64,000 nucleotides of DNA from positions 1 to 64,000 of the forward strand of contig NZ_CP082362.1 of NCBI RefSeq assembly GCF_020740535.1. The letters are read 5' to 3'. The stretch's first letter is position 1, and each line of letters opens with the position of its first letter. Origin of the DNA: Streptomyces profundus. Lineage in GTDB: Bacteria > Actinomycetota > Actinomycetes > Streptomycetales > Streptomycetaceae. The notes beneath the pieces were generated by a model that searched no databases, had not been told where the DNA came from, and saw only the letters and a list, made by a program, of their open reading frames with translations. Of the stretch, positions 1 through 64,000 are shown in pieces. A program made the translations under genes and the position numbers.

Positions 1-106
1 GGCGAATTCCCGCGCAAGCGCGGGAATAGCATTCCGCAAGCGGAATGCAAACAACGTAGCCTATTCGCGCAAGCGCGAATAGGCGGAATCCCGCACGCGG
101 GATTCC
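1..106. repeat. Telomere-like palindrome cluster at the replicon end
   Basis: Four perfect inverted repeats lie head to tail: 6-27 (10-bp arms, centre AA), 29-48 (9-bp arms, centre AA), 59-84 (12-bp arms, centre AA) and 85-106 (10-bp arms, centre AC). Closely packed palindromes with tiny loops are the hallmark of Streptomyces telomeres, where the single-stranded 3' overhang folds and is patched by a terminal protein. A TtrA-like helicase and tap-tpg nearby support this reading. The sequence is not the archetypal telomere I know, which carries a GC-only first palindrome; these arms contain ATTC/GAAT blocks. Position 1 may not be the exact terminus. Confidence 0.75.
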
Positions 107-482
107 AAAAAGACGGCTGGCTACGAGGAGAGGTGGCAGGCGTGAGGGGGATGCACTGTGTGCAGACTGGGATTCGGGGCCATCACCCCCACGCCAGGGA
201 TGGGGCGGAGGAGCATCCGGCCCATCATTGACGGGTGAGGCTCGGGGTCGGGGACGTACCCCGGGGAGGGGTGCGAGGGGGCCGTTGGGGGTCGACTCCG
301 GGTCATGCTATCAGGATAAGGGTGCACGTGGGGGCGGTCTGACGGTCTGTCGCGCTTGAGGGTGAACGCAGATCCAGGGTGATGCATCTGACCCGATGCA
401 CTGTGTAGACTCTGGGTCCAGGGGCTACCACTCCCCTCATGATCCGATCCTCTCCTCCTCGCGAGGTTCCTTTCCCGTGGCT
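107..482. other. Subterminal non-coding stretch
   Basis: I see no convincing gene between the palindromes and the first helicase start. The motif GATGCACTGTGT occurs near 150-161 and again at 395-406, each followed by a related CAGACTGGG or AGACTCTGGG tail, so there is an imperfect direct repeat of about 20 bp. The second copy lies just upstream of the helicase gene. The segment probably holds the helicase promoter, but no clear -35/-10 pair stands out. Confidence 0.4.
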
Positions 483-2978
483 ATGTCGAGACGTGATCTC
501 CGTAATCATCAGATCGAGGCCGTTGATGCCATTGTGCGCGGCTTCGATATTCCCCCGGATGGAATTCCCGCGAATGGTCTTCGCGGGCAGGTAATTTCCG
601 CTTGTGGTACGGGTAAAACTATCATGGCCGCGTTCGCGGCTCGGGAAATGCTGCCGCGTGGGCGCATTCTGGTGGTGGTGCCCACGTTGACTTTGCTGTC
701 CCAGACGGTACGGGAGTGGCGGCGGGTCGGGCATACCGGGCCGGCGGTGGCGGTGTGCTCCCTTGAGGAGGACCCGCAGCTGTGGAACTTGGGGGTGCGG
801 TCCACCACGAATCCAGTGCGGCTGAGTCTGTGGCACGGAAAGGGGCAGGTGGTCATCTTCGCTACCTACGCGTCCCTGCCTGTGCTGGAGGAGGCATTCG
901 AGGGCGCCTACGGGCAGCAACTCGCGCCGATGGACCTGGTGGCAGTTGACGAAGCACACCGCACCTCCGGCTCCCTGGGGAAGCGATGGGCCCGGGTCCA
1001 CGACCAGAAAGCGATCCCGGCGGCCCGTCGGCTGTACCTGACCGCGACGCCGCGGATCTGGCAGGAGCGGGCCCCGCACTGGGAGGTGGCAGAGGGGGTG
1101 CGCGATCCGTTGCCGAAGGAGCTGGCCGCGAGCATGGACGACGAGGCGATCTTCGGCCCCGTCTTCTACAAGCTCTCGTTGGCGTCGGGTGTGTCTCGCG
1201 GCCTGCTTGCGCGGTACCAGATCATCGTGCTGGAGATCCAGGACCCGGTCGTCACTCCCGAGCGGCTGATGGGCGAGGACCGACACAGTGAGGAGGTGCG
1301 CGGGCAGCGCCTGGCGGCGTTGCAGGCCGGCCTGCTGCGAACCATGGCCGAGCACAACCTCCAGACCTGTATCACCTTCCACCACCGGACCATGGAGGCC
1401 CAGGCGTTCGCCGAGGGCCTGGAGACGGTCGCCGACAAGCTCCATGCCGACCAGCCCCAGACCTACCCGAGGAGGATGTGGGCGGACTGGCTGTGTGGTG
1501 AACACGAGCCGGAGCATCGCCAGCCAGTACTGGAGGAGTTCGGGTCCACCGCGCGGCGGGCGGTGCTTTCCAACTGCCGCGTTTTGGGTGAGGGCGTTGA
1601 CATTCGGGCGGTGGACAGCGTCGCCCTGATCGACCCGAAGGGCGCGCCGCACGACATTGTCCAGGCCATCGGTCGGGCGTTGCGGCAAAAGCCCGGTGAA
1701 GGGAAGCTGGCGTCGTTGATTGTGCCGGTCTTTCTCCAGCCCGGTGAAAGCCCGGAGGATATGTTCACCTCCAGCTCGTACCGGCCGCTGGTCAAGGTAC
1801 TGGAAGGGCTGCGGGCACACGACGAGGAAGCTGTGGAATTGCTCGCCATCCCACAGGAACCGCAGAAGGCCATGGTGGAGCCGTCATTCTTCATCGGTCC
1901 GAAGCCGGAGGAAGGCGAGGAAGAATCCCGTCTGTTGTTGCGTTTCGCGGCGCGGCGTGACCCGGCGATGGTCGCGCGGTGGGTGTCGTTCAATGTGGTC
2001 GACATCGAGCGGCAGGACTGGGCCCGTGGCTGGGAAGCGCTGCGCCGGTACGTCGAACGCGAGGGGCAGGCCCGCGTCCCCTACGGCCACCGTGAGGGTG
2101 CGACACCCCTTGGGCAGTGGGTCGCGGAACAGCGGCGCGCCTATGGGGCCGGAGAGATGAGCGGCCAGCGGGCCCGCCGGCTGGAAGACCTCGGGATGGT
2201 GTGGTCGGTCACCGACGAGCGGTTCCAGGAGAACTTGGCCGCCGCGAAGGCGTACTACGAACAGCGCTGGAGCCTCTGTGCTCCGAGGTCCGCCGTGGCC
2301 CTCGACAGGCCGGTAGGACAGTGGTTGAGCAACCTGCGCCGCCCCGGCGCGCTGAACGGGCACCCCGAGTGGGAAACGGCGCTGAACGCGATCGACCCCC
2401 ACTGGAACCCGGACTGGCCCGCGAGTTGGCAGCGCCACTACGCCGCTCTCCACGGCCTCGTCGCCGAGGAGAGCCGCCCGGCCTACGTCGACCCGGGGGT
2501 CACGGTCCACGGCATGGACGTCGGGCGCTGGTTGGCCAAGCAGACCCAACCGGCGGTGTGGGCCAAGCTCCTCCCTGGCCAGCGAGAGCTTCTGGAGCGG
2601 CTCGGGGTCACCAAGGTGGCATCGCCGGTGACGCCTGCGAAGGCCGTGGCCGCCCCCGCGGCGGCCGGCGCGGGGGGCGAGGAGCCTGCGGCTTCCGGCG
2701 GCTTGCCGGCGGCCGGGAAGCCCGCCGGAGGGCGCGGCAGCGCGGCGTTCGAGCGGGGGGTAGCCGCTGCCCGCCAGTACCTCGCCCGCGAAGGCCACCT
2801 CACCGTTCCCCGAGGGCACACCGAGCGCCTGGTCCTCGATGCCGGCATCAACAACGACGACGACCAGGAGCAGCAGACCCTGGAGGTAAAGCTCGGGGTA
2901 TGGCGCTCCAACATGCGCACCAGGCGTCACACACTGCCGCCCGAACAGCAAGCTGTGCTTGAGGAGTTGGGGCTGTAG
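483..2978 (+). CDS. TtrA-like telomere-proximal superfamily 2 helicase
   Basis: An 831-residue SF2 helicase. Visible motifs are RNHQ (residues 7-10), Walker A ACGTGKT (about 40-46), DEAH (156-159), TATP (187-190) and a motif VI-like QAIGRALRQ. The C-terminal third carries helicase-associated repeats of the type WEALRRYVEREG...LGQWVAEQRR...RLEDLGM, and the last one ends at the C terminus (VLEELGL). Such helicases sit at the ends of Streptomyces chromosomes and linear plasmids and affect conjugal transfer and end recombination. An upstream ATG at 396 would add 29 unconvincing residues, so 483 was chosen. The gene reads inward from the end. The family is clear; the telomere role is inferred from position. 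Confidence 0.85.
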   Translation: MSRRDLRNHQIEAVDAIVRGFDIPPDGIPANGLRGQVISACGTGKTIMAAFAAREMLPRGRILVVVPTLTLLSQTVREWRRVGHTGPAVAVCSLEEDPQLWNLGVRSTTNPVRLSLWHGKGQVVIFATYASLPVLEEAFEGAYGQQLAPMDLVAVDEAHRTSGSLGKRWARVHDQKAIPAARRLYLTATPRIWQERAPHWEVAEGVRDPLPKELAASMDDEAIFGPVFYKLSLASGVSRGLLARYQIIVLEIQDPVVTPERLMGEDRHSEEVRGQRLAALQAGLLRTMAEHNLQTCITFHHRTMEAQAFAEGLETVADKLHADQPQTYPRRMWADWLCGEHEPEHRQPVLEEFGSTARRAVLSNCRVLGEGVDIRAVDSVALIDPKGAPHDIVQAIGRALRQKPGEGKLASLIVPVFLQPGESPEDMFTSSSYRPLVKVLEGLRAHDEEAVELLAIPQEPQKAMVEPSFFIGPKPEEGEEESRLLLRFAARRDPAMVARWVSFNVVDIERQDWARGWEALRRYVEREGQARVPYGHREGATPLGQWVAEQRRAYGAGEMSGQRARRLEDLGMVWSVTDERFQENLAAAKAYYEQRWSLCAPRSAVALDRPVGQWLSNLRRPGALNGHPEWETALNAIDPHWNPDWPASWQRHYAALHGLVAEESRPAYVDPGVTVHGMDVGRWLAKQTQPAVWAKLLPGQRELLERLGVTKVASPVTPAKAVAAPAAAGAGGEEPAASGGLPAAGKPAGGRGSAAFERGVAAARQYLAREGHLTVPRGHTERLVLDAGINNDDDQEQQTLEVKLGVWRSNMRTRRHTLPPEQQAVLEELGL

Positions 2979-3034
2979 GGCAGCGCGCACACGGCAGGAT
3001 TTCGCGGCCCAGGTAGCCGCATGGGGTGCGGGTG

Positions 3035-3064
3035 ATGGGGGCCAGCTGCTGGGCCGGCCCCCAT
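3035..3064 (+). terminator. Hairpin downstream of the helicase gene
   Basis: A 9-bp inverted repeat (ATGGGGGCC / GGCCCCCAT) with a 12-nt loop lies 57 bp after the helicase stop and is followed by CTTGTC. It could end the helicase transcript before the next gene. Confidence 0.5.
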
Positions 3065-3236
3065 CTTGTCGGGGGTCTTGGCCTCATTCCATGGTGGTGA
3101 GGCTGGCCAGGGGGAGAGAGAAAGCCGGCCGGCGGGGGTGTCCCGAACGGCAGCCCAGTCGATCCCCGGCACGGCCAATACGAGTCGATTACGAGGAAGT
3201 CGGATCGGCCACGACGGACTGGGCGCACGGGGGATA

Positions 3237-4349
3237 ATGAGGAAGCCATCGCAACGTCGCAGAAGGGCAGCCGCGTTGAGTCACTTCTCCAGTCATGAGG
3301 ATAGCCCTAACGAGGCGCTCCGGCAGGGCCGGACGGCGGTGGATCGTCTGATGACGGGGATGCTGGACGCTGGCGGTATGTTCCGTGAGGTGGCGGCGAC
3401 CCAGGTGCTTCTGTCTACCACGAGCCCTCGCATCCGGTTCGTCGAGTTCGCAGCCGACGAGGAGAAGGAGAACGGAGCCGACTGGCTGTGGTGGTGGGTG
3501 GACCGGGACGGTACCTGTTACGGGCTCCTCGTCCAGGCGAAGATCTTGAAGTTGCACGGCAAGCGCTGGAGCATCGACTTCAGCTACAAGACGCGCGGCG
3601 ACGACCGGACGCAGCTCTCGAAGTTGATCAACGCGGCGAACCACTTCCACGTCCCCGCTGCGTACGTCCTGTACTGCGGTGACTCGCAGTACCGATCGAC
3701 TCTGACCTGCGATCGCGCCCATGACGACGTTCCTTGCAGGGAGCGCGACCGGGTCGGTGTGTCTGCCGTCTCTGCCCTGGTGGCGGAGACGGCCGTGGGC
3801 CTAGACGTCAGGAACGCGGGCGTGAGCGCCTTCCACGATGCTGTCCCGGTCGAAGACATCACCAGCCCCGATGGCCTGGACGCACCGATCGTGCCCCTGG
3901 CGCGCGGGCTAGCCAAGGACCTCGACCGCTTCCTGCGGCAGCCGCAGCGGGGCTCTCGCCGGGTGGCAAAGGAGCTTCTCCGGCCGGTCCAGCGGATCAG
4001 GAACGGCCAGTTCGCCGGTGCGGCAGTCATGGAACACGCCGCCCCGGTAACCGGCGCCCTTTTCGAGAACGTCCCCAACGACTACGGGCACTTCTCCGTG
4101 CCGTACCTCGCGCACATGCTCCGCGGCCTGCGGGCGGAGGTCCCTGACTATGTACGCGACGTCCTGGAGGGCCGAACGCTTCCAACGTGGGTCACTGACC
4201 AGCTTGGCGGGATTGTGGTGATCCCGGACGCGGATGCCCCAGCTGTGGTCCCGGGGCGGGCTTCTGACAGCGGCGCTGGGCGTCGGCTCTCAGGCCTCCG
4301 CGAAACGCCTCGGCCGCCGCATGGCCGTCGCCCTGGGCAAGCCGCGTGA
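3237..4349 (+). CDS. DUF6615-like protein, possible PD-(D/E)XK nuclease fold
   Basis: A 370-residue protein starting at an ATG behind GGGGG. Residues 70-105 hold an acidic run, then NGADWLWWW (D82) and LLVQAK (Q100, K102), followed by a conserved-looking tail with a QLSKLI helix and AYVLYCGDSQYR. This layout matches proteins I know as DUF6615. The D...QxK spacing resembles the QxK variant of the PD-(D/E)XK core seen in Mrr-type restriction enzymes. The C-terminal 60 residues are low-complexity and may be run-on from a rearranged end. It follows the helicase in the same direction with a 258-bp gap and a hairpin between them. Nuclease activity is inference; no partner or target is evident. Confidence 0.6.
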   Translation: MRKPSQRRRRAAALSHFSSHEDSPNEALRQGRTAVDRLMTGMLDAGGMFREVAATQVLLSTTSPRIRFVEFAADEEKENGADWLWWWVDRDGTCYGLLVQAKILKLHGKRWSIDFSYKTRGDDRTQLSKLINAANHFHVPAAYVLYCGDSQYRSTLTCDRAHDDVPCRERDRVGVSAVSALVAETAVGLDVRNAGVSAFHDAVPVEDITSPDGLDAPIVPLARGLAKDLDRFLRQPQRGSRRVAKELLRPVQRIRNGQFAGAAVMEHAAPVTGALFENVPNDYGHFSVPYLAHMLRGLRAEVPDYVRDVLEGRTLPTWVTDQLGGIVVIPDADAPAVVPGRASDSGAGRRLSGLRETPRPPHGRRPGQAA

Positions 4350-4426
4350 GCTCCGTAGGGCGCGTCCGGCACTGACGAGGGACCGGGTTCCGGCCGGCAG
4401 GCACGGTCAGGGCGTCCGAGGCCGGG

Positions 4427-4640
4427 TCATCCGCTCCAGGGGACTCGCGCGAGTACGAGGCCGCGGACGTCGGCGACGCCGGACGCGCGGAGTCGAAGTG
4501 CGACGTGCTGGAGCTGGGGCCCGCTGGTGAACACGTCGTCGACGAGGAGGATCGTGCGGAGAAGTAGCTCCGTCCGAAGCGGGGTGCGGACTGGAGCGGT
4601 GATGTGCGAACTCCCGGCGCGTTGCCCCCGGTAACATCAC
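4427..4640 (-). pseudogene. Remnant of a ComF-type phosphoribosyltransferase C terminus
   Basis: The minus strand reads TILLVDDVFTSG, followed by LQHVALRLRASGVADVRGLVLARVP and a TGA stop at 4427-4429. The LVDDVFTSG block is the PRPP-binding loop of type I phosphoribosyltransferases such as ComF, and the spacing to the C terminus fits that family. No start codon or N-terminal domain is present upstream, so this is a truncated scrap of about 55-70 codons. The upstream boundary is approximate. Confidence 0.6.
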
Positions 4641-4662
4641 CAGGGCCCTGGCCTGCGATTGG

Positions 4663-5843
4663 CTATCCCCGGCTGGCCGGATTCCGGTGCGCGATCAGCC
4701 GGTTGGTCAGCTCTACCGTGGCGAGGTACCACCAGAAGATCCAGTCGAGGAACGCTTCGTCGTAGTCGCGGCGCTGGTCGGCCCGGCGGTGGCGAAGGTC
4801 GTAGCGGTTGGCAATCTCGAACAGCGCCCCCTCGTCGGGCTTGCCGATCTGCTCCTTGATCAGGGCCCTGCGCTCTTCCAGGATGCCTACGAGAGTCGTG
4901 ATCGCCGATCGCTTGCTCTCGGCTGACGTGTCGCGTCCACGGAAGAGCGCGATGGCGTGGCGGATCCGGGTGGTGATGTCCGGGGTGCTGTCGTTCAGGG
5001 CCCGGTGCACCAGTGCGCTGCGGGCGTCATCGGTGACGGCGGTGAGGCGCCCGAGGTCTTCGCCTTCGGCGGCCAGTTCGTATTCGATGCCGGCTTCGCG
5101 CAGCAGCTCGTTGATCTTCCAGCGGTACAGGACACGTGCCGGGCCGTTGTGAAACTCATGGTGATGCCACCCGCAAGAGTTGAAATCGTGGTATTGCCGT
5201 CTGCGGGGGCGGCTGAGCAGGTCGTGGAAGACTTCGATCAGTCCGTAAAAGGTATCCTTGTCCCACGTCTCTGGAGCCAGGGGCCAGAGGTTGGGGATGC
5301 CAAGGCGCCGGTCAATCACTTCCGAGGCGTCTGGCATTTGGTTGAGATCGTCAACGCATTCTTCACCGAATGCTTCTACCAAGTATCCCTTGTCGGCAAA
5401 TTCCTTGATGATCCGCGCGAATGCCTGGCGAGCGTCCTGTCGTGTGCTGCCACGTTGCGAGCGGCCGTTGCTGCGGCGCTGTGGCCAGTACGGCTGCGGA
5501 GCGACGGCGTGGCGGAGTTCGGCCGCGCGGTTGACCAGTTCGGTGAACCACGCCCGTGGGTCCACGCTGCCGGGCCCACTCTGGGTAGAGGTGGTGGTCG
5601 CCCAAGGGTCTCTCCCCCCCCCCAAGGGTCTCGGCCGGGGATACGGTTGGGCAGCTCTTCGAAGTCGGTGACTGCGGGCCCGGACAGCGCCTCAGTCATG
5701 AGCCACGCCGCCTGCTGCTTCCACCGACCGTTCGGGGACCGGAGGATTCTTTCGCCCTCGGCAACGAACAGCGAGGTAGGCCAGAGGAGTTCATAGTTTC
5801 TCAGGTCCAGAGTCACCACAGCATCATGGCCCACCAGCTCCAT
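4663..5843 (-). pseudogene. HEPN-like (AbiJ-type) protein split by a frameshift at a C10 run
   Basis: Two overlapping minus-strand reading frames make one protein of about 390 residues. The N-terminal frame starts at the ATG at 5843 (MELVGHDAVVTLDL...), and the C-terminal frame runs from about 5625 to the stop at 4663. They meet at ten consecutive G (C on the plus strand, 5614-5623) next to a duplicated CCAAGGGTCTC. The C-terminal part has LFEIANRYDLRHRR, which fits the HEPN RNase motif RX4H (R274-H279 of the downstream frame), then FLDWIFWWYLATVEL, a helix seen in AbiJ-like abortive infection proteins. The shift may be real, phase-variable or a sequencing error. Defence function is inferred from the fold only. 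Confidence 0.6.
5614..5623. repeat. C10 homopolymer with flanking duplicated CCAAGGGTCTC
   Basis: Ten C in a row separate two copies of CCAAGGGTCTC (from 5602 and from 5622). The run is exactly where the HEPN-like gene changes frame, so it is the likely slippage point. Confidence 0.8.
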
Positions 5844-5894
5844 CAGAGCGGCCGGGCACCGGTATCTTCGGCCCGAGGACGGACTGGCGGGGCA

Positions 5895-6647
5895 TCAGGC
5901 GGGGCTGCCCAGCCGGCTGAAGGCCCAACGCAGGACTTCCTGGTCGACGCGAGGGCGGCCGGTGCGGGCCAGAGCGAGGCGTACATGGGCCGTCAGCCGG
6001 GCCCAGTTACGGAAGTTGCCGTGTGCGGCGTGCTGGTCGGCGAAGGTGATGTCGCCGGGGTCGGCGGCGGCCCAGATGGGGTGGAACAGCGGGATGGTTT
6101 GTAGGACCTCGCTGGGGGTGAGGCGGGTGAAGTGCTGCCAGATGAAGATGCGGGAGGAGAGCATCGGTTCGCGGCGCAGCACGGTGTGGCAGCCCTCGCC
6201 GCCGACGAAGATGATCGCGAGCTGGGTTGAGGGGTCGTCCCACAGGTAGCGGAAGTACTCGAACGCCTCGCCTTTGAGCCACTGGGCCTCGTCGACGAGG
6301 AAGATGCGGGGGCGTTCGGCCAAGGCGGCCTTCAGCAGGCGGTCGAACTCGCTGGGGTGGCGCGGTGGTTGTCCGGGGAGGTCGAGTGCGGTGAACAGTT
6401 CGTAGCGCACCGCGCGGGCGGTGGGCCGAGCCCGGAAGGTGATCTTGCGGACGTCCTCGTGTGGTTCGAGTTCGCTCAGGCAGGTGTTGACGGCGAGGGT
6501 CTTACCGAAGCCGGCGCCCCCGTGGATACACATCATGGCGCGCGCGTCGACGGTGTCGGCGATGTTCTCCCGGGCCGTGAGCAGGGCTCGGGTGGTGACC
6601 ACGGACGCGTCCGGCAGGTCGACGTACTGGTAGGTGGCCGCGCTCAT
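5895..6647 (-). CDS. TniB/MuB-like AAA+ ATPase of a transposition system
   Basis: A 250-residue AAA+ protein with Walker A GGAGFGKT (43-50), Walker B RIFLVDEAQ (114-122) and a sensor-like strand LAIIFVGGEG. This architecture is typical of TniB and MuB, the ATP-dependent target selectors that work with DDE transposases of the Tn7/Tn5053/Mu class. The ATG at 6647 has GGAG 8 nt upstream. No intact TniA transposase or TniQ is present on either side, so it is an orphan: either the last gene of a decayed element, or an ATPase recruited to another role. It is not the IstB of a simple IS21 pair, because no IstA is visible. Confidence 0.75.
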   Translation of the reverse strand: MSAATYQYVDLPDASVVTTRALLTARENIADTVDARAMMCIHGGAGFGKTLAVNTCLSELEPHEDVRKITFRARPTARAVRYELFTALDLPGQPPRHPSEFDRLLKAALAERPRIFLVDEAQWLKGEAFEYFRYLWDDPSTQLAIIFVGGEGCHTVLRREPMLSSRIFIWQHFTRLTPSEVLQTIPLFHPIWAAADPGDITFADQHAAHGNFRNWARLTAHVRLALARTGRPRVDQEVLRWAFSRLGSPA

Positions 6648-6883
6648 CAGGCATCTCCGTATTCGTCGGTGGTGGGAGGTACAGACCGCCCGCCCGGGCC
6701 GTCGAGGGCGGAATCGGAATCGCAGCCGGACGGGGCGGGGGCAGGCCGGCCTGGCGAGGTGAGCGCGGACAGGGAAGTGGGGGTGCGCCACCCCGCTGGC
6801 GGCGCGGCGGGCGGGATGGCGAAGCACATCGCCACCGCGTGTTCGTGCGTCAAGCCCCCTGGTGGCGTTCGGGTTTCGTCCAT
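6647..6883 (-). CDS. Small ORF coupled to the TniB-like gene
   Basis: A 78-residue frame begins at an ATG at 6883 (MDETRTPPGGLTHEHAVAM...) and its TGA overlaps the TniB-like ATG as TGATG, which suggests translational coupling. The first 30 residues look protein-like; the rest is Pro/Ser/Gly-rich. It could be the tail of a lost transposase or a small accessory protein. I do not recognise the family, and it may not be real. Confidence 0.3.
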   Translation of the reverse strand: MDETRTPPGGLTHEHAVAMCFAIPPAAPPAGWRTPTSLSALTSPGRPAPAPSGCDSDSALDGPGGRSVPPTTDEYGDA

Positions 6884-7743
6884 GGCCGCACCATACGTCG
6901 CGTGGTAGGCGCCGCCGTGTGGTGAGCCCACCGGGTGCCGATCGCCGGGCCAGCGGCATCCCCCCGGTGTGTTCGCCCATCAGCGATGCCAGGTCGGTGG
7001 CCACCTGCGGCTTGGTCAGGACCCGACGGACGAGCGCTGGTTCGCCGAGTTGGCCAGCCGCGAAGTGGTCGGATTCGATGATGCGGTTCCCGGGAGATCT
7101 CGCTGGTCTTCCTCGGGTCCTGGAGCGGATCGGTGGAGGAGATCGGTGGTAGCACCGAGCGCAGAGGGCCGACTGGATGACCGCCGTGGTTGGGAAGCGG
7201 TGTGGCGGTGCGTTGAACGGGAGGGGCACGCCGGCGTCCGTACGGCCGCGGTCGTGACCGCGTTGAGGTGGCCGGGGTCGGTGAGCGACGACTGTGCCGG
7301 CCAGGTGTCCTGTGAGGGCGTGGAGACGGTGCGGCGGGACCAGGTCGAGCGAGGGATCCGGATGCCGCCGTCGCGCCCGGCTTGGCACCCGCAGGTATAG
7401 CCGTGGTCCTTTCGTCGTCGGCTGCTTTCGGAGGTCGGCCTGGCGGTCGGTCCCGGCGTCGCCATGGCGTCACGAGTTCGCCCTCGGTGTGTGTTAACGG
7501 AAGAGTGTCGCGCCGGAATGTGGACGCCACCGCATTGAGGTGTGTACCGCAGCAGTGGTCTGACGGCCTATGGGGGGGGCTGAATTCGATGAGGTGGGCC
7601 GCTTCACCTGAATGAGGTTTTCTCGGTGAAATGATCTTCGCGAAGTGGGTTGATCTGGGTGTGTCCGCCTGAGTGGGACATCGGTGCCCTGGCCGTGGAA
7701 GGGCGTGAAGCCCCGACCCTACTGAGAAAATGCCAATCGGGCT
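6884..7743. other. Stretch without a confident gene, probably decayed mobile DNA
   Basis: No reading frame on either strand looks like a full protein. On the minus strand near 7000-7090 one frame gives a short protein-like run (SDHFAAGQLGEPALVRRVL), with no domain I can name. Its position upstream of the orphan TniB-like gene is where a TniA transposase would be expected, so it may be the eroded remains of one. Confidence 0.35.
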
Positions 7744-8268
7744 CTACTCCGACGGGAGCCTGGCGAGGACTTGGCTGCCTATTGTAGAACTCGCAGTGTA
7801 TGGATCGTTTGCCTGGAAATCCAATGCGCCCGCAGTGACGGAGTAGCTGCCGCTCACTGCCGAGTAGCCGTATCCGTCTACACCATTCGACTGTTCCCAT
7901 TGTCGTTGGTCGTCAATTTGTCGTGTGGCTGCTTCGTTATCGGCATAGACAGTGACTGACACCATCACAATTAATCCAGGATCCTCGGCGGTGTATTCCG
8001 CTTTGATATTTGCGATGCAGCCCCAGTCTTCCTCGCACTCGTCCCAAGTGTCCGGGCGGGAAGTGGCCGTCAACGTCCAACTCTGGTGAGTAAACGACAC
8101 CGGAAACAGTTCGGCGCCACTAGGTTGAGCTGCGGACTCAAAGCCGAAAAGCCTCGAAGTGAGCGCGTTCCAGTCAGGTATCCCGAAGAAGGTGAGGATG
8201 CCCAACACCGAGGCTATGACCCCGATCGCTGCCGCAGCACGCGTCCCGAAGTTCGAATCGCTCCCCAT
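7744..8268 (-). CDS. Membrane-anchored hypothetical protein
   Basis: A 174-residue protein with a good start: ATG behind CAGGAG. Residues 10-30 (AAAAIGVIASVLGILTFFG) form one transmembrane segment near the N terminus. The rest is predicted to be outside the cell: an acidic segment with two cysteines (DECEEDWGC, a likely disulfide) followed by a beta-rich part. Codon use is less GC-biased than in the conserved region of the window. I do not recognise the family. It lies between the decayed TniB region and the IS5-type remnant, so it may be carried by mobile DNA. Confidence 0.55.
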   Translation of the reverse strand: MGSDSNFGTRAAAAIGVIASVLGILTFFGIPDWNALTSRLFGFESAAQPSGAELFPVSFTHQSWTLTATSRPDTWDECEEDWGCIANIKAEYTAEDPGLIVMVSVTVYADNEAATRQIDDQRQWEQSNGVDGYGYSAVSGSYSVTAGALDFQANDPYTASSTIGSQVLARLPSE

Positions 8269-8496
8269 ACGCGACTCCTGCGGCTAGGGCTGTCTGGCCA
8301 AATCCGCACACGCCCCATCGACGTGCCGGTGTTGCACTCTATCTCCAGCCTCGATCTCTTGTGGCAGTCCGTCGGATTTTCTGGCGGGCGGTTTCGCTCG
8401 TCCGGGTTGATCACGGGCAGGTCTGCGGCCCGGCTGTCGCGTCGGGTTCCACGGCTCCGGTCGGGGGTGGTGCTGCTCGTCGGGACAGAAACCTGT

Positions 8497-9012
8497 TGGT
8501 CAGCCGGCTTGGACGGCACCCTGATCTCGTGCGACCGCGTCGCCGGCCTCCGGGAGAACGGCAACGGCCTGTGGTACTCCGGCACGGCCCGCCGCTTCGC
8601 CGGAAACATCCCGTCCCGCGCCGCTCCTGACGGCACCCCGCTGGGGATATCCGAGGTCGAACCCGCCTCGATACCTGACATCACCGCCGCCCGCATCCAC
8701 GCCCTTCCCGCCCTGTACAAGGCAGCCACCGACGGCCTTCCCAGCCTCGCCGGCCTGGGCTACCAGGGCGCCGGCATCGGCATCCACACCCCCACCCACG
8801 ACCGACTCCTCCGCGGACTGCGTGCCCTGGGCGAACGCGCCGCTGCCCACCTCGAACAGCGCTGGCGGGTCCTCCAACACGTCACCCTCAGCCCCGCCCA
8901 CATCGGAGCCATCACCCAAGCCGCCCTCGTACTCGACCGAGCCTCGGGCCTGCTCTTCGCGTCGCAGCCCGCGGGCCGATGGCTGGCTCGGCGGCGCCGT
9001 CCTTTTGGCTAG
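8497..9012 (+). pseudogene. IS5-type DDE transposase remnant
   Basis: The frame contains the landmarks of the DDE_Tnp_4 catalytic domain in order: GLDGTLISCDRVAG, WYSG, PLGISEVEPASIPDITAARI, a GLGYQGAGIGIHTP block, and the C-terminal RALGERAAAHLEQRWRVL / LSPAHIGAITQAALVL. The N-terminal half, with the helix-turn-helix and usual start, is missing. In intact relatives the GYQGAG block is preceded by ADK, here AGL, and a stretch is lost after HTP. The last 25 residues are run-on. No terminal inverted repeats were found. Confidence 0.8.
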
Positions 9013-9189
9013 CTGTGTTGTTCGGGGAGGTTGGTGGCGGGGGTGGCTCGTTCTTCGCGCGGGGTGTAGTGGCAGCGTTCGGCTTTGTCGTTTGGTTTGG
9101 GGGTGTGATCGTCGTTGTCGCGAGGGAGGGCGCCTCACTTTGGACGGGTTGGGCGCCCGTGACTGCGCTTTTCCTCCTGTGATGTCGGG

Positions 9190-9978
9190 TCAGGCCGCGT
9201 TGTCGGTCTCGGGCTGGAGTGCGGGGCCGAGCAGCAGGCCTCCGTCCAGGACGAATTCCGAGCCCGTGGCGAAGGATGCGTCTGGGGAGGTGATGAAGAG
9301 CAACAGGCGGGTGATCTCGGAGGGTTCGGCGAGGCGGGGGATGGCGAAGGGTTCGGGCGAGTAGAGGTCGGCGATGGCCGGCTGGCCCGGGATGGCGGGT
9401 TCGTTGATCAGTGGGGTGGAGACGACGCCGGGGTGGAGGGAGTTCACGCGGATGTTGTCCCGCCCCAGCTCCAGCGCGGCCGTCTTGGTCAGTCCGCGTA
9501 CGGCCCATTTGCTGGCGGTGTAGGGGGCGTAGTAGGCCGTGCCGACGTGGGCCATGGTCGAGGCGATGTTGACGATGGTTCCGCCGCCGCCCTTGCGCAG
9601 GGACGGAGTCACGGCCCTGATGCCGAGGAACTGGCCGGTGACGTTGACGCTGAAGGCGTGTTCCCAGGTGTGGAGTTCGGTGTGCTCGATGGGGGCCGCC
9701 GGGTTCTGGACGCCCGCGTTGTTCACCAGGATGGTGATCGGTCCGAAGTGGCCTTCGACTTCTCGCACCACTGCCGCCCAGTGGTCCTCGTCGGCGACAT
9801 CCAGGTGAACGGGCAGAGCCCGGTGGCCGAGCTGAGCGGCGAGATGGCGGCCGGCGTCGTCGTCGCGGCCGGCGATGACGACGTTCGCCCCCTCGGCGTG
9901 GTAGCCCCGCACATGGCTGCTGCCCATGCCTCCGCTGCCGCCTGTGACGATGACGGTCTGGCCCGCAAAGCGTCCCAT
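9190..9978 (-). CDS. Short-chain dehydrogenase (hydroxysteroid dehydrogenase-like)
   Basis: A 262-residue classical SDR. Visible are the cofactor motif TGGSGGMG (about 12-19), NNAG in ILVNNAGVQ, the catalytic serine in IASTMAH and YTASK (Tyr/Lys). The C-terminal DGGLLLGP tail is typical of 3-alpha/20-beta-hydroxysteroid-type members. It is divergent from a TetR gene, and the 119-bp gap holds two near-identical 20-bp palindromes, so it is very likely the regulated target of that TetR. The natural substrate cannot be read from the sequence. Confidence 0.85.
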   Translation of the reverse strand: MGRFAGQTVIVTGGSGGMGSSHVRGYHAEGANVVIAGRDDDAGRHLAAQLGHRALPVHLDVADEDHWAAVVREVEGHFGPITILVNNAGVQNPAAPIEHTELHTWEHAFSVNVTGQFLGIRAVTPSLRKGGGGTIVNIASTMAHVGTAYYAPYTASKWAVRGLTKTAALELGRDNIRVNSLHPGVVSTPLINEPAIPGQPAIADLYSPEPFAIPRLAEPSEITRLLLFITSPDASFATGSEFVLDGGLLLGPALQPETDNAA

Positions 9979-10005
9979 GGTGTTTCCTTCCAGGCTTGCG
10001 CTGAT

Positions 10006-10025
10006 GGTGAGCCGAGTGACTCACC
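10006..10025. promoter_or_regulatory. TetR operator-like palindrome, copy 1
   Basis: GGTGAGCCGAGTGACTCACC, an imperfect 20-bp inverted repeat 28 bp upstream of the SDR start. It matches copy 2 at 10052-10071 at 18 of 20 positions. Confidence 0.65.
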
Positions 10026-10051
10026 TCCTCTCAAGGTAAGAGCGAGAGCGA

Positions 10052-10071
10052 GGCGAGTCAAGTGACTCACC
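10052..10071. promoter_or_regulatory. TetR operator-like palindrome, copy 2
   Basis: GGCGAGTCAAGTGACTCACC, with a perfect GAGTCA/TGACTC core. It starts 46 bp after the start of copy 1 and lies 27 bp before the TetR ATG. Two matched sites, one near each divergent start, suggest repression of both promoters by the TetR protein. Confidence 0.7.
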
Positions 10072-10097
10072 TCGTGGCGGTGGGCATACTGGAGGGC

Positions 10098-10724
10098 ATG
10101 ACGGCACAGCCTTCGGAATACCACCGGCGCGTGGCAGCGCAGAAGCGGACGTCCATCGTCGAGGCAGCGACGAAGCTGTTCCTCGACTCCGGCTACGACG
10201 GCACCTCGCTGGCCCGCATCGCCGAGGCGGCCGGAGTGTCGAGGGCGACACTGTTCAAGCAGTTCGCCACCAAGGCGGCCCTGTTCGAGGCGATCGTCAC
10301 CGAATACTGGAAGGTCGACGACGAGGAGGCGCCGCTTCCCGAGCCGGGGAACCTCCGGGCGGGGCTTGAGACCATCGGACGCCGATACGTGGCGCTTCTC
10401 ACCCAACCCGGCATGGCCGCGCTCTTCCGCATCGTCATCGCCGAGGTTCCGCGCTTCCCCGAGCTCGGCGAGACCCAGTTCAAGCTCGGCAAGATGCCCT
10501 ACTTCGAATCGGTCCGCCGCTACCTGGAAGCGGAGAACGCCGCTGGTACCGCCCGGCTTGACGACGCGGAGACGGCGGCGACCCAGTTCCTCGGGATGAT
10601 CTCCAACTACGTCTTCTGGCCGCGGATGCTGCTCGCGCGGTGGGAGCCCGACGACCCCGCCATCACCAACGCGGTCGACCAGGCGGTGCTGACCATGCTT
10701 GCCCGATACGGCGCGCAGGCGTGA
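10098..10724 (+). CDS. TetR family transcriptional regulator
   Basis: A 208-residue TetR repressor. The N-terminal helix-turn-helix is clear (SIVEAATKLFLDSGYDGTSLARIAEAAGVSRATLFKQF, split across about residues 17-52). The C-terminal ligand domain ends in AVLTMLARYG and resembles the AefR-like class. The ATG at 10098, behind CTGGAGGG, is preferred to an ATG at 10062, which would place the start inside the second operator. It is divergent from the SDR gene and probably represses both itself and the SDR gene through the twin palindromes. Confidence 0.85.
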   Translation: MTAQPSEYHRRVAAQKRTSIVEAATKLFLDSGYDGTSLARIAEAAGVSRATLFKQFATKAALFEAIVTEYWKVDDEEAPLPEPGNLRAGLETIGRRYVALLTQPGMAALFRIVIAEVPRFPELGETQFKLGKMPYFESVRRYLEAENAAGTARLDDAETAATQFLGMISNYVFWPRMLLARWEPDDPAITNAVDQAVLTMLARYGAQA

Positions 10725-10730
10725 GGTCGG

Positions 10731-10802
10731 TTCGTCACCGCATCGGTGGTCGATCCCTCCGGCGACGTTCTCGGGCTCATGCACGGCTCGAACCACGCCG
10801 CT
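10731..10802 (+). pseudogene. Possible glyoxalase/VOC protein C-terminal scrap
   Basis: Right after the TetR stop, and in the same frame, the sequence reads FVTASVVDPSGDVLGLM followed by HGSNH. This resembles the end of glyoxalase/bleomycin-resistance (VOC) proteins, where VVDPSGNVLGLM-like strands carry the last metal-site residue. Nothing upstream belongs to it, so it is a truncated remnant if real. The match is short. Confidence 0.4.
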
Positions 10803-10897
10803 CGCGTCGGGCCGTTGGCTGTCGGCGCCTGGGGTGTGGTGGTGCGGGTGTCAGCGCCACGACGGGATTCCGCCAGCGCCTGGTCGGTGGCGTGGTC

Positions 10898-11650
10898 ATG
10901 CTCGCTCACATGAACGGAATCGAAGGCAGGACAGCTTTTGTCACTGGCGGCAGCCGGGGTATCGGGGCGGCGGTGGCCGTCCGGCTCGCCGAGTGCGGTG
11001 CCGATGTGGTGCTGACCTACCGGAGCAGTGAGGAGCGTGCCGCCGAGGTGGTCGGGCGGATCGAGAGGGCCGGCGTCGCTGGTTTGGCCATCCGCGTGGA
11101 CAGTGCCGATCCGGTGGCCGTGACGGCTGCGGTGGATGAGGCCGCGGGGAGGTTCGGCAGGTTGGACATTCTGGTGAACAACGCGGGGGTGTTTCCCGTC
11201 GGGCCCATCGAGGACTTGGGTGAGGAGGAGTTCAACCACGCGGTGGCGGTGAATGTGCGGGCGCCGTTCCTTGCTTCTCGGGCCGCGGTGCGTCATTTCA
11301 CCGATGGTGGCCGGATCATCAGTATCGGCAGCAATGTGGCGGGGAGGACGGTGTTTCCCGGGTTCACGTTGTACGGGTTGAGTAAGAGCGCGTTGGTCGG
11401 TATGACGAAGGGGCTGGCCCGGGAGTTGGGGCCGCGTGGCATCACGGTCAACCTGGTGCAACCGGGGGCCACCGACACGGAGGCCAATCCGGCGGACGGA
11501 CCGAACGCGGCGGGGATCAACGCGTTCACCGCGCTTGGTCGTTTCGCGGACGCGAGCGATATCGCCGCGACCGTCGTTCACCTGGCGGGGGTGGGCGGCC
11601 GGTACATCACCGGGGCCACTCTTGATGTGGATGGTGGATTCAACACCTGA
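10898..11650 (+). CDS. Short-chain dehydrogenase/reductase (FabG-like)
   Basis: A 250-residue classical SDR: TGGSRGIG cofactor motif, NNAG in LDILVNNAGV, IGSN as the serine strand, YGLSK catalytic Tyr/Lys, and a DGGFNT C terminus. This is the 3-oxoacyl-ACP-reductase-like subgroup common as accessory oxidoreductases in Streptomyces. The start could instead be the ATG at 10910 (MNGIEGRTAFVTGG), which is the more typical N terminus; neither has a strong ribosome site. It lies 173 bp after tetR with a gene scrap between, so co-transcription is possible. The substrate is unknown. Confidence 0.8.
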   Translation: MLAHMNGIEGRTAFVTGGSRGIGAAVAVRLAECGADVVLTYRSSEERAAEVVGRIERAGVAGLAIRVDSADPVAVTAAVDEAAGRFGRLDILVNNAGVFPVGPIEDLGEEEFNHAVAVNVRAPFLASRAAVRHFTDGGRIISIGSNVAGRTVFPGFTLYGLSKSALVGMTKGLARELGPRGITVNLVQPGATDTEANPADGPNAAGINAFTALGRFADASDIAATVVHLAGVGGRYITGATLDVDGGFNT

Positions 11651-11864
11651 GGTGACGGAAGCCGGCCGCGCCTCCCCCTCCCCCAGCGGCGGGTCGCCCG
11701 CGGGCGGGGCGGAGGGGCGCGGTCCGGTGCCTGGAGCCCTATGCGGAGGCGGCCCGTAGGTGGCCGCGTGCCGAGGCCGAGGGCGTCGACACCACGTGCT
11801 CTCACGCCGGCTCAGTCCGCTCGGCGGGTCGCGGAGCCCGTCGAGGGGTGAGGGGCGGCTGGGG

Positions 11865-12422
11865 TCAGAATTCGAGGTCGAGGTAGTCGATGTCGGTGAG
11901 GGCCACGTCGGTGAGGCCGAGGGCGCGGGTGCCGCCGTCCTGGAAGTAGATGTCGCGGAGGCCTTCGGCGACGATGCCGCGCAGGTGGTCCTCGGTGGTT
12001 CCGGTGTCGCGGGCGGTGAAGAGGCGGTCGGCGTACGGGGGCGGGAGGTGGACGGTGAGGCGGCGGAGGCGGCCGTCGTCGGTGGTGCCGGCGGGGGCGG
12101 TGTAGCCGATGCGGGCTCGGGTCTCGACGGTGATTCCGCCGACGGTGGCGGCGTGGCGTTGGCGGCGTTTGCGGACGCGGGGTTGCCAGCGGGCGCGGAC
12201 GGCGGCGTCGATGCGGTCGGCGATGGCCTTGGGTGGGTTCTTGCGTGCGCCGCGCCGGTAGCGGTTGACGGAGTCGGGGGTGACGCCGAGTTCGGCCGCG
12301 ACGGCGCGGGTCGTCTTGAACTGCTTCATCAGGAAGTTGATGCGGGCTTGGAGGGTCTTGGGGGGTTGGCGGGTGAACGTCTCGTTGTCGGCTCGGGTGA
12401 TGGCGTCTTCGATCTCTCCCAC
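11865..12422 (-). CDS. tpg: Telomere terminal protein Tpg
   Basis: A 185-residue protein starting at GTG, 3 nt after the tap stop codon. It matches Tpg, the protein bound covalently to the 5' ends of Streptomyces linear replicons, along its whole length as I remember it: an N-terminal PPKTLQARINFLMKQFKTTR block, a helix-turn-helix (VAAELGVTPDSVNRYRRG), PPKAIADRI, RARWQPRVR, GITVETRARIGYTA and the tail YFQDGG...TDIDYLDLEF. Thr114, reported as the nucleotide-linked residue in S. coelicolor Tpg, falls at position 114 here, within AGTTDD. It primes end patching together with Tap, and marks this as a linear replicon. Confidence 0.93.
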   Translation of the reverse strand: MGEIEDAITRADNETFTRQPPKTLQARINFLMKQFKTTRAVAAELGVTPDSVNRYRRGARKNPPKAIADRIDAAVRARWQPRVRKRRQRHAATVGGITVETRARIGYTAPAGTTDDGRLRRLTVHLPPPYADRLFTARDTGTTEDHLRGIVAEGLRDIYFQDGGTRALGLTDVALTDIDYLDLEF

Positions 12423-12425
12423 GGT

Positions 12426-14516
12426 CTACTCTCCTTCGTCGAGGACGGCGTCGCCGCCCTTGATGTGGCGGGCCGGGTTGTGGCCTTGTTCCATGAGGTC
12501 GACCGCCCAGGCCATTTCCTGGACGCCTTCCAGCTTTGCCAGGCCGGGGGTGGGGCCGAGGCGGAAGGCTCCGGGTTGGGGCTTGCCGGACGCGGCGTAG
12601 GGGAGGAGGTCGGTGGGGCTGGGGCCGGGTGAGGGGTAGACGACGCAGTCGGAGAGCACCGCGAGGGGGTAGCGGCCGGTGAACTTCGCCATGTTGGTGA
12701 GCTTGCGGTGCATGTTGACGCGGGCTTTGGAGATGACGGCGGCGCGGATGTCCGGCCGCCAGGTGGGGCGTTCCAGGGCCGGCCATCGTTCGCCGGGTTT
12801 GTAGTGGCGGCCTTGGGGGCGTTCGCGGAGCTTCCCGACGCCGCCTTTGACGGTGGCTTTGATGGCGGTGAGGACGGCGGCCAGGCCGGGGTCGGCGTGT
12901 TTGTGGTGTTCCATGGCGGTGAGGAACTCCGCGTCGTTCAGGTCGCGGGTGACGCCGAGGTCGGCGAGGGTTGCCACGTAGGCGTTCTTGAGGTGGTCGT
13001 GCCAGGGGTCGAGGTAGGCGCCGGTCAGGCGGCGTAGGTATGCCTCGGTAGGGGCGATGTTGTGGCCCAGTTCCTGGGCGTAGGCGATGGTGTGGGTCTG
13101 GTACCAGGCGGGTCCTGTCGGCCGTGTGCCGGTGGGGGTGAACGGGGAGGGCAGGCGTGGGTCCAGCTCGATGTGGGACAGGTCGACGTACCAGGAGCCG
13201 GGGATCTTGGGGTTGAAGGTGGGGTGGGTGAGGTGTTCGGGGGCGCCGAGGCCGACGGTGAGGCGGGCGGACGCGGCGAGGAACGCGGTGTTGAGGTCGA
13301 GGCCGATCGCGTGCGGCAGGAGGCATTCCTCGTCGCTGAGGAGGTCTGTGTGGCGGACCCACTGGTAGGCCTCCTCGTCGAGGAAGCCCTTGTTCCAGGC
13401 GGAGTTGATGACGACCGGGTGTTCCGGGGTGGCCTCGGGCGGCGCCGGGTCGACGGGGTGGGTGCCGAGGGATCCGGGGTTGTGGCCGGGGATCCAGTTC
13501 CCGGTGGTCTCGTCCCGTACCGCTCGGGTGGGGGGGCGCAGCGCGGTCATGAGTTCGAGGCCGGAGACGGCGGTGGAGCCGCGGGGGGTGATGACGCGGG
13601 TCGCGTAGGTGCTGAGGACGCGCGCGATGTCGGGGGGTCGCATGTGGGTGACGCCGGGCCAGGAGCGGGCGTCGAGGGCGTCCCAGGGCAGGATCGCGAG
13701 TTGCACGCACTGCCGGTCGCGTCCCTGGGCGTTGCGGTAGATCCGTGCCCAGGGGCCGAATCCGCGTTGGGTGAGCCGCCATCGGGCGCGGGTGATCTGT
13801 GTGATCACGGGGTGGTCTTCGGGGAGGCGCAGGGAGCGGCGCTGTTCGTGGCCTTCCAGGCGTTCGGGCAGTCCGAGGTTGGTGGCGGCTGAGGCGGTGA
13901 GGGCGATCAGCGGGTCGGCGTCCTTGCCGTGCCGGTGCAGGGGGGCGGCGCCGAGGCCGGATTCCTTGAGTGTCCACTCCACCAGCTGCGGGATGGTGGT
14001 GGCCGGGCAGTCCAGCACGATGCCGTGGGCGGCGTAGGCGGAGCCGTCGCCGTCGAGGACGGCGAGCGGGCCGTGGGGGAAGCGCGGGTCGGTGGCGGTG
14101 CGGGGGGTGGGTTGGGCTGGCTTCCCTACCGGGTGGGGTGACGAGGCGGCGGGGTGGGCGGGGCTTTCGGGCACGGGCGCGGGTGGGGGTGGGGTGGCGG
14201 GGGGCTCGATCGGCGTGCTGGTGGGTGTGGTGGGTGGAGCCGAAGCGGTGGGGGTGGCGGGGGTGGTGGGGGCGGGGTACTTCGTCGCCCAGCCGTTGAG
14301 GAGTCGTTGGTATGCCTCCAGGCGGGGTGGTTTGGGTTCGGAGCGGCCGTTCTCCCAGTTCTTGACTGTCTGTGTCGTGCTTTTGAGCGCGGTGGCGAGG
14401 CGGGCCTGGGTGATGCCGGCGGCTTCCCGCAGCCTGGCTCGTTCGGCGGGGGGCGGCAGCGGCGGTTCCTCCAACAGTGCGTCTACGTTGGCGAACAGCT
14501 CTTCCTCGGTGGGCAT
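12426..14516 (-). CDS. tap: Telomere-associated protein Tap
   Basis: A 696-residue protein directly upstream of tpg in the same operon. It has an XRE-type helix-turn-helix near the N terminus (about 26-75; ITQARLATALKSTTQTVKNWENGRS), a Pro-rich linker (about 80-130) and a long conserved body. Tap binds the 3' overhang of the telomere and brings Tpg to the end for patching. The length is close to that of known Tap proteins and no frame break is seen. Because the local telomere palindromes look non-archetypal, the target specificity of this Tap is of interest. The ATG at 14516 has only a weak GGGTC-type ribosome site. Confidence 0.9.
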   Translation of the reverse strand: MPTEEELFANVDALLEEPPLPPPAERARLREAAGITQARLATALKSTTQTVKNWENGRSEPKPPRLEAYQRLLNGWATKYPAPTTPATPTASAPPTTPTSTPIEPPATPPPPAPVPESPAHPAASSPHPVGKPAQPTPRTATDPRFPHGPLAVLDGDGSAYAAHGIVLDCPATTIPQLVEWTLKESGLGAAPLHRHGKDADPLIALTASAATNLGLPERLEGHEQRRSLRLPEDHPVITQITRARWRLTQRGFGPWARIYRNAQGRDRQCVQLAILPWDALDARSWPGVTHMRPPDIARVLSTYATRVITPRGSTAVSGLELMTALRPPTRAVRDETTGNWIPGHNPGSLGTHPVDPAPPEATPEHPVVINSAWNKGFLDEEAYQWVRHTDLLSDEECLLPHAIGLDLNTAFLAASARLTVGLGAPEHLTHPTFNPKIPGSWYVDLSHIELDPRLPSPFTPTGTRPTGPAWYQTHTIAYAQELGHNIAPTEAYLRRLTGAYLDPWHDHLKNAYVATLADLGVTRDLNDAEFLTAMEHHKHADPGLAAVLTAIKATVKGGVGKLRERPQGRHYKPGERWPALERPTWRPDIRAAVISKARVNMHRKLTNMAKFTGRYPLAVLSDCVVYPSPGPSPTDLLPYAASGKPQPGAFRLGPTPGLAKLEGVQEMAWAVDLMEQGHNPARHIKGGDAVLDEGE

Positions 14517-14535
14517 GACCCGACCCTAGCAGCGA

Positions 14536-14575
14536 CTTACCCTCACTTTTACCCCTTGCTTTTAACTCTTTTGAG
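14536..14575 (-). promoter_or_regulatory. AT-rich repeated tract upstream of tap
   Basis: Read on the minus strand, the tract carries AAAAG three times (within CTCAAAAGAGTT, TTAAAAGCAAG and GGTAAAAGTGAGG) at 10-13 bp spacing, plus a partly repeated GGGTAAAAGTGAGGGTAAG. It is the lowest-GC stretch between tap and the sigma factor gene and ends about 20 bp upstream of the tap ATG. It may hold the tap promoter or an autoregulatory site for the Tap helix-turn-helix. Confidence 0.35.
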
Positions 14576-14692
14576 GGTTGCTCGGACGGACGGCGGGGGC
14601 GGGTTCCGGTCATGGGTTTCTCGTGTGATGTCACATCGGTGGGCGCCGATTGGTCAGTTGCTAGGACAGGTGGCGACGAGAGAGTGTGACCG

Positions 14693-15565
14693 ATGAACGA
14701 ACAGGAATGGCTCGCGGAGCGGTTCGAGACACACCGTGCCCGGCTACGGGCGGTGGCCTACCGGATGCTCGGTTCGGCCAGCGAGGCCGATGACGCCGTT
14801 CAGGAGAGCTGGCTGAGGGCCAACCGGGCGGGGGCCGCCGATGTGGACAACCTGCGGGCCTGGCTGACGACGATCGTGGCGCGGGTGTCGTTGAACATGT
14901 TGCAGTCGCGCAGGACTCGGCGTGAGGAGCCCATCGAGGGGCGGGAGGAGGACACGCGGCCGGCTCACGCCGGTGCGGGTGACCCGGAGTGGGAAGTGGT
15001 GGAGGCCGACTCGGTGGGCCTGGCGTTGCTGGTGGTGTTGGAGGCCCTCTCCCCCGCCGAGCGGCTGGCGTTCGTCCTGCACGACCTGTTCGGTGTGCCC
15101 TTCGAGGAGATCGCGACCATCGTCGACCGCTCCCCCGCCGCGACGCGGCAGCTCGCGAGTCGGGCGCGGCGGCGGTTGCGGGGCAGAGACGTGCCGGCGC
15201 GGCGTGGTGCGGCGCGGCGCGAGGTAGTGGAGGCGTTTCTCGCGGCGTCGCGCGGTGGGGACTTCGACGAGCTGTTGACGTTGCTGGCGTCCGATGTCGT
15301 GGTGCGCGCCGACGGGGCGGCGGTGAGCGGGGGTGCCGTGGCGGAGGTGCGGGGTGCGCGGGCGGTGGCGCGGACGTTCTCCGGGCGGGCGAGGGGGGCG
15401 CGGTTGGCGTTGGTGGACGGCGCCTGGGGTGCGGTGTGGTCGACGGGGGGTCGGCTGCGGGTGGCGTTCACCTTCGCCTTGGTGGACGGCGTGATCGTGG
15501 CCATCGATCTGTTGGCCGACGCGGTGACGTTGGATCGGCTGAGCGTGGTGTTCGTGGAGGGGTGA
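14693..15565 (+). CDS. ECF sigma factor with C-terminal SnoaL-like domain (SigJ type)
   Basis: A 290-residue extracytoplasmic-function sigma factor. Region 2 is seen at about 10-75 (RLRAVAYRMLGSASEADDAVQESWLR), and region 4 at about 115-165 (ALSPAERLAFVLHDLFGVPFEEIATIVDRSPAATRQLASRARRRL in two parts). A further 110 residues form a SnoaL-like domain (VVEAFLAASRGGDFDELLTLLASDV), which in SigJ/ECF41/ECF56-type factors modulates activity in place of a classical anti-sigma. A DoxX-family membrane gene follows 83 bp downstream, a common neighbour. It is divergent from tap. Confidence 0.9.
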   Translation: MNEQEWLAERFETHRARLRAVAYRMLGSASEADDAVQESWLRANRAGAADVDNLRAWLTTIVARVSLNMLQSRRTRREEPIEGREEDTRPAHAGAGDPEWEVVEADSVGLALLVVLEALSPAERLAFVLHDLFGVPFEEIATIVDRSPAATRQLASRARRRLRGRDVPARRGAARREVVEAFLAASRGGDFDELLTLLASDVVVRADGAAVSGGAVAEVRGARAVARTFSGRARGARLALVDGAWGAVWSTGGRLRVAFTFALVDGVIVAIDLLADAVTLDRLSVVFVEG

Positions 15566-15648
15566 GGCGGGTGGGCCGGTCACATTCCGGTGGGGTGGCC
15601 GGTCCCTGGGGTGGGCGATGGGCCCCGGAACGAGAGGTGGTCGGTGTG

Positions 15649-16068
15649 ATGAGGACGTTCTCCCCGGCGGCGAGGCGCCGCTGGTTGACCGGGTTGTGCG
15701 GGTGGATGGTGTTCTCGTTCACGGTGGGGGCGCTGACGAAGTTCTCCTCGGGTGAGACGTTCTTCGGCCCGGCGTACTCGGAGAAGTTCGTCGACTGGGG
15801 CTACCCGTCGTGGTTCCGCTTTGTGGTGGGAGGGGGTGAACTCCTCGGTGCCGCGTTGCTGTTGAGGGTTCGGACGCGGTGGTGGGGTGCGGGTCTGCTG
15901 CTGGTGATCACGTCGGGGGCGGTGGTGACGCATGTCGCGCACCTGGACCCGGTGGGTGAGAGTCTCTCCGCTCCCCTGCACGTGGTGCTGTCGGCGCTGC
16001 TGGTCTGGGTGTATCGGCCGGCGGGGACGCGCGGGCGGCGGCCTGTGGCGTCGGGCGGCGGGGGGTGA
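15649..16068 (+). CDS. DoxX-family membrane protein
   Basis: A 139-residue integral membrane protein with four predicted helices (about 12-30, 55-75, 78-96, 105-125); GYPSWFRFVVGGGELLGAALL is typical of the DoxX family. The ATG at 15649 has GAGAGG upstream. It follows the SigJ-type sigma gene in the same direction, so the sigma factor may control it or respond to it. DoxX relatives are linked to redox and sulfur stress; the exact role is unknown. Confidence 0.75.
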   Translation: MRTFSPAARRRWLTGLCGWMVFSFTVGALTKFSSGETFFGPAYSEKFVDWGYPSWFRFVVGGGELLGAALLLRVRTRWWGAGLLLVITSGAVVTHVAHLDPVGESLSAPLHVVLSALLVWVYRPAGTRGRRPVASGGGG

Positions 16069-16074
16069 CGCGTT

Positions 16075-16104
16075 CCGCCCGGCAGCCGGGGGGCTGCCGG
16101 GCGG
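16075..16104. terminator. Strong bidirectional hairpin
   Basis: An 11-bp perfect inverted repeat (CCGCCCGGCAG / CTGCCGGGCGG) with an 8-nt loop lies between the convergent DoxX and lipoprotein genes and could terminate both. Confidence 0.75.
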
Positions 16105-16128
16105 CCGTGACCGTGTGTCCGCCGGGGG

Positions 16129-17049
16129 TCAGCCCGCGGCGCCGGCGATGACGTTCTCGATGGCGGCGAGGGCGACCTCGGGCTCGTCGAGGTAGATGTC
16201 GTGGGCGCTGTTCTCGGCGATGCTCAACTCGCTGTCGGTGGAGAGCGCCAGCCACTTCTCCTGGCCCGCGGCCCAGTCCTCCTCCAGGCCGGGTCCGTAC
16301 TCGGGCATCTCGGCGAGATACTGGTGTCCGTGCTGGATCACCCGCACCGGGATGTCATCGGCGGGGCGGACCTCCGCGTCGGCGAAGACGAGTTGCTCGG
16401 GGTTCTGGCCCTCGAAGGTCGCCAGGGTCACCGCGCGGAACTCGGCCGTCTCGCCGGTGACCGTGTCCGGGATCCTGGCCGCGAAGTCGCCGGCCTGGGT
16501 CGGCGGGGTCGCGTCGAGCAGCACCAGGCCGTGGACCCGGTCGAGGTGGTCGGGCGCGTAGCGGGCGGCGATCAGGCCGCCCATGGAGTGGCCGGCGAGG
16601 ACGACGGGGCTGTCGGGCGCTATCTGGTCGAGGACTCCCGTCAGGGTCTCGCCGATGTCCTCGAAGTCCTGGAGGCCGTCGGGCAGGTCGCTGGCGCCCG
16701 CGCCGAGGCGGTCGTAGGAGCAGACGCGGCCTTCGGCGCTCAGGCTCTCCTGGAAGTCGGCCATCGTCGTCAGATCGTGCCCTCCGCCGTGGAGCAGGAC
16801 GACAACGGGCCGGCCGTCGACCGGGGCGCCGGAGCAGGAGACCGTGATCGACTTGTCTCCCACGGAGATCGTCTGCGTTCCGGTGAACGGCCCCGCGTCG
16901 GCCTCCGTATCCTCGGCGGGTGCGGAGGACTCCGCGTCTCCGCCCGAGCCGGTGTCCGTCTCGGAGTCATCACACCCGACGAGCGCCAGGCCCGTCACGG
17001 CGCAGCACAGCACCATCGCGGCAGATGTCCTCAGCTTCGGGCGGGTCAT
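16129..17049 (-). CDS. Alpha/beta-hydrolase lipoprotein
   Basis: A 306-residue secreted lipoprotein. The N terminus has positive residues, a hydrophobic run and the lipobox LVGC (Cys26), followed by an acidic, Ser/Gly-rich linker. The mature part is an alpha/beta hydrolase: HGGG oxyanion-hole motif, nucleophile elbow GHSMGG, and a C-terminal SAHD that supplies the catalytic His. It is predicted to be anchored outside the cell membrane. The substrate is unknown; esterase or haloperoxidase-like relatives are most likely. An in-frame ATG 15 bp further upstream is a less likely start. It is convergent with the DoxX gene. Confidence 0.85.
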   Translation of the reverse strand: MTRPKLRTSAAMVLCCAVTGLALVGCDDSETDTGSGGDAESSAPAEDTEADAGPFTGTQTISVGDKSITVSCSGAPVDGRPVVVLLHGGGHDLTTMADFQESLSAEGRVCSYDRLGAGASDLPDGLQDFEDIGETLTGVLDQIAPDSPVVLAGHSMGGLIAARYAPDHLDRVHGLVLLDATPPTQAGDFAARIPDTVTGETAEFRAVTLATFEGQNPEQLVFADAEVRPADDIPVRVIQHGHQYLAEMPEYGPGLEEDWAAGQEKWLALSTDSELSIAENSAHDIYLDEPEVALAAIENVIAGAAG

Positions 17050-17310
17050 GATGTCCTCCAACAAGTTCGCTCAACAGCAGTGCACAGGGCGGCACCGACA
17101 CGGGCCGCGGCCTTGGGCCGGTCGTCGGGAACTGTCAACTGCCGCTGTGCGCCGTCACTTTGACGGCGGGTTAGACCCTAGTCGCTGTCGCCACGGCACC
17201 CCCATCAAGCTGCCCCCCGGAACCGGGGAGACCTGGCAACACCCCCCTCACACGCCCCACACACCCAACTCCAGTCAGCGAACCCCACGACACAACACCA
17301 GCACACCGCG

Positions 17311-18345
17311 TCATTCGAGAGTGATCACGGTGGCGCCGGGGGTGGTTCCGTCGGTGAGGGCGGCCAGGGCGGCGGGGGCGGCGTCGAGGGGGATGACGGA
17401 CCGCACCAACCGGTCCGGGCGGAGTGTGCCGGCGGTGATCTGGCGCATCATCTCGGGGTAGGCGTGGGCGGCCATTCCGTGGCTGCCGAGGATGGCGAGC
17501 TCAAGGGCGATGACGCGGTCCATCGGGATCGGGGCGCCGTGGGGCAGCAGGCCGACCTGGACGTGTCGGCCCCGGCGGCGCAGGCCCTGGACGGAGGTGG
17601 CGCAGCTGGTCGGCGAACCGATCGCGTCGAGCGACAGATGGGCGCCGCCGCCGGTGGCGGTGCGCACGGCCTCGGCGAGCTCCTCGGGTGGGGCCGCCGC
17701 GTCCAGGCAGACGGCGGCGCCCAACTCGGCGGCCAGGGCGAGGGCTTCGGGTTGGGTGTCGATCGCGACGACCAGGGCGCCGGCGGCGACGGCGATCATG
17801 ACGGCGGAGAGGCCGACGCCGCCGCAGCCGTGGACGGCCACCCAGGTGCCGGCCCTGACCTGGCCCTGGGCGACGACGGCGCGATGGGCGGTGGCGAAAC
17901 GGCAGCCGAGGCCGGCGGCGGTGGTCCAGTCCATCGTGTCGGGGAGGGCGACGAGGTTGACGTCCGCGTGGTGCAGCGCCACCCGGTCGGCGAAGGATCC
18001 CCAGCCGGTGAAGCCCGGTTGCCGTTGCCGCTCGCAGATCTGGTGGTCGCCGGCGGCGCAGGTGGGGCAGCGTCCGCAGGCCTGGACGAAGGGGACGGTG
18101 ACGCGGTCGCCGACGTGCCAGCGGGTGACGCCTGGCCCGACGGCCTCGATGCGGCCGGCCAGTTCGTGGCCCGGCACATGGGGCAGGGCGATGTCCTGGT
18201 CGTGGCCCATCCAGCCGTGCCAGTCGCTGCGGCACAGCCCGGTGGCGGCGACGCGGACGACGACCCCGGTGTCGGGCACCGCGGGGTCGGGCACCTCCCG
18301 CACCTCGGGGAGGTGGCCGAACGCGTCGAACACCACAGCACGCAC
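17311..18345 (-). CDS. Zinc-dependent alcohol dehydrogenase
   Basis: A 344-residue medium-chain dehydrogenase. The catalytic zinc ligands are visible (Cys in GLCRSDWHGW, His-Glu in PGHELAG), and the structural-zinc cysteines occur in CGRCPTCAAGDHQIC. The NAD(P) fold carries GCGGVGLSAV. It uses NAD(H) or NADP(H) to oxidise alcohols or reduce aldehydes or ketones in the cytoplasm. It stands alone, with 261 bp upstream of the lipoprotein gene and a divergent acetyltransferase on its other side. No regulator is adjacent. Confidence 0.9.
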   Translation of the reverse strand: MRAVVFDAFGHLPEVREVPDPAVPDTGVVVRVAATGLCRSDWHGWMGHDQDIALPHVPGHELAGRIEAVGPGVTRWHVGDRVTVPFVQACGRCPTCAAGDHQICERQRQPGFTGWGSFADRVALHHADVNLVALPDTMDWTTAAGLGCRFATAHRAVVAQGQVRAGTWVAVHGCGGVGLSAVMIAVAAGALVVAIDTQPEALALAAELGAAVCLDAAAPPEELAEAVRTATGGGAHLSLDAIGSPTSCATSVQGLRRRGRHVQVGLLPHGAPIPMDRVIALELAILGSHGMAAHAYPEMMRQITAGTLRPDRLVRSVIPLDAAPAALAALTDGTTPGATVITLE

Positions 18346-18452
18346 GGGACCACCGTACCGAACCGGTCGCGCCGGCGGGCGGGATACCGGTCGGTCGGGG
18401 CTGACGGCGGACGCGTTCTCCGGCGGGGTGGGGGCTGTGGTTGGGTGGGGTG

Positions 18453-18941
18453 ATGTGCACAGTTGAGCGGTTGTCGCCGCGTCATGGTCCGGCGGTGTTG
18501 GAGTTCGAGCGGGAGAACCGGGCGTTCTTCGCGGCGTCGGTGCCCGACCGGGGGGACGCGTACTTCGCGGAGTTCGAGGAGCGGCACCGGGCGTTGCTGG
18601 CGATGCAGGACGCGGGGACGGACCACTTCCATGTGGTGGTGGGCGAGGACGGCGCGGTGCTGGGGCGGGTCAACGTCGTCGATGTGGCGGAGGGGTCCGC
18701 CGAGTTGGGGTATCGGGTGGCCGAGTCGGCCGGCGGGCGGGGGGTGGCGACGACGGCGGTGCGCGCGGTCGTCGAACTGGCCGCCGGGGTCTACGGGTTG
18801 CGGTCGCTGCGGGCCGTGACGACGGTGGACAACGTGGCGTCGCGCGCGGTGCTGGCGCGGGCCGGGTTCGCCGAGGTGGGGGCGGTGGAGGTAGCCGGAC
18901 GTCCGGGGTTGCGGTTCCACCGGGACCTGCGGGAGGGGTGA
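18453..18941 (+). CDS. GNAT family N-acetyltransferase (RimJ/RimL-like)
   Basis: A 162-residue GNAT enzyme with the acetyl-CoA site in AELGYRVAESAGGRGVATTAV (split around residue 95; RGVAT is the P-loop equivalent) and the C-terminal NVASRAVLARAGFAEVG typical of ribosomal-protein acetyltransferases. An ATG 12 bp upstream (18441) is an alternative start. It is divergent from the alcohol dehydrogenase and 52 bp upstream of the methyltransferase gene, in the same direction. The acceptor is unknown. Confidence 0.8.
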   Translation: MCTVERLSPRHGPAVLEFERENRAFFAASVPDRGDAYFAEFEERHRALLAMQDAGTDHFHVVVGEDGAVLGRVNVVDVAEGSAELGYRVAESAGGRGVATTAVRAVVELAAGVYGLRSLRAVTTVDNVASRAVLARAGFAEVGAVEVAGRPGLRFHRDLREG

Positions 18942-18993
18942 ACGGGGGTTAACGGTGTGCCCCGGGGTGCCGGCGTTGGCTACCGTCGCGGCC

Positions 18994-19818
18994 ATGACGG
19001 ATGAGACGGATCGCTGGCTGCGGTTGAACCGTGAGAACTGGGACGACCGGGTGCGGGTGCACGCTCAGAGCGCGTTCTACGATCTGCCGGGGTTTCGCGC
19101 GGGGGCCGAGCCGCTGCGGCCGGTGGAGGTCGCCGAGGTGGGGGATGTGACGGGGCTGCGGCTGCTCCATCTGCAGTGTCACATGGGTCAGGACACATTG
19201 GCGTGGGCCCGGCGCGGCGCGCGGGTGACGGGGGTGGACTTCTCGTCCTCCGCGATCGACGTGGCGCGGGCGCTGGCCGACGAGGTGGGACTCGCCGACC
19301 GGGCGCGGTTCGTGGTGTCGGACGTGTACGAGGCGCCGGCGGCGTTGGACGGCGAAGGGTTCGACGTGGTGTACACGGGTGGTGGGGCGCTGGTGTGGCT
19401 GCCGGATCTGACGCGGTGGGCGCGGGTGGTGGCGTCGTCGCTGGCGGTGGGCGGGTTCCTGTATCTGGCCGAGTTCCATCCGCTGTCGGACGTGTTGGCG
19501 GAGGACGGGAGCCGGCTGGAGTTCGACTACTTCGACGGCCGTCCCGAGGAGGTCGACTATCCGCACACCTACACGGACGGCCCGCCGTTGACGAAGACCG
19601 CCTCGGTGCAGTGGCGGCATCAACTGGGCGAGGTGGTGACGGCGTTGGCCTCGGCGGGGCTGCGGATCGACTTTCTGCGGGAGCGGCCCAGCACGCTGTT
19701 CCAGCGGTATCCGTCGCTGATGCGGGGGCCCGCCGGGGAGTACACGTTCCCGGCGGGCCGGCCCCGGGTGCCGCTGATGTACGCGCTGCGGGCCACCAGG
19801 GACCGGCCGGCGGGCTGA
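18994..19818 (+). CDS. Class I SAM-dependent methyltransferase
   Basis: A 274-residue methyltransferase. Motif I is modified: LRLLHLQCHMGQDTLAWARRGARVTGVDFS, with HLQCHMGQD in place of the usual ExGxGxG, a known variant in this subfamily. Motifs II-III follow (FDVVYTGGGALVWLPDL). The C-terminal FQRYPSLMR...PLMYALRA is conserved in this group. A cytoplasmic small-molecule methyltransferase is likely; the substrate is unknown. It is convergent with the thioesterase gene. Confidence 0.8.
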   Translation: MTDETDRWLRLNRENWDDRVRVHAQSAFYDLPGFRAGAEPLRPVEVAEVGDVTGLRLLHLQCHMGQDTLAWARRGARVTGVDFSSSAIDVARALADEVGLADRARFVVSDVYEAPAALDGEGFDVVYTGGGALVWLPDLTRWARVVASSLAVGGFLYLAEFHPLSDVLAEDGSRLEFDYFDGRPEEVDYPHTYTDGPPLTKTASVQWRHQLGEVVTALASAGLRIDFLRERPSTLFQRYPSLMRGPAGEYTFPAGRPRVPLMYALRATRDRPAG

Positions 19819-19839
19819 GCCCGGCGCGGGGCCCGGCGG

Positions 19840-20586
19840 TCAGGTGGTGAGGCGCGCGATGTGGTCGCGGATGGTGGCGATCACGGCGGGGGCGTGCTCC
19901 CCCAGGTAGAAGTGGCCGCCGGGGAACGTCTTCAGCTCGAACGCGCCGGTGGTGTGCTCCGCCCAGCCGTTCGTCTCTTCGAGGGTGGCCATCGGGTCCC
20001 TGTCGCCGAGCAACGCCTGGACGGGGCAGGTCAGTTGGGGGCCCTCGGTGTGGCGGTAGGTCTCGACGGCCTGGAAGTCGCCGCGGACGGCGGGCAGCAC
20101 CATGGCGCGGAGCTCGGGGTCGCTGAGCAGTTGGGCGTCGGTGCCACCGAGCCGCTGGATCTCCGCGATGACGCCGGCGTCGCTGCGGGTGTGGATGCTC
20201 TCGTCGCGGTAGCGGTCGGGGGCGCGGCGTCCGGAGACGATGAGCGTGACGGGCGGGTGGCCGGCCTTGGTGAGGCGCCGGGCGACCTCGTAGCCGACCA
20301 TGGCTCCCATGCTGTGGCCGAAGATGGACAACGGCCGGTCGAGCCAGGGGGCGAGCGCGTCATGGACGCCGTCCGCCAGGTCGTCGATGGAGGTGAGGAC
20401 GGGCTCCAGCCGGCGGTCCTGCCGCCCCGGATACTGCACGGCCAGCACGTCGAGGCCGGGCGACAGGGCGGCGGAGACGGGGTGGAAGTAGCTGGAGGCG
20501 CCTCCCGCGTGGGGAAGGCAGACCAGCCGGCTGCTCGCCTCCGGTGCCGGATGGAACCGCTGTATCCACGGGCTCTGCTCGCTCAC
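19840..20586 (-). CDS. Type II thioesterase
   Basis: A 248-residue alpha/beta-hydrolase of the type II thioesterase class: LVCLPHAGGASSYFHP at the N terminus, FGHSMGAMVGYEVARRL nucleophile elbow, DRDPMAT for Asp, and GGHFYLGEH for His. Such enzymes remove misprimed acyl groups from carrier proteins of polyketide or nonribosomal peptide synthases. No synthase lies anywhere in this window, so the gene is an orphan, perhaps left after loss of a biosynthetic cluster, or working in trans. The GTG at 20586 (VSEQSPWIQ) was chosen; a GTG at 20634 would add 16 residues. Confidence 0.85.
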   Translation of the reverse strand: MSEQSPWIQRFHPAPEASSRLVCLPHAGGASSYFHPVSAALSPGLDVLAVQYPGRQDRRLEPVLTSIDDLADGVHDALAPWLDRPLSIFGHSMGAMVGYEVARRLTKAGHPPVTLIVSGRRAPDRYRDESIHTRSDAGVIAEIQRLGGTDAQLLSDPELRAMVLPAVRGDFQAVETYRHTEGPQLTCPVQALLGDRDPMATLEETNGWAEHTTGAFELKTFPGGHFYLGEHAPAVIATIRDHIARLTT

Positions 20587-20630
20587 CTGGTACCCCACCG
20601 CTGTTTCGTCGTCGTGGAACGTGTGCCGCG

Positions 20631-21058
20631 TCACCGTGCCGGCGGGGTGCCGGCGGGGTGCGCGTCGGGCTCCAACGTACCGTAGACGCTGGTGAGTTCG
20701 GCAGCCAGCTCGGCCAGGCGGCGGCGGGCCTCGGGCGGGTTGAGGATCTCGACCCGGCTGCCGAGGCCGGCCAGTTGGGCCGCGACGACCTGCACGGACG
20801 GCCCTTCGACGGTCATCTCCAGCCAGCCGTCGGGCCCCGCTGGTCCCAGCCGTAGCCGCCCGTCGAGGAGGCGACGCAGCAGCGGTTCGGCGGTGGGGTC
20901 GGCGCGCCCTTCGACGACGGAGCCCCGCATGCGTTCCGCCATCCGGTCGGTGACCTCGTGCCAGGCGGTGGCCAGGTCGAAGTCCGGCGGACGGGCCACC
21001 GGTTCCCCGGTGGGGGTGACGGAGATGACGCGCGCCACCCGGAAGGTGCGACGTTCCG
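20631..21058 (-). pseudogene. WYL-domain regulator, C-terminal fragment
   Basis: The minus strand encodes RTFRVARVISVTPTGEPVARPPDFDLATAW...and RLLDGRLRLGPAGPDGWLEM...LGSRVEILNPPEARRRLAELAAEL. This is the second half of a WYL (YafY-type) transcriptional regulator, including the WCX extension. The N-terminal helix-turn-helix and the WYL motif are gone. At about 21055 the sequence switches directly into a different gene on the opposite strand, so the 5' part was removed by a deletion. A frame continues to 21164, but that part is low-complexity. Confidence 0.7.
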
Positions 21059-21595
21059 GACGACGGGTGGGCGGCTGCCTGGGCGGACGCGGCGGCCGAG
21101 GTGACGGAGGTGTGGTCGGATCCGACGCTGCTGAAACGTCCGCTGCGGCTGCCGCGCGGACCACTGGCGTCGGCGACCGGGCAACGCCCGTCGTTCGACC
21201 CGGCGGTGTTGACGGTGGCGCTGTCGGCGATGCGGGAGGTGCTGCCGTCGGCGGTGCGGGGCGGCCCGGTGCCGTTCGGCCCGGTGGTGGAGGTGCCGTT
21301 TGTGCCGTTGGACATCTTCCGGCTGCGGACCGCGAACGTGGTCGCCGTGCTGCTGCTGGGCACGGTGGTGTCGCTGTTCTTCTTCGCGACGCTGTGGACG
21401 CGGCAGGTCATGGAGTACTCGCCGCAGCGGGCCGGCCTGGCGTGTCTGCCGCTCGCGGTGGCCACGGCGGTGGCCGCGGGGGTCGCTTCGGCGCTGGTGA
21501 CCCGGTGGGGGCCGCAGCGGGTGCCGCTGGCGGTGGCGTTCGTCATCGCCTGGCTGGGGTGGTCGGGCGCACGGCGCGAGCGCGCGGCGGCGTGA
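21059..21595 (+). pseudogene. Chimeric ORF: TIGR03086-family fragment fused to an MFS fragment
   Basis: One open frame joins two unrelated broken genes. The first part (DDGWAAAWADAAAEVTEVWSD...RPLRLPRG...ATGQRPSFDP...PVPFGPVVEVP) is the C-terminal part of a TIGR03086/mycothiol-dependent isomerase-like protein without its N-terminal four-helix region. From about 21298 it continues in frame as VPLDIFRLRTANVVAVLLLG...YSPQRAGLACLPLAVATAV, two to three helices of a DHA2-type multidrug MFS transporter, then stops. A 164-residue product could start at GTG 21101, but function is doubtful. It records at least two deletions. Confidence 0.65.
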
Positions 21596-21638
21596 AGGGG
21601 TGACGGTGGGGCTGGGCGGCCGGCGCGGGGCGGGCCGC

Positions 21639-22586
21639 TCAGCGTCGGCTGCCGAGTCGCGCGAGGTAGTCGTTGTAGGCGACGAGGTCGGCGTCGCCGT
21701 CGCGGTCGGCGGCCCGGTCCAGGCGGCGGGAGGTGCGCTGTTCGGAGACGTACCACTGCATGACCAGGGCCAGCAGGACCACCACGGTCGGGATCTCGCT
21801 GAAGGCCCAGGCGATGCCGCCGGCGGCCGACTGGTCGGAGACCGGGTCGGTGCCGAGCGAGCCGGGGATGGTGGCGTAGGAGTCGACCAGCGGTTCGGAG
21901 GCCATCATCAGGGCGATGCCGAAGAAGGCGTGGAACGGCATGGTGGCGAAGAGCTCCAGCATCCGCATCAGATGACCGGCGCGGCGGGGGCCCGGGTCGA
22001 CGCCCATGATCGGCCAGAAGAAGACGAGGCCGACCGCCAGGAAGTGGCCCATCATCGCCAGATGGCCGAGGCGGCTGCCCATCAGGAAGTCGAAGAGTGG
22101 CGTGAAGTAGAGGGCGTAGAGGCTGGCGATGAAGAGCGGGATGGTGAACAGGGGGCTGCTCACCACCCGCACATAGTGGCTGTGCAGCAGGGCGACCAGC
22201 CATTCGCGGGGCCCCCTGTGCCCCCGGGGGGCGGTGGGGAGCGCGCGCAGCAGGAGGGTGATGGGGGCGCCGAGCAGCAGCAGGATCGGCGAGACCATGC
22301 TGATCACCATGTGCTGCACCATGTGGGCGCTGAAGAGGACCATGCCGTAGTCGTTGAGCGCGGTGCAGGTGACGGCGGCGACGCTGAGGACGCCGAGGCC
22401 GAAGGCGACGGTGCGGCCCGTGGCCCAGGAGTCGCCGCGCCGGATCAGCCGGAGCACGCCCCAGCCGTAGAGGGCCAGCGCGAGGAGGCAGCCGATCAGG
22501 AAGATCGGGTCGCCGCCGAACTCCAGCGCGCGTCCTGGTGTGAGGGGTGGCAGCTCCGCATGGCCGCCGTGGTCGCCGTGACCCAT
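21639..22586 (-). CDS. CtaG-like cytochrome c oxidase assembly protein
   Basis: A 315-residue membrane protein with about seven helices of the caa3_CtaG family. The N terminus is His-rich (MGHGDHGGHAEL), and conserved segments include SAHMVQHMVISMVSPILLLLGAP, GHFLAVGLVFFWPIMGVDP and AFFGIALMMAS. In Bacillus, CtaG is needed for caa3 oxidase formation; in actinobacteria the family is linked to copper delivery to cytochrome oxidase. The His-rich start may bind copper. It is a single gene between the gene scar and the gatD terminator. Confidence 0.85.
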   Translation of the reverse strand: MGHGDHGGHAELPPLTPGRALEFGGDPIFLIGCLLALALYGWGVLRLIRRGDSWATGRTVAFGLGVLSVAAVTCTALNDYGMVLFSAHMVQHMVISMVSPILLLLGAPITLLLRALPTAPRGHRGPREWLVALLHSHYVRVVSSPLFTIPLFIASLYALYFTPLFDFLMGSRLGHLAMMGHFLAVGLVFFWPIMGVDPGPRRAGHLMRMLELFATMPFHAFFGIALMMASEPLVDSYATIPGSLGTDPVSDQSAAGGIAWAFSEIPTVVVLLALVMQWYVSEQRTSRRLDRAADRDGDADLVAYNDYLARLGSRR

Positions 22587-22693
22587 CCGCGTACTCCCTG
22601 TGCTCCGCCCCGTCGCGGGGACAAGCCTAGGAAACCGTTCCGTGGCCCTCGCGTCGGGGGTGTCCCTGGCCTGACTCCGGCCTGTCCCTGGGG

Positions 22694-22720
22694 CGCGCCG
22701 CCGCGTGGTGCGGCGGCGCG
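22694..22720 (-). terminator. Hairpin after gatD
   Basis: A perfect 11-bp stem (CGCGCCGCCGC / GCGGCGGCGCG) with a 5-nt loop, placed just past the gatD stop in its direction of transcription. It likely ends the murT-gatD operon. Confidence 0.7.
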
Positions 22721-22726
22721 GGGCGG

Positions 22727-23455
22727 TCAGGCCGGTGCGGTGGCGGCGGCGACGCGTTCGGCGCGGAGCGCCTCGTACCAGCGGTCGTCGACCGGGGGCA
22801 GCGCGTTGACGTCGAGGGTCAGCTTGAGCAGCAGGTCGGCGACGGCGGGGTTGCGGGCCAGCACCGGGCCGTGCATGTAGGTGCCGAAGACGGTGCCGGC
22901 CCAGGCGCCCTCCGTGCCGTCGCCCGTGCCGTTGCCGTTGCCGAGCCGGACGTGGGCGAACGGGCGGGCGTGCGGCCCGACGCGGGTGATGCCCTGGTGG
23001 TTCTCGAAGCCGGTGAGCTGCGGGAGTTGGAGCTGCTCGTCGACGTCGCCGAGGACGTCGCCGACGCAGCGCTCGCCCATGCCGCGTTCGCTGATGACGT
23101 CGAGGAGGCCGAGGCCCTGCTGGCGCTGGCCGAGGTCGTTGATGAACTCGTGGCCGATGATCTGGTAGCCGGCGCAGACGGAGAAGACGATCGCGCCGTT
23201 CTGCACGGCGCGGGTGAGGCCGCCGTCGCGCAGGAGCCGTTCGGCGGCGAGCCGCTGGGGCCGGTCCTCGCCGCCGCCGATGAGGTAGATGTCGCCCGAG
23301 GTGGGGATGGGCTGGTCGGAGCGGACGTCGACGCGTTCGACGCGCAGTCCGCGCTGCTGGGCTCGGCGCTCGACGACGAGGACGTTGCCCTGGTCGCCGT
23401 AGGTGCTCAGCAGGTCCGGGTAGACCCAGACCAGGCGCAGGCCTGAGGTGCTCAT
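22727..23455 (-). CDS. gatD: Lipid II isoglutaminyl synthase, glutaminase subunit GatD
   Basis: A 242-residue class I glutamine amidotransferase-like subunit. The catalytic Cys94 is in FSVCAGYQIIG, and the catalytic His is in FGTYMHGPVLARNP. GatD releases ammonia from glutamine and passes it to MurT, which amidates the D-Glu of lipid II on the inner face of the membrane. It starts 50 bp after murT in the same direction, as expected for the pair. The ATG at 23455 has GAGAGG upstream. Confidence 0.93.
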   Translation of the reverse strand: MSTSGLRLVWVYPDLLSTYGDQGNVLVVERRAQQRGLRVERVDVRSDQPIPTSGDIYLIGGGEDRPQRLAAERLLRDGGLTRAVQNGAIVFSVCAGYQIIGHEFINDLGQRQQGLGLLDVISERGMGERCVGDVLGDVDEQLQLPQLTGFENHQGITRVGPHARPFAHVRLGNGNGTGDGTEGAWAGTVFGTYMHGPVLARNPAVADLLLKLTLDVNALPPVDDRWYEALRAERVAAATAPA

Positions 23456-23505
23456 ACTCGCGGTTTCCTCTCGGTCTTCCCCAGGGGTGGTGGGCGGTCG
23501 TGGCC

Positions 23506-24747
23506 CTAGTTGCCGACGACGCGGCGCAGGTCCTGGAAGGCGGTGTAGTTGGCGATGGCCTCGATACGCCCCGGGGGCAGCTGGGGAAGGGCCTGCTCCA
23601 GGGACTCGAAGACCCGGAAGTCGACGCCGGCGACCTCAAGGCGGACGGCGAGGTCGAGGCGGCGGTCGCCGATGACGGCGATGGGGTGCCCGGCGAGGCG
23701 GGTGTAGTCGACGTCCCACAGCCAGGAGGTGTCGGTGCCGTCGGCGCCTCGGGCGTTGACGGAGAGGATGACGGGGGTGGGCGGCGGGTCGATCAGGGAG
23801 AACGTCTCCAGCCAGCCGGCCGGGTTCTTCGCCAGCAGCAGGCGGATGTCGCGGCCCTGGTGGCTGACGACGTCGTAGCGGCCGGCGACGGCGGCGACGG
23901 ACTCCATGCGCTGGAGGGCGACCTGCGGCGGGATGCCGAAGGCGGCGGCGACGGCGGCGGCCGTGGTGGCGTTGGCCTGGTTGGCGCGGCCGGGGAGCTG
24001 GAGGCGGATGGGCCAGGCGGTGCCGTGCGGGTCGATCACATGGCCCTGGGAGAGCACCCAGGAGGGGGCGGGGCGGCCGAATCCGCATTCGCCGCAGCCC
24101 CAGTTGGTGTCGTCGGGGCGCTGCATGACGCCGCCGCAGGCGGGGCAGGACCAGGCGTCGTCCTTCCACTCCTGGCCGGCGGCGACCCACATGACGTTGG
24201 CGGACGAGGAGGCGGCCCAGACGACGAGGGGGTCGTCCGCGTTGGCCACGACGGTGGCCTTGGAGTCCTGGAGGCCCTCGCGCCAGTGTTCGGCGAGCAT
24301 CCGGGTCTCGGCGGCACGGTCGAGCTGGTCGCGGGAGAGGTTGAGCAGCGCGATGATCTTGGGGGCCACGTCCTGCGCGACGCCCGTCAGGTACTTCTCG
24401 TCGACCTCCAGCACGCCGTAGCGGGCCTCGGCTCCACCGGAGAGGGCGGAGGTGATGCCGGCCGGCATGTTGGCGCCGAGGGCGTTGGAGACGACGGGGC
24501 CGCCGGCGCGCAGGGCCTCGGCGATCAGCCGGGTGGTGGTGGTCTTGCCGTTGGTCGCGGAGACCAGGACCACGTCCAGATGGCCGGCGAGCCGGGAGAG
24601 GAGTTCGGGATCGACCTTGAGAGCGACGCGGCCACCGATCACCGATCCGCTGCCACGGCCGGCGGCCCGGGAGACCGCGGCTGCCGCCTTGCCCGCAGTG
24701 ACCGCCAACTTGGCCCGCGCCGACAACGGCTGGGTACTGTCTGCCAT
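23506..24747 (-). CDS. murT: Lipid II isoglutaminyl synthase, MurT subunit
   Basis: A 413-residue Mur-ligase-like protein. The ATP site is SATNGKTTTT (63-72), the central domain holds NLSRDQLDR, and a four-cysteine zinc ribbon (CPACGG ... CGECGFG) is inserted, as known for MurT. The C-terminal DUF1727-type domain includes a conserved DVDYTRLAGH. Together with GatD it makes D-isoglutamine in peptidoglycan. The ATG at 24747 lies behind AGGAAGAAGGA and is preferred to an upstream ATG at 24876. It is the first gene of the operon. Confidence 0.93.
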   Translation of the reverse strand: MADSTQPLSARAKLAVTAGKAAAAVSRAAGRGSGSVIGGRVALKVDPELLSRLAGHLDVVLVSATNGKTTTTRLIAEALRAGGPVVSNALGANMPAGITSALSGGAEARYGVLEVDEKYLTGVAQDVAPKIIALLNLSRDQLDRAAETRMLAEHWREGLQDSKATVVANADDPLVVWAASSSANVMWVAAGQEWKDDAWSCPACGGVMQRPDDTNWGCGECGFGRPAPSWVLSQGHVIDPHGTAWPIRLQLPGRANQANATTAAAVAAAFGIPPQVALQRMESVAAVAGRYDVVSHQGRDIRLLLAKNPAGWLETFSLIDPPPTPVILSVNARGADGTDTSWLWDVDYTRLAGHPIAVIGDRRLDLAVRLEVAGVDFRVFESLEQALPQLPPGRIEAIANYTAFQDLRRVVGN

Positions 24748-24917
24748 CGTCCTTCTTCCTCCTCGCCCTCGAACAAAGGCCAGCCTATCGATGTCTTGGG
24801 CCGGTCCCGTACCACGGCGCCGTGGCGAGGTCTGACGGGCGGTGAGTTCGCCGGCGTGGCCCCGACTTTCGCCCATATGACCCTTTCAACCGATATTTAG
24901 CTTTTTCTCCCTCTACA

Positions 24918-25151
24918 GTGCTTCTCAGAACGCCGCTCGGCCGCTGGGGAGTGCTCATGGTCTTGTCCGTCTCGGGAGTCGTCCTGCTCGGTGTCGTGGT
25001 GGTCCTGTTCTTTCGCAAGGACGGGCTCAAACCGACGCACGCGCTGGTGTGCGGGTTGTTCGGTTTCTATCTGGCGGGCACGGCGATGGCGCCGAGCATC
25101 GAGGCGGGGGGCGCGAAGCTGGCCCATCTGCTCGGTGGCATCGCGCTGTAG
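24918..25151 (+). CDS. Small two-helix membrane protein, conserved partner of the FtsK-like gene
   Basis: A 77-residue protein with two hydrophobic helices (about 11-32 and 42-60) around a basic loop (FFRKDGLKPTHALVCGLFGFYL). It starts at GTG 24918 without a clear ribosome site, and an AT-rich stretch (CGATATTTAGC) lies about 25 bp upstream, so the transcript may be leaderless; ATG 24957 is an alternative start. It is followed 10 bp later by the FtsK-like gene, with which it probably forms an operon. I recognise the pairing style from plasmid-transfer-type modules but cannot name the family. Confidence 0.65.
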   Translation: MLLRTPLGRWGVLMVLSVSGVVLLGVVVVLFFRKDGLKPTHALVCGLFGFYLAGTAMAPSIEAGGAKLAHLLGGIAL

Positions 25152-25161
25152 TCGGTGCCAG

Positions 25162-26376
25162 GTGTGGACCTCGGGATCCTCGCGCGTCGCGGGCACCGCC
25201 GTAGTCCGGCCCGGCTGGCGGCGGTCGGTGGCCGTGCTGTGGTGGGGCCCCTGGGTGCTGTCGCGCGGGTTGACGCGGCTGGCGGCCACCGCGTGGTGGT
25301 GGGGGGCGCACGGCCGGCGACGGCTGCTGCTGTCCGGGCTGGCCGGGGCCCTGCTCCTGGTGGCGCTGTGGCTGCCGGCGGTGGGGGTCGCGCTGACCGT
25401 GGCGGTGCTGGCGGTGGCCGTGGCGCTGGGCTGGGCGCCCGGCCCCGTGGGGTGGCCGGCCCGGGGGCGGGACCGTCCCCCGGGGGAACGGCGGCCGGAA
25501 GCCGCGGGGGCGGGGCTGCCGACGGGGGTGGCCGCGCAGCGGTTTCCCGCCGGCCCTGGAGAGGTGGTGCTGGGGCTGACGGACGCGGCGGCGGCGGACC
25601 GGATGGTCCCGGCGCGCGACGGGTGCGGGCGGTGGGTGGAGGTCGCGCCGCTGGTGTGGCGCACCGGGCCGCGGGCGACCGCGCCGCATCTGCTGGCGGT
25701 GGGCACGCCGGGCGCCGGGGCGACCTCGTTGCTGCGTTGGCTGGCGCTCCAGGCGCTGGCGGGCGGCGAGGTGGTGCTGGTCGACGGCAGCGGGGTGGGT
25801 GAGTTCGCCTGCTTCGCCGGCCGCTCGGGGGTGTGGGGGGCGGAGACCACGCCCGAGGGCGCGGTGTCGGGGCTGTCCTGGGTGGCGCGGGAGACGGAGC
25901 GTCGGCTGCTGCTGCCCGGGGGCGAGCGCCGGGCTTCGCGCCCGCTGTGGGTGCTGGTGGACCGGCCGGCGCTGCTGGCGCATCTGGCGTGGGTCGCCGG
26001 CGCGGGGGACCCGTTGGGGCTGCTGGATGTGCCGCTGCGGTACGGGCGGGAGGCGGGGGTGACGGTGGTGGTGGCCGAGCAGGTGGGGGCGTGGGAGTCG
26101 TTGGCCGGCGCCCTGGTGGGGTGCACCAGGGCGCGGGTGGTGTTGGGGGCGGTGGCGGCGGAGGAGGCGTCCGCCGTGTTGGGCGGGGTGCCGCCGGGGG
26201 GCGTGGGGTCGGCGGCGGGGGACGGTTTCGCGCGGCTGGGCACGGGCGGGGTCTGCCGGCTGCGGGTGCCGGCGACCCCGGACCCGTGGGACGAGGCCGG
26301 CGACCGGGCGCTACGGCGCGCGGTGTGGGAGTTGCTGCCGGCGCCGGCGAGCCCGGAGGTGGCCGCCGGCGACTGA
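25162..26376 (+). CDS. FtsK/SpoIIIE-like membrane protein with degenerate Walker A
   Basis: A 404-residue protein. Residues 55-92 are hydrophobic (two membrane helices). A cytoplasmic ATPase-like domain follows, with GTPGAGATSLLRWLALQAL (181-199), a Walker A in which the usual Lys is Ala (GAGATS), a Walker B-like VVLVDGSG (204-211), and WVLVDRPALL further on. The order resembles FtsK/TraB-type translocases, but the missing Lys suggests weak or absent ATP hydrolysis. The start is GTG 25162. It is downstream of the small membrane protein gene. DNA pumping is doubtful; a structural or plasmid-derived role is possible. Confidence 0.65.
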   Translation: MWTSGSSRVAGTAVVRPGWRRSVAVLWWGPWVLSRGLTRLAATAWWWGAHGRRRLLLSGLAGALLLVALWLPAVGVALTVAVLAVAVALGWAPGPVGWPARGRDRPPGERRPEAAGAGLPTGVAAQRFPAGPGEVVLGLTDAAAADRMVPARDGCGRWVEVAPLVWRTGPRATAPHLLAVGTPGAGATSLLRWLALQALAGGEVVLVDGSGVGEFACFAGRSGVWGAETTPEGAVSGLSWVARETERRLLLPGGERRASRPLWVLVDRPALLAHLAWVAGAGDPLGLLDVPLRYGREAGVTVVVAEQVGAWESLAGALVGCTRARVVLGAVAAEEASAVLGGVPPGGVGSAAGDGFARLGTGGVCRLRVPATPDPWDEAGDRALRRAVWELLPAPASPEVAAGD

Positions 26377-26381
26377 GGGGA

Positions 26382-27590
26382 TCAGCCGGGGAGCGCGCTC
26401 AGCGGGTCGTCGAGCACGGGTTGCCAGGCGAGTTCGGCGGCGCCGACGAGGCTGTTGTAGTCGAGGGTGCAGGGCATGAGGGGCACCGTTCCGCTGCGGC
26501 CCCACAGGCTGCGTTCGCCCAGGGCGCCGCGCAGCCGCCCGGGGTCGGCGTCCAGCAGCCAGCGGTGCAGGCCGCCGAGGATGATCCGGTCGGGGTTGAG
26601 GATGTTGACGAGGCCGGCGAGGCCGAGGCCGAGGCGGTCGATGACGCCGTGGGTGGCGGCGCGGACGGCGGGGTCGGTGGCGTACTCGGTGCGCAGCAGG
26701 TCCCTGGCCTGGTCCAACAGGGAGCCCTCCGGGCCTGGTTGGCGGCCGGCGGCGTCGAGCAGGGCCAGCGGGTCGGTCTCCACGTCGAGGCAGCCTCGGC
26801 TGCCGCAGTGGCAGGGGCGGCCCGCGGGGTCGACGGTGAGGTGGCCGACTTCGAGGGCGAGTCCCGCGCTGCCGGAGTGCAGGCGGCCGTCGAGGACGAG
26901 GGCGCCGCCGACGCCTCGGTGTCCGGTGGCGACGCAGAGCAGTTGGGCGGCGCCCCGTCCCGCGCCGTGCCGGTGTTCGGCGAGCGCGGCGAGGTTGACG
27001 TCGTTGCCGCAGTAGCCGGGGGCGGCGATGCCGGCGTCGGCGAGGCAGTCGTTGAAGATGTCGCGGACGGGGGCGCCGGCGGGCCAGGCGAGGTGGAGCG
27101 GGTTGAGCGCGGTGCCCTCGGGTTCGGCGACGGCGGAGGGGACGGCGAGGCCGGCGCCGACGCAGTGGCGTCCGCTGGCGCGCAGCAGTTCGGCGCCCGC
27201 GGCGACGACCTGGCCCAGGATCTGGGCGGGGTCGGCGGCGACGGTGGTGCAGGCGGGGGTGGTGGCGTGCAGGCGCCCGCCGAGGCCGACCAGCGCGGCG
27301 CGGAAGCCGTCGGCGTGCACCTGGGCGGCGAGCGCGACGGGGCCGCCGGGGTCGATCGCCAGCCGGTGGGAGGGGCGTCCATGGCTGCCGGCGGGGGCGC
27401 CGGGGCGGGAGTCCACCGTGATCAGGCCCAGGGTCTGCAGTTCGCTGGCGACGGCGCCCGCGGTGGCGCGGGTCACGCCGAGCGCGGTGGTGAGGACGGC
27501 TCGGGTGGGGGCCCGGCCGGTGTGGACGAGTTCCAGCGCGGGGCCCAGCGCGTTCCGGCCACGTTCCAGTCTGGTACGGGTGTGGGTCAC
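26382..27590 (-). CDS. ROK family transcriptional regulator
   Basis: A 402-residue ROK repressor. The N-terminal winged helix is seen at about 15-65 (APTRAVLTTALGVTRATAGAVASELQTLGLI). The sugar-kinase-like fold includes CHCGSRGCLD, the ROK zinc signature, and a C-terminal ILNPDRIILGG. ROK regulators sense sugars and control transport genes. It is divergent from an MFS transporter gene with only 17 bp between the starts, so it probably represses that gene and itself. GTG 27590 was chosen; an ATG at 27617 would overlap the MFS start. Confidence 0.85.
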   Translation of the reverse strand: MTHTRTRLERGRNALGPALELVHTGRAPTRAVLTTALGVTRATAGAVASELQTLGLITVDSRPGAPAGSHGRPSHRLAIDPGGPVALAAQVHADGFRAALVGLGGRLHATTPACTTVAADPAQILGQVVAAGAELLRASGRHCVGAGLAVPSAVAEPEGTALNPLHLAWPAGAPVRDIFNDCLADAGIAAPGYCGNDVNLAALAEHRHGAGRGAAQLLCVATGHRGVGGALVLDGRLHSGSAGLALEVGHLTVDPAGRPCHCGSRGCLDVETDPLALLDAAGRQPGPEGSLLDQARDLLRTEYATDPAVRAATHGVIDRLGLGLAGLVNILNPDRIILGGLHRWLLDADPGRLRGALGERSLWGRSGTVPLMPCTLDYNSLVGAAELAWQPVLDDPLSALPG

Positions 27591-27607
27591 GCTCCTATTC
27601 TGGCTTT

Positions 27608-28843
27608 GTGTCTTCAATAAACAAATTTCGGGCGATCCTGTCTCCCCGCGCGCCGGTGGGCGACGACCCTTCGGCGGCCCGGGCGTTGGCCGGGGCCCGG
27701 GTGGCGCTGACGGCGTTCTTCGCGGTGGACGGCTTCGTCTTCGCCGGCTGGGTGGTGCGCATCCCGGCGGTGAAGGAGCAGACGGGCGCCTCCCCGTCCG
27801 CGCTGGGTCTCGCGCTGCTGGGCGTCTCGATCGGCGCCGTGGTGACGATGACGTTGACCGGGCGGCTCTGTCAACGGTTCGGCAACAACCGGGTGACGGT
27901 GTTCGCCGGCGCGCTGCTGGTGCTGAGCGTGGCGCTGCCGCCGCACACCCACTCGGCGACGACGCTGGGGGCGGTGCTGCTGCTGTTCGGCGCGGGGTTC
28001 GGCGCGGTGAACGTGGCGGCCAACAGCGCGGCCGTCGATCTGGTGGCGGCGCTGCGGCGCCCCGTGATGCCGGGTTTCCACGCGGCGTTCAGCCTGGGCG
28101 GCATGGTGGGTGCAGGTCTTGGCGGGCTGGTCGCCGACCGGTTGAGCGCGGCGCGCCATCTGGGGTTGCTGACGGCCGCCGGCCTGCTGGTGGTGGTGTG
28201 GGCGGGGCGGACGCTGTGGCGGGAGCCGGTGCGCCCGGCGCCGCTGGCCGGGGGCGACGACGGCGGGGCGAAGGGCGCCGCGGCGGCGGGTTCGGTGGGC
28301 TGGCTGGTGGGGGTGTTGGGGTTGATAGCGCTGTGCACCACCTATGGCGAGGGGGCGATGGCGGACTGGAGCGCCCTGCATCTGCGGGAGACGCTGGAGG
28401 CGAGCGCCGGGGTCGCGGCGGCGGGGTATTCGGTGTTCGCGCTGGCGATGACGGTGGGCCGGTTGACGGGGTCGGCGGTGCTGGCGCGGATCGGCCCGGA
28501 CCGGGCGTTGGTCGCCGGTGGCGCGTTGGGGGCGGGCGGGATGCTGCTGGGGGCGCTGGCGCCCACGCTGTGGCTGGCGCTGGTGGGGTTCGCGCTGACC
28601 GGTCTCGGGTTGGCCAACGCGTTCCCCATCACCATCGGCACGGCCGGGCACCTGGCCGGCCCCCGGGGCGTGGCCCTGGCCTCGACGGTGGGGTACGGGG
28701 GGATGTTGGCGGGGCCGGTCGCGATCGGTTTCCTGGCGGACTGGTTCAGCCTGGCGACGGCGTTGGTGACGGTGGCGGTGCTGTCGGGGGTGGCGGCCGT
28801 GACGGCCTACGGCACGCGGGACGCGCTGCGTCGGGCGGGGTGA
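27608..28843 (+). CDS. MFS transporter (YbjJ-like) under a ROK regulator
   Basis: A 411-residue major facilitator with about 12 helices. The first loop contains GRLCQRFGNNRVTVFAG (MFS motif A position), and other conserved parts are GFHAAFSLGGMVGAGLGGL and TTYGEGAMADWSALHLR. This resembles the YbjJ-type family, often linked to ROK repressors. The substrate is probably a sugar or sugar-like compound, judged from the adjacent ROK gene only. It starts at GTG 27608. Confidence 0.8.
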   Translation: MSSINKFRAILSPRAPVGDDPSAARALAGARVALTAFFAVDGFVFAGWVVRIPAVKEQTGASPSALGLALLGVSIGAVVTMTLTGRLCQRFGNNRVTVFAGALLVLSVALPPHTHSATTLGAVLLLFGAGFGAVNVAANSAAVDLVAALRRPVMPGFHAAFSLGGMVGAGLGGLVADRLSAARHLGLLTAAGLLVVVWAGRTLWREPVRPAPLAGGDDGGAKGAAAAGSVGWLVGVLGLIALCTTYGEGAMADWSALHLRETLEASAGVAAAGYSVFALAMTVGRLTGSAVLARIGPDRALVAGGALGAGGMLLGALAPTLWLALVGFALTGLGLANAFPITIGTAGHLAGPRGVALASTVGYGGMLAGPVAIGFLADWFSLATALVTVAVLSGVAAVTAYGTRDALRRAG

Positions 28844-28915
28844 GGCGGGCCCGGCCGTGCCGGCCGTGCCGGCCGGAATTACCGGCAGGTAACTTCCCGT
28901 GGTAGCTTACGGATT

Positions 28916-29392
28916 ATGCCGGTACGTAGCGTCAGCCCCCGCACCCTGCGACGCGTCATGCGCTGGTGGCCGCCGTTTCGTGCGGCCGGCATCCGGGTGG
29001 AGCGCATCGCGGACGACTGGAGCGTGGCCCGGGTGCGGATGCGCCTCGGGCGGCTGAACCGCAACTACTTCGGCACCCAGTTCGGCGGTTCGCTGTACTC
29101 GATGTGCGACCCGTTCTGGGCGCTGTTGGTGCTGCATCGGCTGGGCCCCGGCTATGTGGTGTGGGACCAGGCGGCCGAGATCGAGTATGTCTCCCCCGGG
29201 CGCGGGGACGTGTTCGTCGAGTTCGCGCTGTCCGAGGAGCGGGTCGCCGAGATCCGCGAGGCCACCGTCGACGGCGCGAAGGCGCTGCCCTGGTTCGACT
29301 GCGAGGTGCGGGCCGCCGACGGCACGGTGGTGGCGCTGGTGCGCAAGCAGCTGTACGTCCGCCGCAAGCGGGACGCCGCCGCGCCGGCCTGA
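28916..29392 (+). CDS. DUF4442 hotdog-fold protein, possible acyl-CoA thioesterase
   Basis: A 158-residue protein of the DUF4442 hotdog class: GRLNRNYFGTQFGGSLYSMCDPFWAL is the signature helix region, and EIEYVSPGRGDVFVEF the following strand. Relatives are thought to cleave acyl-CoA or bind acyl groups. The ATG at 28916 lies behind a short AT-rich promoter-like stretch (GTAGCTTACGGATT). It is alone between the MFS gene and a convergent MMPL gene. Confidence 0.8.
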   Translation: MPVRSVSPRTLRRVMRWWPPFRAAGIRVERIADDWSVARVRMRLGRLNRNYFGTQFGGSLYSMCDPFWALLVLHRLGPGYVVWDQAAEIEYVSPGRGDVFVEFALSEERVAEIREATVDGAKALPWFDCEVRAADGTVVALVRKQLYVRRKRDAAAPA

Positions 29393-29421
29393 TCCTCGGC
29401 CGGCGGGCGTCGTCCCCCGGG

Positions 29422-31662
29422 TCAGGCGACGGGGGCGGGCTCCCGCTTCGCGGGCGGTGGCTGGGCCGCCGGCAGGGCCTCGCTCAGGCCGAAGCGGTCG
29501 TGGAAGCGGCGGAGGGGACCCGGCGCCCACCAGTTGGCGCGGCCGGCGAGCCGCATGGAGGCGGGGAGCAGCACCATCCGGATGAGGGTGGCGTCGGCCA
29601 GGATGACGAGGGCGGTGCCGATGCCCAGCTCCTTGAGGAAGACCACGCCGCTGGTCGCGTAGGTGGCGAAGGTGACGACCAGGATGCCGGCGGCTGCGGT
29701 GATCAGCGGGGCCGTGGTGCGGATGCCGGCGACGACGGACGCGTGGGTGTCGCCGGTGCGGTCGTGTTCCTCCTTGATGCGGGAGAGCAGGAACACCTCG
29801 TAGTCCATGGACAGGCCGTAGGTGACGCAGAACATCAGCATCGGGATGCTGGGCTCGATGGAGCCGGTCGGGGTGAAGCCCAACACGCCGGAGAACCGGC
29901 CGTCCTGGAAGATCCACACCAGGGCGCCGAACATCACGCCGAGGCTCAGCAGGTTGAGGACGGTGGCCTTGAGCGGCAGCAGCACGCTGCCGGTGAGCAG
30001 GAACAGCACCACGCAGGTGGCGATGAGGATCAGGGCGGCCATCAGCGGCACCCGGGAGAGCAGGACGGAGCGGAAGTCGCTGGTCTCGGCGGGGTAGCCG
30101 CCGAACTCGAAGAGGGCGGGCGCCGGGGTGTCCCGCAGGTCGGCGACGAGGCCCGGGACGTCGCCGGCCATCGCGTCCTGGGTGGGCACCACCGACAGCA
30201 GGGTGCCGCCGTCGGGGCCGGTCATGGCCGCCGCGTCCGTGCCCGGCGGCTCGGCCAACTCGCCCTGGCGGTGGGTGCCGGCGGCGGACACCACCTGGAA
30301 CACGCCGGGGTGGCGGGAGAGTTCGGCGGCGTACTCCGCCGTCCGGCCCGCGTCGAGCCCGTCATCGGGCGCGGTGACGGCGAACAGGATGTCCGTCGGC
30401 TCGGCGACGAAGTGCCGTTGGGTCTCCTCGGCGACGACCCGGCTGGAGGTGCCGGCGGGCAGGGTGCGCTGGTCGGGCAGGCCGAACCGCAGGCCGAGCA
30501 CCGGGGAGGCGGCGAGCAGCAGCACCCCGAGGGCGGCCAGCCCGGTGACCAGGGGGCGGCGCAGCACCAGCCGGGCGGTGCGCTCCCAGAAGGCGCCGGT
30601 GCGGGCGGGGGGCAGGGGGCGTTCGAAGCGGTGGCCCCAACGGGCCAGCGCGGCCGGCAGGATGACGGTGGCGCCCACCACGGCGGCCAGGACCACCAGG
30701 ACGCCGGCGTAGGCGAAGGAGCTGAGGAAGAAGAAGGGGAACACGAGGAGGGTGGCCAGCGAGATGGCGACGGTCAGCCCGCTGAAGATGACGGTGCGGC
30801 CCGCGACGGCGACGGCGGCGACCGCGGCGTCCTGCTGGGGCAGTCCGGCGGCCCGCTCCTCGCGGTAGCGGTTGATCACGAAGAGGCAGTAGTCGATGCC
30901 CAGGCCGAGCCCGAGGACGAGGGCGAGGTTGGCGGCGAACGTGGAGACGGGCGTGATCTCGTTGATCAGCCGCAGCCCCGCGAGGGTCGCCAGCACGCTG
31001 AACAGGCCGACGCCCACCGTGAGGAGCGCCGCGACGGCTCGCCGGTAGACGAGGATCAGCAGCAGGGTGACGGCGGGGAGCACGATCAGCTCGGCGGTCA
31101 GGAAGTCGCTGGCGGCCTGCTCGCCGACCTGCCGCGACACCTCTTCCTGGCCGCCGACCGCGACGTCGACAAAGGCGTTGCTCTGCGTCAACTCGGGTGA
31201 GAGGTCGGCCAGTTCGGCGCGGGTCTCGGTGGCGTCGCCCTCCAGCCTGGCCAGTACGAGGGCGCGGCTGCCGTCGGTGGCGCGCAGCGCGGCGTCCCGG
31301 TCGGTCCAGTAGGCGGTGACGTCGGTGACCATCGGGTGCTCGGCGAGTTCGGCGGCGACCCGTTGTCCCTCCGCGACGACCTCGGGGCTGTCCACATCGC
31401 CGGTCCTGGCGGTCACCAGCAGGGCGAGGTTGGGGTTGCCGGTGCCGTAGGTCTCGCGCAGCACGTCCTGGACGCGGACCGATTCGGTGCCTGGGGCGTC
31501 CCAGCGTGCCAGTTGCAGGGCGCCTGGAGCGCCGGCGCCCAGCAGCCCGAGGAGCGGGAGAAGCGCGGCGGCGACCAGCAGGATCGCGCCCGCGCGCCGT
31601 ACGGCGACTCGGCCGAGCCGGGTCAACGGGCCGGGCCCTGCCGGGCGGTTTGGCTGTGCCAT
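29422..31662 (-). CDS. MMPL-family RND transporter
   Basis: A 746-residue membrane protein with 11-12 helices in the RND layout: one helix, a large external domain, five helices including GLGLGIDYCLFVINRYREE, a second external domain, and a second bundle with YGLSMDYEVFLLSRIKEE. These Gly-Asp-Tyr segments carry the proton-relay Asp pair. The family exports lipids or lipid-like compounds. It is divergent from a SARP gene across 114 bp that hold CGCTG-type repeats, so the SARP may control it. The ATG at 31662 has only AAGG upstream. Confidence 0.88.
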   Translation of the reverse strand: MAQPNRPAGPGPLTRLGRVAVRRAGAILLVAAALLPLLGLLGAGAPGALQLARWDAPGTESVRVQDVLRETYGTGNPNLALLVTARTGDVDSPEVVAEGQRVAAELAEHPMVTDVTAYWTDRDAALRATDGSRALVLARLEGDATETRAELADLSPELTQSNAFVDVAVGGQEEVSRQVGEQAASDFLTAELIVLPAVTLLLILVYRRAVAALLTVGVGLFSVLATLAGLRLINEITPVSTFAANLALVLGLGLGIDYCLFVINRYREERAAGLPQQDAAVAAVAVAGRTVIFSGLTVAISLATLLVFPFFFLSSFAYAGVLVVLAAVVGATVILPAALARWGHRFERPLPPARTGAFWERTARLVLRRPLVTGLAALGVLLLAASPVLGLRFGLPDQRTLPAGTSSRVVAEETQRHFVAEPTDILFAVTAPDDGLDAGRTAEYAAELSRHPGVFQVVSAAGTHRQGELAEPPGTDAAAMTGPDGGTLLSVVPTQDAMAGDVPGLVADLRDTPAPALFEFGGYPAETSDFRSVLLSRVPLMAALILIATCVVLFLLTGSVLLPLKATVLNLLSLGVMFGALVWIFQDGRFSGVLGFTPTGSIEPSIPMLMFCVTYGLSMDYEVFLLSRIKEEHDRTGDTHASVVAGIRTTAPLITAAAGILVVTFATYATSGVVFLKELGIGTALVILADATLIRMVLLPASMRLAGRANWWAPGPLRRFHDRFGLSEALPAAQPPPAKREPAPVA

Positions 31663-31710
31663 GGAGGGGAGAACCTTTCGCGAGCGAGGAGTGTTCACCG
31701 TGGCAAGGGC

Positions 31711-31753
31711 CGCTGACCGTCCGCTGGAACGCCCGCTGGAAGATGCGCTGGAA
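31711..31753 (+). promoter_or_regulatory. SARP-type direct repeats in the divergent MMPL/SARP promoter
   Basis: Four copies of CGCTG (first CGCTGACC, then CGCTGGAA three times) start at 31711, 31722, 31734 and 31746, so spacing is 11, 12 and 12 bp. Direct repeats on one helix face, about one turn apart, are the known binding layout for SARP regulators. A -10-like TAGGCT lies at 31764-31769, 10 bp after the last copy and 7 bp before the SARP ATG. Confidence 0.6.
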
Positions 31754-31776
31754 CGCGGCGCGTTAGGCTCGTTCGT

Positions 31777-32547
31777 ATGGCGGAGGGTGTGCGTTTCGAA
31801 CTGCTCGGTCCGATTCGGGTGTCGCGTGGCGGCGTCGAGCTGGCGTCGGGGCCGCCCCGGCAACGGGCGGTGTTGGCCGTGCTGTTGCTCCAGGAGGGGC
31901 GCCCGATGACGTTCGAGGCGCTGGTGGACGCGGTGTGGGGGGAGCGTCCGCCGGGGCAGGTGCGCAATCTGGTGCAGAAGTACGTGTCCGGCATCCGGCG
32001 CGCGTTGGCGCCCGGCCCGGTGCCCCGGTGGACGGGCAGTGGCTATCTGCTGGCGGAGGCCCGTATCGACGATCTCGCGGAGCGGCGGGAGCTGTTGGCG
32101 CACGCGATGGCGGCCAGGGACGCGGGGCGGTTGGCGGAGGCCGGCGCGTGGGCGGAGCGGGCCGAGTCGATGTGGCGCGGGGAGTTCGCCGAGGGGCTGA
32201 CCGGCCCCTATCTGGCCGCCGAGCGGCGGCGTTGGGCGGAGAAGCGGCTGCTGGTGCTGGAGGCGCGTCTTGAGGGCACGCTGGAGCGCGGCCGGTACCA
32301 CGAGTGCGTGCACGAGCTGATGCGGCAGGTCGCCGCGCACCCGCTGCGGGAACGGCTGGTGTGGCTGTTGATGTTGGCGCTCTACCGCAGTGGGCGCTCA
32401 GCCGACGCGCTGCTGACCTTCGAGGAGACCAGGGCCCGCGTCGGGCGGGAGCTGGGTTCGGACCCGGGCCCCGAACTGCGCGCGCTGCACCAGCGCATCC
32501 TGCGTCAGGATCCGGCGCTCTCCCCCGACCCGGCGCTGGCGTCCTGA
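31777..32547 (+). CDS. SARP-family transcriptional activator (AfsR/BTAD type)
   Basis: A 256-residue SARP. The N terminus is an OmpR-type winged helix (FELLGPIRVSRGGVELASG ... VQKYVSGIRRAL), and the rest is a bacterial transcriptional activation domain with helical repeats (ERRRWAEKRLLVLEARL, HPLRERLVWLLMLALYRSGR, ALLTFEETRARVGRELGSDPGPELRALHQRIL, each seen in part). Its usual size is 250-280 residues, so it is complete. SARPs activate secondary-metabolite genes, but none is near. The transcript may be leaderless. Its 3' end overlaps the convergent reductase gene by 43 bp. Confidence 0.88.
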   Translation: MAEGVRFELLGPIRVSRGGVELASGPPRQRAVLAVLLLQEGRPMTFEALVDAVWGERPPGQVRNLVQKYVSGIRRALAPGPVPRWTGSGYLLAEARIDDLAERRELLAHAMAARDAGRLAEAGAWAERAESMWRGEFAEGLTGPYLAAERRRWAEKRLLVLEARLEGTLERGRYHECVHELMRQVAAHPLRERLVWLLMLALYRSGRSADALLTFEETRARVGRELGSDPGPELRALHQRILRQDPALSPDPALAS

Positions 32548-33809
32548 CCGCCGGGGCCGTCCGGCCCCCGCCGGCCGTCCGCGCTGTCGGGAGCGTCGGG
32601 GCCGTCGCCGCGCCGATCCAGCGCGGACAGCGCCTTGCGGGCCAGCGGGTGGGTCCTGACGATGCCGGCGAGGGTGGTGGAACCCCTGGTGATCTGGGCG
32701 AACGCGCCCCAGGCGGGGCGGAACCCGACGAGGGCGGTGTGCACCAGCCGGGGCCGCTGCGCGAAGGTGGCGAGCATCCGGCGTCCGACGCCCATCTCCA
32801 CGCCGAGCCCCGACTTGATGGCGAAGGTGTAGTTGAGGGCCTGCCGGCGGGCGTCCACCGCGTCGCCGGCCTCGGCGATGCGCACCGCCCACTGGCCGGC
32901 GAGGCGTCCTGAGCGCAGCGCGAAGGAGATGCCCTCGCGCGTCCACGGCTCCAGCAGCCCGGCCGCGTCCCCGCAGACCAGCACCCGGCCCCGGGAGAGC
33001 GGGGAGTCGTCGGTGCGGCAGCGGGTGAGGTGGCCCGAGGAGATGCTGGGCTCGAACCCCGACAGGCCCAACCGGCCGACGAAGTCCTCCAGATAGCGCT
33101 TGGTCGCGGCGCCGTCGCCTCGGGCGGCGATGACGCCGACGGTGAGGGAGTCGCCCTTGGGGAAGACCCAGCCGTAGGAGCCCGGCAGCGGCCCCCAGTC
33201 GATCAGGGCGCGACCGCGCCAGTCCCCCGCCACCTCGGGCGGCACGGGGATCTCCGACTCAAGGCCCAGGTCGACGTGGTCGACGCGGACCCCGACATGG
33301 GCCCCTATCCGGCTGGCGCTGCCGTCGGCGCCGACGACCGCGCGGGCCAGGACGGTCTCGCCGCCGGCGAGGACCACGGCGACGGTGCGCCGGTCCGGCA
33401 CGGCCGGGCCGTGCTGCTCGACGCGGGAGACGGCGGCACCCGTGCGCAGCCGCGCGCCGGCCTTGACGGCGGCCTCGACGAGGCGTTCGTCGAACTCCGG
33501 GCGGTTGACCAGGCCGAACAGCATCCGCTTGGAACGCCGGGTGCGGTTGAGCCGCCCGTTGAGCGAGAAGGTGACGGCGTGCACCCGGTCGCGCAGCGGC
33601 AGTTCGAAGCCGGGGGGCAGGGCGTCCCTGGTGGGGCCGATGATGCCGCCCCCGCACGTCTTGTAGCGGGGCAGTTCGGCCTTCTCCAGCAGCAGGACGC
33701 GGCGGCCGGCCTCGGCCGCGGCTCGGGCGGCTGAGGCCCCGCCGGGCCCGGCTCCCACCACGACGACATCCCAGACAGTGCGGTCCTCGGCTTCGTTCTC
33801 GCTGCTCAC
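32505..33809 (-). CDS. Geranylgeranyl reductase family flavoprotein
   Basis: A 434-residue FAD enzyme. The N-terminal dinucleotide motif is VVVVGAGPGGASAARAAAE, followed by LPRYKTCGGGI, the signature of this family, and a second FAD motif VLVCGDAAGLLEPWTREGISFALRSG (split here). Family members reduce isoprenoid chains, for example menaquinone tails or archaeal-type lipids. In Streptomyces a homologue is usually present near respiratory genes, but here it is next to a SARP gene. The last 35 residues are Gly/Asp-rich. It is cytoplasmic or membrane-associated. Confidence 0.87.
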   Translation of the reverse strand: MSSENEAEDRTVWDVVVVGAGPGGASAARAAAEAGRRVLLLEKAELPRYKTCGGGIIGPTRDALPPGFELPLRDRVHAVTFSLNGRLNRTRRSKRMLFGLVNRPEFDERLVEAAVKAGARLRTGAAVSRVEQHGPAVPDRRTVAVVLAGGETVLARAVVGADGSASRIGAHVGVRVDHVDLGLESEIPVPPEVAGDWRGRALIDWGPLPGSYGWVFPKGDSLTVGVIAARGDGAATKRYLEDFVGRLGLSGFEPSISSGHLTRCRTDDSPLSRGRVLVCGDAAGLLEPWTREGISFALRSGRLAGQWAVRIAEAGDAVDARRQALNYTFAIKSGLGVEMGVGRRMLATFAQRPRLVHTALVGFRPAWGAFAQITRGSTTLAGIVRTHPLARKALSALDRRGDGPDAPDSADGRRGPDGPGGQDASAGSGESAGS

Positions 33810-34024
33810 GACGTGCTCGTGCTCCCCGATGCGTTCTTGTTCCCTCGCCGCTCTGCATCCTAATGCGGCGTCACGGGCGGAGCCCGGTCGGTTTGCCGGG
33901 GCGGCCGGGCCGGGCCGGGGGGCGGCCGTTCACGCTGTGACATCATCGACCGCACCGTCGTTCGTATGTATGCGTGAGGGGGCCGTTCGGACCGCCGGAC
34001 CCGGCCCGCTCAAGGAGGGTCCTC

Positions 34025-35404
34025 ATGCCGCACAGCCCGCAGCACGCCGCCCTGGCCGGCACCGTCGCCGCCGCGCTCCCCACGGCCCGACGGGAGTTGG
34101 CCGAGCTGGTGGCCTTCCGTTCGGTGGCCGACCCGAGGCAGTTCCCGCCCGAGGAGTGCCACGCCGCGGCCGACTGGGTCGCCGACGCCCTGCGGGCCGA
34201 GGGCTTCCCCGATGTGCGGCTGCTGGACACCCCGGACGGCACCCGGTCCGTCTTCGGCCATCTGCCGGGCCCCGCTGGCGCCCCGACCGTGCTGCTGTAC
34301 GCGCACTACGACGTGCAGCCGCCGCTGGACGAGGCGGCCTGGACCTCGCCGCCGTTCGAGCTGACCGAGCGGGACGGGCGCTGGTACGGGCGCGGCGCGG
34401 CGGACTGCAAGGGCGGCGTGTTGATGCACCTGTTGGCGCTGCGGGCGCTCGCGGCCAACGGCGGGGTGCCGGTGGGCGTGAAGGTGATCGTCGAGGGTTC
34501 GGAGGAGCAGGGCACCAGCGGCCTCGAACAGTACGCACAGGCGCATCCCGAGCTGTTGGCGGCCGATGTGGTGCTGATCGGCGACACCGGCAACGTCAGG
34601 GCGGGGCAGCCAACGGTGACGGCGAGCCTGCGCGGGATGGCCGTGTTGACCGTGCGGGTGGAGACCCTGGCGGGCAATCTGCACTCGGGCGCGTTCGGCG
34701 GCGCGGCGCCCGACGCGCTGGCCGCGCTGGTGCGGATCCTGGACTCGCTGTACGACGCCGACGGCGGGCCGGCCGTCGACGGCCTCGCGGCGGACGGGAG
34801 TTGGCCCGGCACCGGTTATCCGGACGAGGCGTTCCGGGCGGACGCCGGCGTGTTGGACGGGGTGGCGCTGGTCGGCTCGGGGGCGGTCGCCGACCGGCTG
34901 TGGGCCAGGCCGTCGATCACGGTGACGGGGATCGACTGCCCGCCGGTGGTGGGCGCCACGCCGTCGGTGCAGGCCGCGGCGCGGGCGCAGATCGCGCTGC
35001 GGGTGCCGCCCGGGGTGGAGGCGGGGGCGGCCGGCGACAGGGTCGGGGCGCATCTGCGGGCGCACGCGCCGTGGGGCGCGCGGGTCACGGTCGAGCGGCA
35101 CGGCGAGGGGCAGCCGTTCCGGGCCGACGTCTCCAGCCCGGCGTACGCCTCGATGGCGTCGGCGATGCGGGACGCGTACGACGGCACGGAGATGGCCGTG
35201 GTGGGCCAGGGCGGTTCGATTCCGTTGACGGCGACGCTGGGCGCGCTCTACCCGGACGCCGAGGTGCTGATGATCGGCCTGAGCGACGCGGCGGCCCGGA
35301 TCCACGCGGTGGACGAGAGCGTCTCCCCCGACGAGTTGGAGCGGATGGCGGTCGCCGAGGCCCTCTTCCTGGCCCGATACGCAAAGTCGCTTGCCGCGAG
35401 CTGA
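34025..35404 (+). CDS. M20 family dipeptidase
   Basis: A 459-residue metallopeptidase with the dizinc ligands in order: LLYAHYDVQPP (His, Asp), the general base in EGSEEQGTSG, and the C-terminal His in IHAVDESVSPDEL. The dimerisation domain lies between, with NLHSGAFGG supplying the second-subunit His. It cleaves dipeptides or related N-acyl amino acids in the cytoplasm. The ATG at 34025 lies behind GGAGGG. The last 24 bases of the gene, and about 20 bases beyond, are repeated about 210 bp downstream. Confidence 0.9.
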   Translation: MPHSPQHAALAGTVAAALPTARRELAELVAFRSVADPRQFPPEECHAAADWVADALRAEGFPDVRLLDTPDGTRSVFGHLPGPAGAPTVLLYAHYDVQPPLDEAAWTSPPFELTERDGRWYGRGAADCKGGVLMHLLALRALAANGGVPVGVKVIVEGSEEQGTSGLEQYAQAHPELLAADVVLIGDTGNVRAGQPTVTASLRGMAVLTVRVETLAGNLHSGAFGGAAPDALAALVRILDSLYDADGGPAVDGLAADGSWPGTGYPDEAFRADAGVLDGVALVGSGAVADRLWARPSITVTGIDCPPVVGATPSVQAAARAQIALRVPPGVEAGAAGDRVGAHLRAHAPWGARVTVERHGEGQPFRADVSSPAYASMASAMRDAYDGTEMAVVGQGGSIPLTATLGALYPDAEVLMIGLSDAAARIHAVDESVSPDELERMAVAEALFLARYAKSLAAS

Positions 35405-35425
35405 CACCCCCCGCCCGGTGGCCCG
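35381..35425. repeat. Direct repeat, copy 1 (dipeptidase 3' end)
   Basis: GCAAAGTCGCTTGCCGCGA, then CTGACA and CCCGGTGGCCC, spanning the dipeptidase stop codon. A copy is at 35592-35632. The two are nearly identical over about 40 bp. Confidence 0.75.
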
Positions 35426-35728
35426 AGACGCGACCACCGAAGGCCCGCCCACCCACCGGGCCCCGCCGACAAACCCGTCCCGACGCGATACGCCGGAGCC
35501 GGCCGGCGCGCTCCCGCTCCCCTCAAGGAATTCCACCACGGAGAGGAACACGGGCCGACGGGCCCGTCGCCGGCTCAGTGGCCGTTGCCGAGCAAAGTCG
35601 CTTGCCGCGACCTGACATCGCCCGGTGGCCCCGGCCGGCCGCGCGTGCTTCCCTCACCAGGGGACGTGCTGGGCCACGCGGCCCGCACCGGGCGGGGTTC
35701 TCGCGCCCGGTGGCCGACCGCCCAGGTC
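35405..35728. other. Intergenic region without a gene
   Basis: Apart from the two repeat copies and a small hairpin around ACGGGC/GCCCGT near 35550-35567, I see no gene between the dipeptidase and the surface protein. Frames here are low-complexity. Confidence 0.5.
35592..35632. repeat. Direct repeat, copy 2
   Basis: A repeat of the end of the dipeptidase gene, 211 bp downstream of copy 1. It differs by single-base changes and a few missing C. It suggests a local tandem duplication that has since diverged between the copies. Confidence 0.75.
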
Positions 35729-36286
35729 TCAGTGGCGGGAGGCGCGGCGGCGGACCAGCATGGCGCCGCCGGCGACGGCGGCGATCGTGAGGCCGGCGCC
35801 GGCCAGCACCATGGGGGCGGTGCCGGACTGGGAGCCGCCGACGCCGGCCTGGGCGCCGAGGCTCGGCTTGGCCGTGGAGGTGCCGGCCACCGTGGGGGTC
35901 GCGCTGGGGGTCGGCGTGGTGGTGGCCTCGGAGATCGCCAGCCGCGCGGCGGCGGTCTGGTCGCCGCAGCTGAAGATGACGTCGTACTGGGCGCCGCGCC
36001 TGGCGTCGGTGTCCACGGTGGTGCGGGCGCTCTGGAGTTCGCCCGGGATGCCGAGCACGACGAGGTCGAAGACGGGGGATTCCGCGGTGGCCTCGAAGTC
36101 GGTGCAGCCGGTGACGGTGAGGTCCACCGCGCCACCGGGGCGGACGGTGCCAGGGGAGACGCTGTAGCCGAAGTCGACGATCTGGGCCGGGGCCTGGTCG
36201 TCGGCGGCGAGGGCGCCCTGCGCGCCCGTTCCGACCAGCGTCGCGCTCAGCCCGGCGGCGGCCAGCGCGGTCCTCAGTCTGCTCAT
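35729..36286 (-). CDS. Secreted surface protein with C-terminal anchor
   Basis: A 185-residue protein. Residues 1-27 are a signal peptide ending ALA; the mature part is beta-rich with two cysteines (TGCTDF, FSCGDQ), then a Thr/Pro linker (TTTPTPSATPT) and a C-terminal helix (157-178) with a basic tail (RRRASRH). No LPXTG or LAXTG is seen before the helix; the local sequence is GVGGSQSGTAP. A class F sortase gene is just upstream in the same direction, but this protein lacks a clear sorting motif and may be simply membrane-anchored. The ATG is behind GAAGGAG. Confidence 0.8.
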   Translation of the reverse strand: MSRLRTALAAAGLSATLVGTGAQGALAADDQAPAQIVDFGYSVSPGTVRPGGAVDLTVTGCTDFEATAESPVFDLVVLGIPGELQSARTTVDTDARRGAQYDVIFSCGDQTAAARLAISEATTTPTPSATPTVAGTSTAKPSLGAQAGVGGSQSGTAPMVLAGAGLTIAAVAGGAMLVRRRASRH

Positions 36287-36446
36287 GGGAAGACTCCTTC
36301 GTCGGGGTTTGCCGGAAGATGCGCTGGCTGTCGGAGCTGCTCCGGAAGGCGCGTTTCGCCCGCTTCGTCCTGGTGTGACATAAACACAGCGGGTGGGGGT
36401 CAACACCCCAGGGGGAGCGAACGGGTTACCGCGGGGGCCGTTCGCG

Positions 36447-37139
36447 TCACGCGGCGCCGGTGAGCGCGGCGTAGACCACGACGTTGCCCGCGTAGCCGCC
36501 GCTTCCCGGCTCGAACGGGCCGCCGCAGGTGATCAGCCGCAGCTCCGGGTGGTCGGTGTCCTGGTAGACCCGCTCGGGGAGTTGGTCCTTCTCGTAGACG
36601 GCGGTCTCGTAGACCGTGAAGGTCGCCTCCAGGCCGTCCTCGCGGATCACCTGGACGGTGTCGCCCGGGCGCAGTTCGCCCAGGCCGTAGAAGACGGCCG
36701 GCCCCGCGGCGTTGTCGACGTGGCCGACCAGTACGGCGGTGCCGGCGGAGCCGGGGGACGCGGCGTCACGGAACCAGCCGGCGAGGTTGTCGACCTCCTG
36801 CGGCGGGGCGTCGACCCAGCCCTCGGGGTCGAGGCCGACGGACGTCAGCGGGGCGTCCACGCCGATGGCGGGGATGGTGACCCAGGTCGGTTCGGCGTGG
36901 GCCAGCGGGGCGTGGGCGACGCCGGTGGGCGGCGCGCTGGTGGCGGGGGCGCCCAGCGGCGGCCCGGGCGGCCCCTCCGAGCCCTGGACGGCGCCGGCAA
37001 TGATGGTGAGGCCCAACGCCACGGTGCCGGCCATCACGCCGAAGGCGGCGCGGGTGCCCCAGCCCATGGGCTCGTCGGGCGGGGGGTCGCACGGGTGGTT
37101 CGGGTCGGCCTGATCGTCCGCGTGGCGCATCGTGGTCAC
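36447..37139 (-). CDS. Class F sortase
   Basis: A 230-residue sortase with one N-terminal helix (about 28-52), a Pro-rich linker and the catalytic domain. Catalytic His140 is in VLVGHVDN and Cys205 in LRLITCGGPF. After the Cys, class F enzymes usually continue with YRxN or YxDN; here it is GGYAGN, so the position where many members carry the catalytic Arg is Ala217. It may cut proteins at an LPXTG-like motif on the outer membrane face. The start is GTG 37139; ATG 37130 is possible. The surface-protein gene follows 160 bp downstream. Confidence 0.82.
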   Translation of the reverse strand: MTTMRHADDQADPNHPCDPPPDEPMGWGTRAAFGVMAGTVALGLTIIAGAVQGSEGPPGPPLGAPATSAPPTGVAHAPLAHAEPTWVTIPAIGVDAPLTSVGLDPEGWVDAPPQEVDNLAGWFRDAASPGSAGTAVLVGHVDNAAGPAVFYGLGELRPGDTVQVIREDGLEATFTVYETAVYEKDQLPERVYQDTDHPELRLITCGGPFEPGSGGYAGNVVVYAALTGAA

Positions 37140-37240
37140 CGCTCGTGGGGAGTCCTCCCCCGTTCTGGGGCCATCGGGACCACGCTAGAGCGAGCCGGGC
37201 CGACCCGCGATTCCAGCGCCGCCGCCGCGGGCGCGGCGGC

Positions 37241-38278
37241 TCAGCGTGCGGTGGTGGGTCCGGTGATCACCCGGCCGCGCTCCAGGTAGAGGGGGTGGCC
37301 GAGGGCGCGGGCGCGCAGCGCGCCCTGGAGGCGGGCGAACCGGTCGGCGGAGAGGAGGTGTTCGGCCTCCGCCTCGCTGGCGAACCGCCAGCCGCGCAGT
37401 TCGGCGCCCGGCAGCAGCAGGTCGGCGACGCGGTCGGCGGGCAGCAGCCCGCCGTCGAAGAGGAGGCGGACGCCGCCGAAGCCGGGCGGGTGGGGCGGCT
37501 CCCAGTCCACCACCAGCGGTGTGGGTTCGCCCGCCAGGCGCAGCCCCAGCTCCTCGGCGACCTCGCGGGCGGCGGCCGAGGTCGGCTCCTCCCCCGGTTC
37601 GACGACGCCGCCGGGGAACTCCCAACCGGGTTTGTAGGTGGGGTCGACGAGCAGCACCCGGCCCTCGGCGTCGAAGAACAGGACGCCGGCGGCGAGGGTT
37701 TCGCCCCGGGGCGGCGCCGTCTGCACGATGGTGCAGGCGCCGTCGCCGCGTCGGATGCCCTCGGCCAGGGCCTCGGCGGTCTGGCGTGGGGTGAGTTGGG
37801 AGGCGGCCACCGGGTGCGCGTCGCCGGCGAGCCACGGGAGCGCCGCGTCGTACTGCGGCAGCCGGGCCAGATAGCGGGTGCGGACGGCGTCGCCGTCGAT
37901 GGCCGCCCGTTGGTCGATCCGCGCGCGAAGGAACGTTTCCTCGGTCTGGAGCAGGAAGTGGCGCACCGGAATGCGGCGGGCCGCGAGCCCGCCGAAGATC
38001 TCGTCCCGATAGGCCTGGCTGAGCAGGCTCATCGGGGTGATCAAGGGGCCGGGCAGCTCGGCGAGCAGGGCGGACGCCGTGTTCACCACCAGGCTGCGCC
38101 AGGACGGCAGGTCCTGGTAGTCGTCCACCTGGGCCAGCCGTTCCTTGGGCAACATCCCGCGCAGCTGGTCGCCGACCCGCTCCGGCTCGAACAGGGTGCT
38201 GCCCGGCAGCAGATGGAGCAGTTCGTGTGCCGCCGTGGTCTTGCCGGCACCGAACGCGCCATTGAGCCAGATGATCAC
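37241..38278 (-). CDS. P-loop kinase-NUDIX hydrolase fusion
   Basis: A 345-residue two-domain protein. Residues 1-180 form an AAA/shikimate-kinase-like P-loop domain (Walker A GAFGAGKT, 7-14; FEPERVGDQLR). Residues 190-345 form a NUDIX hydrolase with the full box G-x5-E-x7-REVAEELG (224-246). The first half likely phosphorylates a small substrate, and the second cleaves a nucleoside diphosphate-linked compound. It is 27 bp after the ROK kinase gene in the same direction, so the two are probably co-transcribed. The substrate is unknown. Confidence 0.85.
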   Translation of the reverse strand: MIIWLNGAFGAGKTTAAHELLHLLPGSTLFEPERVGDQLRGMLPKERLAQVDDYQDLPSWRSLVVNTASALLAELPGPLITPMSLLSQAYRDEIFGGLAARRIPVRHFLLQTEETFLRARIDQRAAIDGDAVRTRYLARLPQYDAALPWLAGDAHPVAASQLTPRQTAEALAEGIRRGDGACTIVQTAPPRGETLAAGVLFFDAEGRVLLVDPTYKPGWEFPGGVVEPGEEPTSAAAREVAEELGLRLAGEPTPLVVDWEPPHPPGFGGVRLLFDGGLLPADRVADLLLPGAELRGWRFASEAEAEHLLSADRFARLQGALRARALGHPLYLERGRVITGPTTAR

Positions 38279-38305
38279 GAACCCCCTCCTTCCTCGCCCC
38301 CAGGT

Positions 38306-39271
38306 TCAGTTGCCCGCTTCACCCTGGGGCAAAAACGTGTCAGGTGCCGTCCAGCACACCGCCGCCGCGCCCACCAGCCCCGCATCGGTGCCGAGTTGGG
38401 CCGGCAGGACATCTATGCCCCGCACATAGGGCAGCGTCGCGTACTCGCCCAGCGCCCGCCGCAGCGGGTCGAAGAGGACCGCGCCCGACTGGCTCACGCC
38501 GCCGCCCACCACCACCGTCTCCAACTCGACCAGGGTCGCGGTGGCGGCGATGCCGGCGGCCAGCGCGCGGGCCGAACGGTCGAACGCCTCAAGGGCGATG
38601 GGGTCCCCGGCCGCCGCCGAGACGGCGACGCCGGCGGCGGTGGCGTCCCCGGCGGGCTCGGCCGGGCGCCAGCCGGCGGCCAGCGCGTAGCGGGCGATGT
38701 TGGTGCCGCTGGCGATCCGCTCCACACAGCCGCGCCCGCCGCAGGGACAGCGGTCGCCGTTGAAGTCGACGCTGATATGGCCGATATGGGCCGCGTTGCC
38801 GGTAGGCCCCGGATAGAGCCGGTCGCCGACGATCAGGCCGCCGCCGACGCCGGTGGACACCACCATGCACAGCGCGTTGCTGCGGCCCCTGGCCGCGCCG
38901 ATCCAGTGCTCGCCGGCCGCGATGGCGGCGCCGTCCCCGACCAGGCTGACCGGTAGTTCGCCGACCGTCTTGCGGACCCCCTCGACCAGCGGGAACTCCC
39001 GCCAGCCCGGGATGTTGACGGGGCTGACGGTGCCGAGCCTGGCGTCCAGCGGGCCGGCGCTGCCGATGCCGAGCGCGCGGACCCGCGACCAGTCCCGGGT
39101 GCGGACGAGTGAGGTGACCACCTCCGTCACCGCTCGCAACACGTCGGATGCCGACTCCTTGGCCGGGGTCGGTCGTTGGACGCGGTGGAGCAGTTCCCCC
39201 TCGCCGGTGACCAACGCACCGGCGATTTTGGTGCCCCCGATGTCAACGGCGGCGACAAGATCAGTGGTCAT
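38306..39271 (-). CDS. ROK family sugar kinase (glucokinase-like)
   Basis: A 321-residue ROK kinase. The phosphate loop is DIGGTKI (10-16), the catalytic Asp is in VGDGAAIAAGEHWIG, and the zinc site is CPCGGRGCVE (C175, C177, C182). It has no N-terminal helix-turn-helix, so it is an enzyme rather than a regulator. It phosphorylates glucose or a related sugar in the cytoplasm. It sits between DUF6986 (64 bp upstream) and the P-loop/NUDIX gene, all in one direction. The main Streptomyces glucokinase is usually elsewhere, so this may be a second enzyme. Confidence 0.87.
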   Translation of the reverse strand: MTTDLVAAVDIGGTKIAGALVTGEGELLHRVQRPTPAKESASDVLRAVTEVVTSLVRTRDWSRVRALGIGSAGPLDARLGTVSPVNIPGWREFPLVEGVRKTVGELPVSLVGDGAAIAAGEHWIGAARGRSNALCMVVSTGVGGGLIVGDRLYPGPTGNAAHIGHISVDFNGDRCPCGGRGCVERIASGTNIARYALAAGWRPAEPAGDATAAGVAVSAAAGDPIALEAFDRSARALAAGIAATATLVELETVVVGGGVSQSGAVLFDPLRRALGEYATLPYVRGIDVLPAQLGTDAGLVGAAAVCWTAPDTFLPQGEAGN

Positions 39272-39335
39272 GAGCGGAAAGCCTGGTCGGTAGGAGCACG
39301 GTTGTCCAGTCCGATCAATCTCCGACCGCCTCCCA

Positions 39336-40643
39336 TCACGTCCCATCACCATGGCCTCGGGTCGGCCGGGGCGCGGCGAGCTGGTGGAGGCGCTCGGGGG
39401 TGAGCCCGGAGCCCTCGACCACCTCGGGACGTTCCAACGCTCCGCAGGCGAGGCCACGCAGCAGGAAGCCGGCGAGGGCGCGGGCGGTGGCCGGCTCGTC
39501 CAGCACCTCCCCCTCGGCGCCTCGTTCGTAGGCGGCGAGCCGGTGGGCGGCGGGGGCGAATCCGGCGCGGTAGAAGGAGTGGACGGCGGCGTAGCGGGTG
39601 GGGAGATGCCCCGGGTGCATGTCCCAGCCCTGGTAGTAGCCCCGGGCGAGGGCGCGGCCGACCAGCCGGTGGTGGGTGCGCCAGGCGTGCCGGACCTGGG
39701 CGGTCGGGCCGACGGGCAGGACGTTGGTCGAGCCGTCGGAGAGCCGCACCCCGGTGCCGGCGGCGGCGACCTGCATCACGGCCTTGGCGTGGTCGGCCGC
39801 CGGATGGTCGGGGGCCTGGTGGGCGGCGCTGATGCCCAGCGCCGCGCTGTAGTCGAAGGTGCCGTAGTGCAGGCCGTCGGCGCGCCCGTCGGCGGCGTCG
39901 ATCAGCCGGGCGACGGTCGCGGTGCCGTCGGGGCCCACGACGGCCTGGGCGGTCTCGATCTGGATCTCGAAGCGCAGCCGCCCCGCCGGCAGTCCGCAGG
40001 CGGCCTCCAGCGCCTCGCAGAGCCGGACCATGGCGGCGACCTGCCGGGCGTCGCTGACCTTGGGCAGGGTCAGCCGCAGCCCCGCCGGGAGCGGTCCGTG
40101 GGCGAGGAGGGTGCTGAGGAAGACGTCCAGGGTGCGGATGGCCCGCTCGCGCACCTGGGCCTCCAGGGACTGGCAGCGGATGCCGACGAACGGGGGCGCC
40201 GTGCCGGCCGCCGCCTCGGCGGCCAACTGGCGGGCGACGCGGGCGGCGACGGCGTCCTCCTCCGCGTCCGGGCGGGGCGCGAAGCCGTCCTCGAAGTCGA
40301 GCCGCAGATCCTCGACGGGCTCCTCGGCGAGCTTGGCGCGGACCCGGGCGTAGAGCGCCTCGTCCTCCTCCAGGCCCCGGGGCTCGCCGTGCAGGGCGGC
40401 GGCGAACGCGGCGGCGTCCGGGGCGTGTTGGTCGAGCAGCGCCAGCGCGGCGCGGCCCCACTCGCGCGGGGTGTCGGGGGTGTAGCGGTCGGCCGGCACA
40501 TAGACGGTGTGCACGGGCTGGCGGCTGCCGTCGTCGCCCGGGTAACGGCGGGCCAACTCGGCGTCGACGGCGGCCAGGGCCGTCCCCAGCTCGACGTTGA
40601 CGGCGGTGGTCAGGCTGGTCGTCACGGGGTCACCGTGCTCCAT
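39336..40643 (-). CDS. DUF6986 protein, aldolase/HpcH-citrate lyase-like
   Basis: A 435-residue protein with a CitE/HpcH-type aldolase fold: DLRLDFEDGF, then IRCQSLEA, LRLTLPKVSDARQVAAM, LRFEIQIETAQAVV and HYGTFDYSAALGI. The Glu/Asp residues in FEIQIET and GTFDYSA are the likely magnesium ligands. The ATG at 40643 has an AGGAC-type ribosome site. I recall this family in actinobacteria near purine or ureide degradation genes, but none is next to it here. The role is unproven; the cell site is the cytoplasm. Confidence 0.78.
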   Translation of the reverse strand: MEHGDPVTTSLTTAVNVELGTALAAVDAELARRYPGDDGSRQPVHTVYVPADRYTPDTPREWGRAALALLDQHAPDAAAFAAALHGEPRGLEEDEALYARVRAKLAEEPVEDLRLDFEDGFAPRPDAEEDAVAARVARQLAAEAAAGTAPPFVGIRCQSLEAQVRERAIRTLDVFLSTLLAHGPLPAGLRLTLPKVSDARQVAAMVRLCEALEAACGLPAGRLRFEIQIETAQAVVGPDGTATVARLIDAADGRADGLHYGTFDYSAALGISAAHQAPDHPAADHAKAVMQVAAAGTGVRLSDGSTNVLPVGPTAQVRHAWRTHHRLVGRALARGYYQGWDMHPGHLPTRYAAVHSFYRAGFAPAAHRLAAYERGAEGEVLDEPATARALAGFLLRGLACGALERPEVVEGSGLTPERLHQLAAPRPTRGHGDGT

Positions 40644-40842
40644 GCGTCCTGCTCCGATCGGTCGACTCGGTGGGAGGGGTTCCCGGCGGAAACACAACGC
40701 GGGGCGCGTCACGCCGCGTTCATCGGGCGACGGCGGATCGCCACGGAGGGTTGATCGCGGGGCAAAGGCCACGTCATGCGGCTGTCCGACGCTGGATGCG
40801 GCGGCGGGGTTCCGTCGCGGAGCGTGGACGAAGGAGTGCGTC

Positions 40843-41055
40843 ATGGAATACCACCACCTGCTGGCGGCGCTGGTCCTGGGCCAGTCCCAGAAGGACAACG
40901 GCAGCGGTCCGCCGCCGGCCGTCTCGGATCTGGAGGCGGACCGGCGGGCGGGGCGGCGCGCCGCTCCGGCGCCGGCCGCCGGCGCGCCCCTGGGCCAGGG
41001 GCCGCGCGGGCGCCGGCGACGGCGGACGAACGCCGCGCCGGTGCCCGTCACCTGA
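40843..41055 (+). CDS. Small basic hypothetical protein
   Basis: A 70-residue frame with a good ribosome site (GAAGGAG, 7 nt before ATG). It starts MEYHHLLAALVLGQSQ and ends in a Pro/Ala/Arg-rich tail (GPRGRRRRR). I do not recognise it. The start signal and clean stop favour expression, but the tail is low-complexity. It lies between the divergent DUF6986 gene and convergent etfA. Confidence 0.4.
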   Translation: MEYHHLLAALVLGQSQKDNGSGPPPAVSDLEADRRAGRRAAPAPAAGAPLGQGPRGRRRRRTNAAPVPVT

Positions 41056-41101
41056 CGGGCACCGACGCGGCGCGGCGCGGCCCGCGGGGCTGTGGTTCCT
41101 G

Positions 41102-42064
41102 CTAGCTCTTGCGGGCCGTGACCTCGTCGGTGAGGGCCGGCACGATGTCGAAGAGGTCGCCGACGACGCCGAAGTCGACCAGCTCGAAGATCGGCGCCTC
41201 GGCGTCCTTGTTGACGGCGACGATGGTCTTCGAGGTCTGCATCCCGGCGCGGTGCTGGATGGCGCCCGAGATGCCGGCGGCCACATACAGCTGCGGGGAC
41301 ACCGTCTTGCCGGTCTGGCCGATCTGGTGCGAGTGCGGGTACCAGCCGGCGTCGACGGCGGCGCGGGACGCGCCCACGGCGGCGCCCAGCGAGTCGGCGA
41401 GCGCCTCGATCACCGCGAAGTTCTCCGCGCCGTTGACGCCGCGTCCGCCGGAGACGACGATCGCGGCCTCCGTCAGCTCGGGCCGGCCCGTGGACTCGCG
41501 CGGGGTGCGGGAAACGACCTGCGTCCCGGTGGCCAGCGGGCCGAAGGACACCGCCAGCTCCTCGACCGTGCCGGCGGCCTGGGCCGCCTCGGGGGCGACG
41601 GAGTTGGGCTTGACGGTGATCACCGGGGTGCCCGTGGTGACCCGGGAGGTGGTGGTGTAGGCGGCGGCGAACACCGACAGCGTGACGACGGGGCCCTCCT
41701 CCCCCGCGGTCACGTCGATGGCGTCGGTGATCAGGCCGGACTCGACGCGCAGCGCCAGCCGGGCGGCGATCTCCTTGCCCTCGGCGCTCGACGGCACCAG
41801 CACGGCGGCCGGCTCGACCGCGGCGACGGCGGCTTGCAGGGCGTCGACCTTGGGGGCCACCAGGTAGTCGGCGAACTCGGGGGCGTCGGCGGCCAGCACC
41901 CGGACGGCGCCGTGCTCGCCGAGCACCTCGGCGGCGGCCTCGGCGCCAGGGCCCAGGTGGACGGCCACGGGCTCGCCGAGGCGGCGGGCGAGGGTCAGCA
42001 GTTCGAGAGTGGGCTTGCGGACGGTGCCGTCCACGTGGTCGACATAGACGAGGACTTCAGCCAT
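41102..42064 (-). CDS. etfA: Electron transfer flavoprotein, alpha subunit
   Basis: A 320-residue EtfA. The N-terminal domain starts [13 protein letters not shown]; the C-terminal FAD domain has [37 protein letters not shown] (split) and [17 protein letters not shown], with [10 protein letters not shown] near the end. With EtfB it carries electrons from acyl-CoA and other dehydrogenases to the quinone pool. It is 89 bp downstream of etfB in the same direction. Confidence 0.95.
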
Positions 42065-42153
42065 GGGTGCGCTCTCCAGCGGATTCGGGACGAGGTGCGG
42101 GGATCTGCGGCCGGAACCGGCCGCGCGGGGCGTCGGGCGGACGCTCGGCGGGC

Positions 42154-42939
42154 TCAGAGGAACTTGCGCTCGGCGAGGAACGCGGCCAGCCGCTTGGCGC
42201 CGTCGCCCTCGTCCGTGACGACCTCGCCCGCGGTGCGCGCCGGGCGCGGGGTGGCCGAGTCGACGGTCGTGCGGGCGCCGGCTTGGCCGACCTCTTCGGC
42301 CTCGATGTCCAGATCCTCCAGGTCGAGGGTCTCCACCGGCTTCTTCTTGGCGGCCATGATGCCCTTGAAGGAGGGGTAGCGGGCCTCGCCCGACTGGTCG
42401 GTGACGGAGACCACGGCGGGCAGCGCGGCCGTCAGGCGCTCGGTGGCCGCGTCGCCGTCCCTGCGCCCGGTGACCCGGCCCTCGGCGACGGAGAGCTCCG
42501 ACAGCAGCGTCACCTGCGGCACCTCAAGGCGCTCGGCCAACAGCGCGGGCAGCACGCCCATCGCGCCGTCGGTCGAGGCCATGCCGCAGACCACCAGGTC
42601 GAACCCGACGTGCCGGATCGCCTTGGCGAGGGCCAGCGAGGTGCCCAGCACATCGCTGCCCACGAGGTCGTCGTCCTCGATGTGCACGGCCTTGTCGGCG
42701 CCCATCGACAGCGCCTTGCGCAGCGCGTCCGTGGCGTCCTCGGGACCCGCGGTCAGCACCGTGACCTCGGCGTCGTCCGTCTCCTCCGCGATGCGCAGCG
42801 CCTGCTCGACCGCGTACTCGTCCAACTCGGAGAGGAGGCCGTCGACGGCCTCGCGGTCGGTGTTCAACGCATCGGTGAAACCGCGGTCGCCCGTCGCGTC
42901 GGGTACGTACTTCACACAGACAACGATCTTCAAGCTCAC
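42154..42939 (-). CDS. etfB: Electron transfer flavoprotein, beta subunit
   Basis: A 261-residue EtfB: MSLKIVVCVKYVPDATGDR at the start, YAVEQALRIAEE, the AMP site around VLTAGPEDATDALRKALSMGADKAVHI, and VVCGMASTDGAMGVLPALLAERL. It is the first gene of the etfBA operon. About 60 bp upstream lies a TACT-CACC-AGTA element that could be a TetR-type operator. Confidence 0.95.
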   Translation of the reverse strand: MSLKIVVCVKYVPDATGDRGFTDALNTDREAVDGLLSELDEYAVEQALRIAEETDDAEVTVLTAGPEDATDALRKALSMGADKAVHIEDDDLVGSDVLGTSLALAKAIRHVGFDLVVCGMASTDGAMGVLPALLAERLEVPQVTLLSELSVAEGRVTGRRDGDAATERLTAALPAVVSVTDQSGEARYPSFKGIMAAKKKPVETLDLEDLDIEAEEVGQAGARTTVDSATPRPARTAGEVVTDEGDGAKRLAAFLAERKFL

Positions 42940-42997
42940 GCCGGCTCTCCTACAGCTAGTCGGTCCGCAACGGGACTGGCAAGATCAACCCGGTAGT

Positions 42998-43009
42998 TAC
43001 TCACCAGTA
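42998..43009. promoter_or_regulatory. Operator-like inverted repeat upstream of etfB
   Basis: TACTCACCAGTA: 4-bp arms around CACC, within GTTACTCACCAGTAC. This shape resembles sites for TetR-type fatty-acid and acyl-CoA regulators (TTACT...AGTAA). It lies about 60 bp before the etfB start, in the likely promoter. Confidence 0.4.
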
Positions 43010-43088
43010 CACTCAGGGTATCCCCCTTGGGCAAGGATGTCGCACTGTGACATGGCCAACGTGCGATCATCTGACCGCAGCCAGCTTC

Positions 43089-43439
43089 TCAGCCGGGCCG
43101 CGCGTCGATGGCGGCACCCAGCGCCGCGATCACGTCCACGCGACGAGGCTGCCCCGTCGCCCTGCGGACCACGCGTCCCCGCGCGTCGAGCACCAGCACG
43201 GTCGGGGTGCCGGTGACGCCGAGGGCCCGCACCAGGTCGAGCCGGGCCTCGGCGTCGATCTCCTGGTGCGCCACCCCGTCCACCATGGTCGCCACCTCGG
43301 CCAGCACGGCGCGGGTGGCGCGGCAGGGCTGGCAGAACGCGGTGGAGAACTGCACCAGCGTCGCGCGGCGGCCCAGCGGGCCGGCGCCGAGCGTGGCGGC
43401 GTCCAGCCGCTCGGGCGCGGATCCCGCCGCCGCGGTCAT
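43089..43439 (-). CDS. Thioredoxin family protein
   Basis: A 116-residue thioredoxin-fold protein. The active site is FSTAFCQPC (Cys36, Cys39), with QP between the cysteines in place of the classical GP, and the cis-Pro loop is GVTGTPTVLVL. The ATG at 43439 lies behind GGAGG. A cytoplasmic disulfide reductase or peroxide-linked role is likely. It is upstream of etfBA in the same direction with a 150-bp gap. Confidence 0.85.
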   Translation of the reverse strand: MTAAAGSAPERLDAATLGAGPLGRRATLVQFSTAFCQPCRATRAVLAEVATMVDGVAHQEIDAEARLDLVRALGVTGTPTVLVLDARGRVVRRATGQPRRVDVIAALGAAIDARPG

Positions 43440-43668
43440 GGTGTCTCCCTCCGGCCCGGTGGTTGGCTCGTCCTCTTCCCCGCACAGCGTGCCAGAGGTG
43501 CTTTTTCTTCCCGGCGACGCCCTCAACTCCCGTCGGGATCGCGCCATCTGGGGGCCGCGCGCGGCCCCCTCGTCCCGCCCGGGGGTGGCGATCCCCCGCT
43601 CTTTCGGGCACGATCGGGCCACTCGGGAAGTTACGGTGGCGTAGGTTGCCGCTTGAGAGAGGTCCTTC

Positions 43669-44385
43669 ATGGCAGAGTTCGTGTACCCGCCGGTCATCGC
43701 CACCGCGCGGACGATGTTCAAGGTGCTCGACCTGCGCTTCGACATCAGCGGCGACGAGCATGTGCCGCGTCAGGGCGGTGCGGTGCTGGCCAGCAACCAC
43801 ATCGGCTATATGGACTTCATCTTCGCCGGCTTCGCCGCCCGCCCGGCCAAGCGGCTGGTGCGCTTCATGGCCAAGGACTCGATCTTCCGGCACAAGGTGT
43901 CGGGGCCGCTGATGCGCGCCATGAAGCACATCCCGGTGGACCGCGCCAGGGGCGACCAGTCGTTCGCCCCCGCGCTGGAGGCGCTGCGGGGCGGGGAGAT
44001 CGTCGGGGTCTTTCCCGAGGCGACGATCTCCCCCTCGTTCACGCTGAAGAAGTTCAAGTCCGGCGCCGCGCGGATGGCGCAGGAGGCGCAGGTCCCGCTG
44101 CTGCCGGTCGCGCTGTGGGGCACGCAGCGGCTGTGGACGAAGGGCCGCAAGCGGGATCTACGGCGCAACCACGTCCCGATCACCATCAGGATCGGCAAGC
44201 CCATGCTGGCCGATCCGGACGAGCCGGCGGCCAACATCACGGAGCGGCTGCGCGAGCGGGTGCACGAGCTGCTCGACGCCGCGCAGCGGGCGTATCCGGA
44301 CAAGCCGGAGAAGCCGGAGGATACCTGGTGGCTCCCCGCCCACCTCGGCGGCGCGGCCCCCCCGCCCCCGGCCTCCCACTCCTGA
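43669..44385 (+). CDS. 1-acylglycerol-3-phosphate O-acyltransferase (PlsC-like)
   Basis: A 238-residue acyltransferase with the catalytic NHxxxxD as NHIGYMD (43-49), FMAKDSIF, and the substrate motif GVFPEATISPS. It transfers an acyl chain to lysophosphatidate or a related acceptor at the inner membrane. The C-terminal WWLPAHLGG is typical of actinobacterial members. It is divergent from the thioredoxin gene and convergent with threonine aldolase, with a repeat-type hairpin between. Confidence 0.9.
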   Translation: MAEFVYPPVIATARTMFKVLDLRFDISGDEHVPRQGGAVLASNHIGYMDFIFAGFAARPAKRLVRFMAKDSIFRHKVSGPLMRAMKHIPVDRARGDQSFAPALEALRGGEIVGVFPEATISPSFTLKKFKSGAARMAQEAQVPLLPVALWGTQRLWTKGRKRDLRRNHVPITIRIGKPMLADPDEPAANITERLRERVHELLDAAQRAYPDKPEKPEDTWWLPAHLGGAAPPPPASHS

Positions 44386-44578
44386 CCCCGGGCCGGCCGG
44401 GCCCCGTGGGGACACTGCCACGTCGCTCGTAGCCGGTCCGCCCCCGCGCCCCGCGAGGCCGGACGCCAGCCGGCAGCCAGCGGCGGGGCGCGGGGCACCG
44501 CTTGGCCGGCGGGGGCGAGCCCCACGTCTCCCGGCCGCCCGCCGCGCAGCCGCTGAGGCGCCGGATCGCGGCTCGTAC

Positions 44579-44636
44579 TCCCCCGGACTTCGTCCGGGAG
44601 GTGCCCCCAAGGTCCCCTCGGACGGAGTCCGGGGGA
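44579..44636. repeat. Streptomyces-type intergenic palindromic repeat, possible terminator
   Basis: Outer arms TCCCCCGGACT (44579-44589) and AGTCCGGGGGA (44626-44636) pair over 11 bp. Inside, 44582-44598 forms a second hairpin around CCCGGACTTCGTCCGGG, followed by AGGTGCCCCCA. This layout is a repeat I know from many Streptomyces genomes. It sits between convergent plsC-like and threonine aldolase genes and could terminate both. Confidence 0.75.
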
Positions 44637-44669
44637 ATCGTGAGCCCGTGAAGATCCGAACGTATTGCC

Positions 44670-45746
44670 CTAACGGCCGAGTTCCTCCCGCAGGGCCGTC
44701 AGGAAGCCGTCGACGTCGTCAGGCGTGGTGTCGAAGGAGCACATCCAGCGGACCTGGCCGGCCGGTTCGTTCCAGAAGTAGAACGCGTAGCGCTTCATCA
44801 GTCGCCGGCTCACCTCCTGGGGGAGTTCGGCGAAGACGCCGTTGGCCTGGACGGGGTGGCAGATCCGCACGCCGTCGAGGTCGCCGGCGCCCGCCGCCAG
44901 GCGGCGGGCCATGGCGTTGGCGTGGCGGGCGGAGCGCAGCCAGAGGTCGCCGGCGAGCAGCGCCTCGAACTGGACGGAGACGAAGCGCATCTTCGACGTC
45001 AGCTGCATGGAGAGCTTGCGGAGGTGGCGCATGGCGCGGACCCGCTCGGGGGCGAGGACGACGACGGCCTCGCCGAGGAGCAGGCCGTTCTTGGTGCCGC
45101 CGAAGGAGAGGACGTCCACGCCGGCGTCGGTGGTGAACGCCGTCAGCGGGAGGTCCAGCGTCGCGGCGGCGTTGGCCAGTCGGGCGCCGTCCACATGGAC
45201 GGCCATGCCGTGTTCGTGGGCGAGGTCGGCGATGGCGCGGATCTCGTCCGGGGTGTAGAGCGTGCCGAGCTCGGTGCTCTGGGTGAGCGAGACGACCTGC
45301 GGCATGGCGCGGTGCTCGTCGTCGAAGCCGAACGCCTCGCCGGCGATCAGCTCGGGGGTGAGCTTGCCGTCCGGGGTGGGGACGGTGAGCAGCTTGAGGC
45401 CGCCGACCCGCTCGGGGGCGCCGCCCTCGTCGACGTTGATATGGGCGCTGGTGGTGGTGATCACCGCACCCCAGCGGTCGGTGAGCGCCTGGAGCCCGAC
45501 GACGTTGGCGCCCGTGCCGTTGAAGACGGGGTACACCTCGGCGCGGGGGCCGAAGTGGTGGCGGAAGAGGTCGCCGAGGTGCGTGGTGTAGGCGTCGGCG
45601 CCGTACGCGGACTGGTGTCCGCCGTTGGCCAGGGCGAGGGCCGCCAGCACCTCGGGGTGGGCGCCCGAGTAGTTGTCGGAGGCGAAACCGCGGACGGCGG
45701 GATCGTGACGGCGGCGGGCGTCGGTGGGGCCGAAGGGCGGGGTCAC
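44670..45746 (-). CDS. Low-specificity L-threonine aldolase
   Basis: A 358-residue PLP enzyme of the beta-eliminating lyase family: FASDNYSGAHPEVLAAL, VFNGTGANVVGLQAL, HINVDEGGAPERVGG, VHVDGARLANAA and the PLP lysine in LSFGGTKNGLL. It splits threonine to glycine and acetaldehyde. The GTG at 45746 overlaps the stop of the upstream SDR gene (GTGA), so translation is coupled; the longer frame to 45803 lies inside that gene. Confidence 0.9.
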   Translation of the reverse strand: MTPPFGPTDARRRHDPAVRGFASDNYSGAHPEVLAALALANGGHQSAYGADAYTTHLGDLFRHHFGPRAEVYPVFNGTGANVVGLQALTDRWGAVITTTSAHINVDEGGAPERVGGLKLLTVPTPDGKLTPELIAGEAFGFDDEHRAMPQVVSLTQSTELGTLYTPDEIRAIADLAHEHGMAVHVDGARLANAAATLDLPLTAFTTDAGVDVLSFGGTKNGLLLGEAVVVLAPERVRAMRHLRKLSMQLTSKMRFVSVQFEALLAGDLWLRSARHANAMARRLAAGAGDLDGVRICHPVQANGVFAELPQEVSRRLMKRYAFYFWNEPAGQVRWMCSFDTTPDDVDGFLTALREELGR

Positions 45747-46522
45747 GGCTTCTGGGTGAGCCACAGGCGGTTTCCGTTCACTTCCTCGGTCGGGGTGGTC
45801 CACAGCCTGCTGACGGCGTCGGCGAGGTCGTGGACATCGGTGAAGCCGGCGAACCTCGCCTTCGGCTTCTGGGCGCGCATGGCCTCGGTGACCAGCGCCT
45901 TGACCACCAGCACGGTGGCGGCGGCCGGCGGTCGGGCGCCTTCGGCCGCCGCCTTACGGTAGTCGTCGGCCAGCGCCAGCGTCCACGCCTCGGCTGCCGA
46001 CTTGGCGGCGGCGTAGGCGGCGTTCCCCGCGGTGGGCCGGCTGGCGCCGGCGGCGCTGACCAGCACGAAGCGGCCGTTGCCGGAGCGGGCGAGCGGGGCG
46101 TGGAAGGCGAGCGAGGTGTGCTGGACGGTGCGCACCAGCAGGTCGTGGAGGAGCGTCCAGTCGGCGAGGTCGGTCTCGGCGAAGGTCGGTGAGCCGCGCC
46201 AGCCGCCGACGAGGTGCACCAGGCCGTCGATCCGGCCGTATTCGCGTTCGGTCCGCTCGGCCCACTCGCGGGTGGGGTCGAGGTGCAGCAGGTCGACGGT
46301 GTCGCCGATGACGGTGGCGCCGCCGTGGGCGAAGCGGGCGGCGTCGACGCCCTCGGCGAGCCGGGTGGGGTCGGCGTCGGCGGCGACCACGACGGCGCCG
46401 GCCTCGGCCAGCCGCAGCAGGGTGGCGTGGCCGGCGGGGCCGCCGGCGCCGGCCACCGCGATCACGGCTCCTTCGAGCGCGCCCCCGGGCCTGGGGGTTT
46501 CGCCTGGGACGGGGTTGTTCAT
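45743..46522 (-). CDS. Short-chain dehydrogenase/reductase
   Basis: A 259-residue SDR with a modified cofactor loop (VAGAGGPAGHATLLRLAEAG), the segment LVHLVGG in place of NNAG, VSAAGAS (Ser) and YAAAK (Tyr/Lys). Its stop overlaps the threonine aldolase GTG by 4 bp. It is likely co-transcribed with the DUF6421 gene 46 bp upstream. The substrate is unknown; this three-gene order looks like a conserved Streptomyces block. Confidence 0.82.
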   Translation of the reverse strand: MNNPVPGETPRPGGALEGAVIAVAGAGGPAGHATLLRLAEAGAVVVAADADPTRLAEGVDAARFAHGGATVIGDTVDLLHLDPTREWAERTEREYGRIDGLVHLVGGWRGSPTFAETDLADWTLLHDLLVRTVQHTSLAFHAPLARSGNGRFVLVSAAGASRPTAGNAAYAAAKSAAEAWTLALADDYRKAAAEGARPPAAATVLVVKALVTEAMRAQKPKARFAGFTDVHDLADAVSRLWTTPTEEVNGNRLWLTQKP

Positions 46523-46568
46523 GGGGTGCCTCCTCGTCGAAGCGTGCTGCCCGGGGGCGGGCCGGCGG

Positions 46569-47966
46569 TCAGGCGGCCCTGGTGGGGGCCTGGTCGGCGG
46601 TGATGCCCCGGGTGGACTCGATCACCTTACGGAGCTTCTTGCCGAGCGCTTCGTAGAAGAGGCTCAGCGGGAACTCGTCGGGCAGTACGTCGTCCACCAG
46701 GCGGCGCGGCGGCTGGTCGAGGTCGAGGGCCTCGGCGCCCTTGGCCCAGACGGAGCCCGGGTGCGGGGAGAGGTAGCGGGCGACCAGATCGTAGGACTTC
46801 AGCCAGTGCACGATCTTGGGCCGGTCGATGCCCTTGCGGTAGAGGGTCTCGATCTCGTCGCGCAGTTGGGCGGTGACCTCGCGGGCGCGGGCCCAGTCGA
46901 CGGTGAGGCGGTTGTCGCGCCAGCGGAGCGCGTCGTGCTGGTGCAGGTAGGCGAAGAGGAGTTGGCCGCCGAGCCCGTCGTAGTTGCGGACCCTGGCGCC
47001 GGTCACCGGGAAGCGGAAGAGGCGGTCGAGCAGCACCGCGTACTGCACGTCGCGGCCCTGGGGATAGCCGTCGTCGGCGAGGCGGCCGGCCTCGTGGAAG
47101 GCGGTGAGGTCGCAGCGCAGCTCCTCCAGGCCGTACATCCAGAACGGCTGGCGCTGTTTGATCATGAACGGGTCGAAGGGCAGGTCGCCGTGGCTGTGGG
47201 TGCGGTCATGGACCATGTCCCACAGGACGAAGGTCTGCTGGCAGCGCTGTTGGTCGGTGAGGAGGCCGCTGGCGTCCTCGGGCAGCTCCAGGCTGGTCAC
47301 CTCGCTGGCGGCGCTGATCACCCGGCGGAATCTGGCGGCCTCCCGGTCGCAGAAGATGCCGCCCCAGGAGAACCGGGCGGGCGCCTGGCGCACGGCGATG
47401 GTCTCGGGGAAGAGGACGGCCGAGTTGGTGTCGTAGCCGTCGGTGAAGTCCTCGAAGGTGATCCCGAGGAACATCGGGTTGTCGTAGCGGGTGCGCTCCA
47501 GCTCGGCGAGCCACTCGGGCCACACCACGCGCAGCACCACGGCTTCGAGGTTGCGGTCGGGGTTGCCGTTCTGCGTGTACATGGGGAAGACGACCAGGTG
47601 CTGGCGGCCGTCGGCCCGCTCGGCCGTGGGCTGGAAGGCGAGCAGCGAGTCGAGGAAGTCGGGGACGCCGAAGCCGTCGTCGGCCCAGCGGCGCAGATCG
47701 TCGACGAGGGCCCGGTGGTAGGCGGCGTCGTGCGGCAGCAGCGGGCTCAGGCGTTGGACGGCGTCGACGATCGTGTCGATCCGGCGCGTCAACTCGGCGC
47801 GGTCGGGGGCGCCTTCGGCGGCGAGGTCGATCGAGCCGTCCTTGGCCTGGGCGGGCCGGATCGCCGCGACGGCGTCCCTGAGCACCGGCCAGGCGGGATG
47901 AGCGACCACACGGTCCGCCGTCAATCCGTCGCCCTTTGCCGCGATTGACGCGAGACTTTCCGTCAT
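46569..47966 (-). CDS. DUF6421 family protein
   Basis: A 465-residue conserved protein I assign to DUF6421. Notable segments are HLVVFPMYTQNGNPDRN, RYDNPMFLGITFEDFTDGYDTNSAVLFPE (split), VLWDMVHDRTHSHGDLPFDP and YGLEELRCDLTAF. The His/Asp/Glu pattern HDRTHSHGD ... EELRCD could be a metal site, as in some metallohydrolases, but this is inference. It is cytoplasmic, with no signal or membrane segment. It is the first gene of a likely operon with the SDR and threonine aldolase genes. Confidence 0.72.
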   Translation of the reverse strand: MTESLASIAAKGDGLTADRVVAHPAWPVLRDAVAAIRPAQAKDGSIDLAAEGAPDRAELTRRIDTIVDAVQRLSPLLPHDAAYHRALVDDLRRWADDGFGVPDFLDSLLAFQPTAERADGRQHLVVFPMYTQNGNPDRNLEAVVLRVVWPEWLAELERTRYDNPMFLGITFEDFTDGYDTNSAVLFPETIAVRQAPARFSWGGIFCDREAARFRRVISAASEVTSLELPEDASGLLTDQQRCQQTFVLWDMVHDRTHSHGDLPFDPFMIKQRQPFWMYGLEELRCDLTAFHEAGRLADDGYPQGRDVQYAVLLDRLFRFPVTGARVRNYDGLGGQLLFAYLHQHDALRWRDNRLTVDWARAREVTAQLRDEIETLYRKGIDRPKIVHWLKSYDLVARYLSPHPGSVWAKGAEALDLDQPPRRLVDDVLPDEFPLSLFYEALGKKLRKVIESTRGITADQAPTRAA

Positions 47967-48077
47967 GACCCACCCTCCACAGAAGAATATGCAGCGTATC
48001 CACGGTATCCCCAGAAGATTGCCCGATCAACCGGGCGTCCCGTGGGCCCCTTCCGTGCGGGCTCTAGGGTGTGGGCC

Positions 48078-48761
48078 ATGGCGCTGCTGACCGTGGGACA
48101 CCGTGGGCTGATGGGTGTGGAGCCGGAGAACACCCTGCGTTCCTTCCGCAGGGCCGAGCTGACCGGCCTGGACGTGATCGAGCTGGATGTGCGCCTGAGC
48201 GCGGACGACGCGCTGGTGGTGCTGCACGACGCCCGGGTGGATCGGACCACCGACGGGCGGGGGGCGGTCGCCGAGCTGACGCTGGCCGAGCTGCGGAGGC
48301 TGGACGCCGGCGGGGGCGAGCGGGTGCCGACGCTCCAGGAGGTGGTGACGGAGGTCGGCGGACACCTTCAGCTGGAGATCAAGGACCCGGCCGCCGCCGA
48401 GCGGCTGGCAGGACTCGTCGAGCGGCACCGGCTGCACCACCGGGTCACCGTGATCTCGTTCCACGACGCGGCGCTCAGCGCCGTGGCCGCGCTGCTGCCC
48501 GAGGTGCCGCGAGGGCTGGTCACCGGCACCTCGACGCCGAGTGCGCCGGAGCGAGCCGTGGCACTGGGCTGCGCGCTGGTCTCCGGTGAGCTGCCCCGGC
48601 TCGACGAGGAGGTGGTGGGCCGCTGCCGGGACGCCGGACTCGCCGTGCTCGGCTGGACGGTCAACACGGAGGCGGAGCTGGCCGAGGCGCGGGCGCTGGG
48701 CCTGGACGGGGTGGTCACCGACCGTCCGGAGATCGCGCGGTCGGTCAGGGCAGCGGCTTGA
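48078..48761 (+). CDS. Glycerophosphodiester phosphodiesterase
   Basis: A 227-residue GDPD barrel. Catalytic and metal residues are visible: GHRGLMGVEPENT (His8, Arg9, Glu17), VIELDVRLSADDALVVLHDARVDRTT (Glu-Leu-Asp and His), LEIKDP, and the C-terminal GWTVNTEAELAEARALGLDGVVTDRPE (split). It releases glycerol-3-phosphate from glycerophosphodiesters. No signal peptide, so cytoplasmic. Its end overlaps a convergent acetyltransferase gene by 17 bp. Confidence 0.9.
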   Translation: MALLTVGHRGLMGVEPENTLRSFRRAELTGLDVIELDVRLSADDALVVLHDARVDRTTDGRGAVAELTLAELRRLDAGGGERVPTLQEVVTEVGGHLQLEIKDPAAAERLAGLVERHRLHHRVTVISFHDAALSAVAALLPEVPRGLVTGTSTPSAPERAVALGCALVSGELPRLDEEVVGRCRDAGLAVLGWTVNTEAELAEARALGLDGVVTDRPEIARSVRAAA

Positions 48762-49299
48762 CCAGCACGTCGAACCGCAGATCGGGCCGACGCGGCAGGC
48801 CGAAGCGCTCGTCGCCGTAGGGGAAGGGCTCGGTCTCGCCCGTGCGCGTGTAGCCACGGCGCTCGTACCAGGCGATCAGCGCCTCGCGGGCGGAGATCAC
48901 CGTCATCCTGAGGCGTTCCGCGCCCCAGTCGCGCGCCGCCGTGCGCTCCGCCTCGGCGAGGACCTGCCGGCCGAGGCCCGCGCCTTGCAGCCCGGGGCGC
49001 ACGGCGAACATCCCGAAGTAGGCGGTGCGTGGCCCGCCCTGGTCGGCGGGCGGCTCGCGCAGCTGGCAGCAGGCCACCAGCTCCCCGTCCCGCCAGGCGG
49101 TGAGCAGCCGGCTCCCCGGGTCCGCGACCAGCTCGCGCACGGCGTCGGCGTCGGTGCGGCGGCCGTCCAGCAGATCCGCCTCGGTGGTCCAGCCGGCGCG
49201 GCTGGCCTCGCCCCGGTAGGCGGATTCGACCAACGCCACCAGGGCCGGGACGTCCGCCTCGTTCGCCTCGCTGAAGATCAGCTCCGTTGTCGCGGTCAC
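48745..49299 (-). CDS. GNAT family N-acetyltransferase
   Basis: A 184-residue GNAT enzyme. The acetyl-CoA loop is FAVRPGLQGAGLGRQVLAEAE, followed by LRMTVISAREALIAWYERRGYTRTGE, the C-terminal GNAT motif. GTG 49299 has AGGATG upstream. It is convergent with the phosphodiesterase gene and overlaps it by 17 bp. The acceptor is unknown. Confidence 0.82.
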   Translation of the reverse strand: MTATTELIFSEANEADVPALVALVESAYRGEASRAGWTTEADLLDGRRTDADAVRELVADPGSRLLTAWRDGELVACCQLREPPADQGGPRTAYFGMFAVRPGLQGAGLGRQVLAEAERTAARDWGAERLRMTVISAREALIAWYERRGYTRTGETEPFPYGDERFGLPRRPDLRFDVLVKPLP

Positions 49300-49429
49300 A
49301 GCGCAGCATCCTAGTTCCACACGTCCCCACCTCCGCGCGCCCCCGCGCTCCCATGCGCCGCCGTGGGGGGACGCGGCATCGGGCAGCCTCTGCGCGGAGG
49401 TCGCCGTCGAGACCGCGCGGAGGTGGGCG

Positions 49430-50008
49430 ATGCACGGGCCCGTGCTGGTGAACTGGCTGCTGGTGGTGGTCTGCGGCGCGACGGGCGGCTACTGCCTGGC
49501 GCGGCTGCGGCGGGCCGCTCCCGGCGAGCGGCAGGGCCGGGGGCTTGAGGCCGCGATGGGGCTCGGCATGGCGCTGATGGCGCTGTCGATGGCCGGCGGC
49601 GTCGCCGGGGCCGCGCCCCCGTCCTGGCTGCTCGTCGCCCTGGCGGCGGCGAGCACGCTGGGCGCGGCGCTGCCGCTCGGCGCCGGCGCGCGCCACCGGG
49701 CGCACCATCTGGTGGAGGGCGCCGCGATGCTCGCGATGGCGTGGGCCATGGCCGGGGGACATCCGGGACACGGGCCACCGGGGTGGGCGGGGCCCGCGCT
49801 GGTCTACTTCGGGCTCTACGCGCTGCGGGCCGCGCCCCGCCTGCTGCCGCTGCCGGCCGGGACGGCGGCGGGGTCGGCGGTGGGGACAGCGGTGGGGACA
49901 GCGGCCGGGACAGGGGCCGCCGGGGACGGGCAGCGGCCGGACGAGGTGGGCGCGGCCTGTCGACTCGCCCTGTCCTTGGGGATGTTCACCATGGTGCTGG
50001 CCGGGTGA
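49430..50008 (+). CDS. DUF5134 membrane protein
   Basis: A 192-residue membrane protein with five to six helices (about 7-24, 41-58, 64-82, 93-108, 116-128, 178-191), a His-rich loop (GARHRAHHLVEG) and GGHPGHGPP, which could bind a metal. DUF5134 genes often sit beside M56 peptidase and copper-handling genes in Streptomyces; here an M56 peptidase gene follows 64 bp later. A low-complexity GTA-type repeat (AGSAVGTAVGTAAGTGAAG) is near residue 148. Confidence 0.7.
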   Translation: MHGPVLVNWLLVVVCGATGGYCLARLRRAAPGERQGRGLEAAMGLGMALMALSMAGGVAGAAPPSWLLVALAAASTLGAALPLGAGARHRAHHLVEGAAMLAMAWAMAGGHPGHGPPGWAGPALVYFGLYALRAAPRLLPLPAGTAAGSAVGTAVGTAAGTGAAGDGQRPDEVGAACRLALSLGMFTMVLAG

Positions 50009-50072
50009 GGCGTTGCTCACGCCGGCGGCCCCGGGGGACGCCCGGCCGCCGGCGGCGTTCTAGGCTGGGCTC

Positions 50073-51014
50073 ATGGTGATCACCATCACGCTCCTGGTGC
50101 TGGGCGCGCTCACCGCGGCGATGGCGCCGCGCGTGGTGGCCCGTGGTTCCTGGTCGGATCGCGAACCGGTCCTGGCCCTGTGGATGTGGCAGTGCGTGGT
50201 GGCCGCCGTGCTGCTGTGCTGTGTGCTGGCGATGGCGCTGTCCGGCGCCGCCGCCTGGCGGGCCGTGCACGGCGGGGTGTTCGCGCCGGCTCCCGCGGTG
50301 GTGGTGGACGCCTACGCGCTGCCGCCCGACGGCGACAGGTGGGCCGCCCTGATCGCGTTGGCGCTGGCCTTCGGCGGCCTGTGGACGGCCGTGGCGCTCA
50401 CCCGCGAGGTGCGCCGGGCCAGGGCGGGGCGGCGGCGGCGCCGCGCCGAGCTGCTGGCCCGTTCCCCCCGGCTGCCGGGCGAGGAGTCCGGATCGGCCGA
50501 GCGGCTGGTCGTGTGGGAGGACGAGCGCCCGGACGCGTGGCTGCTGCCCGGCACGCCGCCGAGGCTGGTGATCACCACCGCGGCGCTCCGTCGCCTGAAC
50601 CGGCGGCAGTTGGACGCGGTGTTGGCGCATGAGCGCGGGCACGCGCTGGCGCGTCACCACTGGCTCCAGCACTGCGCCGGCGCGCTGGCCGGCGGCTTCC
50701 CCGGGGTGCCGGTGTTCGCCGCGTTCCAGGCGCAGGTGCACCGGCTCGTCGAGCTGTCGGCCGACGACATGGCCTCCCGCCGGTTCGGCCGGATGACGAC
50801 GGCGCTGGCGCTGGTCGGGCTGAACGAGGGGCGTGGGGTCTTCTCCCACGCGTCGGAGCACGCCGAGGTGCCGCAGCGGGTGAGTCGGCTGCTGGCCCCG
50901 GAGCGCCGGCTGTCCCCCGCGCGGCGGTTGCGGCTGACGGCGGCGGTGACGCTGGTGCCGGCGGTGCCGCTGCTGGTGGCGTTCGCGCCGGGTCTCTCCG
51001 CCCTCACCGGCTGA
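50073..51014 (+). CDS. M56 family (BlaR1-like) membrane metallopeptidase
   Basis: A 313-residue membrane zinc peptidase. Helices are at about 1-20, 30-55, 88-110 and 290-310; the zinc motif is HERGH (186-190) in VLAHERGHALARHH, and the third ligand is probably the Glu in LVELSADDMA. M56 peptidases in Streptomyces, often beside BlaI-type regulators, signal or process proteins at the membrane; no BlaI gene is adjacent here. It follows the DUF5134 gene closely and is likely in one transcript. Confidence 0.85.
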   Translation: MVITITLLVLGALTAAMAPRVVARGSWSDREPVLALWMWQCVVAAVLLCCVLAMALSGAAAWRAVHGGVFAPAPAVVVDAYALPPDGDRWAALIALALAFGGLWTAVALTREVRRARAGRRRRRAELLARSPRLPGEESGSAERLVVWEDERPDAWLLPGTPPRLVITTAALRRLNRRQLDAVLAHERGHALARHHWLQHCAGALAGGFPGVPVFAAFQAQVHRLVELSADDMASRRFGRMTTALALVGLNEGRGVFSHASEHAEVPQRVSRLLAPERRLSPARRLRLTAAVTLVPAVPLLVAFAPGLSALTG

Positions 51015-51058
51015 GCTTCGGCTGGTGGCCCGGGGGCGGGCCGGGAGAGGATCGGGGC

Positions 51059-51757
51059 ATGACGATCTCGGGTGTGCTCTTCGACTTCTCCGGGACGCTG
51101 CTGCGCGTCGAGCCGACCCTGGACTGGCTGCGGGTGGGGCTCGACCGGGTGGGGGTGAGCCTGCCGGCGGCGGAGACGCGGCGACGCGCGGCCGAGCTGG
51201 AACGGGTCGGCGCGCTGCCCGGCGGTTCGGAGCCCGATGAGGTGCCGCCCGGCCTGCGCGAGCTGTGGGAGGTGCGGGACCGCGACCCCTCGGGCCATCG
51301 CGAGCTGTATGTGACGCTGGCCAGGCAGGTGCCGCTGCCGGGGGCGCCCGAGGTGTACGACGCGCTCTACGACCGGCACAGGGAGCCGGACGCCTGGCGC
51401 GAGTACCCGGACACCCGCCCGGTGCTGCGCGCGTTGCGGGAACGCGGCCTGCGGGTCGCCGTGGTGAGCAACATCGGCTGGGACTTGCGGCCGGTCTTCC
51501 GGGAGCACGGCCTGCTGGAGCTGGTCGACGCGTTCGCGCTGAGCTATGAACACGGGGTGCAGAAGCCCGATCCCGCGCTGTTCGCCCACGCCTGCGCGGC
51601 GCTCGGGGTGGCGCCCGAGCGGGCGCTGATGGTGGGGGACAGCCCCCGCGCGGACGGCGGGGCGACGGCGTTGGGCTGCGCGGTGCACCTGGTGCGGCAT
51701 CTGCCGGTGGACGAACGCCCCAAGGATCTGCTGCCCGTCCTGGATCTGGTGCGTTGA
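51059..51757 (+). CDS. HAD-superfamily hydrolase
   Basis: A 232-residue HAD phosphatase with the nucleophile loop VLFDFSGTLLRV (Asp9). The usual second Asp (DxD) is Ser11, seen in some HAD subgroups. Motif II is VAVVSNIG, and the C-terminal metal motif MVGDSPRADGGAT. It acts on a small phosphorylated substrate in the cytoplasm. A strong hairpin 70 bp downstream would end its transcript. Confidence 0.87.
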   Translation: MTISGVLFDFSGTLLRVEPTLDWLRVGLDRVGVSLPAAETRRRAAELERVGALPGGSEPDEVPPGLRELWEVRDRDPSGHRELYVTLARQVPLPGAPEVYDALYDRHREPDAWREYPDTRPVLRALRERGLRVAVVSNIGWDLRPVFREHGLLELVDAFALSYEHGVQKPDPALFAHACAALGVAPERALMVGDSPRADGGATALGCAVHLVRHLPVDERPKDLLPVLDLVR

Positions 51758-51778
51758 GCCGGGAGCGTCGCCCGAGGG

Positions 51779-51820
51779 ATCGGGGCGCCGGCTCGGGACC
51801 ATCGGGGCGTCGGCTCGGGA
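51779..51820. repeat. Short tandem repeat after the HAD gene
   Basis: ATCGGGGCGCCGGCTCGGGA and ATCGGGGCGTCGGCTCGGGA, 22 bp apart start to start, differing at one base. They lie just before the terminator hairpin. Confidence 0.7.
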
Positions 51821-51827
51821 AAGGAGT

Positions 51828-51874
51828 CGGCGGCGGTATCGGACGGTCCCCCGCGCCGCCCGATACCGCCGCCG
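51828..51874. terminator. Strong terminator hairpin
   Basis: A perfect 15-bp inverted repeat (CGGCGGCGGTATCGG / CCGATACCGCCGCCG) around a 17-nt loop. It lies downstream of the HAD gene and before the TetR promoter and could insulate the two. Confidence 0.8.
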
Positions 51875-51924
51875 GACTGATCGCAGCCGACCCGGGCCGA
51901 GGTCAGGTGCCCGGCTGAGTATAT

Positions 51925-51937
51925 TGGCTGTGAGCCA
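51925..51937. promoter_or_regulatory. Palindrome upstream of tetR, probable autoregulatory site
   Basis: TGGCTGTGAGCCA: perfect 5-bp arms around GTG, 17 bp before the TetR ATG and next to TATATT, a possible -10. This is a likely operator for the TetR protein. Confidence 0.5.
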
Positions 51938-51954
51938 GTCAACAGGAGCCCAGC

Positions 51955-52599
51955 ATGTCGCCTCGCAGCGCATCGGTCAATGAGGAGATGCGCCGTCGTT
52001 CCCGCGAGAGGCTGCTCCAGGCCGCCGTCGAGCTGGTCGCCGAACGCGGTTACGAGGCCACGACCTTGGGTGATATCGCGGATCGCGCGGGCGCGGCCCG
52101 GGGCTTGATCTCGTACTACTTTCCGGGAAAACGTCAACTGTTGCAGTCGGCGGTGCACCGTCTGATGCACCGCAGGCTCTCCTCGACGCTGGATCGGGAT
52201 CCGCGGCCCGAGGGGGAGGACGCCGGTCGGGAGCTGATGGCGCGCGCCATCGACGCGATCCTGGGGCTGGCCGAGGAGCAACCGGTGTTGATGCGGGCGC
52301 ACATGGCCGGGCTGCTCCAGTGCGAGGGCTTCATCCAGTGCGCCGAGCAACAGCGGCTGGCCCTTCTGCTGCGGAACACGGTGGTCGAGTTCGGCTCGGC
52401 CGATCCGGACGGCGACTACCCGATGCTGCGTGCCCTGCTGATGGGCGCGGTGGTGGCCCAGCTGCTGCCGGGCGCGCCGATGTCGTCCGCTCGGCTGCGG
52501 GCGGAGCTGTTCGCCCGCTTCGACCTGTCCTGGCGGTTGGGCATCCCGCCGAGCGAGTCGCCGCCCGGCGGGATGCCCAGGCCACGGGTGTCCCCGTAG
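51955..52599 (+). CDS. TetR family transcriptional regulator
   Basis: A 214-residue TetR protein. The helix-turn-helix lies at about 17-60 (LLQAAVELVAERGYEATTLGDIADRAGAARGLISYYFPGKRQLL, in parts). The ligand domain is unremarkable and ends in a Pro-rich tail. CAGGAGCC precedes the ATG. It is convergent with the LVIVD gene and no divergent partner is present, so only autoregulation through the upstream palindrome can be suggested. Confidence 0.85.
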   Translation: MSPRSASVNEEMRRRSRERLLQAAVELVAERGYEATTLGDIADRAGAARGLISYYFPGKRQLLQSAVHRLMHRRLSSTLDRDPRPEGEDAGRELMARAIDAILGLAEEQPVLMRAHMAGLLQCEGFIQCAEQQRLALLLRNTVVEFGSADPDGDYPMLRALLMGAVVAQLLPGAPMSSARLRAELFARFDLSWRLGIPPSESPPGGMPRPRVSP

Positions 52600-52606
52600 C
52601 GCGGGC

Positions 52607-54082
52607 TCAGCGGTAGGTGGGTTGGGTCTGCGCGTTCAGCTCGTGCAGCCGCACCCGGCGGGCCGGATCGGTGCGCCGGTCGTCGATGCGCAGGACGTCC
52701 AGGCCCTTCTGGTCGTTGGAGTACACATGGCCGTTGTAGTAGTAGGCCGACCAGGAGCCGCCGAAGGAGAGCTGCTCGCCGTTGACGGGGCCGCGTTCGA
52801 AGTAGCCGATCTCCCGGGGCCGCCGCGAGTCGGTGAACTCCCAGAAGGAGACGCCGCCCTGGTACCAGGACTGGACCATGATGTCCCGGCCGGGCACCGG
52901 GATCAGGGAGCCGTTGTGGGCCACGCAGTTCTCGGTCTCCGCCTGGTGGCGCGGGATCTTGAAGTAGCTCTGGAAGCTCAGCCGGCGGTGTTCGCCCCGG
53001 CCCTCGACGTGGTAGATCCCGTTGGCGCCGAACTCCTCGCCGGTGCGGGCGTCGCAGGTCGCGCCGCTGCCGCCGCCGAGTTCGTCGGTGAAGACGATCT
53101 TCCTTCCGTCCTGGCTGAAGGTCGCCGAGTGCCAGAAGGCGAAGTGTTCGACGTCCCGCACCCGGTCCAGCACGCGGGGCGCGGCGGGGCGGGAGATGTC
53201 CAACAGGATGCCGTCGCCCATGCAGGCGCCGGCGGCCAGGTCGAGGGCGGGGTAGGCGGTGATGTCGTGGCAGCCGCTGGTGGCCGATCCGTCCTCGTCG
53301 CCGGGGAACCCGCCGTCGGGGAAGAGCACCTCGAAGCTGGCGAGCGCGGCCCGCTCGGGGGCGTGCTTGGGCACCTTGACGATGGAGATCCCGTCGTGCG
53401 GGGGCTGGCAGTCGGGGAAGGTCTGGTTGGGCCCGTAGGAGGAGACATAGACGTAGACGTCGCGCCGGTCGGGCACCAGCGTGTGGGTGTGGGAGCCGCA
53501 GGCCGTCTCGACGGCGGAGACATAGCGGGGGGCGCGCAGGTCGCTGATGTCGAAGACGCGGATGCCCTCCCAGGAGTCGGCCTCGGTGGCCGGCTGGGGC
53601 TCGCTGGCGCAGGAGTCGTCGGACCGTGAGGAGTCGACGGACAGGAAGAGCAGGTCCCCGGAGACCGAGATGTCGTTCTGCGAGCCCGGGCAGAGCACCC
53701 GGGTGACGATCTCGGGCGCGCTGGGCCGGCTGATGTCGTACACCACGAAGCCGTCGTAGTTCCCGGCGAACGCGTACGTGCCCTGGAAGGCGATATCCGT
53801 GTTGGTGCTGGTGAGGCCCTCGGAGCGCGGGATGTTGGCGAGGTGGGTGACGTTGTCGCTGTGCGCGATCTCGTCGACGCCCGGTATCTCGCCGCTGGCG
53901 ATGGCCGCTTCGACCGCCCGCCGGTCGCTCTCGGAGATGTCCTCGGTCGGCGGGGGCTCGTCGCCCGGATCCGGCGTCGCCGCGGCGGGATGGGCCACCA
54001 GCAGGGCCACCACCAGGCCGAACAGGACCGCGAGCACACCGAGGCGCCCTTGTCGTCGACGGAGCCTGTGCCACGATGTCAC
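52607..54082 (-). CDS. Secreted LVIVD-repeat (beta-propeller-like) protein
   Basis: A 491-residue exported protein. The N-terminal signal peptide has a basic start (WHRLRRRQGR), a long hydrophobic run and an AAA-type cleavage site near residue 37. The body has LVIVD-type repeats, each with a VYDISRP- or VFDISDL-like strand (VVYDISRPSAPEI, VFDISDLRAPRYV, LLDISRPAAPRVL), which should form a propeller. It is Cys-containing and His-rich near HTHTLVPD. It is divergent from a DUF305 lipoprotein gene, a pairing I know from Streptomyces. GTG 54082, behind GAGGGAGAA, was chosen over ATG 54145. Function unknown. Confidence 0.8.
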   Translation of the reverse strand: MTSWHRLRRRQGRLGVLAVLFGLVVALLVAHPAAATPDPGDEPPPTEDISESDRRAVEAAIASGEIPGVDEIAHSDNVTHLANIPRSEGLTSTNTDIAFQGTYAFAGNYDGFVVYDISRPSAPEIVTRVLCPGSQNDISVSGDLLFLSVDSSRSDDSCASEPQPATEADSWEGIRVFDISDLRAPRYVSAVETACGSHTHTLVPDRRDVYVYVSSYGPNQTFPDCQPPHDGISIVKVPKHAPERAALASFEVLFPDGGFPGDEDGSATSGCHDITAYPALDLAAGACMGDGILLDISRPAAPRVLDRVRDVEHFAFWHSATFSQDGRKIVFTDELGGGSGATCDARTGEEFGANGIYHVEGRGEHRRLSFQSYFKIPRHQAETENCVAHNGSLIPVPGRDIMVQSWYQGGVSFWEFTDSRRPREIGYFERGPVNGEQLSFGGSWSAYYYNGHVYSNDQKGLDVLRIDDRRTDPARRVRLHELNAQTQPTYR

Positions 54083-54212
54083 TGGACGTTCTCCCTCAAT
54101 CCTCGGACGGGGCGGTGCGGTTGCCCCGTCATGCATACCCCTCACCCCGCTATTTACATGAGCACGTCAATATGGGTAACAGGAATGTCATACGCCGCAA
54201 CAGGAGGACCCG

Positions 54213-54902
54213 TTGACGGACCGCCCACGCCCCGGATCCCGCTCCCCCCTGGTCGCGCTGGTCACTCTGGTGGCCGTCGCGCTGGCGACGGTCGCCCTGT
54301 CCGGCTGTAGCGGCGGCGCGGCCTCGGCGGCCGACGAGGGCCCGCCGGTGGTGGCGCCGGGCGCGCCGGGCGAACCGGCCGAGACGCTGAGCGCCGATGA
54401 GGCCGCCGAGCGGGCCCCGGGCGAACGCCCGCCGGGGCCGGCCGACCTCACCTATATGGACGGCATGGTGGAGCACCACGGGCAGGCGCTGGTGATGACC
54501 GAACTCGCCCTGGAACACGCCGAATCGGACGATGTGCGCCGGCTGGCGGAGCGGATCGAGGCCGCCCAGACGCCGGAGATCGAGGTGATGCGCGCCTGGC
54601 TGGAGCGGCACGACGACCTGGCGCACGGACCGGGCGAGAACCACGGCGAGCACGGGGACCACGCCGAGCACGGGGGCATGGCCGGGATGGCGTCGGCCGA
54701 GGAGTTGGCGCGGCTGGCCGACGCCAGGGGCGCCGACTTCGACCAGCTCTTCCTCACCCTGATGGTCCGCCACCACGAGGGAGCGGTCACCATGGCCGCC
54801 GCCGTGCTGGGCGAGACCACCGACGAGGACGTGGAACGGCTGGCCACCGATGTGATCGCCAGCCAGTCGTCGGAGATCGCACGGATGGCCGACCTGCGCT
54901 GA
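54213..54902 (+). CDS. DUF305 lipoprotein, probable metal-binding
   Basis: A 229-residue lipoprotein starting at TTG behind CAGGAGGACC. The lipobox is LSGC (Cys32). The mature part is a DUF305 ferritin-like helical domain with MVEHHGQALVMTELAL and MVRHHEGAVTMAAAVL, plus a His-rich stretch (GENHGEHGDHAEHGGM). These His/Met-rich parts fit copper or other metal binding outside the cell. It is divergent from the LVIVD gene with 130 bp between, so the two are likely co-regulated. Confidence 0.85.
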   Translation: MTDRPRPGSRSPLVALVTLVAVALATVALSGCSGGAASAADEGPPVVAPGAPGEPAETLSADEAAERAPGERPPGPADLTYMDGMVEHHGQALVMTELALEHAESDDVRRLAERIEAAQTPEIEVMRAWLERHDDLAHGPGENHGEHGDHAEHGGMAGMASAEELARLADARGADFDQLFLTLMVRHHEGAVTMAAAVLGETTDEDVERLATDVIASQSSEIARMADLR

Positions 54903-55011
54903 GGCGCACCGGCCCCCGCGTGGGGCTCGCCAGGCCGGCCGCGCGGTGGGATGCTGGAGGGGAGTCCGCGCCCGATGCTCCACGTCCGAAGCGAGCGGCA
55001 GGGGGTTCGCC

Positions 55012-56370
55012 ATGGTGCGCATCGCAGTGGTCGGTTCCGGTCCCAGTGGCGTGTACACCGCCCAGGCGCTGCTCGACCAGCACCCGGGCGCGGAGCTGCG
55101 CGTCGATGTGCTGGACCGGCTGCCCTGTCCCTACGGCCTGGTGCGCTACGGGGTGGCCCCCGACCACCAGAAGATCAAGTCCCTACAGGCCACGCTGCGG
55201 CGTGTGCTGGAGGATCCCCGGGTCCGTTTCCTCGGGAACGTCCCGGTGGGCGCCGACGGGGTGCGCGCGGAGCGGCTGCGCGCGCTCTACGGCGCGGTGG
55301 TGTACTGCGTGGGCGCGGCGAGGGACCGGCGCCTCGGGATCCCGGGCGAGGAGCTGGCCGGCAGCTGGTCGGCCACCGACTTCGTCTCCTGGTACAGCGG
55401 CCATCCGGACGCGCCCCGGCTGGAGTTGCCCGGGCACACGCGTTCGGCCGTGGTGATCGGCGCGGGCAATGTCGCGCTCGACGTGGCCCGGATGCTGGCC
55501 CGCACCGCCGCCGAGTTGCGGAGCACGGATGTACCGCCCCCTGTCCTCGCCGCGTTGGCGGACAGCGCGGTGCGCTCCGTGCATCTGGTGGGCCGACGCG
55601 GCCCGAGCCAGGCCAGGTTCACCACCAAGGAGCTGCGCGAGCTGGGCACCCTCGCCGAGGCCGAGGTGGTGGTGGACGCCGCCGAGCTGGCGGCCGATCC
55701 GGACGGCGCCGAGCCCGCGTCGCTCGGCGCCAACGCCCGGCGCAACCTGGCGGCGTTGAGCGCCTGGGCGGACGCTCCCCCGCGCGGCCGGGCCCGACGG
55801 ATCGCGCCCCGGTTCTTCCTGCGCCCCGTCGAGCTGCTGGACGACGGGGCGGGCGCGGTGCGCGCGGTGCGCTTCGAGCGGACCGCGGGCATCGGCGGCG
55901 GCCGGGTCACGGACACCGGCGAACAGGTGGAGATCGAGGCCCAGTTGGTCCTGCGGTCGGTGGGGTACCAGGGGGTGGCGCTGGACGGGCTGCCGTTCGA
56001 CCCGGAGCGGGGCGTCGTCCCGCACGCCGCCGGGCGGGTGCTGCGGGGCGGGGATGTCGCGCCCGGGGAGTATGTGGCCGGCTGGATCAAGCGCGGCCCG
56101 ACCGGGGTCATCGGCAGCAACCGCCCCTGCGGCAAGGAGACGGCGACCTCCGTGCTGGCGGATCTGCCGGCGCTGCCGGCCGCGCCGGCGGCCGATCCCC
56201 TGGCCGCGCTGCGGGCGGCGGGCGCCGATCCGGTGGAGTGGCCCGGCTGGCTCGGCATCGAGGCTGCGGAGGCGGCGCTGGGGCGCACGCTGTCCCGGGG
56301 GCCGGTGAAGATCGCGGACTGGCCCACCCTGCTGCGCGCCGCGGGGGACACGACGGGCGGCCGGCCCTAG
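55012..56370 (+). CDS. Ferredoxin/adrenodoxin-NADP+ reductase, FprA type
   Basis: A 452-residue flavoprotein. The FAD motif is VVGSGPSGVYTAQALL (7-22), then PCPYGLVRYGVAPDH, a signature of adrenodoxin reductases, and a second dinucleotide motif VVIGAGNVALDVARML. The C terminus has GYVAGWIKRGPTGVIGSN-like residues (YVAGWIKRGPTGVIGSNRP). It passes electrons from NADPH to ferredoxins, for example for cytochrome P450s. The ATG at 55012 lies behind AGGGGG. Its stop overlaps the end of a convergent ArsR-type gene. Confidence 0.92.
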   Translation: MVRIAVVGSGPSGVYTAQALLDQHPGAELRVDVLDRLPCPYGLVRYGVAPDHQKIKSLQATLRRVLEDPRVRFLGNVPVGADGVRAERLRALYGAVVYCVGAARDRRLGIPGEELAGSWSATDFVSWYSGHPDAPRLELPGHTRSAVVIGAGNVALDVARMLARTAAELRSTDVPPPVLAALADSAVRSVHLVGRRGPSQARFTTKELRELGTLAEAEVVVDAAELAADPDGAEPASLGANARRNLAALSAWADAPPRGRARRIAPRFFLRPVELLDDGAGAVRAVRFERTAGIGGGRVTDTGEQVEIEAQLVLRSVGYQGVALDGLPFDPERGVVPHAAGRVLRGGDVAPGEYVAGWIKRGPTGVIGSNRPCGKETATSVLADLPALPAAPAADPLAALRAAGADPVEWPGWLGIEAAEAALGRTLSRGPVKIADWPTLLRAAGDTTGGRP

Positions 56371-56735
56371 AGAGGTTTTGCGGAGTCCTGCCGCCGCTGC
56401 TGGGCGGCGGCGTCGAGCACCACGTCGAGCAGGCCGGGGAAGAGCACGTCGAGGTCCTGGCGGCGCAGCGCGTTCAGCTTGGCCGTGCCCCGGTAGACCT
56501 GGCGGACGACGCCGGCCTCCCGCAGCACCCGGAAGTGGTGGGTGCAGGTGGACTTGGTGACCGGAAGCGGGAACGCCGAGCACGGCAGCTCGCGTTCGGT
56601 GGCGGCCAGCGCGCTGACCACGGAGAGCCGGACCGGGTCGGAGAGCGCGTGCAGCACCTGCTCCAGCCGGATCTGCGCGCGCGTGGGGTGCGCGAGCGAG
56701 CGGCTCGGGGCTTCGGGACCGGCGCTGAGCGTCAT
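56367..56735 (-). CDS. ArsR-type winged-helix regulator
   Basis: A 122-residue winged-helix protein: LEQVLHALSDPVRLSVVSALAATE, then the recognition segment TKSTCTHHFRVLREAGVVRQVYRG. Two cysteines flank the recognition helix (ELPCSAFP and STCTHH), and could sense electrophiles or redox state. It is divergent from an OYE-type reductase gene, with the palindrome CATCGTACGATG in the 119-bp gap, a likely operator. This resembles electrophile-sensing regulator-OYE pairs in other bacteria. Confidence 0.85.
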   Translation of the reverse strand: MTLSAGPEAPSRSLAHPTRAQIRLEQVLHALSDPVRLSVVSALAATERELPCSAFPLPVTKSTCTHHFRVLREAGVVRQVYRGTAKLNALRRQDLDVLFPGLLDVVLDAAAQQRRQDSAKPL

Positions 56736-56785
56736 GGGGCCATGGTACGAGAGGGCGTTGGGGCGGACCCCGAAGCATCCCGAAG

Positions 56786-56797
56786 CATCGTACGATG
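56786..56797. promoter_or_regulatory. Palindrome between arsR-type and OYE genes
   Basis: CATCGTACGATG, a perfect 12-bp palindrome, lies 51 bp from the regulator start and 58 bp from the OYE start. A GTCGTACTAT half-site-like sequence follows at 56801-56810, and CGAAGCATC occurs twice just upstream (56771 and 56781). Confidence 0.6.
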
Positions 56798-56854
56798 GTC
56801 GTCGTACTATCCGGGTCCTCGCGCCCCGGTACCGACCTCGGGAGGATCCCCGCC

Positions 56855-57937
56855 ATGAGCACGCTGTTCGAGCCCTGGTCGCTGCGTTCGCTTACCGTCC
56901 CCAACCGCGTCTGGATGGCGCCCATGTGTCAGTACTCCGCCGCCGTGTCGGGCCCTGACACCGGGGCGGCCAACGAGTGGCACCACACCCACTACACCAC
57001 CAGGGCGGTCGGTGGCGCGGGCCTGATCCTGACGGAGGCGACCTCGGTCAGCCCCGAGGGCCGGATCAGCCATGCCGACCTCGGCCTGTGGAACGACCGG
57101 CAGCAGGAGTCGCTGACCGGGCTGACCCGCGCGCTGCGCGAGCGGGGCGCCGTGCCGGGGATACAACTCGCCCACGCCGGACGGAAGGCCGGCACGCGCC
57201 GCCCCTGGGAAGGCGGCGGACCGCTGGCCGGGGACGAGCGTCCCTGGCGTCCGTCGGCGCCGAGCCCGGTGCCGTTCGCCGACGGCTACGCGACGCCGGC
57301 GGAGCTGACCGAGGAGGGCGTCCGCGAGATCGTCGAGCAGTTCGCCGCCTCGGCGCGGCGCGCGCTGACGGCCGGCTTCCAGGTCGCCGAGGTGCACGGC
57401 GCCCACGGCTATCTGATCGGCGAGTTCCTCTCCCCGCACAGCAACCGCCGCACCGACCGCTACGGCGGCGACTTCGCGGGCCGGACGCGGTTCGCGCTCG
57501 AAGTGGTGGACGCCGTGCGGGCCGTGTGGCCCGACGAGCTCCCGCTGTTCTTCCGGATCTCGGCCACCGACTGGCTGACGGAGCACGGCTGGACGCCGGA
57601 CGACACCGTGCGGTTCGCCCACGACCTGCGGGAGCACGGCGTCGACGTGCTCGACGTCTCGTCCGGTGGCAACGCGCCGCATGTGAGGGTGCCGACGGAG
57701 CCCGGTTACCAGGTGCCGTTCGCCGCGCGGGTGCGGCGGGAGGCGGGGCTGCCGGTCGCCGCGGTCGGGCTGATCACCGAGCCGGACCAGGCGGCCAAGA
57801 TCCTCGCCTCCGGCGAGGCCGACGCGGTGCTGCTGGGCCGGCAGTTGCTGCGCGAGCCCTACTGGCCGCTGCGCGCGGCCGGGGAGCTCGGGGTCTCTCC
57901 CCCGGCGATCCCCGCGCAGTACGAACGCGCCTTCTGA
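56855..57937 (+). CDS. Old yellow enzyme (YqjM-like NADH:flavin oxidoreductase)
   Basis: A 360-residue FMN ene-reductase. The N terminus has NRVWMAPMCQYSA with Cys25, the redox-tuning Cys of class III (YqjM-type) members; HAGRKAGT, VHGAHGYLIGEFLSPHSNRR and RYGGDFAGRTRF are the family blocks. It reduces activated C=C bonds, including electrophile stress compounds. The ATG at 56855 has GGAGGA upstream. It is probably repressed by the divergent ArsR-type protein. Confidence 0.92.
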   Translation: MSTLFEPWSLRSLTVPNRVWMAPMCQYSAAVSGPDTGAANEWHHTHYTTRAVGGAGLILTEATSVSPEGRISHADLGLWNDRQQESLTGLTRALRERGAVPGIQLAHAGRKAGTRRPWEGGGPLAGDERPWRPSAPSPVPFADGYATPAELTEEGVREIVEQFAASARRALTAGFQVAEVHGAHGYLIGEFLSPHSNRRTDRYGGDFAGRTRFALEVVDAVRAVWPDELPLFFRISATDWLTEHGWTPDDTVRFAHDLREHGVDVLDVSSGGNAPHVRVPTEPGYQVPFAARVRREAGLPVAAVGLITEPDQAAKILASGEADAVLLGRQLLREPYWPLRAAGELGVSPPAIPAQYERAF

Positions 57938-58057
57938 CGGGATCGACCCCGCCGTTCTAAGGCGCACGGTTGCCCCCCGGGCGCGCGGTACCCGGCCGCG
58001 CGCCCGGCACGCGGCCGGGCAACGGGCTGTCGGTGCTTGCCAGTAGGGTGACGGACC

Positions 58058-58735
58058 GTGGCAGCACGAGCATTGCACGAGATTGTCGAAGCGGGCTGGG
58101 CGAAGGCGCTGGAGCCGGTGGCGGACCGGATCACGGCCATGGGGGACTTCCTCCGCGCCGAGATCGCCGCCGGCCGCACCTACCTCCCGGCCGGCCAGCA
58201 CGTCCTCCGCGCGTTTCAGCAACCCTTCGACGACGTCAGGGTGTTGATCGTCGGTCAGGACCCGTATCCCACGCCGGGGCACGCGGTGGGCCTCAGCTTC
58301 TCGGTGGCCCCCGAGGTGCGCCCCCTGCCCGGCAGCCTGGAGAACATCTACCGCGAGCTGAACACCGATCTGGGCCTGCCGAGACCCTCGAACGGGGATC
58401 TCACCCCCTGGGCGGACCAGGGGGTGCTCCTGCTGAACCGGGCGCTGACCACCGCGCCCAGGCGCCCGGCCGCGCACCGGGGCAAGGGCTGGGAGGAGGT
58501 CACCGAGCAGGCCATCCGCGCGCTGGCCGCGCGGGGCCGCCCGCTGGTGGCCGTCCTGTGGGGGCGGGACGCCAGGACGGCGCGGCCGATGCTGGGCGGG
58601 GTGCCGGCCGTGGAGTCGGCGCATCCCTCGCCCATGTCGGCGGACCGGGGCTTCTTCGGCTCCCGGCCGTTCAGCCGGGCCAACGCCCTGCTCGCCGAAC
58701 AGGGCGGCTCCCCGGTGGACTGGAAGCTCCCGTGA
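58058..58735 (+). CDS. ung: Uracil-DNA glycosylase
   Basis: A 225-residue family 1 uracil-DNA glycosylase. The water-activating loop is GQDPYP (66-71), the uracil-binding segment [10 protein letters not shown], and the DNA-intercalating loop [14 protein letters not shown]. It removes uracil from DNA in base-excision repair. The GTG at 58058 was chosen. Its stop overlaps the GTG of the next gene (GTGA), so they are coupled. The length is normal and the motifs intact. Confidence 0.93.
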
Positions 58736-59745
58736 CGTCAGGGGCCGGGACCGCCTCGGCCTGGGTGCTGGGCGTCGACTCGGGAGGCTCGGGCCTGCGG
58801 ATCGCGCTGGCCGAGGCGACGCCGGAGGGCGCGCCGCGCCCCGGCGGCCGGCGCCGCACCGACGAGCCGGTGCGGACGGGCCCCGGCGGGATCGACGCCG
58901 GCCATCTGCTGGCCCAACTCCTGCCCACGGCACGGGCCCTGCTCGACGAGGTGGCGCCCAGGGAGCGGATCGACGCGATCTGCGTGGGGGCGGCCGGCAT
59001 GGCGACGCTGGGCGGCCGGCTGCGGGCGGAGCTGCCCGAGGCGCTGGCCGCCGGGCTCGGGGTCCGCCGGCTGGCCCTGGCCGCCGACGCGGTCACCGGC
59101 TACGCGGGGGCGCTCGGCGAGGCGCCCGGCGCCGTGGTCGCCGCGGGCACGGGCATGATCGCGCTCGGCACCGACCTGGTGACCTGGCGGCGGGCGGACG
59201 GCTGGGGCCATCTGCTGGGCGATCTCGGCGGCGGCGCCTGGATCGGGCGGCGCGGGCTGACGGCCGCGCTGCGCGCGCACGACGGCCGCCCCGGGGGCTC
59301 GGCGGCGCTGTTGGCGCGCGCCGAGGCCGAGTTCGGGCCGATGTCCGGGCTGCCGGCGCGGATCTATCCACGCCCCGACCGCGCGGCGGTGCTGGCCTCG
59401 TTCGCTCCCGAGGTGGCGCGCTGCGCCACGGCGGACGAGCCGGACGAGGTGGCTTCGGGCATCCTGCGGGAGGCCGCGCGGGAGATCGCCGACTCGGCGG
59501 TCGCGGTCTGCCCGGCGGACACGGACGGCCGCGTCGCGCTGACCGGCGGGCTCCTCCAGCTCGGCGATCCGCTCACCGGGCCGCTGCGGGCGGAGTTGGC
59601 GCGCCGGCTCCCCCGGGCCCTGCTGGTCCCGGCCGCCGGCACCCCGCTGGACGGCGCCCTGCTGATCGCCGCCCGCCTCGCCCACGGCACATCCCACCTG
59701 CCCAAGGACCCCGCCCTGCTGCACATCGTCGACCACCGTGGGTAA
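58732..59745 (+). CDS. BadF/BadG-type kinase, N-acetylglucosamine kinase-like
   Basis: A 337-residue ASKHA-fold kinase: [14 protein letters not shown] at the N terminus (phosphate loop), [44 protein letters not shown] and a C-terminal [14 protein letters not shown]. It fits the BadF/BadG/BcrA/BcrD ATPase group that includes N-acetylglucosamine kinase. The GTG overlaps the ung stop (GTGA), so translation is coupled. It probably phosphorylates an amino sugar in the cytoplasm. Confidence 0.83.
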
Positions 59746-59855
59746 GAGCCACCGCCGGCAGCGTCACACCGACGCGTGGGACATAACGGGACAGATCTGG
59801 TCCCTGTCCCCCCGGACGAACAGCCGGGCACATCAAGGCATTAACATGCGGCGAC

Positions 59856-60743
59856 ATGAGCTCCTCCACTGGGCCAGCATCCGGCCTCCCCGTACGTATG
59901 CCGCGACCCCGTCAGTCCGGACGCCATCGCAGGCCGGAGCCGGTGTCCGCCCCCGAAGGGGCGCCGCCGCTGGTGCTCGCGGTGCCAGGGACGCCCTCCG
60001 CCTCGTCTCTCTCCGTCGCCGAGGAGGTGTTGAGCATCGCCCGCTCCGAACTGCCCGGCCTGGACGGGCGGATCGGCTTCGCCGAGCGCGCGGGTGAGGA
60101 GTTCCCCTCCCTGGAGGAGGTGCTCTCCGGCGCCGACGCGGCGGCCTCGGAGGCGAGCGGTGCGCCCAGCGCCATCGTGGTGCCGCTGCTGGCGGGCCCG
60201 GACAGTGCCCAGTTGCGCGGCATACGGCAGACCGTGGTGCACAGCGGTTCGGGCGCCGAGCTGACCGATGTGCTGGGCCCGCACCCGCTGTTGGCGGAGG
60301 GCGTGCATGTCCGGCTGTCGGAGTCGGGGCTGGCCAGGGCCGACCGGGCGCGGCTGTTCACGGTCGCCACGGCCGCCGACGGCATCGTGCTCGCCACGGT
60401 GGGCGGTGAGGAGGCGGTGCAGACCGCGGGGATCACCGGCATGCTGCTCTCCGCGCGGCTCGCGGTGCCCGTGCTGGCCGCCGCGCTCGACGAGGAGGGC
60501 GCGGTGGCGCACACCGCGAACCGGCTGCTGGAGGCCGGGGCCCAGCAACTGGCCGTGGCGCCCTGCCTGATCGGCCCGGAGATCCCGGAGGGCCTGTTGG
60601 AGTCGGCGACCAAGGAGGCCGGTTGCCCGACGGCCGAGCCGCTGGGCGCCTACCCCGCGGTGGGCAAGCTGGTCCTCTCCACCTATATGGCGGCGGCCGG
60701 CCTGGCTCCGCAGCCGGCGTCTCCCGGCGGCCCGCGCGCCTGA
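59856..60743 (+). CDS. CbiX-like sirohydrochlorin chelatase-family protein
   Basis: A 295-residue protein of the CbiX/SirB type: PLVLAVPGTPSASSLSVAEEV, AIVVPLLAGPD and, after a linker, VAPCLIGPEIPEG in the second half. Two-lobed CbiX proteins insert metals into tetrapyrroles. Here the first conserved His of the chelatase site is not seen in VLAVPGTPS (usually VLVGHGSxx), so activity is uncertain and the protein may have another role. The N-terminal 35 residues are basic and low-complexity, so a later start is possible. It follows the kinase gene by 110 bp. Confidence 0.65.
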   Translation: MSSSTGPASGLPVRMPRPRQSGRHRRPEPVSAPEGAPPLVLAVPGTPSASSLSVAEEVLSIARSELPGLDGRIGFAERAGEEFPSLEEVLSGADAAASEASGAPSAIVVPLLAGPDSAQLRGIRQTVVHSGSGAELTDVLGPHPLLAEGVHVRLSESGLARADRARLFTVATAADGIVLATVGGEEAVQTAGITGMLLSARLAVPVLAAALDEEGAVAHTANRLLEAGAQQLAVAPCLIGPEIPEGLLESATKEAGCPTAEPLGAYPAVGKLVLSTYMAAAGLAPQPASPGGPRA

Positions 60744-60768
60744 CCGCCGGGACGCGCGGGCGGCCCCC

Positions 60769-62277
60769 TCACGGGGGCGCGGCGTCCGATCCGGCCTCCC
60801 GCTGGTGGAGCAGCTCGGTCAGGTCGGCGAGACGGTCCAGGCCCCGCAGGGGCCTGGACATCCGTGCGTTGTCGGCGAACGTCTCACGGTGGCGGTCCAG
60901 GAAGGCCCAGTAGCCGGCGGTGAACGGGCAGGCCCGCTCCCCCACCCGGTCGCCGGGGCGGTAGGCGCAGGGCCCGCAGTAGTCGCTCATCCGCTGGAGG
61001 TAGGAGCCGCCCGAGGTGTAGGGCTTGGTGGCCATCAGTCCGCCGTCGGCGTGTTGGGACATGCCGATCACATTGGGCAGCATCACCCAGTCGTAGCCGT
61101 CCACGAAGCTGCGGTGGAACCAGTCGGTGACGGCGAGGGGGTGCCAGCCGCGCTGTAGGGCGTAGCTGCCCAGGACCATCAGGCGCGGGATGTGGTGGGT
61201 CCAGCCGGTGTCGCGCACCTGGGCGAGGACGGTGGCCAGGCAGCGGGCGGTGACGGCGTCGGCGTCGAGGTCGAGGAACCAGTCGGGCAGCGGCGCGGTG
61301 TGCCCCAGCGCGTTGCGGTCGCGGTAGTCGGCGCCGGCGTACCAGTAGAGGTGCCAGACGTACTCGCGCCAGCCGGCGATCTGCCGGACGAAGCCCTCCA
61401 CGCTGCCCAGCGGCGCCTTTCCGGCGCGCCAGGCGTCCTCGGCCAGGGCCACGCACTCCCCCGGGTCGAGCAGCCCGAGGTTGAGCGAGGACGACAGCAG
61501 GCTGTGGCTGAGCACCGGATCGTCGGCGAGCATGGCGTCCTCGCGGGGCCCGAAGGTGGCCAGCCGGCGGTCGACGAAGCGGTGGAGCGCGGCGAGTGCC
61601 TCGCGTCGGGTGGCGGGGAAGGCGCGGGGGCCGTCCCGGCCGACGAACGACACCTCGCCGTCGCGTTCCCAGCGGTCGAGATCGGCCCGCACCTCCTCGT
61701 CGATGGCGTCCTCGCGCGGGCGGTAGGGCGCCGGCAGGCCCAGGGTCGAGGCGTGGCGGGGCGGCGGTTCGCGGTTGTCGTGGTCGAGGTTCCACCGCCC
61801 GCCGGCGGGTTGGTCCCCGTCCATCAGCAGGCCGTGGGCGCGGCGCACCCGGCGGTAGAGGTTCTCCTGGCGCAGCCCGCTCTCGTGGTACCGGTCGGCC
61901 CAGGCGCGGAAGTCCTCGGGGGCGAGCAGGAAGCCGCGCGGCGGCAGCACCGTGACCTGGTCCAGGGCGGTGACCAGCGCCAGCGCGGCGCGCGAGGTGG
62001 GGTGGTGGACGGTCACCCGGGCGTCGCCCACGGCGGTGCGCAGCCCTTCCCGGTAGGTGTCGGCCCTGATGTAGCGGACGCGGTCGCCGAGTTCGGCCGC
62101 CCGGTGGCGCATCGCGGAGAGCACGAGGTGGGCCTTGGCGCGGTGGAAGCGGCGTCGGCGCAGCACCGAGCGGGCCTCGATCATCACCAGCGGCGCCCGG
62201 CGGGCGGGGCCGCCGTCGCCGGGGGCGGTGAAGTGCGGGCCGAGTTGGTCCCCGAAGAGCCAGTGCGCGGTGCTCAC
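60769..62277 (-). CDS. Fe-S cluster-containing bacterial photolyase/cryptochrome
   Basis: A 502-residue photolyase-related protein of the FeS-BCP class. The N terminus is MSTAHWLFGDQLGPHF. The C-terminal FAD domain has RQIAGWREYVWHLYW, GWTHHIPRLMVLGSYAL and WVMLPNVIGMSQHADGG. Four cysteines fit the cluster ligands: RCLATVL, DYCGPCAY and ERACPFT. These proteins repair (6-4) photoproducts or act as light sensors. It is divergent from a MarR gene across 168 bp. Confidence 0.9.
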   Translation of the reverse strand: MSTAHWLFGDQLGPHFTAPGDGGPARRAPLVMIEARSVLRRRRFHRAKAHLVLSAMRHRAAELGDRVRYIRADTYREGLRTAVGDARVTVHHPTSRAALALVTALDQVTVLPPRGFLLAPEDFRAWADRYHESGLRQENLYRRVRRAHGLLMDGDQPAGGRWNLDHDNREPPPRHASTLGLPAPYRPREDAIDEEVRADLDRWERDGEVSFVGRDGPRAFPATRREALAALHRFVDRRLATFGPREDAMLADDPVLSHSLLSSSLNLGLLDPGECVALAEDAWRAGKAPLGSVEGFVRQIAGWREYVWHLYWYAGADYRDRNALGHTAPLPDWFLDLDADAVTARCLATVLAQVRDTGWTHHIPRLMVLGSYALQRGWHPLAVTDWFHRSFVDGYDWVMLPNVIGMSQHADGGLMATKPYTSGGSYLQRMSDYCGPCAYRPGDRVGERACPFTAGYWAFLDRHRETFADNARMSRPLRGLDRLADLTELLHQREAGSDAAPP

Positions 62278-62445
62278 GGCTGCCGGCCGTGTGACGACGT
62301 GTGGGGGTGGCGCATCGGGCTTCTCCTGGTGGGGGCGGGGCCGGCCCCCATCCTGGGCGACACCACCCCGCGGCGCGGGAAGCCGCGCCGGCGCGAGGCG
62401 CGGCCGGGCGCCGGCTGGCGATCCGCTCTTCTATAAGCTGACGGG

Positions 62446-62910
62446 ATGGCCAGTACCGACGACTCGGCGAGCGATCTCCAGGCGTTCGCCCGACAGCTGC
62501 GGCACCTGAACGGGGAGATCAACCGTCTGGTCCACGGTTTCGCGCTGGCCCAGGGGCTGCATCCGACCGATGTGCAGGCGCTGGCCGTGATCCTGGACAG
62601 CGAGGCGCCGCTGACGCCGGGGAACCTGCGGAGCCGGCTGGGGCTCACCTCGGGGGCCGTCACCGCCTGCCTCGACCGGTTGGAGCGCGCGGGCCATGTG
62701 CGGCGTTCGCGTGCGAGCGAGGACCGCAGAGTCGTCCATGTGCACTACGCGGCGAGCGCCAGGCCGGCGGCGCGCGAGCACTTCCGTCCGCTGGCCGCCG
62801 CCGCCGAGAGCACCCGCGCGGGGTTCAGCGCGGCGGAGCTGGCCGTGGTGTCGCGCTTTCTGAACGCGCTCAACGAGGAGTTGGGCGAGCTGCGGACGCC
62901 GCGGCGCTGA
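62446..62910 (+). CDS. MarR family transcriptional regulator
   Basis: A 154-residue MarR protein: winged helix at about 40-105 (LHPTDVQALAVILDSE ... LRSRLGLTSGAVTACLDRLERAGHVRR ... EDRRVVHVHY, the classic wing). TATAAG at 62432-62437 lies 8 bp before the ATG, so the transcript may be leaderless. Downstream is an MMPL transporter gene with a strong palindrome between them, so the MarR protein probably controls export. Confidence 0.88.
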   Translation: MASTDDSASDLQAFARQLRHLNGEINRLVHGFALAQGLHPTDVQALAVILDSEAPLTPGNLRSRLGLTSGAVTACLDRLERAGHVRRSRASEDRRVVHVHYAASARPAAREHFRPLAAAAESTRAGFSAAELAVVSRFLNALNEELGELRTPRR

Positions 62911-62952
62911 TCCGCACCCGTGTCACCCCCCGTCGCCGAGGCACGGTAGATT

Positions 62953-62969
62953 ATCTCAATGATTGAGAT
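62953..62969. promoter_or_regulatory. 17-bp palindrome, MarR-type operator
   Basis: ATCTCAATGATTGAGAT is a perfect palindrome around a central G, followed by a related TTCATTGAG at 62975-62983. It lies 79 bp before the MMPL ATG and is AT-rich against a GC-rich background. It is the likely site for the MarR protein. Confidence 0.7.
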
Positions 62970-63047
62970 TGTTATTCATTGAGTTAGCCGTCCCGGTGGA
63001 CCAGCGTGGCGTTCGCCCCCGGGATCGGCGTCCGGTCAGGAGCACCT

Positions 63048-64000
63048 ATGCCCAGCAGCACTCGGCGGATCCGTTGGCTGATCCCCGTCGTCGTCCTTCT
63101 CGTCTGGCTCGGCGTCGGCGCCGGCTTCGGCCCGTTCGCCGGCAGGCTCGGGGAGGTCGCCACCAACGACCAGGCCGCGTTCCTCCCCGGCGGCGCCGAG
63201 TCCACCCGGGTGCTGGAGGCCCAGAAGGCGTTCCGTCAGGACGAGACCCTGCCGGCGATCGTGGTGTGGACCTCGGACGAGGAGGGCGGTCCCCTCGATG
63301 AGGAGCGGCGGGCGGCGGCGAGCGAGGTACTCGCCGCGCTGGCCGACGACCCGGCGGTGGTGACGGAGCCGTCGCCCGCGCTGCCGGCCGAGGACGGTCT
63401 GGCCCTCCAGGGGGTGGTGCCGCTGGATCCCGATCTCGACGAGGAGTTGTCCGAGGCCCTGGAGCGGCTCACCCGGGCCGCCGAGGGGGTCCTCGGCACC
63501 AGCGTCCAGATCGCGGGTCCGGCGGCCAGCCAGGCGGACCTCTCGGACGCCTTCGCCGGCATCGACGGTCTGCTGCTCGGGGTCGCGCTGACGACGGTGC
63601 TGCTGATCCTGCTGCTGGTCTACCGCAGCGTGCCGCTGCCCCTGGTGATCATCGTCGGGGCCATGTTCGCCCTGGCGTTGGCCTGCGCGGTGGTCTATCT
63701 GCTGGCCGACCTCGACGTGGTGCGGGTGGACGGCCAGGTCCAGGGCATCCTCTTCATCCTGGTGATCGGGGCGGCGACCGACTACGCGCTGCTGCTCACG
63801 GCGCGCTACCGCGAGGAGTTGGCGCGCGGGGACGACCGGATGGCGGCCATGCGGACCGCGCTGCGCCGCTCCCTCGGCCCGATCACGGCGAGCGCGGCCA
63901 CCGTGGCGGCCGGCCTGTTGGCGCTGTTGCTCAGCGACCTCACCAACAACCGCGCCCTCGGCCCGGTGGGCGCGATCGGGATCGGCTGCGCGGTGCTCAG
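63048..64000 (+). CDS. MMPL-family transporter, partial (cut by the window end)
   Basis: The first 317 residues of an RND/MMPL exporter. There is an N-terminal helix (RRIRWLIPVVVLLVWLGVGAG), an external domain, then a helix bundle with LFILVIGAATDYALLLTARYREEL, which has the conserved Gly-x-x-x-Asp-Tyr proton-relay segment. The ATG at 63048 has GTCAGGAG upstream. The second half lies beyond 64000. It is probably controlled by the MarR gene just upstream. Confidence 0.88.
   Translation, partial: MPSSTRRIRWLIPVVVLLVWLGVGAGFGPFAGRLGEVATNDQAAFLPGGAESTRVLEAQKAFRQDETLPAIVVWTSDEEGGPLDEERRAAASEVLAALADDPAVVTEPSPALPAEDGLALQGVVPLDPDLDEELSEALERLTRAAEGVLGTSVQIAGPAASQADLSDAFAGIDGLLLGVALTTVLLILLLVYRSVPLPLVIIVGAMFALALACAVVYLLADLDVVRVDGQVQGILFILVIGAATDYALLLTARYREELARGDDRMAAMRTALRRSLGPITASAATVAAGLLALLLSDLTNNRALGPVGAIGIGCAVL

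Follow-up and report, generated by a model that had tools for sequence, protein, structure and literature searches.

A CTTG-loop telomere and type I Tap/Tpg genes at the left end of the Streptomyces profundus chromosome

The first 106 nucleotides of the Streptomyces profundus chromosome are a real, probably slightly shortened telomere of a known minority class, the non-archetypal CTTG telomeres described by Tidjani et al. 2020, among others in the S. dengpaensis plasmid and pS1D4-14.1 (PMC7205883). They represent a new member of this class and not a new class. In the favoured reading (probability about 0.9), positions 1-106 correspond to the four inner hairpins of the telomere at the left end of the chromosome, served by the type I Tap and Tpg encoded in the window, a term that designates here the whole 64,000-nucleotide stretch of DNA analysed (C1:1-64000 of a genome assembled as a single contig of 7,653,710 bp). 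Direct support comes from palindromes at both contig ends, class membership, covariation, the sole tap and tpg genes being of type I, and a conserved T114 in Tpg. The first-pass annotation had suggested a non-archetypal Streptomyces telomere at this position, a proposal borne out by both contig ends, homologues at other replicon ends and covariation. The main features of the window are listed in Table 1.

Table 1. Telomeric and telomere-associated features of the window
Feature	Positions	Strand	Basis
Probable remnant of palindrome III (next outward)	1-4		Inference from relatives' ends
Palindrome IV, CAAG/CTTG loop	6-27		Inverted repeat, arm 10; alignment, covariation, fold
Palindrome V, CAAG/CTTG loop	29-48		Inverted repeat, arm 9; alignment, covariation, fold
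Palindrome VI, CAAG/CTTG loop	59-84		Inverted repeat, arm 12; alignment, covariation, fold
Palindrome VII, CACG loop at left end, CAAG at right end	85-106		Inverted repeat, arm 10; alignment, covariation, fold
Terminal helicase gene (DEAD/ResIII, Helicase_C, helicase-associated repeats)	483-2978	+	Pfam; inside terminal inverted repeat
tpg, terminal protein, 185 aa, type I clade, T114 conserved	11865-12422	-	NF047541, 277.5 bits against a cut-off of 90
tap, telomere-associated protein, 696 aa, type I clade	12426-14516	-	NF047542, 1096.9 bits against a cut-off of 600

A repeat search identified four perfect inverted repeats within positions 6-106, with arms of 10, 9, 12 and 10 bases and 2-nt centres. 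Under a first-order Markov control (20 simulations, perfect hairpins with arms of at least 9 and loops of 2-4), a mean of 3.35 perfect hairpins is expected per 64 kb, and the occurrence of four in 106 bp is therefore not a product of chance. Repeat search and control together confirm the packed palindromes with 2-nt centres reported by the first-pass annotation; its range of arm lengths (9-12) was right, and of the third arm it quoted 10 of the 12 bases. As single-stranded DNA, the 3' strand of the left end folds into the same four hairpins (z = -7.6, with 0 of 200 shuffles as good), and the same block at the right end gives z = -7.8. On this strand, CTTG loops are found in three of the four hairpins at the left end and in all four at the right. 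The additional idea that the palindromes were amplified from one hairpin was rejected, since each of them is conserved by position, with its own counterpart in 36 other aligned copies, which include the right end of the same contig and one internal copy; the set is therefore old.

The CTTG hairpins are maintained by compensatory mutation. Across the four stems (37 distinct sequences, 42 pairs), 92.4% of the cells pair and 17 of the 42 pairs show changes on both sides, the double changes directly seen being G-C to C-G, A-U to U-A and, at the loop, C-G to U-A. Double-changed cells amount to 92 against 28.8 in shuffles, and 0 of 500 shuffles reach 92, a figure that is not a probability: the shuffles keep the relatedness of the sequences in, and the structure was taken from one of them. 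When partners are slid by one base, pairing falls to 38-45%. Outer pairs often fail in stems IV (columns 1/25), VI (59/84 and 60/83) and VII (86-89 with 103-106). Loops are highly uniform over the 37 aligned copies, with CAAG on the 5' strand, i.e., CTTG on the 3' strand, in 134 of 148 cases, and TAAA with a compensated closing pair in five more.

The first-pass annotation had advised looking for the same sequence at the other end of the assembly, and the block was indeed found there in inverted orientation, with 94% identity over 5-118 and 97 of 102 identical columns (95%) over the palindromes (5-106). Inward of the palindromes, identity between the two ends is 65% over 107-330, 73% over 331-483 and 82-92% across the terminal helicase gene, and 34% just beyond. 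The terminal inverted repeat thus delimited is about 3.0 kb long and 85% identical, the palindromes being its best preserved part. Judged from the sequence, this pattern has the look of a selected telomere and not of a duplicated contig. The open frame of the helicase gene runs from 396, the start that it has in common with the right-end copy being at 483; from its position and domains, we take this gene to be TtrA-like. Several other elements were observed in this region. Just inside the palindromes, at 120-195, lies a composite element (TGCA...TGTGTAG...GGGATTC...CCACCACCCCC) that partly recurs in other class members and is possibly a promoter or binding site for the helicase gene. Further inward, a 133-bp stretch (window 4548-4680 against 4078-4210 from the right end) is 97% identical between the arms without a longer surrounding match, and a subtelomeric AAA ATPase gene (AAA_22) occupies positions 5895-7388 of the minus strand.

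Database searches revealed that the block is broadly distributed at the ends of Streptomyces replicons. Positions 1-106 match 78 of 72,556 plasmid records at E <= 1e-5, all of them from Streptomyces and including the S. dengpaensis plasmid (CP026653) and pS1D4-14.1 (CP041605); among the 60 matches listed, 59 lie at most 250 bp from the record end and the other is 17 kb inside. The block is matched by 39 of 392 sampled Streptomyces genomes, the present one included, and is located at most 160 bp from a contig end in 34 of the 36 other genomes with tabulated contig coordinates, the exceptions being G172 and G212. The CTTG class, for which the publications found give one soil population and related linear plasmids as the only sources, is present in about one tenth of the sampled Streptomyces species. 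A family-wide draw of 150 genomes gave six matches in three of 17 genera: four in Streptomyces, counting the present genome, and two outside it (G399 and G439), where the nearest contig end is 60 and 63 bases away. The class is therefore not confined to Streptomyces. Two internal copies may be mentioned here. In G172, a CTTG-class telomere (L157, G172:C1:20151-20225) is 20 kb away from the end of a single contig of chromosome size. The outer 20 kb resemble neither the adjoining 10 kb nor the final 20 kb of this contig; this copy is either a misassembly or an internal relic. In G212, the best tpg of which does not belong to type I, a two-hairpin telomere relic (L159, G212:C14:260701-260742) was found 35 kb from a contig end.

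The window block is 70-88% identical to many replicon ends of the CTTG class. Compared with the telomeres of S. dengpaensis and pS1D4-14.1 it remains alignable, with 69.5% identity over 190 bp and 75.5% over 98 bp, and the S. dengpaensis telomere sits with it in the single alignment of 37 copies. Alignment with CTTG and archetypal telomeres, a comparison of the kind that had been proposed, thus places the segment in the class of Tidjani et al. 2020 (PMC7205883), with only short weak matches between window positions 1-330 and the archetypal telomeres of pSglau1 and SAP1, and the suggestion that the sequence is a new telomere is not supported. A search of the genome with the pSglau1 telomere detected no alignable archetypal telomere. 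Beyond PMC7205883, titles and abstract openings in the literature yielded no further description of the CTTG class, and the six-class account of Algora-Gallardo et al. 2021 does not name it in sections 12-13 or in the first part of section 14 (PMC8743542).

The assembly does not seem to reach the extremity of the chromosome. In 11 of 11 aligned ends that start with CCCGCGGAGCGGG (palindrome I), the match to the window block is preceded by 63-76 bp, made of palindrome I and two more palindromic segments, the third being imperfect in some ends. CCCGCGGAGCGGG has 0 occurrences in the whole assembled S. profundus genome, which by comparison stops about 60 bp short, and the window opens with bases resembling the tail of the third palindromic segment. 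Because the relatives' ends carry these outer bases and the window start resembles that tail, about 60 bp of outer telomere (palindromes I-III) are probably absent from the assembly at each end. A similar gap affects the sub-clade I chromosomes of Tidjani et al., for which palindrome I was neither ruled in nor out (PMC7205883). The assembled ends being devoid of palindrome I, the priming site lies outside the data, and this one-contig chromosome can be flagged as probably short of its last 60 bp or so at each end. Continuation of the replicon to the left of position 1, regarded by the first-pass annotation as an argument against a telomere, is thus probably real in a trivial sense, for the approximately 60 bp indicated by relatives.

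The genome has a single tap match and a single tpg match; in the tpg search, the 8 best candidates were scored per genome (8 of 40 for the present one). By alignment, the window Tpg possesses both D115 and T114, the latter being the deoxynucleotidylated residue of S. lividans Tpg (PMC3572947). All 43 aligned type I Tpgs have both residues, and in the 53 non-type-I Tpgs, D115 is constant with Thr (46) or Ser (7) at position 114. The window Tpg is 68-70% identical to those of CTTG plasmids and 41-48% identical to the two of SLP2. Two main clades are seen in a midpoint-rooted FastTree tree (support values not printed) built from 96 sequences, each with 160 or more aligned residues; one of these clades contains SLP2, pSCL2 and only archetypal-telomere genomes. 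In this tree, the window Tpg does not fall in the archetypal clade of SLP2 but in the other main clade, type I, together with pS1D4-14.1, S. dengpaensis, pSCL4, the two hybrid plasmids described below and, for each CTTG genome placed, its best Tpg, only best matches having been taken from CTTG genomes, in which extra archetypal tpg copies would not show. This clade also takes in the best Tpgs of eight archetypal-telomere genomes. The C-terminal parts of Tap follow the same partition, with identities of 64-85% for type I operons, against 49-61% for archetypal operons (Tap matches of at least 246 residues). The archetypal appearance attributed to tap and tpg by the first-pass annotation is thus correct at the level of protein families (NF047541, NF047542) and incorrect at the level of clades, and a telomere served by the standard archetypal pair is not what was found. 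With window genes of type I, the puzzle of a new telomere associated with standard Tap/Tpg therefore dissolves.

CTTG telomeres and type I tpg genes are tightly associated. A tpg matching that of the window at E < 1e-60 was found in 38 of 39 CTTG genomes versus 46 of 353 others (Fisher p = 4e-28), and at a stricter cut (E < 1e-70) in 37 of 39 versus 41 of 353; the only CTTG genome devoid of such a match is that of the G212 relic, joined under the second threshold by G060 (59%). Across 18 replicons, distances between telomeres are correlated with those between Tpg proteins (Mantel r = 0.56, p = 1e-4), a correlation that could have its source in shared ancestry. Left ends were viewed in 20 genomes. 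Two are CTTG genomes taken for comparison: the class is visible at the left end of G387 but not at that of G172. The other 18 come from the 46 genomes having a type I tpg and no CTTG match. Archetypal-like hairpins were seen in two of these 18 (G226 and G151), and the first 220 bases of the other 16 had no packed hairpins (three with a single hairpin); these 16 left ends are probably incomplete in the assembly and so uninformative.

The association was also considered from the archetypal side, with 39 genomes picked by eye from the top of the pSglau1-telomere match list (197 of 392 genomes match this query somehow, many of them weakly and internally); contig-end position was checked for part of the picks, and the G070 copy is internal. 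With G229 left out for having both telomere classes, 38 were scanned for tpg: in 30 of them the best tpg does not exceed 55% identity, two have both types (G130 and G304), and six have a full-length type I tpg only (G018, G066, G226, G248, G281 and G286), all six with an archetypal telomere match at a contig end. Four of the six (G018, G248, G281 and G286) are drafts in which an archetypal tpg could be unassembled, and three genomes missed by the pick that score as well (G357, G034 and G250) have a best tpg at E 1e-47 to 1e-51, not type I, and would, if included, bring the proportion from 6/38 to 6/41. In G226, assembled as a single contig, each end carries archetypal hairpins, with type I tap-tpg genes 6.6 kb away from it. 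These six genomes indicate that the genes do not dictate the telomere class. Once the G212 relic is set aside, none of the 38 CTTG genomes lacks a type I tpg, against 6 of the 38 archetypal genomes that lack an archetypal tpg (Fisher p = 0.025), a weak asymmetry that is only suggestive. Two S. canus linear plasmids, NZ_CP109336.1 and NZ_CP107990.1 (L010, L212-L214), have one CTTG end and one archetypal end, and their only full-length tpg, one per plasmid, is of type I; no tap match was detected within 1.5 kb of the tpg of NZ_CP107990.1. Compatibility may, as a rather doubtful proposal, be one-way, with type I Tap/Tpg patching both CTTG and archetypal ends, which have palindrome I in common, and archetypal Tap/Tpg being unable to patch CTTG ends. 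If so, type I lineages would offer linear replicons a route to switch telomere class, and the hybrid-end plasmids with only a type I tpg would be intermediates. More generally, how strictly telomeres and capping proteins are matched becomes directly testable with type I and archetypal pairs.

Both sets coexist in S. clavuligerus, where pSCL4 has CTTG ends and type I tap/tpg, and pSCL2 an archetypal right end and archetypal tap/tpg, the latter pair having been noted as nearer to that of S. coelicolor (PMC8743545). Strains cured of pSCL4 were reported to have circular chromosomes (confirmed for two clones) while retaining pSCL2 and pSCL1 (PMC8743545). This account fits two non-interchangeable telomere/Tap-Tpg sets, if the S. 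clavuligerus chromosome has CTTG ends. The pSCL4 variant of palindrome V was found in 36 stretches of named genomes, including three from Streptomyces (S. alkaliterrae twice and S. cacaoi) and none from S. clavuligerus.

By analogy with the archetypal system, the 3' strand of the S. profundus telomere would stay single-stranded after bidirectional replication and fold into CTTG-loop hairpins. Type I Tap would recognise these hairpins and position type I Tpg, whose Thr114 would accept the initial dCMP opposite the CCCGCGG palindrome at the extremity and prime end patching. Folding of the overhang in vivo, Tap binding and priming are carried over from archetypal telomeres, where Tap attaches to the 3' overhang at hairpins II and III and holds Tpg, both proteins together laying down palindrome I as the first 13 nt (PMC4513846); the publications found on the CTTG class, in the parts available, report no biochemistry. 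The CTTG class has palindrome I in common with archetypal telomeres but lacks the hairpins to which Tap binds there, as would be expected if priming were conserved and Tap recognition had diverged.

Three other explanations were weighed. That the contig ends are internal palindromic repeats, terminator- or REP-like, with the true ends further out, could draw on the two relatives carrying the motif internally (20 kb and 35 kb from the contig end in G172 and G212), but it hardly accommodates a block inverted at both ends of one contig and followed by a terminal helicase gene, nor homologues so regularly terminal (34/36), and we regard it as extremely improbable. Little more can be granted to an entirely new class of telomere on which the usual archetypal Tap/Tpg would act: the identity of the block with many replicon ends, published CTTG telomeres included, and the type I position of both proteins (with 41-48% Tpg identity to SLP2) speak against it, even though similarity to the pSglau1 and SAP1 telomeres is limited to short weak matches and tap and tpg pass the general NCBIfam models.

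That a different terminal-protein system, for instance a GtpA/GtpB-like pair, patches the CTTG telomere while the type I Tap/Tpg stays idle was raised as a possibility by Tidjani et al., who reported GtpAB homologues in all their strains, CTTG ones included (PMC7205883). Archetypal telomeres accompanied by type I tpg only, in 6 of 38 genomes, would also be compatible with idle type I proteins. This explanation is nevertheless unlikely in view of the near-obligatory co-occurrence of CTTG telomere and type I tpg, and of the circular S. clavuligerus chromosomes obtained upon loss of pSCL4. Service of the left telomere by the type I Tap/Tpg of the window thus remains the preferred reading.

Among known systems, the window most closely resembles the S. 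dengpaensis plasmid CP026653 and pS1D4-14.1 CP041605: the palindromes and their order agree, the 3' strand has CTTG loops, and tap and tpg form a type I operon. It differs in its block, which is 69-79% identical to theirs and has its outer 60 bp or so unassembled. Within the CTTG class, palindromes V and VI of the window are distinguished by compensatory stem variants that few aligned members share. The linear megaplasmid pSCL4 of S. clavuligerus has both ends of the CTTG class, with Tpg and Tap 65% and 68% identical to those of the window, but its stems are more diverged. Archetypal telomeres (SLP2, SAP1 and pSglau1) also consist of packed palindromes at replicon ends, and palindrome I (CCCGCGGAGCGGG) is common to SLP2, SAP1 and those window-class relatives that reach the end. 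In contrast, palindromes II onward are not alignable, and the centres on the 5' strand are TGC in archetypal telomeres and CAAG in the CTTG class. The same mixture of likeness and difference applies to the proteins: the tap-tpg gene order and residues T114 and D115 of Tpg are those of the archetypal systems, whereas the window Tpg as a whole is only 41-48% identical to the two Tpgs of SLP2.
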